Source of the DNA: an uncultured bacterium
Lineage (GTDB): Bacteria; Patescibacteriota; Minisyncoccia; Phycocordibacterales; UBA6065
Length of the DNA stretch: 37,907 bases
NCBI GenBank assembly: GCA_903842365.1
Contig: CAIMLU010000052.1
Span: forward strand, 1-37,907
Direction of reading: 5' to 3'
Shown here piece after piece: positions 1 through 37,907 of this stretch. The position numbers and the translations under genes were made by a program. How positions within the stretch are numbered: position 1 is the stretch's first letter; each line of letters starts with the position of its first letter. A model generated the notes under the pieces. It was not told the DNA's origin, did no database searches, and saw only the letters and a program-made list of their open reading frames with translations.

Positions 1-1515
<1,515 letters not shown>

Positions 1516-1607
1516 AGGAAATCTATGAATCAATATCAAGTTTATACTTGCTTATTGCGATACCTTGCCCGCTTTTCCGCGAAAAGGAAACGCTCAAAGA
1601 GCGCTGT

Positions 1608-1718
1608 GTTCTGGTGATTCGACGCAATGGCACCACCTCTTCCCATTCCGAACAGAGCAGTGAAACGTTGTAGTGCCGATGATAGTCCTTCGGGGCGAAA
1701 GTAGGTAATCGCCAGAAC
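1608..1718 (+). rRNA. rrf: 5S ribosomal RNA
   Basis: Roughly 111 nt closed by GTTCTGG at 1608-1614 and CCAGAAC at 1712-1718. The loop region CCCATTCCGAACAGAGCAGTG-like segment and GAAACG...GTAGTGCCGATG match the 5S consensus (CCGAAC and GTGAAACG motifs). It lies about 90 nt after the 23S 3' end. Flanking bases extend the closing helix outwards (AAAGAGCGCT against AGCGCTTTTTT), which would act as a processing stem. Confidence 0.95.
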
Positions 1719-1732
1719 AGAGCGCTTTTTTT
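1719..1732 (+). terminator. Terminator after the rRNA operon
   Basis: The 3' arm AGAGCGCTTTTTTT directly after 5S pairs with AAAGAGCGCT at 1597-1605, so 5S itself is the loop of a long stem followed by seven T. A second T-rich dyad (AACGCAAA at 1741 against TTTGCGTT at 1776-1784) follows and may act as a backup. Confidence 0.6.
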
Positions 1733-1776
1733 GCACCCAAAACGCAAACGCACCACTTTTTAGGTTGGTGTTTTTT

Positions 1777-1804
1777 TTGCGTTGGCGGTGACTCGTGTTA
1801 AAAT
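1777..1804 (+). promoter_or_regulatory. Candidate promoter for the LCAT-like gene
   Basis: TTGCGT at 1777-1782 and TAAAAT at 1799-1804 are separated by 16 bp, giving a leader of about 20 nt. A perfect TATAAT also lies at 1823-1828 but is only 2 nt from the ATG, too close to serve the chosen start. Confidence 0.4.
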
Positions 1805-1830
1805 AGCCTCCGAAACTATTTGTATAATAT

Positions 1831-4800
1831 ATGGATATATTTAAACGTATTCGCACTACTTTGTTTTTAATTTTGGTTAGCTTCCTGTTTTTTCTTTGCG
1901 GTAACGTTGGTGCTGAGGTTAATAATCCGTACGTGGTTGATTATAAATCACGGGTTACTTTTGGTGATAGTTCTGAGGTTGACGGGTATAAAGGTCTTGA
2001 AAATTATCAAGCCCAGTATATTGATGAGTATCTTCACTTGTCGTATACCATAACGCACGGACAACAATCATGGGCAAGTTTTCCGCCGTACCTTTATTTT
2101 TTTGGTGATGATCCAACGGTGCCACCCGGTATAGGTGCATTTACGGTTGGTTCTGCAGATCTCACGAGTTCCTATTGGAATCCAACTGATTACTATTTTG
2201 TCAATATACAATTTTCACGGAATGGGTACCGTACGATTGTGACACGGGGGAGAGATAAGATTCCTTTTTCAGATAACACTAGTTCAATAGACGGTATTAC
2301 TGATGATGTTTTTGTTGCGCTTGCTAATTATGCAACGGGACAGAATGAACACTCGATGGCGTTCCAACCCATGCGTATTGTGGAAGTTGCCCCATCTAAG
2401 TTTATTTCTTTTAATGTCAGTACGACAACTAGAACTGCTTTAGTTGAGACATATATTGCGCCGAAGGATATGGGTGCTTGGGTACATTTCACTATCTCCG
2501 ATTCTTCTGAAAATCTTGTCTTTTCGGGTAGTCCAGTGATTGCTACTACTTCTGGGGTGTCCACAAATGTATGGCAATTTCCTGAAGTTGCGAACACAAA
2601 AACAACCCAGTCGCAGACTTTTTATGCGCACATAGATTTGGTGTATGGGTCTACAACATTACGTACGAAAGATGTCGGTGTTACGTTTACTCCTACAAAA
2701 GAGGGGTATCCAGGGCACTCTAATTCCGTAGATAGCACATCAGAATATATAGATTATGCTGCCCAAACATTGGGGACAAATCTGTCGGGAACACTTACTC
2801 AGATTGATATTACAACAAGTAATATTGCTGCTATTTACTATGGCTCAAGACCAGTTATTGATTTATTTGAGTGTGAAAATGATACGTATGCAGGGTTGCC
2901 TCTTTTGGGAGGAATAGGTCCTGGAAGTGGTTGCACGATCATTTTTTCTGATGTATCAGGTGAGGCAAGTGGTCTTTCTACAAGCACTCAACATTTTTAT
3001 ACTCCCCCTATTATTTTTAACCCTTCAAAATACTACTTTTTTAGAGTGAGGGGTAATAATTTGCTTAACATTTTACCGATTTACTACGGGAGCTCTGAAG
3101 ATAAGGTTGATGGTGCATGTTACCGTCTAAACTATTCCAATGGACAAGCTGTTCCTTGTTCAACGATTTCTGATCTGTCTTTCTATTTACGAGGTGTGAC
3201 CAAAACAGTGTCTAATCCTCTGTGTACCGAAAACTGCAACTCAAACATCATGTTCTTTCCTGGAATCATGGGATCACGTTTGTATGATAGCGAGGAGAAA
3301 GAGCTGTGGGTTTCAAGCGGTGATTCTTTGCAAGCAAAACTCTCTTTGGATGAGACTGGAAAAAGTAATAATGTGATATACATCAAGGATGATACGTTGA
3401 GAAAAGAGGGGGAGGTAGATGAAAAGGGTATTGTGGATGATGTGTATGGCTCAAATATTTATGAATCGTTCATTAATGATTTACGTACATGGAAAGGAGA
3501 CGGAACCAATGGCATTATTCATGATTACGCCCTCATTCCTTATGACTGGCGCCTCTCTCTTAACGATATCGTAACGAACGGCGCCACATCAACCCAAGAC
3601 AATCTATCGTACGCAACGCCACAGGATTTTTCACAATCTTATATAGTAAAGCAATTGGAACAGCTTCAAAAATCGTCTCGAACCGGCAAGGTCGCTATTG
3701 TCGCACACTCAAATGGTGGTTTTGTTACAAAAGCCCTTATTCAAAAACTCAAAGACACGAACAATCCTCTGTATAACAAAATAGACAAGGTAATTTTTGT
3801 TGCAGTACCACAGGTGGGGACTCCGGAGGGTCTTACTGCTTTGCTTCATGGAACAAGTATGGGTCCCTGGGGTAGCGTTATGATCAACGCTCGCTCGCGT
3901 GACCTTGCAAAAAATATGCCAACTGCCTATAACCTCCTTCCATCATCTGATTATTTTAGTATCGTCGATCCTGGTTTTGCGGTTGATAAAGTAGTGTCAT
4001 TCCAAAATACTCATGCTTTTGATCGACAATTATTACAGTATGGAATGTTCATTTCAAATGAAGATGAATTCAAGCGATATGTTTTAAATGATGAGGGGCG
4101 AGCAATTCCAACCTACGCAGACACCACATACCCTGCCACGGGTAATCGTGCCCTCTATAACATGGCCGAGACCGTTCACTCTGTGCTCGACAATTGGCTT
4201 CCTGCATCAACCACAAAAGTAGTCCAAGTCGCGGGATGGGGAGAGGAAACGCTTGCTGGTATTGATTATACCAACACTGGCAGACTATCTTTAAAGCTCA
4301 GGAATGTTGTTGATGGTGACGGTACGGTTGTGGTGCCGAGCGCTCTTTGGATGTCGACTTCGACTCCAAATGTAGAGAGGTGGTGGGTGGATTTGAAGAC
4401 TTACTCAGATAAGAATTTGTTTTCAAGAGTTCATAAAGACATCCTCGAAATTCAAAACCTCCGTACTTTCATCAAATCCCAAATCAACAACTCTCCATTT
4501 AGTGATTCTGAAAATATCGTCGTCAATTCCACACAAACCCTCATATCAGATGGCGAGCGCCTCCACTTTACCCTCCACTCACCTTTAACCCTCGGCATCA
4601 CCGACTCATCTGGTCGCTATACCGGACTTGATTCTGTAACAGGAAAAGTGCGTGAAGAAATCCCAGGAGTAACCTACAAACAGTACGGGGAAGTGCAATT
4701 CCTCTCGGTTCCAGCGGGTCTCGAGTACACCGTAACTATGAAAGGCTATGAAAGTGGTAGTTTTGACTTTGACGTAGAGAAACAGGCCGGTAACGCTGTG

Positions 4801-5826
4801 ATTGCATCAACTACTTTTGAATCTATACCAAGTGCCACCTCAACAACAGTAACTCTAAACGTTTCTTCTCTATTCTCTGTAAGTAGTTCAACCTTGTTTA
4901 TCGATCAAAACAGTGACGGTACACCTGATATATCTCTCAAAGCCAATGAAAGTGGTGTAACGGTCTATGACACTACTTCTCCAACGATCACAGTAAATGC
5001 AGATGGAACCCTTGGTATGAATGGTTTCTACACTTCTCCTGTAACCATTACTTTCACCGCAGATGATCCTATGAAAGAGGGCGAGGTTTCTTCGGGTGTA
5101 GCTTCGACTACCTATTCGTTCGATAGAGGAATTACATGGAATACTTACAGCACGACTTCTCCTCTTCTTATCACTGCTCAAGGAACGACAACGATTCAAT
5201 ATTACTCTCTCGATAACAATGGTAATCAAGAGAAGACAAAAACGCTCACGTTCACCATTGATACCATTTCTCCGGTAGTTGTTATTACAACTCCAAATCA
5301 ATTGATCTACACCCATAGCGACACCATTCCGCTCTCTATTACTTCAACTGATGACGGAGGTGTTGCTTCAACCACAATTACTGTAAATGGTAGGGAAGTT
5401 GCAGACAATTCAGTCGACCTCTTCTTCCAAAGACTTGGAACGACAATGGTTTCAGCCTCTGTATCTGATATGGGTGGAAACACCTCTTCAGCAAGTACGT
5501 CATTCCGCATCATCGCCACCGCCTCCTCGACAATCTCCGACATCACCCGTGCCTTCACCTTGGGCTGGATCACTAAAGAAAACATCAAAGACACCCTCAT
5601 TAAAAAGATTGAAAAGATGGTAAAGCTTGAAACAAAGATTGATATCGTTACAGAAATCAAGAAAGGGAAGAAGGCAGAGAGGCATATTGAACGAATTGAA
5701 GAGAGGGTAGATAAAACCTTAGCAAAAGCACTTCTTCTCGACCTTAAAGCTTACGAGCGATCAAAGATTAATGAACGAGCATATACCCTTATCAAGGGAG
5801 ATGTTGAGTGGCTCATTAATTATTAA
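1831..5826 (+). CDS. Large secreted LCAT/lipase-like protein with Ig-like and FIMAH-like C-terminal domains
   Basis: Predicted 1331-residue exported protein. Residues 1-28 form a signal peptide (two basic residues, a Leu/Phe core, then CGNVGA). A long beta-rich N-terminal region of unknown fold follows. From about residue 472 (FFPGIMGSRLY) to 900 it resembles lecithin:cholesterol acyltransferase-type alpha/beta hydrolases: the nucleophile elbow is AHSNGG with Ser627, a candidate acid lies in DGDGT (Asp828 or Asp830) and a candidate histidine is His868 in RVHKDI. The elbow has Ala where the usual GxSxG has Gly two residues before Ser. Residues ~1050-1150 look like an OmpL47/Ig-type repeat (TSPVTITFTADD). 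The last ~95 residues are a Lys/Glu-rich helical domain resembling FIMAH. Substrate is unknown; acyl ester hydrolysis or transfer outside the cell is inferred. The C-terminal domain is duplicated downstream. Confidence 0.8.
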   Translation: MDIFKRIRTTLFLILVSFLFFLCGNVGAEVNNPYVVDYKSRVTFGDSSEVDGYKGLENYQAQYIDEYLHLSYTITHGQQSWASFPPYLYFFGDDPTVPPGIGAFTVGSADLTSSYWNPTDYYFVNIQFSRNGYRTIVTRGRDKIPFSDNTSSIDGITDDVFVALANYATGQNEHSMAFQPMRIVEVAPSKFISFNVSTTTRTALVETYIAPKDMGAWVHFTISDSSENLVFSGSPVIATTSGVSTNVWQFPEVANTKTTQSQTFYAHIDLVYGSTTLRTKDVGVTFTPTKEGYPGHSNSVDSTSEYIDYAAQTLGTNLSGTLTQIDITTSNIAAIYYGSRPVIDLFECENDTYAGLPLLGGIGPGSGCTIIFSDVSGEASGLSTSTQHFYTPPIIFNPSKYYFFRVRGNNLLNILPIYYGSSEDKVDGACYRLNYSNGQAVPCSTISDLSFYLRGVTKTVSNPLCTENCNSNIMFFPGIMGSRLYDSEEKELWVSSGDSLQAKLSLDETGKSNNVIYIKDDTLRKEGEVDEKGIVDDVYGSNIYESFINDLRTWKGDGTNGIIHDYALIPYDWRLSLNDIVTNGATSTQDNLSYATPQDFSQSYIVKQLEQLQKSSRTGKVAIVAHSNGGFVTKALIQKLKDTNNPLYNKIDKVIFVAVPQVGTPEGLTALLHGTSMGPWGSVMINARSRDLAKNMPTAYNLLPSSDYFSIVDPGFAVDKVVSFQNTHAFDRQLLQYGMFISNEDEFKRYVLNDEGRAIPTYADTTYPATGNRALYNMAETVHSVLDNWLPASTTKVVQVAGWGEETLAGIDYTNTGRLSLKLRNVVDGDGTVVVPSALWMSTSTPNVERWWVDLKTYSDKNLFSRVHKDILEIQNLRTFIKSQINNSPFSDSENIVVNSTQTLISDGERLHFTLHSPLTLGITDSSGRYTGLDSVTGKVREEIPGVTYKQYGEVQFLSVPAGLEYTVTMKGYESGSFDFDVEKQAGNAVIASTTFESIPSATSTTVTLNVSSLFSVSSSTLFIDQNSDGTPDISLKANESGVTVYDTTSPTITVNADGTLGMNGFYTSPVTITFTADDPMKEGEVSSGVASTTYSFDRGITWNTYSTTSPLLITAQGTTTIQYYSLDNNGNQEKTKTLTFTIDTISPVVVITTPNQLIYTHSDTIPLSITSTDDGGVASTTITVNGREVADNSVDLFFQRLGTTMVSASVSDMGGNTSSASTSFRIIATASSTISDITRAFTLGWITKENIKDTLIKKIEKMVKLETKIDIVTEIKKGKKAERHIERIEERVDKTLAKALLLDLKAYERSKINERAYTLIKGDVEWLINY

Positions 5827-5839
5827 AATTTAATCTAAT

Positions 5840-6244
5840 ATGAAATATATAGAAAAAGTGTTGGGGTTGTTGACGAGAAAAAAAGTGTTATATTTTGGGA
5901 TTATAAGTCTGAGTATATTTTTTCTCTCGTATTACAGTCGAGAAATTGGATTGCCTTCATCATATGAAAAGTTTTGCTGTCTCGATGATAGAATATTTAA
6001 CCTATTTACTATAACTATTCCTGTGTGTATTTTTTCCATTATTTTTTTTAAGAATAATGGTTTTGAGAAATGGAAAAAATTTACTTTTATTTACTTATTT
6101 ACTTATTTACTTATTTACTTAATTGTGCCAACTCAAGGTGATGGGCTGATTTGGCTTCAAAGAGAAACGGTATCGTTTTTCGGAGTGATTGTATATTCAT
6201 TAATTTCGATCTTACTTATCTCCTACAAATCTCTCAAAAAATAA
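5840..6244 (+). CDS. Small integral membrane protein containing an 8-bp tandem repeat
   Basis: A 134-residue protein with about four hydrophobic segments (residues ~16-30, 50-68, 78-95 and 110-128) and a basic C-terminus ending in YKSLKK. No family is recognised. It starts 13 nt after the LCAT-like gene, so the two are probably co-transcribed. The third membrane segment is encoded by four perfect TTATTTAC units at 6087-6118; one unit more or less would shift the frame. Its TAA stop at 6242-6244 is followed in the same frame by a detached copy of the FIMAH-like domain. A related gene lies at 6570-6985. GC content is lower than in the neighbouring ribosomal genes. Function unknown. Confidence 0.65.
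   Translation: MKYIEKVLGLLTRKKVLYFGIISLSIFFLSYYSREIGLPSSYEKFCCLDDRIFNLFTITIPVCIFSIIFFKNNGFEKWKKFTFIYLFTYLLIYLIVPTQGDGLIWLQRETVSFFGVIVYSLISILLISYKSLKK
6087..6118 (+). repeat. Four tandem copies of the 8-bp unit TTATTTAC
   Basis: Perfect 8-bp units at 6087-6094, 6095-6102, 6103-6110 and 6111-6118, followed by a partial TTA. They lie inside a coding sequence. The unit length is not a multiple of three, so slipped-strand mispairing would switch the frame. The related gene downstream has one full unit at 6841-6848. Confidence 0.9.
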
Positions 6245-6278
6245 ACAGCAAATAATATCAGCACCATCTCCGACATCA
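6221..6278 (+). repeat. 58-bp direct repeat, copy 1
   Basis: Perfectly identical to 6962-7019. It spans the last codons of the membrane protein (YKSLKK and TAA) and the first part of the FIMAH-like tail, so it marks the junction of the duplicated cassette. Confidence 0.9.
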
Positions 6279-6559
6279 ATCGTACCTTCATCTTGGGCTG
6301 GATCACTAAAGAAAACATCAAAGACATCCTCATTAAAAAGATTGAAAAGATGGTGAAGCTTGAGACAAAGATTGATATCATTACAGAAACCAAGAAAGGG
6401 AAGAAGGTAGAGAGGCGCATTGAACACACCGAAGAGAGAATAGACAAAACCCTTGCAAAGGCACTCCTTCTCGACCTTAAAGCTTACGAGCGATCAAAAA
6501 TTAATGAACAGGCGTACAACGTGATTAAAGAGGATGTTGAATGGCTTATTAACAACTAA
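6245..6559 (+). pseudogene. Detached second copy of the FIMAH-like C-terminal domain
   Basis: Translation after the TAA at 6242 continues in the same frame as the preceding membrane protein and gives a ~104-residue helical domain almost identical to the C-terminus of the LCAT-like protein (shared runs such as GWITKENIKD and LLLDLKAYERSKINE). The DNA is also nearly identical to 5536-5826, so the duplication is recent or kept by conversion. It lacks an ATG; a TTG at 6293 could start an 88-residue protein. It may be a remnant, a free-standing small protein, or a C-terminal extension reached only if the TAA is read through. I call it a remnant with low certainty. Confidence 0.5.
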
Positions 6560-6569
6560 AACTAAACAT

Positions 6570-6985
6570 ATGATATTAAAAATGGATTGGTTAACGAAAA
6601 AGAGGGCGATGATAATTTCGCTTGTCGGTGCACTTAGTTCAAGTTTTGTACTACAAAAGGATATTAACCATTTTCTTTTTTTATCCTGCAGGAATGGAAA
6701 AATTGAGTGGATTAGTGAATGTTTAAGTCTTAAAAATTATTCCATTCTGTTGCTTATAATAGGGGCAACTACCTTTGTTCCCGTTCTCGTTATGTATTTC
6801 TTAAAAAATAATGTTTTTGAATCTTGGAAAAAAACTTTACTTATTTACTTATAGGGATTTTTGTTCCATGGCATGGGGGAGATGCTTATTTACGTATCCA
6901 GAAAGATATAATCGCTATGGGTTTTTCAGTGTTGTACTTAATCTTCTCCTTACTCTTCATTTCCTACAAATCTCTCAAAAAATAA
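6570..6985 (+). pseudogene. Second small membrane protein, frameshifted at an 8-bp repeat
   Basis: The first part (ATG at 6570, possibly 6582) reads as a membrane protein related to the one at 5840-6244 and stops at a TAG at 6852-6854. The homologous C-terminal part, from YLLIGIFVPWHGGD to YKSLKK, is in another frame and ends at TAA 6983-6985. The break falls exactly in the TTATTTAC repeat. Removing one 8-bp unit, or adding two, joins the parts into one open frame (reading WKKTLLIGIFVP after loss of one). It could therefore be a phase-variable gene in the off state or a decayed copy. Confidence 0.65.
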
Positions 6986-7019
6986 ACAGCAAATAATATC
7001 AGCACCATCTCCGACATCA
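6962..7019 (+). repeat. 58-bp direct repeat, copy 2
   Basis: Perfectly identical to 6221-6278 and in the same position relative to the membrane-protein stop and the following FIMAH-like tail. Confidence 0.9.
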
Positions 7020-7144
7020 CCCGTACCTTCACCCTGGGTTGGATCTCAAAAAAACAGTAAAGGATGAACTTGTCGCAAAAGTGCAACAAGCAATCAAACT
7101 CGAAAAGAGAATTGATTTCATTAAGAAGAAGCTTTTACAACAAA
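6986..7144 (+). pseudogene. Third, broken copy of the FIMAH-like domain
   Basis: Directly after the TAA at 6983-6985 the frame reads ISTISDITRTFTLGWISKK and then hits a stop. A one-base shift in the A7 run at 7047-7053 continues as TVKDELVAKVQQAIKLEKR, matching the start of the other two copies but diverged. It ends in the terminator hairpin, so only the first half of the domain is left. It is in frame with the membrane protein before it, as in the first cassette. Confidence 0.6.
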
Positions 7145-7174
7145 GGCCGGCACGCGAAGCGTGCCGGCCTTTTG
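7143..7174 (+). terminator. Rho-independent terminator closing the cassette region
   Basis: AAGGCCGGCACGC, loop GAA, GCGTGCCGGCCTTTT: a 13-bp GC-rich stem with a T run. It marks the end of the transcription unit starting at the LCAT-like gene. Confidence 0.85.
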
Positions 7175-7235
7175 CTGTTTTCAAACCCAACCTCGACACC
7201 AAGAACAGTTGCGCCCACGTGTAGTGGGGGGGTCA

Positions 7236-7442
7236 GGTGTGGGGAATCAAACCTTATACTACACAGATGATTCATGCCTCTGTGCTGCAGCGAAACATGC
7301 AGGAGCAACCATTCCAGATAATATGACGTACATAACTTCTCCAAGTCGAAGTTTATATGAGGGTTCTGCTAAAAAAGGAATCACTTCACAGCGTCAAATT
7401 GGAGCAAGTGGAAGCTTCACTATCTCCACAATCTCTCATTAA
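7236..7442 (+). pseudogene. LCCL-domain-like fragment
   Basis: An open frame without a credible start (the only upstream start codons lie in the terminator hairpin) reads QTLYYTDDSCLCAAAKHAGA ... LYEGSAKKGITSQ ... GASGSFTI. This order of motifs (YTDDS-C-AA-HAG, then Y-GS-NGI-S, then GSF) is that of the LCCL domain of secreted proteins. The N-terminal part of such a protein is absent, so this is probably the remnant of a larger secreted protein. The family match is from memory only. Confidence 0.5.
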
Positions 7443-7445
7443 GCG

Positions 7446-7490
7446 TTACACACAAAACCACTTCCTGAGAGAGGGAGGTGGTTTTGTGTG
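7446..7490 (+). terminator. Hairpin after the LCCL-like fragment
   Basis: ACACACAAAACCACTTCC pairs with GGGAGGTGGTTTTGTGTGT around a short loop. The stem is long and the arms are A- and T-rich, as in a bidirectional terminator, but no clean T run follows. Confidence 0.6.
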
Positions 7491-7550
7491 TATGGCATAT
7501 TCTTGATATTACCTGAAGTCCGTCCAAGCTATTGAACCATTACGGAAAAT

Positions 7551-7580
7551 TTGACGGTTTTTTTTAAATATGCTTATATT
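7551..7580 (+). promoter_or_regulatory. Promoter of the secreted protein gene at 7664
   Basis: TTGACG at 7551-7556 and TATATT at 7575-7580, spacer 18 bp. The predicted start of transcription near 7587 leaves a leader of about 77 nt. Confidence 0.6.
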
Positions 7581-7663
7581 GTTATGAAATGACTATGGCT
7601 TAATGCCACAGTTATTTGTCCTTTGAAGCAAACCCAAATAGAGCAAATAGAGAAAGAAAATTC

Positions 7664-8620
7664 ATGAAGATCAACAACCGTTTCAGTTTATTGTTTGTGT
7701 TGATGAGCAGTTTTGCCCTGAGCGCCACTTGTTATGCTGCGCGGGCGCAACCCTCGATAATTATAACGAATGGTGTCTTCCCATCAGGGGAACAGGTCAT
7801 TATTGCCTCCTCTGGTGCAGATAAAAATGAGGCAGACAAAGCCATGGCTTTTACAATAAATGTGAAGGCTGTGGATGGTGACGTTGAAGTCACTGGTCTC
7901 AGTGTTGGTGTCGCCGGTACTGCAACAGGTATGCTCACAACTGGATACATATTCAATGGTTTAACTGAAGTGGGTAATACGCCTATTACAAAAGGCGTTG
8001 CAAACTTCACAAATCTCAGGATGAGGGTTGCAAAAGATTCTACAATGCTACTTGCGATCAAGTTTGATGTTCGTGGCGCAACACCCACCCCCGCCTTTTT
8101 TATCCCCGCCATAAATAAAGTGGTGGCGAAGAGTGGGCGGGGTGGTGTGACGGTGGTATGTGAATCAATTTTCGGTGAATTTTTTACCGTAATAAATTCA
8201 GGTCCTATCTTCACCCTCGTTGGAACCCCGGTTCTTTCAAAGACTGTTCCATTAGGTTCACGGTCAGCCACCACTTACGCGGCGTCATTCACCTTTGATG
8301 TCGAGGCAGCAGGTGCGGACCTCTCAATCCCTGCTAACGCATTTGTTATTGGTATCTACAGTAACGGTGTGTTGATTTCAACATCAACCGCCGTCTTCGA
8401 GAAGCCAGTTTCAGGTGCCGCAGGTTCAAAAGCTCCTTACACCATTTCTGAAAATAATTGTGCTCGTTTCACAGCTCAAGCCTCGTTCACCTCAAACACT
8501 GCAGGAATTGTCGCAGGACAAGTCTTTACAGCTCGTCTTGAGTCAGCACTTGGTATGACTTACGTCCCAGACACTTTCCTCGCAACAAAGGATGGTCCAG
8601 GCTCAATAGTTGCTTTCTGA
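7664..8620 (+). CDS. Secreted protein of unknown function
   Basis: A 318-residue protein. ATG 7664 is chosen because it begins directly with a signal peptide (MKINNRFSLLFVLMSS ... CYAARA, residues 1-28); the frame is open further upstream but that part is not signal-like. The mature protein is Thr/Ser/Ala/Gly-rich, beta-rich, low in charge, and seems to hold two similar ~110-residue modules (one starting at FPSGEQVIIASSG, the other at VPLGSRSATTYAA). Such proteins are common on CPR cell surfaces, but I do not recognise a named family. It has its own promoter and terminator, so it is a single-gene unit. Confidence 0.7.
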   Translation: MKINNRFSLLFVLMSSFALSATCYAARAQPSIIITNGVFPSGEQVIIASSGADKNEADKAMAFTINVKAVDGDVEVTGLSVGVAGTATGMLTTGYIFNGLTEVGNTPITKGVANFTNLRMRVAKDSTMLLAIKFDVRGATPTPAFFIPAINKVVAKSGRGGVTVVCESIFGEFFTVINSGPIFTLVGTPVLSKTVPLGSRSATTYAASFTFDVEAAGADLSIPANAFVIGIYSNGVLISTSTAVFEKPVSGAAGSKAPYTISENNCARFTAQASFTSNTAGIVAGQVFTARLESALGMTYVPDTFLATKDGPGSIVAF

Positions 8621-8644
8621 TTCTGAATCGAACGTCAGAAGCAA

Positions 8645-8676
8645 GACCGTCTCCTAACAAGGGGGCGGTTTTTTTA
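8645..8676 (+). terminator. Terminator after the secreted protein
   Basis: GACCGTCTCC, loop TAACAA, GGGGGCGGT followed by seven T. Two G-T pairs in the stem. Confidence 0.8.
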
Positions 8677-8700
8677 TTTCTGTGCGATACTCTTTGGTAT

Positions 8701-9273
8701 ATGAAGAAGCCAGTTATTGTTTTTGATTTTGACGACACACTCCTCTATACCACCCGTGGTTTTGTTGATTGGTACAATGCGACCTATAAAACATTTCTCC
8801 GATATGAAGACATTGTTTCTGATGTCGCAACTTTTTTAGGTGTTACTCGTGATGCGGAGCTTGGATTATGGGGTGACTATTTTTCAAGCAGTACGTTTTC
8901 AACCCTTCAACCAACACCATGTTTGGTTGATGTTTTACGTGCACTTCATGTAAATTACGAATTGATACTTCTCACAAATCGTGAGCTTGAATTTAAAGAA
9001 TCCCTGTATGTGTGGGTGAACACGTATGTTCCAAATATGTTTTCACGTATTATATTTGCTCGTGATTTTCCAGAGGGGAAGAAGCCGAAAGGGGAGGTGT
9101 GCAAAGAAATGGGCGCAATCTGTCTTGTTGATGATGAGCCATGGAATCTTGTCTCTGCAAAAGAAAACGGTGTACATCCAATCGTTTTCGATGCGCCATG
9201 GAATCAAAAAGAAACGATAGGGAACCGTATTAAAACCTTGGAAGAGTTTCCAGCGATTCTTTCCAACCTGTAA
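8701..9273 (+). CDS. HAD-superfamily hydrolase
   Basis: A 190-residue cytoplasmic phosphatase. All four HAD motifs are visible: motif I DFDDTL with nucleophile Asp9 and acid Asp11, motif II LLTN with Thr92, motif III Lys near residue 127-130 (GKKPKGE), motif IV VDDEPWN with Asp144/Asp145. A small helical cap between motifs I and II and the DFDDTL signature fit the 5'(3')-deoxyribonucleotidase or phosphoglycolate-phosphatase type; the substrate cannot be read. A GATACT box at 8686-8691 ends 9 nt before the ATG, so the transcript would have almost no leader. It follows directly on the previous terminator. Confidence 0.8.
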   Translation: MKKPVIVFDFDDTLLYTTRGFVDWYNATYKTFLRYEDIVSDVATFLGVTRDAELGLWGDYFSSSTFSTLQPTPCLVDVLRALHVNYELILLTNRELEFKESLYVWVNTYVPNMFSRIIFARDFPEGKKPKGEVCKEMGAICLVDDEPWNLVSAKENGVHPIVFDAPWNQKETIGNRIKTLEEFPAILSNL

Positions 9274-9400
9274 TCTAAAAACAAACACCAAAGCCATTGT
9301 TTGGAATGTGTCCTTTTGTCCTTCATTTTGGCCACCTCTTTTTCACATTCCCCTTTATTACAGTTTCACTCTTTTTTCATTGCAAAAAGAGTATTTTTTA

Positions 9401-9428
9401 TTGACTTGCGCGTACGCTTTGCTATTAT
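9401..9428 (+). promoter_or_regulatory. Promoter of tuf
   Basis: TTGACT at 9401-9406, 16-bp spacer, TATTAT at 9423-9428. The leader to the tuf ATG is about 175 nt and holds two hairpins: GATTAG/CTAATC near 9482-9498 and GTACCTAT/ATAGGTAC near 9513-9544. Confidence 0.7.
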
Positions 9429-9439
9429 TTTGCGTACGC
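9410..9439 (+). promoter_or_regulatory. Paired palindromes flanking the tuf -10 box (candidate operator)
   Basis: The 8-bp palindrome GCGTACGC occurs at 9410-9417 (in the spacer) and again at 9432-9439 (at the expected transcription start). The centres are 22 bp apart, about two helical turns, with the -10 box in between. This is the layout of a repressor site bound by two dimers on one DNA face. The binding protein is not known. Confidence 0.5.
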
Positions 9440-9610
9440 GTTTTAAACAGCGCTCTTTTCAAATTGAAACGTCACTCTCGTGATTAGTTTCCCTAATCGA
9501 AAAGTTTATTAAGTACCTATTAGCAATTAAGCACTTATAGGTACGGGTTCATGATCTGCAGTCGTTCTCGCGCGTAGGTCTTGGATACGTACTCAATAAC
9601 TTAAAAAACT

Positions 9611-10804
9611 ATGGCAGAATTCAATCGTACAAAGCCGCACGTAAACGTCGGCACCATCGGTCACGTCGACCACGGCAAGACCACTCTTACTACCGCGATC
9701 CTCGCAACACAGGCTCGTGACGGTCTCGCACAAATCAAAGCTTACGCAGATATCGCAAAGGGCGGTACTGTTCGTGATGCAACCAAAGTCGTTACCATTT
9801 CTCTTGCTCACGTTGAGTATGAATCAGATGCACGTCATTACGCACACATCGACGCCCCAGGACATGCTGACTATATCAAGAACATGATCACTGGTGCGGC
9901 ACAGATGGACGGTGCCATCCTCGTCGTTTCAGCAATTGACGGACCTATGCCACAGACACGTGAACATATCCTCCTTGCAAAGCAGGTTGGTGTTCCTCGT
10001 ATCGTCGTCTTCTTGAACAAATGTGACGCAGTGGAGGACAAGGATATGATTGACCTCGTTGAAGAAGAGGTTCGTGGTCTCCTTACTAAATACGGTTTCG
10101 ATGGTACAACTACTCCATTTATCCGTGGTTCAGCTTTGAAGGCTCTTGAAGCAAAGGACAACACAGACGAATGGGCAAAGAAGGTTAAGGATCTTATGAC
10201 AACATTGGATACTTACATTCCTATGCCAGAACGCGCAACCGACAAGCCATTCCTTATGCCTATCGAAGATATCTTTTCTATCGAAGGTCGTGGAACAGTA
10301 GTTACCGGTCGTATCGAGCGTGGTCAGGTCAAGGTTGGTGATACCGTTGAAATTGTTGGTATGCATGACACCACTACGACTACCATCACTGGTATCGAAA
10401 TGTTCAACAAGCAGCTCCAGTCAGGTATCGCAGGTGACAACGCCGGCGTTCTCCTCCGTGGTACTGCAAAAGATGCTGTTCATCGTGGACAGGTTCTTGC
10501 AAAGCCAGGTTCAGTTATCGCTCATACAGAGTTCGAAGCTGAAATCTACGTTTTGAAGAAGGAGGAAGGTGGTCGTCACACCCCATTCTTCTCGGGCTAC
10601 AAGCCACAGTTCTACGTCCGTACAACTGACGTTACTGGCGATGTAACCCTTAATCCAGGTGTCGAGATGGTTATGCCTGGTGATACCGTTACCTTCACCG
10701 TCAAGCTCGTTTCACCTATTGCTCTTGAAGCACAGCAGCGCTTCGCAGTTCGTGAAGGTGGCAAGACCGTTGGTGCAGGTGTCGTTACAAAGATCATAAA
10801 ATAA
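9611..10804 (+). CDS. tuf: Elongation factor Tu
   Basis: A 397-residue GTPase that brings aminoacyl-tRNA to the ribosome. Seen: G1 GHVDHGKT (residues 17-24), G3 DAPGH (81-85, family DCPGH), G4 NKCD, G5 SALKALE, domain [11 protein letters not shown] and domain III with EGGRHTPFF and [10 protein letters not shown]. Domains II and III look ordinary. Switch I is not: residues ~45-63 read [19 protein letters not shown] where nearly all bacteria have a segment ending PEEKARGITI. The Mg-binding Thr (Thr62) is kept, but the Arg-Gly before it is lost and the loop is about two residues longer. The gene is followed by rpsJ after 100 nt without a clear terminator. Confidence 0.97.
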
Positions 10805-10904
10805 CCCGTTTTAGGGTAGTGATCTTGCCCGCAACCGTGAGAGAGTTGACTTATGACTCTTTCTCGGGTAGTGTGGTCGGTACCTAATTCAACAGAGTAC
10901 TTTC

Positions 10905-11258
10905 ATGGCAACAGCAACAAAAAAACCAGTGGCGGTAAAAGCAGCGGCAGTAGAGCCAAAGCTTCGCATTCGCGTCCGTGCATACGAGAACAAAGTTCTT
11001 GATGCTTCGGTCAAGCAGATCATCGATACTGCAACAAAGTACGATGTACAGGTTTTGGGTCCGGTTCCTCTTCCAACAGATATCAGGAAATATACAGTCA
11101 ACCGTTCGTCGTTCGTGTACAAGAATGCGCGAGAACAGTTCGAGATGCGCGTCCACAAGCGTTTGATTGATATCGTGAATCCTACACAGAAGATCATCGA
11201 GGCTCTCACCAATCTCAATATGCCTTCTGGCGTCAACATCGACGTCAAGATGAGCTAA
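10905..11258 (+). CDS. rpsJ: Ribosomal protein uS10
   Basis: A 117-residue protein of the 30S head, also the NusG/NusB-binding partner in antitermination. The core begins at LRIRVRAYENK and contains the family segments KYTVNRSSFV and REQFEMRVHKRLI. About 18 Ala/Lys-rich residues precede the core. It follows tuf by 100 nt containing a hairpin with arms GAGAGAGT and ACTCTTTCTC. A terminator comes directly after the stop, which cuts rpsJ off from the rest of the S10 cluster. Confidence 0.96.
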   Translation: MATATKKPVAVKAAAVEPKLRIRVRAYENKVLDASVKQIIDTATKYDVQVLGPVPLPTDIRKYTVNRSSFVYKNAREQFEMRVHKRLIDIVNPTQKIIEALTNLNMPSGVNIDVKMS

Positions 11259-11294
11259 AACAAAAAAACTCCCGCAAGGGAGTTTTTTTGTTTT
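11259..11294 (+). terminator. Terminator after rpsJ
   Basis: AACAAAAAAACTCCC, loop GCAA, GGGAGTTTTTTTGTT. A strong A-rich/T-rich hairpin that would work in both directions. Confidence 0.9.
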
Positions 11295-11387
11295 AGCTCA
11301 TTGAGGTATTTTTTTGCTCGGGATTACCAAGGGTTTATTTGGTTTTTAATAGAAAGGAAAAAAAAAGGAAGTGCCTCCATAAATCCA

Positions 11388-11430
11388 GTCAACACACCGG
11401 TTGACACACACCACTTTATATGCCAATATC
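11388..11430 (+). promoter_or_regulatory. Possible promoter with inverted repeat before the repeat protein
   Basis: TTGACA at 11401-11406 with a weak -10 (AATATC at 11425-11430, spacer 18). GTCAAC and GTTGAC form a dyad around ACACCG overlapping the -35 box. The rest of 11295-11532 shows nothing clear. Confidence 0.35.
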
Positions 11431-11532
11431 ACAACCGGATTTTCTTTCACAAAACCGTGGTTTATATACGTTTTAAAACAACGTAGAGACACCACTCATC
11501 ACTCAACAACCAAACCAAAAAGAGGTTTTATT

Positions 11533-12258
11533 GTGACTACTACATCTACCCGTCAGCAAAGGCTGTTTTATAACACCTGGAAAGAAGCCGGGTCTGCAGC
11601 ACAGAAGCTTGGGATCAAGAGTTCTATCGAGTATCAGAAACGGTACCGCGAAGACCCTCAATTGCCGAGTGCTCCCGATGTGGTCTACCCAGACTTCCCG
11701 ATGTGGAATGTGTTTTTGAACACTGGTCGAAAAGCGTATGTTAAAAATCCATACACAACTTGGAAAGAAGCTGGTGTTGCAGGAAATAGGCTTGGAATTA
11801 AGGGTTATTCTGAGTATCAAAAACGATGCCGCGAAGACCCTCGATTACCAAGCACTCCTTGGCAATTCTATCCAGACTTCCCGGGGTGGAGTGTGTTTTT
11901 GAACACTGGTCGAAAGACTCGGATTCAAAATCCATACACAACCTGGAAAGAAGCATCCGTTGCAGCACAAGGGCTTGGGATCAAGATTTCCACTGAGTAT
12001 CCGGAACGGTACCGCGAAGACCCTCGATTACCGAGTAATCCTTGGAGTTTCTACTCAGACTTCCCAGGATTTAAAACCTTTCTTAATACCGGTTTCTACA
12101 CCATCTGTGCTGAAGCATCCGCTGCAGCGCAGAAGCTTGGGATCAAGAGTCAACGTGAGTACCACAAACGGTACCGCGAAGACCCTCGGTTACACAGCGC
12201 TCCTCAAACGTTCTACCCAGACTTCCCGGGATTTAAGAAGTTTTTAGAGAAGGAGTGA
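11533..12258 (+). CDS. Protein of four phage-integrase-type repeats
   Basis: A 241-residue protein made of four repeats of about 55-60 residues, each with TWKEA, AAQxLGIK, EYxxRYREDPRLPS and FYPDFPGxxxFLNTG; the last repeat ends in FLEKE. This pattern matches my memory of the phage-integrase repeat unit (Pfam INT_rpt). In integrases such repeats lie before the catalytic domain; here there is no catalytic domain with Arg-His-Arg-Tyr, so DNA binding is only inferred. GTG 11533 is chosen: AGAGG lies 7 nt upstream and the residues before it do not fit the repeat. A longer frame from 11401 exists. The gene sits alone between rpsJ and rplC with a terminator on both sides, as an inserted unit would. 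The DNA of the repeats is also similar. Confidence 0.75.
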   Translation: MTTTSTRQQRLFYNTWKEAGSAAQKLGIKSSIEYQKRYREDPQLPSAPDVVYPDFPMWNVFLNTGRKAYVKNPYTTWKEAGVAGNRLGIKGYSEYQKRCREDPRLPSTPWQFYPDFPGWSVFLNTGRKTRIQNPYTTWKEASVAAQGLGIKISTEYPERYREDPRLPSNPWSFYSDFPGFKTFLNTGFYTICAEASAAAQKLGIKSQREYHKRYREDPRLHSAPQTFYPDFPGFKKFLEKE

Positions 12259-12282
12259 GATTGTTCTTTAATTAGTTTTCGA

Positions 12283-12315
12283 GGGCCGTTGCGCGTAGCG
12301 CGACGGCCCTTTTTA
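12283..12315 (+). terminator. Terminator after the repeat protein
   Basis: GGGCCGTTGCGC, loop GTA, GCGCGACGGCCC followed by five T. Confidence 0.85.
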
Positions 12316-12383
12316 TATGACGCAAACGGAAAGGTGTGTTTATAAATGTTGCTTCCAAGAAGGATAGGTTTTTTTAAAGAGTC

Positions 12384-12407
12384 GGGGCGCCTGTAATCAG
12401 GCGCCCC
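12384..12407 (+). other. Perfect GC-rich hairpin upstream of the rplC promoter
   Basis: GGGGCGCCTG, loop TAAT, CAGGCGCCCC: a 10-bp perfect stem without a T run on the plus strand. On the minus strand A/T-rich sequence follows only after several bases. Its role is unclear; it may insulate the promoter from upstream transcription. Confidence 0.6.
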
Positions 12408-12425
12408 TGCAATACCTCACGCTAT

Positions 12426-12454
12426 TTGCAATATTCATACTTTTACTGTAGTAT
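12426..12454 (+). promoter_or_regulatory. Promoter of the rplC-rplD-rplW-rplB unit
   Basis: TTGCAA at 12426-12431, 17-bp spacer, TAGTAT at 12449-12454. The same -10 hexamer occurs at the rpsS promoter. Confidence 0.65.
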
Positions 12455-12460
12455 CCTCGG

Positions 12461-12629
12461 CACTAAGCAGGAAACTGCTTTTTGCGTTTAGGGCGCCAGT
12501 CACAAGAGTTTTGTTTGAAAAAACAGGCTCTTGTGGCCGACTCGAGCGTCTTAGGCTGTTTACAACGAGTCATTGAGTGCATGGTGGACAACTTGTGTCG
12601 CCACCCGCTGCATGAAAACAATGAGGACA
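12461..12629 (+). promoter_or_regulatory. Structured leader of rplC
   Basis: About 170 nt with several hairpins: AAGCAG-GAAA-CTGCTT followed by TTT (12464-12482), CACAAGAG paired with CTCTTGTG (near 12499-12536), and GTGG paired with CCAC near 12582-12606. The first has the look of an attenuator. Leaders of ribosomal operons often bind one of the encoded proteins; which one would act here cannot be read. Confidence 0.45.
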
Positions 12630-13256
12630 ATGAAATTCATCCTCGGCACAAAAAAGGGAATGACCCAGGTCTTTGACGAGGCCGGCATATCCTACCCGGC
12701 AACCGTTCTTTCGGTTGAACCGGTTACTGTCGTTGCTATTAAAACAATTGCAACTGACGGGTACAACGCCGTTCAGGTTGGCTATGGCATCCAAAAGGAG
12801 CAGCGCCTTACCAAGGCAGAAATAGGTCAGCGAAAAGGTCTCGGCATGTTCCGTCACCTCGCTGAGTTCCGTGTGAGCGCAGAGCAGGCAGCAACATATA
12901 AAGTCGGTGACAAGGTATCTGTTGAACAGTTTATCTTGGGCGACAAAGTTGCAGTCAGGTCTCGTTCAAAGGGAAAGGGATTCCAGGGTGGTGTGAAGCG
13001 TTACCACTTTAAAGGTGGTCCACGTACTCACGGTCAGAAGCACTCTGAGCGCGAAGTTGGATCAATCGGCGGTCCAGGTCGTGGCGGTAGCGGTCGCGTT
13101 CCAAAAGGTAAGAGAATGCCAGGTAGAATGGGTGGTGACATGATTACGGTCATGAACCTCAAAGTTCTCCAGGTACTCCCAGAGACGAATGAACTCGTTC
13201 TCCAGGGATCTCTTCCAGGCGTTCGCGGCGTGCTTGTAACCATAGAATCTAAATAA
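12630..13256 (+). CDS. rplC: Ribosomal protein uL3
   Basis: A 208-residue protein of the 50S subunit that reaches the peptidyl-transferase centre. Start ATG 12630 gives MKFILGTKKGMTQVF, the normal N-terminus of this family; ATGs at 12612 and 12621 are in frame and would add three or six residues. The conserved segment KGKGFQGGVKRYHF and the loop GPRTHGQKHSEREVGSIG to MPGRMGG are present. It is the first gene of a four-gene unit with rplD, rplW and rplB. Confidence 0.96.
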   Translation: MKFILGTKKGMTQVFDEAGISYPATVLSVEPVTVVAIKTIATDGYNAVQVGYGIQKEQRLTKAEIGQRKGLGMFRHLAEFRVSAEQAATYKVGDKVSVEQFILGDKVAVRSRSKGKGFQGGVKRYHFKGGPRTHGQKHSEREVGSIGGPGRGGSGRVPKGKRMPGRMGGDMITVMNLKVLQVLPETNELVLQGSLPGVRGVLVTIESK

Positions 13257-13267
13257 TACGCACTACC

Positions 13268-13933
13268 ATGGAAGCACTCGTATATAAAACAACAGGAAAG
13301 GAAGCTGGTAAGGTAAAGCTCCCAAAGGAAATGTTCGCACTTCCTTGGAACGCTGACCTTGTCTACCAGGTCGTCAATTCAATGCGCTCAAGCGCACGTC
13401 AGCCAATCGCTCATACTAAAACTCGTGGAGAAGTCTCGGGTGGTGGTAAGAAGCCTTGGAGGCAAAAGGGAACAGGTCGCGCACGTCACGGATCAACCAG
13501 GTCTCCACTTTGGGTTGGTGGTGGTGTTGCACACGGTCCTCGAAATGACAAAAATTTTGATCGCAAGATCAACAAGAAACTCAAGTCAAAGGCGTTCTTC
13601 ATCATTCTTTCAAAGAAATTTGCAGAAGGTGAAATTGTCTTCCTTGATGATGCATCAATGAAATCACCTAAGACCGCAGATGCAAAAGCAGCACTCGTTG
13701 CTCTTTCAAAGGTCAAGGGATTGGAAAAGCTCGCAACCAAGAAAAACAATGCGGCTCTCATCGCGCTTTCAAAGAAGAACGATGCAGTAGAAAAGAGCTT
13801 TAGGAACATTGGTTCCGTCGTCGTCGATGAAGCTCGTAACTTGAGCCCTCTTGATCTTCTCTCACACACCTTTGTTGTGTTTGAGAACCCAGAGGCAGCA
13901 CTCGAGATCCTTAAAACCAAGCTCGCAAAGTAA
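13268..13933 (+). CDS. rplD: Ribosomal protein uL4
   Basis: A 221-residue 50S protein whose extended loop lines the exit tunnel. The loop signature is visible: THTKTRGEV-type segment (HTKTRGEVSGGGKKPWRQK) and GTGRARHGSTRSPLWVGGG. It starts 11 nt after rplC and ends 6 nt before rplW. In other bacteria uL4 is the autoregulator of the S10 operon; whether it is so here is not known because the operon is split. Confidence 0.96.
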   Translation: MEALVYKTTGKEAGKVKLPKEMFALPWNADLVYQVVNSMRSSARQPIAHTKTRGEVSGGGKKPWRQKGTGRARHGSTRSPLWVGGGVAHGPRNDKNFDRKINKKLKSKAFFIILSKKFAEGEIVFLDDASMKSPKTADAKAALVALSKVKGLEKLATKKNNAALIALSKKNDAVEKSFRNIGSVVVDEARNLSPLDLLSHTFVVFENPEAALEILKTKLAK

Positions 13934-13939
13934 ACAGCC

Positions 13940-14314
13940 ATGGCATTTCTAGGAATCAAAAAAGGTGCAAAGAAGGCAACAAAAGCAGAAGCTCCAAAAG
14001 CGGAGGTGAAAGCAATTGTTGTAGCATCGGCACCGTCGAAGGGTCTTTCAGGAATCATCCTTCGTCCGCACATCACCGAAAAGGCAGGTGTGCTCTCGGG
14101 ATCAAATGTGTATACGTTTGAAATCGCACAGTCTGCAAACAAGGGACTTGTTGCAGCAGCTATCAAAGACATCTTCAAAGTTACCCCAGTTAAAGTCGCC
14201 ATTATGAACAGCAAGCCAAAAACTCGTTTCGTTCGTGGAAAGGCCGGCAAGACAGGAGGAAGCAAGAAGGCGTACGTCTACCTCAAAGAAGGAGACAAGA
14301 TAGAGTTTATTTAA
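13940..14314 (+). CDS. rplW: Ribosomal protein uL23
   Basis: A 124-residue protein at the exit of the polypeptide tunnel, docking site for trigger factor and SRP. The core starts near residue 38 with IILRPHITEKAGVLS and contains NKGLVAAAIKDIFKV and KVAIMNSK. An extra ~35-residue Lys/Ala-rich N-terminus precedes it. It follows rplD by 6 nt. Confidence 0.95.
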   Translation: MAFLGIKKGAKKATKAEAPKAEVKAIVVASAPSKGLSGIILRPHITEKAGVLSGSNVYTFEIAQSANKGLVAAAIKDIFKVTPVKVAIMNSKPKTRFVRGKAGKTGGSKKAYVYLKEGDKIEFI

Positions 14315-14404
14315 ATCCGGGGCGTGCACGTGTTTCGATGTGTGCATGGGTCCGAATAATTATAAGTCGCCGGTTGGAATTGATCTTCCGGCGCAAGACA
14401 ATTA

Positions 14405-15256
14405 ATGAAAACCTACAAACCTACAAGTCCAAGCCGTCGTGGGATGCAGACGATTGATTTCAAGAAGTACATTACTTCAAAAGATCCAATCAAAGCTCTC
14501 ACTTTCGGTAGGAAGCGTGATCAGGGACGAAACTCCCAAGGTCGCATTACTGTTCGCCACAAGGGTGGTGGTCACAAGCGACTCTATCGTGATGTTACAT
14601 TCACGTACGATAAACGCGATATACCAGCAGTGGTAAAGTCAGTCGAGTACGATCCAAACCGTTCAGGTTTCATCGGAGTGCTCGCATATAAGGACGGTGA
14701 AAGGCGCTACACACTTCTTCCAAAAGGGGTCGTTGTTGGTACCACTGTTATTGCGGGAGAAAATGCTCCTGTAGAAGCAGGAAACTCACTTCCTTTGAAG
14801 AAAATCCCTGTCGGTGCATACATTTACAACATTGAGATTCGCCCTATGGGTGGAGCAAAAGTAGCTCGTGGTGCAGGTGTGTTCGCACAGCTCATCGCTC
14901 TCGATGGTGGATATGCACATATCAAGATGCCTTCAACTGAAGTTCGAAAGATTCACGCTGAGTGTTTCGCAACTATTGGTCAGGTTTCAAATGATGAACA
15001 TTGGCTCGTCAACTCGGGTAAAGCAGGTCGCTCACGTTGGTTGGGTATTCGTCCAACTGTCCGTGGTACCGCTCAAAACCCTTGTGACCATCCATACGGT
15101 GGTGGTGAAGGACGTCAGGGTCGTGGTCTTCGAAGGTTGAAGACTCGTTGGGGAAAGCCAGCAGGAAAGGGTCAAAAGACTCGTGCTCCAAAGAAGTACT
15201 CAAACGTATTTATTGTCTCACGCCGCCAGGTCGGCAAGGCAAGCAAGGGCGAGTAA
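14405..15256 (+). CDS. rplB: Ribosomal protein uL2
   Basis: A 283-residue 50S protein needed for peptidyl transfer and subunit joining. Seen: SPSRRGMQTIDF near the N-terminus, RITVRHKGGGHKR, NIEIRPMGGAKVARGAG and the C-terminal GTAQNPCDHPYGGGEGR. The last motif reads DHPY where the family usually has DHPH, so the second His is replaced by Tyr. The 90 nt before the gene contain two hairpins, one with arms CGCCGG and CCGGCG. A terminator follows, so the S10 cluster ends here and resumes with rpsS 8 kb further on. Confidence 0.96.
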   Translation: MKTYKPTSPSRRGMQTIDFKKYITSKDPIKALTFGRKRDQGRNSQGRITVRHKGGGHKRLYRDVTFTYDKRDIPAVVKSVEYDPNRSGFIGVLAYKDGERRYTLLPKGVVVGTTVIAGENAPVEAGNSLPLKKIPVGAYIYNIEIRPMGGAKVARGAGVFAQLIALDGGYAHIKMPSTEVRKIHAECFATIGQVSNDEHWLVNSGKAGRSRWLGIRPTVRGTAQNPCDHPYGGGEGRQGRGLRRLKTRWGKPAGKGQKTRAPKKYSNVFIVSRRQVGKASKGE

Positions 15257-15282
15257 TTCTTTCTCCTATCTGCTCTATAAAA

Positions 15283-15314
15283 ACACAAAACCCGCTTCAT
15301 GGCGGGTTTTGTGT
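15283..15314 (+). terminator. Terminator after rplB
   Basis: ACACAAAACCCGC, loop TTCATG, GCGGGTTTTGTGT: a 13-bp stem. The end of the hairpin abuts the -10 box of the next gene. Confidence 0.85.
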
Positions 15315-15316
15315 TG

Positions 15317-15322
15317 TATAAT
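15317..15322 (+). promoter_or_regulatory. -10 box giving a leaderless kinase transcript
   Basis: A perfect TATAAT ends 7 nt before ATG 15330, so transcription would start at the start codon. The -35 region overlaps the rplB terminator and is weak. Confidence 0.55.
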
Positions 15323-15329
15323 GGCAGGC

Positions 15330-16259
15330 ATGGAATATGAAGCATTTAATCGCCCTGTTGTTGATGATGAAAAATTGAACCTAGATTTTGCCCTCAATAA
15401 ACCATCGTCTGTATTTGAACGACTTGAAACTGACCCAACCAAAGCGCCTGAAGTGAGAGAAACACATGAGGCAGTGCTTTTAAGGTCAGAGGGTTTTATT
15501 GGTGCGGGAAATGATGGATGGGTTGTTGAAGTTGTTACCACAACTGGTCCAAGCAAACTTTGCCTCAAAATGTCTTGGGAGACTCTTTCTGTTGAAGTAA
15601 GGGGAAAGGCATACTACTTGCTTACACCTGAACTTAAAGCGATGAGGAAAATTCAAGATTATTTTGAAGAAGTTTCCGCCCAGAAAAGGTTGTTTGTTTC
15701 CCGTGGTGTTAATTTTATTGAAACGAATTCGCTTGTTGATGAGGCGGGGTTTCAAATAATCGCCCGAAAAATCCTAGAGGATGCTGGTTTTGGATACATG
15801 GTCCCAGATGTTCGTTGCATGAAACATTGTGAGTGGTCAGAGGATGGGGAACTTGGTGAACAAGTACCGTATGATTATTGTGAAAAAGTTGATGTGCTTG
15901 TTATGGAGAAAATACCAGGAAAGAGTGTGCAAGATCTTATTTTGTCTGAGGATGGCGATGCTATTTTAAGTACCCTTGATATTGATGCAATAGAGGTTGA
16001 TTTGAAAAAAGCGTTTAACATTCTCCACGATAAAGAACTTTTTCACCAGGACGTTACAAATCGTAATATAATGATCGATTTTGAGTCAAAAAAACCGATT
16101 ATAATTGATTTTGGAAAGGCCCGTTACAGAACACAGGATTTTACACGGGATGAGGAGTTGGAGCATGTTGCCGCAGTAGTTTCTTGGCTTCGAAAGGCAA
16201 AGGCGAATCACAAGGAGACACGAATGAAGCTTGCCGCTCAATTAAAACTTGTAAAATAA
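15330..16259 (+). CDS. Protein-kinase-like protein
   Basis: A 309-residue cytoplasmic protein with protein-kinase-fold motifs in its C-terminal half: hinge-like VMEKIPGKSVQDLI, catalytic loop FHQDVTNRNIMID (Asp241, Asn246) and metal-binding IIDFGKAR (Asp260). The candidate ATP-binding Lys is in LCLKMSWE, preceded by a Gly-containing loop GAGNDGWVVE. It has HQD where Ser/Thr kinases usually have HRD, and the lobe after DFG is short, as in Bud32/RIO or lipopolysaccharide-kinase-type enzymes and phosphotransferases. The substrate is unknown. ATG 15330 is preferred because of the -10 box; ATG 15321 is in frame but would lie inside it. It is the first gene of the accessory block that splits the ribosomal cluster. 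Confidence 0.75.
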   Translation: MEYEAFNRPVVDDEKLNLDFALNKPSSVFERLETDPTKAPEVRETHEAVLLRSEGFIGAGNDGWVVEVVTTTGPSKLCLKMSWETLSVEVRGKAYYLLTPELKAMRKIQDYFEEVSAQKRLFVSRGVNFIETNSLVDEAGFQIIARKILEDAGFGYMVPDVRCMKHCEWSEDGELGEQVPYDYCEKVDVLVMEKIPGKSVQDLILSEDGDAILSTLDIDAIEVDLKKAFNILHDKELFHQDVTNRNIMIDFESKKPIIIDFGKARYRTQDFTRDEELEHVAAVVSWLRKAKANHKETRMKLAAQLKLVK

Positions 16260-16288
16260 TTGACTATATTACTATAGTATGATATTAT
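16260..16288 (+). promoter_or_regulatory. Promoter giving a leaderless transcript for the gene at 16295
   Basis: TTGACT at 16260-16265, 17-bp spacer, TATTAT at 16283-16288, then six A before ATG 16295. It begins directly after the kinase stop codon. Confidence 0.75.
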
Positions 16289-16294
16289 AAAAAA

Positions 16295-16507
16295 ATGATC
16301 AGTCAAGATCTTTCAAAAAAGATCCACAATACCATCACACAAGAGGCGAAGGTGCTCGAGCGTGATGGTGTCATTGTGGTGATTCCTCATGACACATATG
16401 TGTTCCTTGTAGGATCCGAAGCCTATAAAACTCGCACGAAAGGGCTTGTTGAGGGCGGAATAGTAGATGGTAAGTACGCCGTCTATTTCGGTTCCCTGAG
16501 GGAGTAA
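16295..16507 (+). CDS. Small protein of unknown function
   Basis: A 70-residue soluble protein with no recognised family. An amphipathic N-terminal helix (KKIHNTITQEAKVLERDG) is followed by beta-like segments VIVVIPHDTYVFLVG and KYAVYFGSLRE. It has its own strong promoter and terminator, which supports a real gene expressed on its own. Confidence 0.6.
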   Translation: MISQDLSKKIHNTITQEAKVLERDGVIVVIPHDTYVFLVGSEAYKTRTKGLVEGGIVDGKYAVYFGSLRE

Positions 16508-16511
16508 AAAT

Positions 16512-16544
16512 AGTCCTGCTGTGGCATGTTGCGCAGCAGGCTTT
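16512..16544 (+). terminator. Terminator after the 70-residue protein gene
   Basis: CCTGCTG and CAGCAGG pair around a ~12-nt loop, then CTTTTAATTT follows. The 190 nt to the next gene also hold a GAATGG/CCATTC hairpin near 16643-16663 and a possible TTGACT (16587-16592) promoter with a poor -10. Confidence 0.6.
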
Positions 16545-16695
16545 TAATTTCTTAAATATAGACATTGGTTCTAGTGATGGCGTGTGTTGACTCCTGTTTT
16601 CCATACTGTTAATGTTTCATCGGTATAGTTTTTTCACATAGATGAATGGTTGATATCGCCATTCATTACAACAACCACATTCAACCAGTATCACC

Positions 16696-16914
16696 ATGCC
16701 TGATATGAGTCCTGAAGAAGCAAAGAATCTTGCTGCTATTCTTGGGTGTAGTTTATTTGGAAACACAGAGGAAGTTCCTGTGTCGGAGGATACAGGTGAT
16801 CGCTCTGATTCAATGAGTAGTGCCGTTGGTATTCCTGGGCTATCTCTTCCTAAAAATACAACAGTGAAAGCTCAGTCAATCCACAGGAGGGGGAAGCGAT
16901 GGCAGTGCGTCTAA
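16696..16914 (+). CDS. Small acidic protein of unknown function
   Basis: A 72-residue frame: Ser/Asp/Glu-rich, with LAAILGCSLFG near the N-terminus and a basic C-terminus (HRRGKRW). No family is recognised. It overlaps the next gene by 16 nt, which suggests translational coupling. The start has no Shine-Dalgarno sequence. Moderate chance of being real, mainly because of the tight link to the following gene. Confidence 0.45.
   Translation: MPDMSPEEAKNLAAILGCSLFGNTEEVPVSEDTGDRSDSMSSAVGIPGLSLPKNTTVKAQSIHRRGKRWQCV
16885..16890 (+). promoter_or_regulatory. Strong Shine-Dalgarno sequence for the gene at 16899
   Basis: AGGAGG, 8 nt before the ATG and inside the upstream gene. It stands out because most genes in the window, including the ribosomal ones, have no such site. 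Confidence 0.75.
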
Positions 16915-17240
16915 CTGTTTTTCATTCTGATGGGACATCGGAAGTCATGGAGTGTTCCGGGATTCCTAATGACACTTTTAAGCCTCTTGTTGAAGAAGGG
17001 TCTGATTGGGAGATTAACCTCTTGCATGCAGACAAAGATGAGGATCGCACGTGGCGCCAAGCACATATGTCATGGCGTGTCGCGTTGGCTTTCAAGAATG
17101 GTAAGCCTGTTAAGAACAATAGTGGCAAGCCCTTTGCAACACAACAGGAATTTTCTTCTCTTTTCGTAAGGAGTAAGCCTGGTTCGGTTCATTTTTCAGA
17201 AACAAATGAGGCTGTATACATATCAGTGATCCATCACTGA
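16899..17240 (+). CDS. Protein of unknown function
   Basis: A 113-residue soluble protein with alternating beta segments (AVRLTVFHSDGT, DWEINLLHADKD, MSWRVALAFKNGKPV) and a Phe-rich C-terminal half. No family is recognised. The ATG is set by an AGGAGG at ideal distance. Terminators flank the two-gene unit, so it forms a small operon with the gene at 16696. No signal peptide or membrane segment. Confidence 0.6.
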   Translation: MAVRLTVFHSDGTSEVMECSGIPNDTFKPLVEEGSDWEINLLHADKDEDRTWRQAHMSWRVALAFKNGKPVKNNSGKPFATQQEFSSLFVRSKPGSVHFSETNEAVYISVIHH

Positions 17241-17248
17241 TAATCGAG

Positions 17249-17286
17249 ACACTCTTGAACATTAAAATGTTTGAGGGTGTTTTTTA
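17249..17286 (+). terminator. Terminator after the two-gene unit
   Basis: ACACTCTTGAACAT, loop of four, ATGTTTGAGGGTGT then TTTTTT: a 14-bp stem with several G-T pairs and a T run. Confidence 0.85.
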
Positions 17287-17385
17287 ATGTACTAGGGCAC
17301 TACGGATTGAAGCAGTTTAGACAATATTCTAATCTAAACCTTGTGTGGTAGGTATTACGAGGCGAGGGCCTTTGCGCTAAGAATA

Positions 17386-17414
17386 TTGCTTTTTAGCATA
17401 TTGTGTGATATAAT
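17386..17414 (+). promoter_or_regulatory. Promoter upstream of the 766-residue protein
   Basis: TTGCTT at 17386-17391, 17-bp spacer, TATAAT at 17409-17414, leader about 43 nt. A second -10 box, TATACT at 17452-17457, lies 6 nt before the ATG and would give a leaderless transcript, so two start sites are possible. Confidence 0.6.
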
Positions 17415-17463
17415 CAAAAAAGTTAAAGTCGTATTAGTAATACGTTTTTGTTATACTATTTTT

Positions 17464-19764
17464 ATGAATGAATCACCCAAAGACAGACTCGAATCACTCA
17501 AAGATCCGCAAACCACTCTCTCTACTACCGAGTTTGGTGAGTTTGTAGATGCCTTGGCACAAGAAGAGGCAGCGGAGAAAGAAGAAAGAAAAGCAAAAAG
17601 GGCAAAAAGGGCTACGGTCTTTACTCCAATTCAAAAAGCAAAAAAAACGTTGCATGAGGCGAATCTTACAGAGAATGACGCCGCTAGATTGAGGGTTAAA
17701 GAAAATAAAATCAAAAAGGCAGAAAAGGAAACAGCCGCCCAATCAGGTCTGCTTGTTGAGGGTGGGTCAACCAATACCAATAATGTTTCATCAGAGGTTC
17801 CATTGGAAAGTGTTGAGACTGACAAGTCTTCTCAAGAGGATACAGAAGAATCAAACATTGAAGGTACTGAACCTGTAGAACATCTCACATATGATAGTGT
17901 GGAAGACGAAGCTAAAGTTTCCGATGAGGTCATTTCAGTTCCAGGTCCCACAGTTCCAAAAACCCCTCTTACGACAGAGATTGTTCCTCGCGAAGAAATT
18001 CGGGAATCAGTCGAGAAGACCACTGGTAAAACTATTGTTTCAAAATTAAAAGAATCTGCGTGGGGTGCCAATGAATTTCTAAGAGAGAATATGGTTCGGA
18101 GCACTGATACGTTTAAGGAACTTTTTTCAGTTCTTAAAGGTTTCAAGACCATTAATTGTGCGGGTGTTTCCATTGACGCATTGGATATCATTTCAGAAAT
18201 TGAAGCTATTCGAAAACTTTCTGAAAATCTGCAATCAGAAGCTTTAGAAAATAAGTCTCTTGGTGTATTAGGTATACGTGAGAAGGTTATTGAGTTGCTT
18301 GAAAAAGAGTCTGAGGCAAAAGTTGCTGCCAAGCCTATTGCTATAGAAGCAACCCCTGCTCCGGAGGTTAAAGCTCCTGATGAAGTGGTTCCAGCTGCAG
18401 TGGGTGGTATTGCTGAAAGAAAACCAACTAAAGATGCTGAGGCAGCAGAAGTGGCGCCAATTGTTCCGGTATTAAAAAAATCAACACCACCCCCTTTTCC
18501 ATCAGGAACATCAGAGGGTACAAAAATCAAGGCAAACACCGAGGTACGTGATTCTACTGTTAATGGAATCGATATGGGTGACTTTTCAATAGATGACGCC
18601 CTTAACGCAAAGGGTACTATTGAATTTTTGTCACAGTATCCCGGAGCATCTTCTCATATGGATGATCCTTTGTGGGTATATACTCGAATAGAGGCACGAA
18701 AGAAAAGAGACCTTATTCTTGCCGATATTACGGGCACCATCGGAAAAACAGTTGAAGCTGAAATTGGTATTAAAATCGAGGCGGGTGATTTAAAGGATGT
18801 GTCTGAAGCAATAAATGCGAAGCTTCTAGAAAATCCTGAAGAGCTTTTCAAGATGGCTCGCATCCTTGAAACATCAAAAACAGTTACAGAGGGTGTCAGC
18901 GCTCTCGAGCAAAGTATCGAGCAGTTTGCCGGATCAAACACTTTTGATGAGCTCAAGAGGGAACGCGGAGTTCTCGCGCTTGCGCACAAGAGAAGTGGTT
19001 TTAATATCATTGGCCGTATGTGGGAGAAAATGAAGTGGGGTGCTCTTAACCTTGGCACAGAGTCTGTTCCAACTGATGCATCGCTTCTTGCTTCTCAGAA
19101 CAAAAACACTCCTTCACACCTCTTGCATGCTGCGTATCGTGAAGCGCGTGAAAAATATAACATATCGAATAAAACTGATATTGAATCTCGTATTGCTGGA
19201 TTGAATGCACACGTTAATGTTGTCGAGAAAAATCAAGCACTTCAAACAAATCTCTCGGAATTACGTGAGCGAATTATTGAGGATATTATTGGTGAAAGTA
19301 CATTTGCATCTCTCGTTGCAAAAAAAGTTGAACAAAAAGTTGGTGGCATGACAACTTCAACAAAGAGCCCCTCTGTAAAAGATATTGGCAACATTGATAG
19401 TGCTATCGCTTACCTTAAAACCCTTAAAGCAAACAAGTCGTTTGAATATACTGACTATGTTGATGTGGAGAGTTTGGAAGAGAGACTTAAGGGTCAAGCA
19501 TTGTCGGTTGCATCCTCTGTTCTCGAAAGGGCGGTTGCTAACATAAAGATGGGATCAAAAGTTCTCGAGGCTTTCGAAAAATCCATTGTTGATATCGCTG
19601 TTCGTAAATCGATCGGATCACATGAAGGAAAGAAACATGTACAGGCATTTGTGGTTGAAACACTTGAGACGATTGTAGGAAAATTTCCTGATACAGTCGA
19701 TGGTCACGCAAAGAAAATTGTTGTACAGAGAGCCATTGTGAAACTTAATAGCCTCAACTCATAA
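17464..19764 (+). CDS. Large cytoplasmic protein of unknown function
   Basis: A 766-residue protein, Glu/Lys/Ala/Ser-rich, with no signal peptide, no membrane segment and no catalytic motif that I recognise. Residues 1-190 are charged and low in complexity with helical stretches (EEAAEKEERKAKRAKRA). A helical part follows (~190-290), then a Pro/Ala/Val linker (~295-365, with a run of four Pro), then a long mostly helical C-terminal half with likely coiled coils. ATG 17464 is chosen because of the -10 box 6 nt upstream; the frame is open from 17341 but that part is unlike the rest. It is followed by a 92-residue helical protein after 5 nt; the two are probably partners. A scaffold role is a guess. 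Confidence 0.65.
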   Translation: MNESPKDRLESLKDPQTTLSTTEFGEFVDALAQEEAAEKEERKAKRAKRATVFTPIQKAKKTLHEANLTENDAARLRVKENKIKKAEKETAAQSGLLVEGGSTNTNNVSSEVPLESVETDKSSQEDTEESNIEGTEPVEHLTYDSVEDEAKVSDEVISVPGPTVPKTPLTTEIVPREEIRESVEKTTGKTIVSKLKESAWGANEFLRENMVRSTDTFKELFSVLKGFKTINCAGVSIDALDIISEIEAIRKLSENLQSEALENKSLGVLGIREKVIELLEKESEAKVAAKPIAIEATPAPEVKAPDEVVPAAVGGIAERKPTKDAEAAEVAPIVPVLKKSTPPPFPSGTSEGTKIKANTEVRDSTVNGIDMGDFSIDDALNAKGTIEFLSQYPGASSHMDDPLWVYTRIEARKKRDLILADITGTIGKTVEAEIGIKIEAGDLKDVSEAINAKLLENPEELFKMARILETSKTVTEGVSALEQSIEQFAGSNTFDELKRERGVLALAHKRSGFNIIGRMWEKMKWGALNLGTESVPTDASLLASQNKNTPSHLLHAAYREAREKYNISNKTDIESRIAGLNAHVNVVEKNQALQTNLSELRERIIEDIIGESTFASLVAKKVEQKVGGMTTSTKSPSVKDIGNIDSAIAYLKTLKANKSFEYTDYVDVESLEERLKGQALSVASSVLERAVANIKMGSKVLEAFEKSIVDIAVRKSIGSHEGKKHVQAFVVETLETIVGKFPDTVDGHAKKIVVQRAIVKLNSLNS

Positions 19765-19769
19765 TATCT

Positions 19770-20048
19770 ATGAAAGATATATATACTCTTGTTCAAGATG
19801 GTAAAAAAGACGAGGCTCGTAAAGAGATAGAGAATATAGTGAATGGACTTTCTCTGGGTAGTAGGGAACGTGGTGATGTTATCCTTTCAACAATCCTTTC
19901 ATATCTCGATGCAAAAAATGAAATAATGGTTGATTACTTAAAGGAACTTGAGACATCATTATCTCAGCTTGAAAAATTGGGTATCATGGGACGCAAGGCT
20001 GAAGATGTCTCAAAGATACATGCCATCAAGCAATCGCTTAAAAAATAA
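19770..20048 (+). CDS. Small helical protein paired with the 766-residue protein
   Basis: A 92-residue, almost wholly alpha-helical, charged protein (MKDIYTLVQDGKKDEARKEI at the N-terminus). No family is recognised. It starts 5 nt after the upstream gene, so it shares its transcript. It ends before a 310-nt region of strong hairpins. Confidence 0.6.
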   Translation: MKDIYTLVQDGKKDEARKEIENIVNGLSLGSRERGDVILSTILSYLDAKNEIMVDYLKELETSLSQLEKLGIMGRKAEDVSKIHAIKQSLKK

Positions 20049-20088
20049 ATAAACCACCCCAGGCTTAACACCACAGGGTATTCATTAA

Positions 20089-20178
20089 GGAAATGTGTAT
20101 GCCACATTTCCGTCATAAGCAGAGCTTATGGCAAACTTCTTCTCATCCCACAAGCTGACGCTTGTGGGATGAGAAGAA
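20089..20178 (+). repeat. Row of three perfect hairpins
   Basis: Hairpin 1: GGAAATGTG/CACATTTCC at 20089-20111, 9 bp. Hairpin 2: CATAAGC/GCTTATG at 20114-20130, 7 bp, three-base loop. Hairpin 3: arms 20137-20155 and 20160-20178, a perfect 19-bp stem with loop TGAC. None is followed by a T run, so they are not simple terminators. They are separated by only 2 and 6 nt, which suggests one folded RNA or DNA element. Confidence 0.75.
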
Positions 20179-20190
20179 TAAACTAGTTTG

Positions 20191-20306
20191 TTCTGACGGC
20201 GCACCACAAGAGTACTTCCAATCTCTAATCGCTTTGCTCAAGAGATTTTGGTCGCTCTGACGCTGTGTGCGAGAATACTCGCCCACGCGCTCCTCGCTGG
20301 TCAGAA
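20191..20306 (+). ncRNA. Candidate structured RNA, multi-branched
   Basis: TTCTGAC at 20191-20197 pairs with GTCAGAA at 20300-20306 as a closing stem. Inside are AATCTCT/AGAGATT (20220-20226 and 20241-20247) and a long imperfect hairpin centred on GCGAG-AATA-CTCGC (20270-20283) extended by GTG/CAC and CGC/GCG. A terminator follows directly. It does not match tmRNA, RNase P RNA or SRP RNA as far as I can tell. No promoter is evident; it may be the 3' part of the preceding transcript. Confidence 0.4.
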
Positions 20307-20343
20307 TAAAAAATCGTCCACATGTGTTGGACGATTTTTTATT
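20305..20343 (+). terminator. Terminator before the TraD-like gene
   Basis: AATAAAAAATCGTCCA pairs with TGGACGATTTTTTATT, a 16-bp stem with A-rich and T-rich ends, able to work in both directions. Confidence 0.9.
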
Positions 20344-20352
20344 CCTCCGTGG

Positions 20353-20358
20353 TAGAAT
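20353..20358 (+). promoter_or_regulatory. -10 box giving a leaderless transcript for the TraD-like gene
   Basis: TAGAAT ends 6 nt before ATG 20365. The -35 region falls in the terminator stem and is weak (TTGGAC at 20327-20332 with a 20-bp spacer). Confidence 0.45.
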
Positions 20359-20364
20359 GTGTCT

Positions 20365-23145
20365 ATGAATGAGCATTTTTTAGAGACACCCAAAGAAAAG
20401 TTTAAGACTCCTGAAGAGGAGATAGAGTGGCTTCGCGCAGAAGTTCTGCGCAAAGAGGAGGCGCTCAAGAATAAAAATGAGGATCGTCCACGAGAGGATG
20501 TTATCCGAGAGGGTGTCGGCCAATACATGAGTACTCCTGCTCATACGGTTCTCCATGATACGTATGCAATGAAGCACCATGAACAAGATGCAGTGGTCCT
20601 TGACCTCGCCCCTGAAGAGCATGACGTGAAGATGAGCGAGCTCCTCGGTCTCGTTCATGAGAAAGGTGTTTTAAATGTTCTTGGTATTGTCGAGAAAATG
20701 CGTGATCCACACATTGCTGATGATTTTCACCGATTTCTTATTCAATACATTAAAGCTGGATTTGAAGTTCATGGCATTAAACAAAAATCGAGGATGTGGC
20801 GTGAACTCCATACGACTCTGTATGAAATTGTGCTTCCTGAATCTGGTGATAAGGCGCCACAAAAGAGTTTGAAAGAACTTGTTTCCTCAATGGAACAGTT
20901 GTATGCCGGAATGCTCTCTATTAGTGATGAAAAAACTCGAGATGAAGAGGTTATGACGTTCGAGATTGCGAATGCCCATCAAAGCGAAGAATTTGTTTTC
21001 TATTGTAGTATTCCTGACGAAAAAAGAAACTTGTTTGAAAAGCAGGTGCTTTCAATATTTCCTGATGCACGTGTTCTCGAAAAGAAAGATGACTACAATA
21101 TTTTTGCAGAAGGAGGCGTTGTGTCAGGTTCGATTGCATCACTCAAAAAAGAGGCGATTTACCCCATTCGTACCTACGAGTCGTTCGACTTCGATCCTTT
21201 AAATGTGCTCCTCAATAGTTTTTCAAAAATTCAAAAGGAAGGCGAAGGCGCTGCTCTGCAGATTGTATTTAATCCAGTCGGTGATCGTTACATGAAGCCG
21301 TATCGCAAGGCTATTGATAGTATTGCGGGTGGAACAAAGGTAAAAGATGCGCTCAACAAACTTGATACAAGTGCATCGGCTGAAGTTGGTCGTATCTTCA
21401 AAGAAGTCTTTGGGAGTGCACCAAAAAAAGACGAAATAAAGAAAACGGATGATGTCGTCCTCAAAGAGTGGAACAACAAAGCGTCGTCTCCAATTGTTGA
21501 AATCAACTTACGTCTTGTTGCATCTGCAGCAAACACTGCCGCAACAGAACGAATGCTTTCTGATGTTGAATCTGCGTTCAATCAATTTGAAAATACCGTT
21601 GGAAATAAAATCATTTGGAATCGTCTATCGGGTGGAAAACTTGATGCGCTCATAGAACATTTTACTTATCGCGAATTTTCACATGGTGAAAAGATGCCGG
21701 TATCGATTAAGGAGCTTACAACATTTATGCACTTCCCAGCATCGGGAAGGGTATCAACCTCCCAGGTAAAACTTGTTAAATCAGTGACCGCTCCTGCACC
21801 ACTTGATTTACCACAATCAGGAACGCTCCTTGGTACAAATACCGACCGTGGTCGTGAGACAAAGGTTTTTCTATCGCCTGAAGACAGACTCCGTCATTTT
21901 TACACAATCGGTCAGACTGGTACCGGTAAGACGACAATTCTTAAAAATATGATTCTCCAGGATATTCGCCGTGGCGACGGTGTGTGTATGATTGATCCAC
22001 ACGGATCTGATATTCAGGACATCCTCTCTCTTATACCACCTGAACGATATAACGATGTTATATATTTTGATCCTGCATACACCGATCGTCCTATGGCTTT
22101 GAACATGCTCGAGTACGATATACGATTTCCTGATCAGAAGTCATTTGTGGTGAACGAAATGCTTTCTATTTTCAACAAGTTGTTTGATATGAAAACAGCG
22201 GGCGGTCCTATGTTTGAGCAGTACTTTAGAAATGCGGTGCTCCTTACTATTGAAGACCCTACAACGGGTTCAACCCTTCTTGATGTGTCACGAGTCCTTT
22301 CGTCTAAAACATTCCGCGAACTTAAACTCTCAAAATGTACAAACCCTCTCGTTATTCAATTCTGGAGAGAGATCGCGGACAAGGCTGGCGGTGAGGCATC
22401 CCTTCAAAACATTGTTCCATATATCGTTTCAAAGTTTGACAACTTTCTTGCAAACGACATCATGCGACCTGTTATTTCACAAGAAAAATCATCTTTCAAC
22501 TTTCGTGATTTGATGGACAAGAAAAAAATCCTTCTTGTAAATCTTTCAAAAGGTAGGCTCGGCGATATTAATGCAAATCTTATTGGTCTTATTATTGTCG
22601 GCAAAATCTTGATGGCGGCTCTGTCTCGAGTTGATATGATTGGTAGGGAAGACATACCTCCGTACTACCTTTATATTGATGAGTTTCAAAACGTGACAAC
22701 TGATTCGATATCAACAATCCTTTCTGAGGCTCGTAAGTACAAGCTATCGCTCAATGTTGCCCATCAGTTTACTAAGCAACTTGATGAGGGAATAAAAAAT
22801 GCAGTGTTTGGAAACGTGGGTTCAATGGCAGTATTTCGTGTTGGCGTTGATGACGCGGAGTATTTTGAAAAGCAATTTGCTCCAGTCTTCACTTCAAAAG
22901 ACATCATGAATATCGACAACTTCAATGCGTATGCAAAGATTCTCGCAAATGGAAAACCTGCACGGCCATTCAATTTCCGTCTTGAAAAACCAGAGAAAGG
23001 AAACCCTGGGCTTGCCGCACAACTGAAAGAGCTTTCATACCTCACCTACGGCCGCCCTCGCTCTGAGGTGGAGGGTGAGATCCTTAAAAAGTACGAAAGC
23101 ATGCGAAAACCGGCTCCTGGTCCCATTTCGTTGCCTAAAGTTTAG
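20365..23145 (+). CDS. TraD/TrwB-like DNA-transport ATPase
   Basis: A 926-residue protein. The C-terminal half is a RecA-type motor of the VirD4/TraD/HerA group: Walker A GQTGTGKTT (Lys522), Walker B YLYIDEFQN (Asp772, Glu773), a sensor-like NVAHQF and IDPHGSD after the first strand. The N-terminal ~500 residues are soluble and unlike the membrane anchor of classical coupling proteins; residues 14-45 form a charged helix. Such ATPases are frequent in Parcubacteria and are often annotated as type IV secretion DNA-binding proteins; a role in DNA uptake or transfer is inferred. ATG 20365 is chosen because of the -10 box; GTG 20359 would add two residues. No other secretion genes are near; the neighbours are ribosomal genes. 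Confidence 0.75.
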   Translation: MNEHFLETPKEKFKTPEEEIEWLRAEVLRKEEALKNKNEDRPREDVIREGVGQYMSTPAHTVLHDTYAMKHHEQDAVVLDLAPEEHDVKMSELLGLVHEKGVLNVLGIVEKMRDPHIADDFHRFLIQYIKAGFEVHGIKQKSRMWRELHTTLYEIVLPESGDKAPQKSLKELVSSMEQLYAGMLSISDEKTRDEEVMTFEIANAHQSEEFVFYCSIPDEKRNLFEKQVLSIFPDARVLEKKDDYNIFAEGGVVSGSIASLKKEAIYPIRTYESFDFDPLNVLLNSFSKIQKEGEGAALQIVFNPVGDRYMKPYRKAIDSIAGGTKVKDALNKLDTSASAEVGRIFKEVFGSAPKKDEIKKTDDVVLKEWNNKASSPIVEINLRLVASAANTAATERMLSDVESAFNQFENTVGNKIIWNRLSGGKLDALIEHFTYREFSHGEKMPVSIKELTTFMHFPASGRVSTSQVKLVKSVTAPAPLDLPQSGTLLGTNTDRGRETKVFLSPEDRLRHFYTIGQTGTGKTTILKNMILQDIRRGDGVCMIDPHGSDIQDILSLIPPERYNDVIYFDPAYTDRPMALNMLEYDIRFPDQKSFVVNEMLSIFNKLFDMKTAGGPMFEQYFRNAVLLTIEDPTTGSTLLDVSRVLSSKTFRELKLSKCTNPLVIQFWREIADKAGGEASLQNIVPYIVSKFDNFLANDIMRPVISQEKSSFNFRDLMDKKKILLVNLSKGRLGDINANLIGLIIVGKILMAALSRVDMIGREDIPPYYLYIDEFQNVTTDSISTILSEARKYKLSLNVAHQFTKQLDEGIKNAVFGNVGSMAVFRVGVDDAEYFEKQFAPVFTSKDIMNIDNFNAYAKILANGKPARPFNFRLEKPEKGNPGLAAQLKELSYLTYGRPRSEVEGEILKKYESMRKPAPGPISLPKV

Positions 23146-23220
23146 AGACATTAAAATACAGTTAAAGGACATATTGGATAGCGTTGGGTAATTGTATTGC
23201 GCAATAGGTAGAGAAACATG

Positions 23221-23247
23221 TAAAACGCCTTAACAAGGCGTTTTTGT
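23221..23247 (+). terminator. Terminator after the TraD-like gene
   Basis: AAAACGCCTT, loop AAC, AAGGCGTTTTT. Confidence 0.85.
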
Positions 23248-23252
23248 GCCCC

Positions 23253-23280
23253 TTGACCTCTCGGAGATATCTGATAGTAT
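23253..23280 (+). promoter_or_regulatory. Promoter of the rpsS-rplO ribosomal unit
   Basis: TTGACC at 23253-23258, 16-bp spacer, TAGTAT at 23275-23280. The ~83-nt leader holds a GGCGT/ACGCC hairpin at about 23318-23336. It follows directly on the terminator of the accessory block. Confidence 0.7.
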
Positions 23281-23369
23281 GGTGCCCAAGCTCTCTGTAG
23301 GGGCTCATTTTGTTTCCAGGCGTCTTCTCTAACGCCGTCGGATTCAAACTTTAAAAAAACTTATTACTT

Positions 23370-23711
23370 ATGGCACGATCACTAGCAAAAGGACCGAATG
23401 TAGACCCTCGTCTTCTTAAGAAGCTCGAAGGCAAACGCCCAGTGGAAGCTGGCGTTATTAAGACTTGGTCGCGCGCATGTGAGATCAGCCCTGAGATGGT
23501 TGGCTTCAAATTTGGAGTTCATAACGGAAAGGACTTCATAGAAGTGCTCGTCTCTGAGGACATGGTCGGACACAGGCTCGGCGAGTTTTCACTCACACGT
23601 AAATTTACTAAGCACGGTGGAAAGATGCAGAAGGAGCTCGAAACCAAAAAGAAGGAGGCTGAGCTTGCTGCTGCACAGTCAGCAAAGGCTGCTACTAGCG
23701 ATAAGAAATAG
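23370..23711 (+). CDS. rpsS: Ribosomal protein uS19
   Basis: A 113-residue 30S-head protein that contacts the A-site finger. The N-terminal [11 protein letters not shown], the segment [30 protein letters not shown] and the basic stretch after it match the family. It is about 20 residues longer than usual because of a Lys/Ala-rich C-terminus. It opens the second ribosomal block and is followed by rplV after 26 nt. Confidence 0.95.
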
Positions 23712-23737
23712 AGCAGTTCTTTTTCGTCCAAAAAATC

Positions 23738-24178
23738 ATGAAGGCATCTCTTAAAAATTTCAGGCAGGCACCGCGCAAAATGCGCCTCGTAGCCAATACA
23801 ATTACTGGAAAGAGCGTTGAAAACGCCCTTTCTACACTTTCCGTTACCCCAAAGCGTTCAGCGGCACCTTTGGAAACTCTTCTTCTCTCGGCAATTGCCA
23901 ATGCAAAGAACATGGGTATTTCTACCGATGGTCTTATTGTAAAGGAGTGTCGTGTTGATGGAGGTATTACGCTCAAGCGTAATATGCCCGGTTCACGTGG
24001 TTCAGCCTTTCCAATCAAGAAGCACACAAGTCATATCTTGCTTACTCTTGGTACTAAAACTACAAAGGGTACAAAGACTGAAGTCGTAGCAACTGAAGTG
24101 CAAGAGACTGTTGCTCCTGCTCCAGCAAAGAAGGCAAAGGTCGCAGCAAAGAAGCCCGTAGCAGATAAAAAGGCTTAA
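23738..24178 (+). CDS. rplV: Ribosomal protein uL22
   Basis: A 146-residue 50S protein with a hairpin in the exit tunnel. Core motifs: RQAPRKMRLVANTITGKSVE at the N-terminus and RNMPGSRGSAFPIKKHTSHI near the tunnel hairpin. About 35 extra Ala/Lys/Val-rich residues follow the core at the C-terminus. Confidence 0.95.
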   Translation: MKASLKNFRQAPRKMRLVANTITGKSVENALSTLSVTPKRSAAPLETLLLSAIANAKNMGISTDGLIVKECRVDGGITLKRNMPGSRGSAFPIKKHTSHILLTLGTKTTKGTKTEVVATEVQETVAPAPAKKAKVAAKKPVADKKA

Positions 24179-24200
24179 ATACACCCCTACAAATAAACGT

Positions 24201-24881
24201 ATGTCACATACAGTACACCCATATTCACACCGCCTCGGCATCATTCGTGATTGGAAGTCACGTTGGTTCTCGAAGAACGGATCGTACCAAAAGAATCTCA
24301 AGGCAGATGTTCTCCTCCGTGAATTCTTTACAAAGCGCTTCCGTGGTCTCTACGTCAGTGGCGTAGAAATTGAACGAAGTGAAAAAATTCTCCGCATCAT
24401 CATCAAGACTGCTCGTCCAGGTATCCTTATCGGCAGACAAGGCGAAGGCGCAACAAAGCTTCGCACAGATATCGTTGAATTCTTGGCAAAAAACAAGATT
24501 GCAAACGCAAAGCAGGAGCTCAAGATTGATATTGAAGAAATTCGTTCACCTGAGTCAGATGCAGCAATTGTTGCATATATGATTGCAGAAAGTCTTGAAA
24601 AGCGTTTGCCATTCAGGCGCGTCATGAAACAGACTGTTGAGAAAGTCATGATGAACAGGGATGTCAAAGGTGTTCGTGTCTTCTTGGGAGGCAGACTCGG
24701 CGGTGCCGAGATGGCTCGCGTGGAAGAACTTAAAAAAGGTCGTGTTCCTCTCCAGACGCTTCGTGCAGACATCGATTTCGCTCGTGAAAAGGCACATATG
24801 ACTTACGGTGATATCGGTATCAAGGTTTGGATCTACAAGGGCGATATCTTCAAGAAGAAGATAGAAGCCAAGAAAGCCTAA
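24201..24881 (+). CDS. rpsC: Ribosomal protein uS3
   Basis: A 226-residue protein of the mRNA entry site with helicase activity in the ribosome. It starts with the usual HTVHPYSHRLGIIRDWKSRW-type segment, has a KH domain with RPGILIGRQGEGATKLR, and the C-terminal domain has KGVRVFLGGRLGGAEMAR. The C-terminus is Lys-rich. It overlaps nothing and is followed by rplP after 11 nt. Confidence 0.96.
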   Translation: MSHTVHPYSHRLGIIRDWKSRWFSKNGSYQKNLKADVLLREFFTKRFRGLYVSGVEIERSEKILRIIIKTARPGILIGRQGEGATKLRTDIVEFLAKNKIANAKQELKIDIEEIRSPESDAAIVAYMIAESLEKRLPFRRVMKQTVEKVMMNRDVKGVRVFLGGRLGGAEMARVEELKKGRVPLQTLRADIDFAREKAHMTYGDIGIKVWIYKGDIFKKKIEAKKA

Positions 24882-24892
24882 CTCTCACTACT

Positions 24893-25318
24893 ATGTTCCC
24901 AAAGAAAGTTAAGTATCGTAAGTGGCATGTCATGCGCAAGAATCCATCAAAGATTGGAATTGCGTCACGAGGTACCACGGTTGCATTCGGATCATTTGGT
25001 CTCAAGGCAACTTCATTCTTCCGAATTCGTTCAGAACAGATAGAGGCAGCCCGAAAGGTTATCTCTCGCGAAGTAGGTAAGAACGGCAAGGTGTGGATCA
25101 GGATTTTCCCTGACATGCCATATACCCAGAAGCCAGCCGAAGTAAAACTCGGTAAAGGAAAGGGTGATTTACAGGGATATTGTGTCCCAGTAAAGCCAGG
25201 TCGAGTTATGTTCGAAGTCGACGGTGTTACAGAAGCGGTTGCTCGTGAAGCGCTCCGAAAGGGCGGCACAAAGCTCCCCGTAACTTCTACCGTTGTATCT
25301 CGCGATTTCATCGCATAA
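24893..25318 (+). CDS. rplP: Ribosomal protein uL16
   Basis: A 141-residue 50S protein near the A-site tRNA elbow. ATG 24893 is chosen because it gives MFPKKVKYRKWHVMRK, the normal N-terminus; the open frame reaches back into rpsC. Conserved GTTVAFGSFGLKA, IRIFPDMPYTQKPAEVKLG and GKGKG are present. Confidence 0.95.
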   Translation: MFPKKVKYRKWHVMRKNPSKIGIASRGTTVAFGSFGLKATSFFRIRSEQIEAARKVISREVGKNGKVWIRIFPDMPYTQKPAEVKLGKGKGDLQGYCVPVKPGRVMFEVDGVTEAVAREALRKGGTKLPVTSTVVSRDFIA

Positions 25319-25322
25319 ACCT

Positions 25323-25505
25323 ATGAAAGAACTCTTGAAAAAATCAGAAGCAGAACTCGTGAAGACTCTTACAGAGAAACGCGAAGCTCTCAGGGCTTTC
25401 AGGTTCGGGGTCTCGGGTAGCAAGATCAAGAACATGAAGGAAGGTAGGACGGTTCGAAAGGATATTGCTCGCGTTATGACAGCGCTTAGGTCGATAACAA
25501 AGTAA
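25323..25505 (+). CDS. rpmC: Ribosomal protein uL29
   Basis: A 60-residue two-helix protein at the tunnel exit. ATG 25323 lies 4 nt after the rplP stop. The C-terminal VRKDIARVMTALRSI matches the family segment RK-IARV-T-L. The linker between the helices is a bit Gly/Lys-rich. Confidence 0.9.
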   Translation: MKELLKKSEAELVKTLTEKREALRAFRFGVSGSKIKNMKEGRTVRKDIARVMTALRSITK

Positions 25506-25511
25506 ACTTCA

Positions 25512-25775
25512 ATGGAAAAGAAAACTACAAAGAAAAAGGAAATAAAGGTATTGAAAGGCAAAACCCTCAGCGGCACTGTTGTTTCAACCAAGATGAAGGA
25601 TACTATTGTTGTCCTCGTTGAGCGTTTTGTTAAGCACGAAAAGTACGGAAAATATTTCTCAAAGTCGAAGAAATATAAGGTTCACGATGCAGGCAACACA
25701 AAGAAGATGGGCGAAGTTGTCACCATTGTTGAAACCGCACCTATTTCGAAGGACAAACACTTCACAATAGCGTAA
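25512..25775 (+). CDS. rpsQ: Ribosomal protein uS17
   Basis: An 87-residue OB-fold 30S protein. Seen: LSGTVVSTKMKDTIVVLVERFVKH and KYKVHDAGN. The N-terminus has ~15 extra Lys-rich residues. It starts 6 nt after rpmC. Confidence 0.94.
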   Translation: MEKKTTKKKEIKVLKGKTLSGTVVSTKMKDTIVVLVERFVKHEKYGKYFSKSKKYKVHDAGNTKKMGEVVTIVETAPISKDKHFTIA

Positions 25776-25790
25776 CAGAATGTTGATTGG

Positions 25791-25840
25791 TTTGTAGCCT
25801 ACAGGGCGGATGTACTTCTTTCCTGTAAGCTGCAAACCGT
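25791..25840 (+). promoter_or_regulatory. Long hairpin before rplN
   Basis: The 86-nt gap between rpsQ and rplN, wide for this cluster, holds GGTTTG-T-AGC-C-TACAGG paired with CCTGTA-A-GCT-G-CAAACC: 15 bp with two single mismatches. No T run follows. It could be a protein-binding leader or processing site for the spc part of the cluster. Confidence 0.6.
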
Positions 25841-25861
25841 CAGCGTTTATTAAAAAAAACC

Positions 25862-26233
25862 ATGATTCAACCTCGTTCGATCGTGAATATCGCCGATAAC
25901 TCTGGCGCAAAAATTGGCCGTATCTTCAAGGTATTGGGCAGTTCAAAGAAGCGCACAGCAGAGATTGGTGAGCTTGTGGTTCTTTCGGTTCAGAAAGCCG
26001 AACCCCGTAAGTCAGTTAAAAAGAAGGATGTTCTTCATGCGGTAGTGGTTAGGCAGGTTAAACCATTTCGTAGGAAGGACGGTTCTTATATTAGGTTTGA
26101 TGAGAATGCAGTTGTCATACTTGAGAAAGGCAAAAAAGAGCCTCTCGGTGGACGTGTTTTCGGTCCTATTCCGCGAGAAATTGCAGAAGCAGGATTCAAA
26201 ACAATTGTTTCTCACGCCCAGGAAATCATCTAA
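25862..26233 (+). CDS. rplN: Ribosomal protein uL14
   Basis: A 123-residue 50S protein at the subunit interface. Start MIQPRSIVNIADNSGAK, then KKKDVLHAVVVRQVKPFRRKDGS, FDENAVVI and VFGPIPREI are all family segments. It is first in the spc-type part of the unit. Confidence 0.96.
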   Translation: MIQPRSIVNIADNSGAKIGRIFKVLGSSKKRTAEIGELVVLSVQKAEPRKSVKKKDVLHAVVVRQVKPFRRKDGSYIRFDENAVVILEKGKKEPLGGRVFGPIPREIAEAGFKTIVSHAQEII

Positions 26234-26247
26234 CCCTTGAACATATC

Positions 26248-26493
26248 ATGCACGTAAAAAAAGGAGACAAGGTCGTCGTCCTCGCAGGAAAGGACAAGGG
26301 CAAGACCGGTGAAGTTGTACGTTCACTTCCACAGGAAAACAAAGTTATTGTTTCAGGAGTGAACAAGGTTAAGAAGCACGAGCGCGCTCGAAAGCAGGGT
26401 GCTAAGGGCCAGACTGTGGAGAAAGAAATGCCACTCCATGCGTCAAATGTCGCTCTCGCTGGGGCAGAGAAAAAGGTATCAAAGAAAAAGTAA
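26248..26493 (+). CDS. rplX: Ribosomal protein uL24
   Basis: An 81-residue assembly-initiator protein of the 50S subunit with a KOW motif (KKGDKVVVLAGKDKGKTGEV). It is shorter than the usual ~105 residues at the C-terminal end. It starts 14 nt after rplN. Confidence 0.94.
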   Translation: MHVKKGDKVVVLAGKDKGKTGEVVRSLPQENKVIVSGVNKVKKHERARKQGAKGQTVEKEMPLHASNVALAGAEKKVSKKK

Positions 26494-26517
26494 TTAGTTT
26501 TATAGATAATTTAATCC

Positions 26518-27057
26518 ATGAATACTGTCAAGGACAAGCAGAAAACAGCATTCGAAGCCATGAAAAAGACATATGGTTTTACGAATGTTATGCAGGCGCC
26601 TCGCATCATGAAGGTTGTCGTTTCTGCAGGCGTTGGTAAGTTCAAGGACGACTCCAAAAAGGTTGCTCTCGTAGGCGATAGGCTTGCGAAGATAACCGGG
26701 CAGAAGTCCTCGGCACGCGCTGCAAAGCGATCAATCGCTTCATTTAAATCACGCGAAGGCGAGATAATCGGATATCAGATCACCCTTCGTGGTGATAAGA
26801 TGTGGAACTTTGTTGACAAGCTTGTGCATATTGCACTTCCTCGTACTAAGGACTTCCGCGGACTCGAGCGATCGTCGGTCGACGCTATGGGTAACTACAC
26901 TATTGGAATCAAGGAAAACACCATCTTCCCTGAAGTTTCTGAAGAAGAACTCAAAGATGTGTTTGGTTTTGCTATATCGATCATCACGAACGTGAAGGAT
27001 CCAAAACAAACGGTCGAATTCCTTGAACAGCTCGGCTTCCCAATGAAGCGTGCGTAA
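26518..27057 (+). CDS. rplE: Ribosomal protein uL5
   Basis: A 179-residue protein that binds 5S rRNA and the P-site tRNA elbow. Seen: PRIMKVVVSAGVG, the segment GQKSSARAAKRSIASFKSRE, and a C-terminal part with LPRTKDFRGL and GNYTIGIKE. Normal length for the family. Confidence 0.96.
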   Translation: MNTVKDKQKTAFEAMKKTYGFTNVMQAPRIMKVVVSAGVGKFKDDSKKVALVGDRLAKITGQKSSARAAKRSIASFKSREGEIIGYQITLRGDKMWNFVDKLVHIALPRTKDFRGLERSSVDAMGNYTIGIKENTIFPEVSEEELKDVFGFAISIITNVKDPKQTVEFLEQLGFPMKRA

Positions 27058-27078
27058 TATTTTTTAAATCTACGAAAC

Positions 27079-27264
27079 ATGGCTAAAACATCAGTCATCG
27101 CTCGGTCACAAAAGAAACCAAAGTACTCTTCTCGAATTGTACGTCGCTGTTTCCGCTGTGGTCGAAAACACGCTTTCATGAGAGATTTCGGTTTGTGCCG
27201 AATCTGCTTTAGGGAGCTCGCAAACGACGGTCTTATCCCCGGAATCAAAAAGTCTTCTTGGTAA
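27079..27264 (+). CDS. rpsN: Ribosomal protein uS14, zinc-binding type
   Basis: A 61-residue protein of the 30S head. Two Cys pairs, CFRCG and CRICF, are the zinc ligands of the short C+ type. [14 protein letters not shown] matches the family C-terminus. It starts 21 nt after rplE and ends 7 nt before rpsH. Confidence 0.96.
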
Positions 27265-27271
27265 AACATAT

Positions 27272-27667
27272 ATGACTACCGATATAATTTCAGACCTCAT
27301 AATCCAGCTTAAGAATGCAGGTCTTTCAAAAAAAGAATGCGTTTCCTTTGCTGACACGAACCTTAGGTTCGCTGTGCTTGAGAAACTTGCAAAAAAAGGT
27401 TTTATCAAGAGTGTTACAAAGAAGGGAAAGAAAGATGCTCAGACCATTGAAGCTGGCATCGCATATTACGAAAATGGTAAACCAAGAATCTCAGACGTTA
27501 AACGCGTTTCAAAACCTTCTCGAAGGGTGTATCGCGGTTACTCTGAAATCGTTCCTGTAAAACAGGGTTACGGTTCACTCATTATCTCTACTCCAAAAGG
27601 TATCCTTTCGGATGACGAGGCTCGTAGGGAAAAGGTCGGCGGCGAAGTACTCTTTAGCATCTGGTAA
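27272..27667 (+). CDS. rpsH: Ribosomal protein uS8
   Basis: A 131-residue central-domain 30S assembly protein. Seen: DIISDLIIQLKNAG at the N-terminus, RRVYRGYSEI in the middle and a C-terminal GSLIISTPKGILSDDEAR that is the rRNA-binding signature. In E. coli it represses the spc operon; no similar site was found here. Confidence 0.95.
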   Translation: MTTDIISDLIIQLKNAGLSKKECVSFADTNLRFAVLEKLAKKGFIKSVTKKGKKDAQTIEAGIAYYENGKPRISDVKRVSKPSRRVYRGYSEIVPVKQGYGSLIISTPKGILSDDEARREKVGGEVLFSIW

Positions 27668-27677
27668 CAACACTTCT

Positions 27678-28205
27678 ATGTCACGTATAGGAAAGAAACC
27701 AATCGCAATACCAGAAAAGACCACCGTAACTTTTGATGGACGTACAGTCACAGTCAAGGGTCCTTTAGGTGAATCTTCTCGTATTGTTCCAACAACCGTC
27801 ACTGTAGAAGTGAAGGATAATGTTGCCACTGTTAGTGCTCGTGGTGCAGGTGCATCTGCAATGTGGGGTACATTCGCTTCACACTTGAAAAATATGATCA
27901 AGGGTGTGAACGAAGCATACTCAAAGAAACTCGTTGTCGAAGGTATCGGATTTAAAGCCGACGTAAAGGGAACAAACATTGTTTTCTCACTCGGATTTTC
28001 TCATCAGATCACTGTCGCTATCCCAGGGGAGTTGAAGGTTACCGCTGACAAAAACATCGTATCTGTTTCAGGTATCGATAAAGAACTTGTTGGAAGGTTT
28101 ACTTCAGAAATCCGCTCACTCAAGAAACCTGAGCCATATAAGGGTAAAGGTATTCGTTATGAAGGTGAGGTTATTAGGCGTAAGCAAGGTAAGAAAACCG
28201 CATAA
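27678..28205 (+). CDS. rplF: Ribosomal protein uL6
   Basis: A 175-residue 50S protein near the GTPase centre. ATG 27678 gives the usual [13 protein letters not shown]; the frame is open back to 27612 inside rpsH but that part is not family-like. C-terminal [20 protein letters not shown] is the family signature. Confidence 0.96.
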
Positions 28206-28210
28206 AGACC

Positions 28211-28552
28211 ATGAAAAACGTAAAAATCGCAAAGCGTGAAAGGCGTCACGTAAAGATTCGCACGAGGGTCGCAGGGACAGCAGAAAAGCCACGTCTCTCG
28301 GTTTTCAAGTCGAACCTTTATATTTACGCACAGCTCATCAATGATGATGCAAGTGTAACCATCGCAGCGGCTTCTTCTGCAAAAGAAAAAGGCGCAAAAG
28401 CAATCGCCGCAACAAAGGTTGGCGAAGTTCTCGCAAAGGCAGCTCTTGCAAAAGGTGTCAAAAAAGTCGTCTTTGATCGTGGTGGATTCAAATACACCGG
28501 TCGCGTCAAGGCTTTAGCAGATGGCGCACGTAAGGGTGGCCTAGAATTCTAA
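28211..28552 (+). CDS. rplR: Ribosomal protein uL18
   Basis: A 113-residue 5S rRNA-binding protein. Seen: [33 protein letters not shown] and the C-terminal [19 protein letters not shown]. Its TAA overlaps the ATG of rpsE by one base, so the two are probably coupled. Confidence 0.95.
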
Positions 28553-29247
28553 TGTCTATGAATAACGAAAACCCAGTAAACAGCACTCCAGTTGCCCCTG
28601 TTGCACCAGCAGCAGTAGCACCAGCACCTGCTCACCAAGGAGGCTTCGCGCCACGTGGTGGTCAGCGCAGTGGATTTGGAGGAGGATTCCGTGGCGGTAA
28701 TAGCGGAGGTGGCCAGGGAGGTTCACGCGGAGGATTCCGTGGAGGAGCTCGCGGTGGCAAGCCAGGATTCAAAGAAAGGGCAAAGCCTGAGTATGATAGC
28801 AAGATGCTCGAGATTCGTCGCGTGGCCCGCGTCGTTTCAGGAGGTCGTCGCTTCAACTTCTCTGTCGCTCTTGTTGCAGGAAACAGGAAGGGTATGGTTG
28901 GTGTAGGTCTTGGCAAAGCAGGTGATACTTCACTCGCAATTGACAAGGCTATGCGTGATGCAAAGAAACACATGATTCGCATCCAGACCACCAAAGACTT
29001 CTCGATTCCTCACGAAGTAAAGGCAAAGTACTCAAGCGGCATTGTTCACATACAGCCTGCAAAGGATCGTGGACTCGTCGCCGGTAGTGCTACTCGTATT
29101 GTTCTTGAGCTCGCAGGCATCAAAAATGTTGTTGCGAAGATTCAATCTCCGTCGAAGAACAAGCTTAATATTGCACGTGCTACTATCAAGGCTCTTGAAG
29201 GTCTCTATTTGAAGAAGCCAACAAGCACGTCAAAACCAGCTAATTAA
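28552..29247 (+). CDS. rpsE: Ribosomal protein uS5 with a Gly/Arg-rich N-terminal extension
   Basis: A 231-residue protein of the mRNA entry pore and accuracy centre. The S5 core starts near residue 83 (LEIRRVARVVSGGRRF) and includes VALVAGNRKGMVGVGLGKAG and the second domain with LELAGIKNVVAKI. In front are ~75 extra residues: a Pro/Ala/Val part (~10-25) and then repeated RGG-like boxes (FRGGNSGGGQGGSRGG, FRGGARGGKPG). Such boxes usually bind RNA and are disordered. ATG 28552 overlaps the rplR stop; ATG 28558 is also possible. rplO follows after 7 nt with no rpmD (uL30) between. Confidence 0.95.
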   Translation: MSMNNENPVNSTPVAPVAPAAVAPAPAHQGGFAPRGGQRSGFGGGFRGGNSGGGQGGSRGGFRGGARGGKPGFKERAKPEYDSKMLEIRRVARVVSGGRRFNFSVALVAGNRKGMVGVGLGKAGDTSLAIDKAMRDAKKHMIRIQTTKDFSIPHEVKAKYSSGIVHIQPAKDRGLVAGSATRIVLELAGIKNVVAKIQSPSKNKLNIARATIKALEGLYLKKPTSTSKPAN

Positions 29248-29254
29248 TACCCTC

Positions 29255-29710
29255 ATGCAGCTCAACAACATTATCCCCCGTACCCAAAATACTCCTCGTA
29301 TGCAGGTCGGCCGTGGTGGAAAGCGCGGTAAGACTTCAGGAAGGGGAAACAAGGGTCAGAACTCTCGTGCGGGTCACAAGAAGCGTCCAGAAATTCGTGA
29401 TATTATCAAGAAGCTTCCAAAGCTCCGTGGTTATGCCTTCAAATCAATCGAAGAAAAGCCAACTCCAATTGCTCTCTCGGTTATCGACAAAGCATTTTCT
29501 GCAGGCGAAGCAGTCAACCCAAGGACTCTCACTGCAAAAGGTGTTATTTCAACCTTGAGTGGAAAGTACCCAATCGTAAAGATTCTTTCGAATGGGGAAC
29601 TCAAGAAAGCCGTTACTGTTTCAGATTGTCTCGTCTCAGCAGGTGCTAAGGCAGCAATTGAGAAAGCTGGTGGAAAAATTATCCCAGTTGTAGCGAAGGT
29701 TACGAAATAA
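29255..29710 (+). CDS. rplO: Ribosomal protein uL15
   Basis: A 151-residue 50S protein. Seen: the Gly/Arg/Lys-rich N-terminus VGRGGKRGKTSGRGNKGQNS, RAGHKKRPEI and a C-terminal VSAGAKAAIEKAGG typical of the family. Last gene of the ribosomal unit; a terminator follows 3 nt after. Confidence 0.96.
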   Translation: MQLNNIIPRTQNTPRMQVGRGGKRGKTSGRGNKGQNSRAGHKKRPEIRDIIKKLPKLRGYAFKSIEEKPTPIALSVIDKAFSAGEAVNPRTLTAKGVISTLSGKYPIVKILSNGELKKAVTVSDCLVSAGAKAAIEKAGGKIIPVVAKVTK

Positions 29711-29712
29711 AT

Positions 29713-29742
29713 AAAAGACCGCCCTACGGGGCGGTTTTTTTG
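29713..29742 (+). terminator. Terminator after rplO
   Basis: AAAGACCGCCC, loop TAC, GGGGCGGTTTTTTTG. It separates secY from the ribosomal unit, unlike in most bacteria where secY follows rplO. Confidence 0.9.
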
Positions 29743-29757
29743 TTCGCAGAATATGTG

Positions 29758-29785
29758 TTGACACTTATAAAAAAAGTTGTACAAT
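29758..29785 (+). promoter_or_regulatory. Promoter of the unknown gene at 29921
   Basis: A consensus TTGACA at 29758-29763, 16-bp spacer, TACAAT at 29780-29785: one of the best promoters in the window. Confidence 0.75.
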
Positions 29786-29791
29786 AAACAT

Positions 29792-29863
29792 CCAGTGTTC
29801 TTTGATTAAAGATACTGGTCACAGCCACAAGGGTCCGTATATCGGGTTTTGGTGGCTGTGACC
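29792..29863 (+). promoter_or_regulatory. Structured leader with a 12-bp perfect stem
   Basis: GGTCACAGCCAC at 29817-29828 pairs with GTGGCTGTGACC at 29852-29863. Just before it CCAGT/ACTGG (29792-29796 and 29814-29818, with CTTT/AAAG inside) forms a second hairpin that competes for two bases with the first. The leader is about 130 nt. It looks regulatory, but no known riboswitch was recognised. Confidence 0.5.
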
Positions 29864-29920
29864 AAGGACGGTCTAGCTCCTCAGTTTTTGAGGAATCACA
29901 AATGTCGAGTTCTTTTTTCT

Positions 29921-30496
29921 ATGAAAAACTTAGATTTAGGAGAACAATTAGAGTCATCAGCTCAGCAACAAGTACCCTCGTCCTTCATACGGGATATGGG
30001 TGAGATTCATGTTAACAGGGTGTGTTCTGACAGACGTACCTGTGTTGAGATGGTTGATTCGCTCAAAAAGGCGGATACCATTCTTCGGGTCGGGTATGAT
30101 GAATTGTTGAATTCGGCGCACTTCATTGTTTTGGATAGAGTTGAATATGAAGCGGTGATACTCTCTGGTGAGATGTTTCCTGATGACCGTCGTCTTACGT
30201 CGTTTGTGAACCACGAGGCTGTGTGTCGTGGGTTGGAAGGTGCACCTCTTCAGGCAAGTTGTCTCATCAACGAACTGCTTCAAGATAGTGATCTTGTCGC
30301 CATGGGCTTCACCGAAATACTTTGTCTACAGTTCAACCCTCATAATAAAACATCACGGGTGTTGTCATTTGGAAGGACTAAGACAGGTGAACGGTTCCTC
30401 GGGACGAGTGTTGCTCGGCCCAACACAGTTTGGCAAAAAGATCATGGATTTCTATTCATACGACCTGTCAGGGTGGTTTCTGGTGAGGTTGATTAG
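29921..30496 (+). CDS. Protein of unknown function
   Basis: A 191-residue soluble protein; no family recognised. It has a charged N-terminal half and hydrophobic strands in the rest (AHFIVLDRVEYEAVILSG, GFLFIRPVRVVSG). Four Cys are scattered without a metal-site pattern. ATG 29921 is chosen because the frame upstream, open to 29849, runs through the leader hairpin. It lies between rplO and secY with its own strong promoter and terminator. Confidence 0.6.
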   Translation: MKNLDLGEQLESSAQQQVPSSFIRDMGEIHVNRVCSDRRTCVEMVDSLKKADTILRVGYDELLNSAHFIVLDRVEYEAVILSGEMFPDDRRLTSFVNHEAVCRGLEGAPLQASCLINELLQDSDLVAMGFTEILCLQFNPHNKTSRVLSFGRTKTGERFLGTSVARPNTVWQKDHGFLFIRPVRVVSGEVD

Positions 30497-30499
30497 TTG

Positions 30500-30590
30500 A
30501 GTGAAATGACAAGTATTTCACTTGCTTATAAAGCAACCGCACCATACTTTAAGTCGCGAACCCCTTAGGGGGGGGGGACGCGACTTTGTT
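30500..30590 (+). terminator. Hairpins and terminator after the unknown gene
   Basis: First hairpin AGTGAAAT/ATTTCACT at 30500-30522. Then AAGTCGCG/CGCGACTT (30551-30558 and 30579-30586) with CCCC pairing inside to a run of ten G at 30568-30577, followed by TGTTTTA. The rest of the gap to secY (30591-30819) has a CCTAAC/GTTAGG hairpin near 30594-30612 and no clear promoter. Confidence 0.6.
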
Positions 30591-30819
30591 TTACCTAACA
30601 TACCCAGTTAGGTGGGGTTGGGTTCTTGCGCTCATTTCATCCTTTTTTATTGTCAGTTGCGGGTCATAAGTTGTGAGTTTTCTATCTTTGACCTTCCTTA
30701 AAACTGTGGTTTTTTGGCTATACAAAAAGGAAAATCGTGGTAATGTGGTTACATCCAATTAACAGGATACATTAATCGCAGGAAGGCCGTCAGTGACGGA
30801 AAGTACTGCATAATTCCAG

Positions 30820-32097
30820 ATGAACGCTTTTATACAAAAATTCAGTCTCGTCTTTCGTGACGTGACCCTTCGCAAACGAGTGATCTTTACGGTCGGTGCA
30901 CTCGCGGTATTTCGCTTACTCGCGCATATTCCAATTCCAGGTGTTGATGTAAACCAACTCAAGGCATACTTTGCGCAAAATGAATTATTGGGCGTTATGA
31001 ATCTATTTTCTGGTGGTGGTTTTTCAAATTTATCGATTGTTATGTTGGGTGTTGGGCCATACATCACCGGATCGATCATCATGCAACTTCTCACCATCAT
31101 GTTCCCAAAGTTGAAGGCACTTCAACAGGATGAGGGTGAAGCAGGTAAAGCAAAGTTTTCTCAATATTCACGTCTCCTTACTCTTCCATTGGCACTCATT
31201 CAAGCCTTTGGATTCCTCTTGCTTCTCTCGAGGCAGGGAATTGTTACCGCGCTCAGTCCTTTTGAGTTTGCGGTAAACGTTATTATCGTTGCTGCTGGAT
31301 CAGTGCTCCTCATGTGGTTGGGTGAACTTATGACAGAGTTTGGTGTTGGTAACGGAACATCAATGATCATCTTTTCAGGTATCGTTGCGGCTATTCCAAA
31401 GGCGATTACCAACATTTCAAATACATTTGAACCATCACAGGTTCCTCTGTACGTTGCATTCATCGCCATTGCCGCTGCGGTTATTTATGCTGTGGTGTTT
31501 GTGACTGAAGCAGAGCGTCCAATACCAGTAACCTATGCAAAGCAGGTTCGTGGTAGCAAGGTGTTCGGTGGCGTTTCAACATACCTTCCACTTCGTATTA
31601 ACCAAGCAGGTGTTATTCCAATTATCTTTGCACTTTCACTCCTCTTGTTCCCTCAGATGATTTTCAACTTTATGGGAAATTCAACAAATGCAACGTTGCT
31701 TAACATTGCATCGGTTGGAAAGGGGATTCTTGCAAACGAGTGGATTTACGGTGGAGCATACTTCCTCCTCGTCTTCCTCTTCACGTACTTCTATACCGCA
31801 GTAACATTTGATCCAAAACAGATCTCTGAAAATCTTCAGAAATCAGGCGCGTTCATTCCAGGCGTTCGTCCAGGTATGCCAACCGCTGAATACTTATCAA
31901 AGATTGTTACTCGTATCACGCTCGTTGGTGCACTCTTCCTTGGATTCATTGCGGTTCTCCCATACATTATCAAGGCGTTCATGGGTAGTGGTGGTCAGGG
32001 ATTTGCTATCGGTGGCACATCGCTCCTCATTGTTGTTTCTGTTGTTCTTGATCTCATCAAAAAGCTCGACGCGCAGATTTCAATGAGACAGTACTAG
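30820..32097 (+). CDS. secY: Protein translocase channel subunit SecY
   Basis: A 425-residue inner-membrane channel protein. About ten membrane segments can be counted. Family landmarks: IPIPGVDVNQL after the first segment, the plug/second-segment region GGGFSNLSIVMLGVGPYITGSI, YYTAVTFDP-like YFYTAVTFDPKQISENLQKS in the loop before segment 9, and IPGVRPG with the basic loop before segment 10. It has its own terminator and is split from the ribosomal unit by one gene. Confidence 0.96.
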   Translation: MNAFIQKFSLVFRDVTLRKRVIFTVGALAVFRLLAHIPIPGVDVNQLKAYFAQNELLGVMNLFSGGGFSNLSIVMLGVGPYITGSIIMQLLTIMFPKLKALQQDEGEAGKAKFSQYSRLLTLPLALIQAFGFLLLLSRQGIVTALSPFEFAVNVIIVAAGSVLLMWLGELMTEFGVGNGTSMIIFSGIVAAIPKAITNISNTFEPSQVPLYVAFIAIAAAVIYAVVFVTEAERPIPVTYAKQVRGSKVFGGVSTYLPLRINQAGVIPIIFALSLLLFPQMIFNFMGNSTNATLLNIASVGKGILANEWIYGGAYFLLVFLFTYFYTAVTFDPKQISENLQKSGAFIPGVRPGMPTAEYLSKIVTRITLVGALFLGFIAVLPYIIKAFMGSGGQGFAIGGTSLLIVVSVVLDLIKKLDAQISMRQY

Positions 32098-32105
32098 GTT
32101 TTTAA

Positions 32106-32134
32106 CAAAAAACTGCCCGAAGGGGCAGTTTTTT
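32106..32134 (+). terminator. Terminator after secY
   Basis: AAAAAACTGCCC, loop GAA, GGGGCAGTTTTTT. Confidence 0.9.
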
Positions 32135-32204
32135 GTTGTACATCATTAAGATGTGTTGTGCGGTTGCTTTTATTTTTTGTTTCGTAGTTTATACTGACGG
32201 TGAT

Positions 32205-32795
32205 ATGTCATATACATTTATATTTATTGGAAGGTCGGGGGCAGGAAAGGGGACACAAGCCCCCATGCTTGAGGAGAGCATAAAGAAGATCGATGCTACA
32301 ACAGACGTTGTCCGAATGGAAACAGGTAACATCTTCCGAACCTTTATAAAGGGTGATAAATGGGCACAGAAGAAAGCAAAACTCATCACTGATGTTGGAG
32401 GTCTCCAACCAGAGTTTCTAACAGTGAATCTATGGTCAACATTTTTCATTGAGCATTTTCATGAGGACGTGCACATTATTGTTGATGGAACACCACGAAA
32501 AACATTTGAGGCAACAGTGCTTCACGGTGCCTTCCAGTTTTTTGAGCGTGAGAAACCGATTGTTGTATATTTAAATGTCACCAAGGAATGGGCTATGGAA
32601 AAGCTTCGTGCCCGTAAGCGCAATGATGATACTGAGTCTGGTATAGAAAAGAGGCTCGCCTGGTTTGATACCGATGTACTTCCTACGATTGAATACTATC
32701 GACATAACCCAGCGTATCGATTTATCGAGATTAATGGTGAAAAATCAGTTGATGAGGTTCATGAAGAAATTCTTACTCGATCGGGCTTAAAGTGA
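32205..32795 (+). CDS. Adenylate-kinase-like nucleotide kinase, first of a tandem pair
   Basis: A 196-residue P-loop kinase of the adenylate-kinase group. P-loop GRSGAGKGTQ (family GAPGAGKGTQ), NMP-binding METGNIFR, DGTPRK where adenylate kinases have DGFPRT, and RARKRNDD before a short lid. The lid is the short type without Cys. ATG 32205 is chosen; the frame is open upstream but only over a hydrophobic stretch after the secY terminator. TATACT at 32190-32195 ends 9 nt before it. It has the place of adk after secY, as in most bacteria, but the altered motifs leave the NMP substrate open. 21 nt separate it from its paralogue. Confidence 0.8.
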   Translation: MSYTFIFIGRSGAGKGTQAPMLEESIKKIDATTDVVRMETGNIFRTFIKGDKWAQKKAKLITDVGGLQPEFLTVNLWSTFFIEHFHEDVHIIVDGTPRKTFEATVLHGAFQFFEREKPIVVYLNVTKEWAMEKLRARKRNDDTESGIEKRLAWFDTDVLPTIEYYRHNPAYRFIEINGEKSVDEVHEEILTRSGLK

Positions 32796-32805
32796 TACGT
32801 ATCAC
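32792..32805 (+). promoter_or_regulatory. 14-bp perfect palindrome between the two kinase genes
   Basis: GTGATACGTATCAC overlaps the stop codon of the first kinase gene and lies 12 nt before the ATG of the second. It could be an operator, or chance; no promoter is seen with it. Confidence 0.35.
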
Positions 32806-32816
32806 AAAATAATCTC

Positions 32817-33404
32817 ATGGCAAACGTCTATATTTTTGTCGGGCGATCAGGATCAGGGAAAGGTACGCAGGGCGCGCTTCTTGACGCTGCGATTCGTACT
32901 CTTTCTGGAAACGATTCGCTTCTTTACCTTGAAACAGGGCGACTTGTGAGAGATTTTTCAAAAGGTGATACAGAAAGTAGTTTGATGTCAAAAGCTATTA
33001 ATGATGTCGGGGGCCTCCAACCAGAGTTTCTCATCATTAGCTTGTGGTCAAATTTTCTTATCAAGAATTTCAAGAAGAACATGCACGTTATTACTGACGG
33101 TACACCACGAAAACTACTTGAAGCAAAAGTGCTTGATTCAGCTCTTGATTTTTATAACTTTCAACATAAGTTTGTTATTTTCCTTAACGCTTCAAATGAT
33201 GAAGTTACAAAACGTCTTCTTGCGCGCGATAGGGCGGATGACACCCTAGAAGGTATTCATTCACGCCTTGCGTGGTACGAAACGGAGGTCGCCCCTGTAG
33301 TCGACTTCTACCGCACTAATTCCAAGTATATATTTTGTGATATAAACGCTGACCAATCAGCAGAAAAAGTTCAAGAAGACCTTCGAAAGGCGGTTGGTCT
33401 ATAA
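32817..33404 (+). CDS. Adenylate-kinase-like nucleotide kinase, second of a tandem pair
   Basis: A 195-residue paralogue of the preceding protein. P-loop GRSGSGKGTQ, LETGRLVRDF, the shared NDVGGLQPEFL segment, DGTPRK and LLARDRADDT. The two share order and length of all motifs but differ at many positions, so the duplication is not recent. A hairpin terminator follows, so the two kinases form one unit. Confidence 0.8.
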   Translation: MANVYIFVGRSGSGKGTQGALLDAAIRTLSGNDSLLYLETGRLVRDFSKGDTESSLMSKAINDVGGLQPEFLIISLWSNFLIKNFKKNMHVITDGTPRKLLEAKVLDSALDFYNFQHKFVIFLNASNDEVTKRLLARDRADDTLEGIHSRLAWYETEVAPVVDFYRTNSKYIFCDINADQSAEKVQEDLRKAVGL

Positions 33405-33417
33405 GAAGATGGTATGA

Positions 33418-33447
33418 GAAACATGGCTCTGAAGAGCCATGTTTTCT
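33418..33447 (+). terminator. Terminator after the kinase pair
   Basis: AACATGGCTCT, loop GA, AGAGCCATGTTTTCTTT. Confidence 0.8.
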
Positions 33448-33476
33448 TTGACTTGTACTATTGTATGCAGTACAGT
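33448..33476 (+). promoter_or_regulatory. Promoter of map, leaderless geometry
   Basis: TTGACT at 33448-33453, 17-bp spacer, TACAGT at 33471-33476, then 7 nt to ATG 33484. Confidence 0.7.
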
Positions 33477-33483
33477 ATACCGT

Positions 33484-34254
33484 ATGGCTATCACTATTAA
33501 GACACCAGAGGATATTGAAATGTTGCGTGAAGGTGGTAAACGCCACGCTTTTATTTTAAAAGAACTTGCTCTCATGGTGCGTCCGGGTATTTCAACAAAA
33601 GAAATTGATGATCGCGCACACGCATTGTGTGTTGAACAAGGTGATCAACCCTCTTTTTTAAACTATAAACCATATGGTGCGCGACGTGCGTATCCAGCAA
33701 GCGTTTGCATTTCAGTAAACGATGCTATCGTCCACGGTATTCCAAATGAGAATCCCATCGTTTTAAAAGAAGGTGATATTGTTTCCCTTGATATGGGTGT
33801 TACCCACAAAGGACTTATTACCGATGCTGCGATAACTGTTCCTGTGGGCGCAGTATCAAGTGAGGCAAAATCACTCCTTTCATTTACAAAAAAAGCTCTT
33901 GATGTTGGTCTTAATGCTTGCAGGGCTGGCGGTACAACAGGTGATATAGGGGCAGCAATAGAGGACATTGCAAATAAGCATGGTTATGGGATTGTTCGTG
34001 AGCTTGCTGGGCACGGCGTTGGATATAAGGTGCATGAAGACCCTTATGTACCAAACTATGGCAAGAAAGGTGAGGGGGCAAAATTAAAGGTGGGAATGGT
34101 TATCGCTATTGAGCCGATGTTTAATATTGGTGGCGATGATATTACGCTTGATGATGATGGGTATACATATCGAACCGCAGACGGTAGTTTGAGCGCCCAT
34201 TTTGAACACACTGTGGTTGTTACTGAAAAAGGCTGTGAAATCCTCACAAAATAG
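33484..34254 (+). CDS. map: Methionine aminopeptidase, type I
   Basis: A 256-residue cytosolic enzyme removing the initiator Met from nascent proteins. Metal ligands are visible in order: SLDMGV (Asp), ITDAA (Asp), AGHGVG (His), IEPMF (Glu) and HFEHTVVV (Glu); the active-site His is in DAIVHGIP. No N-terminal zinc-finger extension, so it is the short bacterial form. ATG 33484 fits both the family start (TIKTPEDIEMLREGGK) and the promoter. It follows the adenylate-kinase position as usual in bacteria. Confidence 0.96.
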   Translation: MAITIKTPEDIEMLREGGKRHAFILKELALMVRPGISTKEIDDRAHALCVEQGDQPSFLNYKPYGARRAYPASVCISVNDAIVHGIPNENPIVLKEGDIVSLDMGVTHKGLITDAAITVPVGAVSSEAKSLLSFTKKALDVGLNACRAGGTTGDIGAAIEDIANKHGYGIVRELAGHGVGYKVHEDPYVPNYGKKGEGAKLKVGMVIAIEPMFNIGGDDITLDDDGYTYRTADGSLSAHFEHTVVVTEKGCEILTK

Positions 34255-34259
34255 AAACT

Positions 34260-34284
34260 TGCACCGCACTCCGTGCGGTGCTTT
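34260..34284 (+). terminator. Terminator after map
   Basis: GCACCGCAC and GTGCGGTGC pair around a two- or three-base loop, followed by TTTACTT. Confidence 0.75.
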
Positions 34285-34300
34285 ACTTATGGGTAAGTAA

Positions 34301-34306
34301 TATAAT
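34301..34306 (+). promoter_or_regulatory. -10 box giving a leaderless transcript for the gene at 34314
   Basis: TATAAT ends 7 nt before ATG 34314. The -35 region overlaps the map terminator. Confidence 0.55.
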
Positions 34307-34313
34307 TATTTCT

Positions 34314-34529
34314 ATGGAAACTTTTCCAACTAATGAGAGTGTAGGGAATTTTGAAAAATCATCATTTCCTCAAGAGGTTAATGATATACTTTTTGATCGT
34401 GATGACGAAATAGCACAAATCCTTGCTGCTGGAATGGAATTTAGTTGTCCTGTAGATGTTGATGGAAAAAAAATGAAACTCACCATAACACCTAATAACA
34501 CAATTTCACTCGAGGAAATTACCGAATAA
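34314..34529 (+). CDS. Small acidic protein of unknown function
   Basis: A 71-residue soluble protein with an acidic helix (EVNDILFDRDDEIAQILAAG) and a beta-hairpin-like end (DVDGKKMKLTITPNNTISLE). No family recognised. ATG 34314 is set by the TATAAT 7 nt upstream; the frame is open from 34278 but that part overlaps the promoter. ndk follows 12 nt after its stop, probably on the same transcript. Confidence 0.6.
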   Translation: METFPTNESVGNFEKSSFPQEVNDILFDRDDEIAQILAAGMEFSCPVDVDGKKMKLTITPNNTISLEEITE

Positions 34530-34541
34530 TTTATATAGTGT

Positions 34542-35141
34542 ATGCACCCAAAAGAAGAACGATCGTTTGTAATGATTAAGCCTGATGGTATTCAACGTGG
34601 GCTTATTGGTGAAATCATTAAACGCATTGAACGAACAGGCCTCAAACTTGTCGGGCTTAAATTGGTGCTTGCCGACGAAAAAGTGTTGTGGGTTCATTAT
34701 AATAAAGACGAAGCATGGTTTGTCTCAAAGGGCGCAAAAATAGTTGAGAATAAAAAAGCAGCAGGATTACCTGTAACCAAAGAGGCGATTGAGTACGGTA
34801 AGGATATTATTCGTGGACTTATTCGATTTATGACTGCTGGGCCAGTTATTCAGATGGTGTGGGAGGGAAATCAGTCGGTCGCTATTATTAAAAAAATTGT
34901 CGGTGGGACAGAGCCTCTTACTTCGGATGTCGGGACCATTCGAGGTGATTTAACTGTTGATTCATACGCAATAACAGCAGTTGATGATCGTGCGGTTCGC
35001 AATCTCATTCACTGTTCAGATAATACCGAGGACGCTAGGCGTGAAATTGGTTTATGGTTCAAGGAAGACGAAATGATTGAGTATCGACTTGTTACCGAAC
35101 AAATACTCTATGATGTAAATCTTGATGGTATCTTGGAATAA
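34542..35141 (+). CDS. ndk: Nucleoside diphosphate kinase, long form
   Basis: A 199-residue enzyme moving the gamma phosphate between nucleotides. Seen: ERSFVMIKPDGIQRGLIGEI, MVWEGNQSV, GTIRGDL and the catalytic His in NLIHCSDN (family NIIHGSDS). It is ~55 residues longer than the common form because of an insertion around residues 55-85 (FVSKGAKIVENKKAAGLPVT) and a longer C-terminus. Such long forms occur in CPR and some archaea as I recall. A weak A/T hairpin (GCAAAA against TTTTGC near 35144-35175) follows the gene. Confidence 0.93.
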   Translation: MHPKEERSFVMIKPDGIQRGLIGEIIKRIERTGLKLVGLKLVLADEKVLWVHYNKDEAWFVSKGAKIVENKKAAGLPVTKEAIEYGKDIIRGLIRFMTAGPVIQMVWEGNQSVAIIKKIVGGTEPLTSDVGTIRGDLTVDSYAITAVDDRAVRNLIHCSDNTEDARREIGLWFKEDEMIEYRLVTEQILYDVNLDGILE

Positions 35142-35203
35142 ACTGCAAAACAGGGTTAGGAAGCCTTAATTTTGCACACGATTTTTTTCGGTGTTTATCT
35201 CCC

Positions 35204-35231
35204 TTGTGTCTTATAAAAGACGGTTTATAAT
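35204..35231 (+). promoter_or_regulatory. Promoter of the 6S-like RNA
   Basis: TTGTGT at 35204-35209, 16-bp spacer, TATAAT at 35226-35231. The expected start at 35238-35240 coincides with the first base of the closing stem of the RNA. Confidence 0.75.
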
Positions 35232-35237
35232 CAACTA

Positions 35238-35397
35238 TGGGTCGATGAAATGTTGACTCTATACATTTTTTTAGGGAGTTCTATATTTCTGCGTACCTTG
35301 GTATAGCAGCTGCGGACACCCACCTAGCACATCGCTAGGGACAACATTTCGTCGGCCTTTCGAAAGAGCACATCTGTAGAGACAGATGTGCCTTTTC
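35238..35397 (+). ncRNA. ssrS: Noncoding RNA with 6S RNA-like architecture
   Basis: A ~160-nt transcript from a clear promoter to a clear terminator, with no open frame. A perfect 16-bp closing stem joins 35240-35255 and 35342-35357 (two G-U pairs). Then a U-rich unpaired strand, an apical stem GGG-A-GUUC/GGAC-A-CCC (around 35274-35281 and 35314-35321) with CUGC/GCAG inside, and on the 3' side a small hairpin CCTAGC-ACATC-GCTAGG (near 35323-35339). A closing stem, a large central bubble with a 3' hairpin and an apical stem are the 6S RNA plan, in which the bubble mimics an open promoter and binds RNA polymerase. The sequence itself was not matched to a known 6S RNA, so the identity is inferred from structure. 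Confidence 0.6.
35368..35397 (+). terminator. Terminator of the 6S-like RNA
   Basis: GCACATCTGT, loop AGAG, ACAGATGTGC followed by CTTTTC: a 10-bp perfect stem. Confidence 0.85.
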
Positions 35398-35434
35398 GTT
35401 TCACTTCTCTATCTCTGATATACTATTGTCCATC

Positions 35435-35839
35435 ATGCTAAATAAGACCATCAATCTACTTGTTTTTTCTCTAACACTCACCGCAGTTCTTCATTTTTTA
35501 TTCCTACGTTTTGATTCGTATTATAGTTACTCATGGATTGATATTCCTGTTCATTTTCTTGGCGGCGTTGTCATTGCAAGTCTCTATTTCTGGCTTGCTT
35601 CCTTTGTGCCAAAACTGTCCCAGCCAACGTGGTCACGGATGCTTGCTGTTATTATGGTGGTGGGAATAGGCTGGGAGTTGTGGGAAGTTTTTGTAGGCGC
35701 TGCAGATATGTCTAAATTTGATTATGCTTCGGACACTCTGCAGGACATGATTAATGATACACTAGGGGCATTGGCGGTTTGGTATTGGTACGTGAATATA
35801 AGCAATAAACATAATTCAGAAACAGTATGTCAAAAGTAA
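35435..35839 (+). CDS. Small polytopic membrane protein
   Basis: A 134-residue protein with about four membrane segments. Polar motifs sit within or near them: DIPVHFLGG, GWELWEVF and SDTLQDMINDTLGA. These His, Glu and Asp positions resemble DUF2238/VanZ-type membrane proteins as I remember them; the function is unknown. TATACT at 35419-35424 lies 10 nt upstream of ATG 35435, so the leader is very short; TTG 35426 is an alternative start. It overlaps the next gene by 13 nt, which suggests coupling. Confidence 0.6.
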   Translation: MLNKTINLLVFSLTLTAVLHFLFLRFDSYYSYSWIDIPVHFLGGVVIASLYFWLASFVPKLSQPTWSRMLAVIMVVGIGWELWEVFVGAADMSKFDYASDTLQDMINDTLGALAVWYWYVNISNKHNSETVCQK

Positions 35840-37185
35840 CATTCCTTTCAGGTGTTGGGACCGCAACGGGCGCGAATTTTATGGTTGAGAAAAATGGTAA
35901 ACGCTTTCTTGTTGATTGTGGTTTAATCCAAGGTTCCGAGACTGCGTTTCGTGATAACCACGAACCTTTCAGTTTCAATCCTGATGAGGTTGATGTTCTT
36001 CTTGTCACCCATGCACACATGGATCACATTGGCCGCATTCCAAAGCTTGTTCGGGAGGGGTTTAGGGGTGTTATATATTCGACACCGCAGACGCGAGACT
36101 TATCAGCCGTTATGTTTGATGACGCTGTCGGTCTCATTGCCCGTGAATCAAAAGAAACAGGGAAGCCACCTCTTTATGAAGAGCAAGACGTTGCAAAGGC
36201 ATTATCGCTTTGGAGGACCCACGAGTATCATTCACCGTTTGAATTTATCCCTGGTCTTTCTGCTGAATTTTACGATTCCGGTCACATTCTTGGTTCGGCG
36301 ATGATTAAGGTTTCATCAGGTGAGAAAAATTTCCTCTTTACTGGTGATCTTGGGAATTCTCCATCACCACTTTTACCAGACACTGAAATTATTTCCGATG
36401 TAGATTACCTCATCACTGAAAGTGTTTACGGTGATCGAAATCATGGATCTAAAGATGAACGTGATGCTCATTTTTTAAGCGTGCTAAGAAAGGGAATAGC
36501 AAAGGGTGGTGTAATTCTTATTCCAGCATTTTCGATCGAGCGTACACAAGTTATTCTCTACAAACTCAATGATTTCATCGAGGGTGGATTGATAGCAAAA
36601 GTGCCTGTTTGTGTCGATTCTCCACTAGCATCGAAAGTAACAGCGATATATAAAAACAACACAGATCTTTTTAAGGAAGGTGTACGAAAAGATATTGCAG
36701 ACGGTGATGATATTTTCGCATTTCCCGGCCTTACATTTATCCGTACCATGGAAGAGTCGCGAGCACTCGATAACAATAATGGTGCAAAGATAATACTTGC
36801 CGGATCAGGCATGTCTATGGGGGGGAGGGTGGTGCGACATGAAAAAACATACCTCTCTAATCCGAACGCTACGGTTGTAATGGTCGGATATCAGGTCCCA
36901 GGAAGCCTTGGGCGCCATATAGAAGAGGGTGAGGGTGTTGTTGTGATTGAAGGCGAGCATGTGCGTATTCATGCGACTATTGAAAAGATTGATGGTTTTT
37001 CATCTCATAAAGATAGTGACCATATTGTCGAATTTATCTCACATATGAAGGATCGTGTAAAAAAAGTTTTTGTTGCCATGGGTGAACCAAAATCATCGAT
37101 ATTTCTCACACAACGCCTTCGTGGAGAATTGAGTATTGATGCCCTATACCCAGAGCGTGGATCATCAGTCGAGATTGATTTCTAA
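35827..37185 (+). CDS. Metallo-beta-lactamase/beta-CASP ribonuclease
   Basis: A 452-residue cytoplasmic nuclease of the RNA-processing beta-CASP group (Ysh1/CPSF-like). Metal motif HAHMDH (His62, His64, Asp66, His67), then the later His in DSGHILGSAM, Asp in FTGDLG, and the beta-CASP domain with PAFSIERTQ and GSGMSMGGR. A C-terminal SSHKDSDHI carries the last His motif. Likely an RNA endo- or exonuclease with two zinc ions. Its ATG lies 13 nt inside the upstream membrane protein gene. A bidirectional terminator separates it from the converging rplT. Confidence 0.88.
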   Translation: MSKVTFLSGVGTATGANFMVEKNGKRFLVDCGLIQGSETAFRDNHEPFSFNPDEVDVLLVTHAHMDHIGRIPKLVREGFRGVIYSTPQTRDLSAVMFDDAVGLIARESKETGKPPLYEEQDVAKALSLWRTHEYHSPFEFIPGLSAEFYDSGHILGSAMIKVSSGEKNFLFTGDLGNSPSPLLPDTEIISDVDYLITESVYGDRNHGSKDERDAHFLSVLRKGIAKGGVILIPAFSIERTQVILYKLNDFIEGGLIAKVPVCVDSPLASKVTAIYKNNTDLFKEGVRKDIADGDDIFAFPGLTFIRTMEESRALDNNNGAKIILAGSGMSMGGRVVRHEKTYLSNPNATVVMVGYQVPGSLGRHIEEGEGVVVIEGEHVRIHATIEKIDGFSSHKDSDHIVEFISHMKDRVKKVFVAMGEPKSSIFLTQRLRGELSIDALYPERGSSVEIDF

Positions 37186-37222
37186 CAACATAAAAACCAC
37201 CCGTTTGGGTGGTTTTTATGTT
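37186..37222 (+). terminator. Bidirectional terminator between the ribonuclease and rplT
   Basis: AACATAAAAACCACCC, loop GTTT, GGGTGGTTTTTATGTT, A-rich on one side and T-rich on the other, between two converging genes. Confidence 0.9.
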
Positions 37223-37227
37223 GAGGT

Positions 37228-37572
37228 TTATTTCGCGAGGGCGATAATTTTCTTCAAAATTTCTGGGTGCTCTTGAGCAAGAATCGAGAGGATCTTTCGA
37301 TCAACTTCAATGTTCTTCTTTTTGATAGCCCCGATGAATTTCGAGTAGGAGAGTCCTTCTGTTCGGACAGCTGCGTTGATGACAAGGTTGAATTGTCGTC
37401 GAGCCGCACCTTTTTTGTCCCTCCTGTGTGCGAGTGCGTAAGCACCTGCATGAGCGATCGCTTCGTTTGCTGCACGCTCCTTTGTTGAGCGAGAGAAACG
37501 GTAGCCCTTTGCCATCTTGAGGATGTTCCTCCTTGATTTCAAAGCGTTAACACCTTTTTTTACTCGTGACAT
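37228..37572 (-). CDS. rplT: Ribosomal protein bL20
   Basis: A 114-residue 50S assembly protein. Seen: the N-terminal SRVKKGVNALKSRRNILKMA basic helix, GYRFSRSTKERA and RRDKKGAARRQFN, then SYSKFIGAIKKKNIEVDRK. Normal length. It lies 20 nt after rpmI on the same strand. Confidence 0.96.
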   Translation of the reverse strand: MSRVKKGVNALKSRRNILKMAKGYRFSRSTKERAANEAIAHAGAYALAHRRDKKGAARRQFNLVINAAVRTEGLSYSKFIGAIKKKNIEVDRKILSILAQEHPEILKKIIALAK

Positions 37573-37592
37573 GTTAGTTGTTGAATATTAAT

Positions 37593-37778
37593 TTAGAAAC
37601 CTATGATGAAGCGAGATTTCACTTTATGTGACATAGGAAGTTCGGTTGTCCCATGTTTCTTTATCTGGGAACGACCGCTTTCTTTTGCGTTAAAGTGGTT
37701 CTGACCCTTCCTTCGAGCCAAGATCTTACCATTTTTGGTAACCTTGAGCCTTTTTGTGAATGACTTAGTCGTTTTCAT
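37593..37778 (-). CDS. rpmI: Ribosomal protein bL35
   Basis: A 61-residue 50S protein with the family pattern KTTKSFTKRLKVTKNGKI and ARRKGQNHFNAKESGR. In most bacteria infC precedes rpmI; within the 129 nt to the window edge there is no coding sequence for it. Confidence 0.94.
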   Translation of the reverse strand: MKTTKSFTKRLKVTKNGKILARRKGQNHFNAKESGRSQIKKHGTTELPMSHKVKSRFIIGF

Positions 37779-37863
37779 AACTGTTTAATGACCTTGTTTT
37801 TAGGCAAGGACGCCTCGTGTAAAACGTGTTGCAAAGACTAACAAAAAACCGTTAAAAAGTAAA

Positions 37864-37901
37864 GAGCGGGGTTTTTCATCAGCTGAAGCAAAAACCCGCT
37901 C
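37864..37901 (-). terminator. Hairpin in the rpmI upstream region (terminator or attenuator)
   Basis: On the minus strand GAGCGGG-TTTTT pairs with AAAAA-CCCCGCTC around a ~13-nt loop and is followed by the U-rich TTTACTTTTT. It could end an upstream gene or attenuate rpmI-rplT. TACAAT at 37907-37902 lies at its foot and could be a -10 box, but its -35 would be outside the window. Confidence 0.55.
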
Positions 37902-37907
37902 ATTGTA

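Follow-up and report, generated by a model that had tools for sequence, protein, structure and literature searches.

A probable compact 6S RNA gene without the terminal P1 helix in the order Phycocordibacterales of the Patescibacteria

6S RNA is a small RNA which mimics an open promoter and thereby blocks RNA polymerase. The Escherichia coli molecule (ssrS) comprises 183 nt, carries the terminal helix P1 and begins pRNA synthesis at U44. Patescibacteria have small genomes, and the throttling of transcription in such host-dependent cells is little understood; we found no paper on 6S RNA in CPR/Patescibacteria in the open-access literature. The Firmicute 6S RNAs (RF00013; Anaerosolibacter, Thermotalea and Clostridiales loci L105, L088 and L107) are about 180 nt long, with P1, an internal loop and a longer apical arm. 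Truncated variants of the Bacillus subtilis 6S-1 RNA (6S78 and 6S82cp) completed the cycle of binding, pRNA synthesis and release in vitro; when cut to the bubble and short arms, the RNA bound polymerase approximately ten-fold more weakly, and pRNA was made and release took place (PMC8876501). The Ms1 RNA of Actinobacteria has a 6S-like shape and binds polymerase, but its partner is the core enzyme (PMC9130861).

The locus presented here lies on a contig of 37,907 nt (CAIMLU010000052.1, assembly GCA_903842365.1, hereafter the window) from an uncultured member of the order Phycocordibacterales (hereafter the order), and very probably constitutes a 6S RNA (ssrS-type) gene of compact form without the terminal P1 helix. 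Its RNA shares with the Firmicute molecules the GGGAG...CACCCACCUAG...CUAGG core, P2, the apical arm and the central bubble with a small hairpin on its 3' side, but measures 120 nt and has one continuous closing stem and no P1. The E. coli RNA has the same overall plan, and its A43-U44 aligns with A35261-U35262 of the window via RF00013, whereas its core sequence has diverged.

The RNA body occupies positions 35239-35358 of the plus strand, to which all window coordinates refer, and was matched over its full length by both covariance models described below. Upstream, a promoter was read from the sequence at 35204-35231, with a weak -35 element (TTGTGT, 35204-35209), a 16-nt spacer and the -10 element TATAAT (35226-35231). 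Downstream, an intrinsic terminator extends over 35368-35400, in which a hairpin (35368-35391) is followed by CTTTTCGTTT. Seven nucleotides separate the -10 box from G35239, the first base of the closing stem, in agreement with the preliminary description of this DNA, which had placed the RNA start at that base and had stated that promoter, structured RNA and terminator fit together; all three were present in that order within 35204-35400. The interval given there, 35204-35397, does contain the structure (z-score of −6.25 for the entire interval upon shuffle folding), but 35204 belongs to the -35 box and is not the start of the RNA.

The closing stem consists of 17 uninterrupted pairs, 14 Watson-Crick and three G-U, between 35239-35255 and 35342-35358, with fold and covariation evidence for both strands; it corresponds to the 6S helix P2 plus a short extension, and its 5' strand is the predicted pRNA template. 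Described previously as a perfect stem of 16 bp, it does contain 16 pairs once the outermost G-U is subtracted, and is perfect only if wobbles are counted as pairs. The 5' side of the central bubble (18 nt, 35256-35273) was unpaired in the minimum-energy fold and aligned to the RF00013 bubble. The apical arm (35274-35321) has the base GGGAG...CACCC, with invariant GGG/CCC, and a covarying upper stem. The near-invariant core motif ACCCACCUAG (35318-35327) is common to the Rfam 6S consensus (CACCCACCU), and it runs into the hairpin CCUAGC/GCUAGG on the 3' side of the bubble (35323-35339), for which 97% of the alignment cells were paired and four of the six pairs showed compensatory change. Two linker bases complete the fold. 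Positions 35236-35360 folded at −47 kcal/mol (z-score of −6.1), and none of 200 dinucleotide shuffles folded as well. The antisense strand gave nearly as good a value (−6.0), as expected because the RNA is a near-palindromic rod; the plus strand was assigned based on the promoter, the terminator and the core motif. No open reading frame of at least 60 amino acids overlapped the RNA on either strand.

A BLAST search of 60 related genomes returned four relatives, and RF00013 added three further weak ones. In these eight RNAs, including that of the window, a G-rich stem started shortly after a -10-like box, and most of them ran into a terminator. The covariance model R1 was built from the eight RNAs and was later followed by a better model, R2. 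The window RNA scored 100 bits with R1 and 95.5 bits with R2, in both cases over its full length and as the only match in its genome. R1 matched 213 of 297 genomes of the order, again over the full length and nearly always in single copy, and R2 recovered nine of 20 order genomes that R1 had missed; in some near-complete genomes of the order no copy was detectable by R1 and then R2. The set of relatives was not circular, since a profile of the window RNA and its four BLAST relatives, made without RF00013 input, recovered the three loci found by RF00013 and most of the others. The named GTDB matches to the core pattern belonged mainly to Taylor-, Zambryski-, Yonath-, Vogel-, Nomura- and related Parcubacteria, and a plasmid search with the RNA of the closest relative gave no match. 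All 69 relatives examined had a -10 box (TANNNT) among the 17 nt that immediately precede the RNA, compared to 19% of control positions, and a crude detector identified a terminator right after the RNA in 44 of the 69, compared to 1.7% of control positions. Given that these signals are conserved in relatives, the RNA would form its own transcription unit, with a sigma-70-type promoter and a defined 3' end.

The genomic surroundings were highly regular within the order. In the window (34542-37185), the RNA follows ndk and precedes the genes for a small membrane-like protein, which matched no Pfam family, and a beta-CASP metallo-beta-lactamase nuclease; the whole set shares one strand. This arrangement is conserved among the 69 loci of the order, where ndk was located upstream in 59, the nuclease downstream in 59 and the small membrane protein downstream in 45, on one strand. 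Such tight synteny, together with a terminator that follows the RNA ahead of co-oriented genes, led us to consider seriously that the RNA may act in cis, as the leader (attenuator or riboswitch) of the operon encoding the membrane protein and the nuclease. The constant linkage to one downstream gene that characterizes such elements held in the order but failed elsewhere in the phylum, where 11 of 25 loci had a gene for tRNA-Pro or tRNA-Thr within 120 nt downstream of the 6S RNA. An RNA that keeps its form while its neighbours change is what would be expected of a trans-acting RNA gene, and the RNA carries the core of RF00013, which itself acts in trans. Furthermore, the downstream gene of the window is preceded by a -10-like element of its own (TATACT, beyond the terminator), and the closing stem and the terminator lack the overlap that would make an antiterminator. 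The leader explanation was set aside on account of the differing surroundings, and we regard it as improbable. Several features of the neighbourhood were noted in addition. Behind its stop codon, ndk has a hairpin (TGCAAAA...TTTTGCA) and a T-run (35142-35190), probably its terminator, by which the 6S gene would be insulated. The 11 tRNA-adjoining loci (L085, 1501-1719; L174, 2920-3117; L083, L169, L170, L177, L178, L179, L180, L182 and L184) had the tRNA gene on the same strand at a spacing of 5-80 nt; in these bacteria 6S RNA and tRNA may be co-transcribed, the 3' end of the 6S RNA being made by tRNA processing. RNase P RNA was located about 1 kb from the 6S RNA in five of 12 scanned loci elsewhere in the phylum, and in L034 the ribosomal protein L20 leader was matched below threshold at 1358-1481 on the minus strand (31.8 bits, cut-off 58.7), next to the 6S locus.

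The assignment to the 6S family was evaluated using Rfam. At its normal cut-off, the database yielded only 23S and 5S rRNA in the window and was silent over the RNA stretch. At loose thresholds, the best match was RF00013 (6S RNA) with 16.7 bits, below the gathering cut-off of 46.4 bits, which is a database threshold rather than a biological feature. The match was colinear, passing through P2, the bubble, GGGAG, the apical arm, CACCCACCU, the 3' hairpin and P2 again, so the core flanking the bubble and the hairpin on its 3' side were present as expected of the 6S family. No other RNA family matched; Ocean-VII, the sole further name at loose E-values, was dismissed as a chance match. A whole-genome search with RF00013 returned no match in the window's own genome, presumably due to the prefilter and the low score. 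Among 39 genomes of the order, the six best RF00013 matches all fell on the compact RNA. In 286 Patescibacteria genomes, RF00013 gave 25 matches (E ≤ 0.01), of which 24 were at the place found by R2, as read off the two match tables, and four, in relatives elsewhere in the phylum, exceeded the curated cut-off with 55.4-60.2 bits; R2 had matches in 118 of these genomes, so that the new models find 6S RNA where the Rfam cut-off fails. Conversely, R2, which was trained only on RNAs of the order, detected seven Rfam-certified 6S RNAs at the same place, six from Firmicutes (E-values down to 7.5e-10) and one in a MAG labelled Hyphomonadaceae; the certified loci had been chosen via the shared core pattern, which favours similar ones in this test. 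R2 gave no match to the E. coli 6S RNA.

These results bear on the explanation that the RNA is a structural look-alike, non-homologous to 6S RNA and binding core polymerase instead of the holoenzyme. The precedent is Ms1, which combines a 6S shape with binding to the core enzyme (PMC9130861), and shape alone is thus not decisive. Against a look-alike stand the sequence homology to RF00013, with some matches at the same RNA even exceeding the cut-off, and the detection of Firmicute 6S RNAs by R2; we consider such a look-alike slightly less probable still than the leader. Based on the RF00013 matches on the same RNA and the detection of certified 6S RNAs by R2, the RNA is a 6S homologue that shares descent with RF00013, and the 6S-like character proposed earlier extends beyond shape to the sequence core.

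The covariation support for the structure was strong. Across 71 aligned matches, 91.8% of cells were paired, and 36 of the 39 pairs showed compensatory changes; the covariation score was 0.607, whereas shuffling gave 0.22 and sliding the partners about 0.08. The later alignment omitted two of the 71 rows, whose matches were doubtful. Since the alignment had been fitted to most of the tested structure, two extra checks were made. Closing-stem pairs outside R1 (columns 4-263 and 6-261) were 93-96% paired with changes on both sides, and in a sequence-only alignment the helix pairs made up most of the leading covariation signals. A set of 25 RNAs taken from other parts of the phylum scored 0.767. 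The rod with a closing stem, a large central bubble and an apical arm was therefore backed by covariation, and fold, covariation and RF00013 alignment all bore out the 6S plan, with bubble, 3' hairpin and apical stem, recognized previously. A functionless cluster of chance hairpins and terminators, which might be suspected from the other hairpins after the end of ndk and from the capacity of intergenic DNA to fold by chance, was refuted by these covariation data, has the z-score of about −6, the order-wide conservation and the promoter in 69 of 69 relatives against it as well, and retains a negligible probability.

The two-part terminal stem typical of the Rfam model, P1 followed by an internal loop and P2, was not found in the RNAs of the order. 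This arrangement is not known to be essential to 6S RNA. The small size had been pointed out before; we add that it results largely from the missing P1 helix, which the earlier description had not recorded. The -10 box of 69 RNAs from the order ended a median of 7 nt before the start of the model, which puts the expected transcription start at P2; their flanks showed no extra complementarity (−7.0 kcal/mol versus −6.7 kcal/mol when shuffled). In contrast, for 25 RNAs from other parts of the phylum the median distance was 20 nt, and the flanks paired (−15.4 versus −8.3 kcal/mol) into the P1 helix known from ordinary 6S RNA. These P1-bearing RNAs (e.g., L085, L169 and L174) share the R2/RF00013 family, the core and the covarying stems with the window RNA, but the distance from their -10 box to P2 is about 20 nt, their flanks are complementary, and a tRNA gene often follows. 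The short spacing and unpaired flanks of the order, set against the P1 helix elsewhere, make it most likely that the order lost P1 while its relatives in the phylum kept it. A compact 6S RNA would plausibly function, as truncated B. subtilis 6S-1 RNA still works in vitro (PMC8876501). We lean somewhat, with little more than even confidence, towards the broader proposal that the order uses a naturally minimal 6S RNA, in which, after the loss of P1, transcription starts at the pRNA-template helix and polymerase control requires no more than the bubble, P2 and a short apical arm, encoded in a conserved locus beside the beta-CASP nuclease and ndk, whose product makes NTPs.

The predicted pRNA start of the window RNA is U35262, which would template an A; this U and E. 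coli U44 both align to RF00013 model position 45. The position was T in 77% of the 69 relatives, and the preceding A was found in 75%. The predicted pRNA reads 5'-AUAGAGUCAACAUU, with the initial bases AUAGAGUC. In the calculations, pRNA hybrids of 8-20 nt were more stable than the free fold; the gain was already at least about 6 kcal/mol at 8 nt and stayed so at greater lengths. For pRNAs of up to 16 nt, refolding produced no distinctive rearranged hairpin. The calculated thermodynamics are plausibly compatible with 6S release, albeit unspecific. As the 6S family does so, we infer that the window RNA binds the sigma-70 holoenzyme and templates pRNA. Transcribed from its own sigma-70-type promoter, from the first closing-stem base to its own terminator, the RNA would fold into a rod whose central bubble, by homology, mimics melted promoter DNA. 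Lodged in the active site, the rod would keep the housekeeping holoenzyme off promoters. When NTPs return, polymerase would copy the 5' bubble strand from U35262 toward the RNA 5' end into a short pRNA, which would unzip the closing stem and free the enzyme. The closeness to ndk invites the speculation that nucleotide supply is linked to 6S release; a minimal 6S locus of the proposed kind, if true, could tie both release and turnover to that supply.

That 6S RNA occurs in Patescibacteria was already discoverable, as a few members pass the Rfam cut-off and 6S RNA is of a known kind. As far as the open-access literature goes, the order-wide compact P1-less form, the covariation, the synteny and the size of the annotation gap are new. 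The compact RNA is conserved in hundreds of these ultra-small bacteria, and the usual threshold of the RNA database overlooks it. With a conserved 6S RNA, the Patescibacteria would possess a brake that acts on polymerase globally and is coupled to NTP supply. The P1-less form represents a natural experiment on which 6S parts are needed, matching the in vitro result with truncated B. subtilis 6S-1 RNA. A few genomes contained two matches; in one of them (G044), a second, diverged 6S-like match (L012, 1957-2077; 36 bits) was situated about 330 nt downstream of the first and was followed by a terminator-like hairpin.
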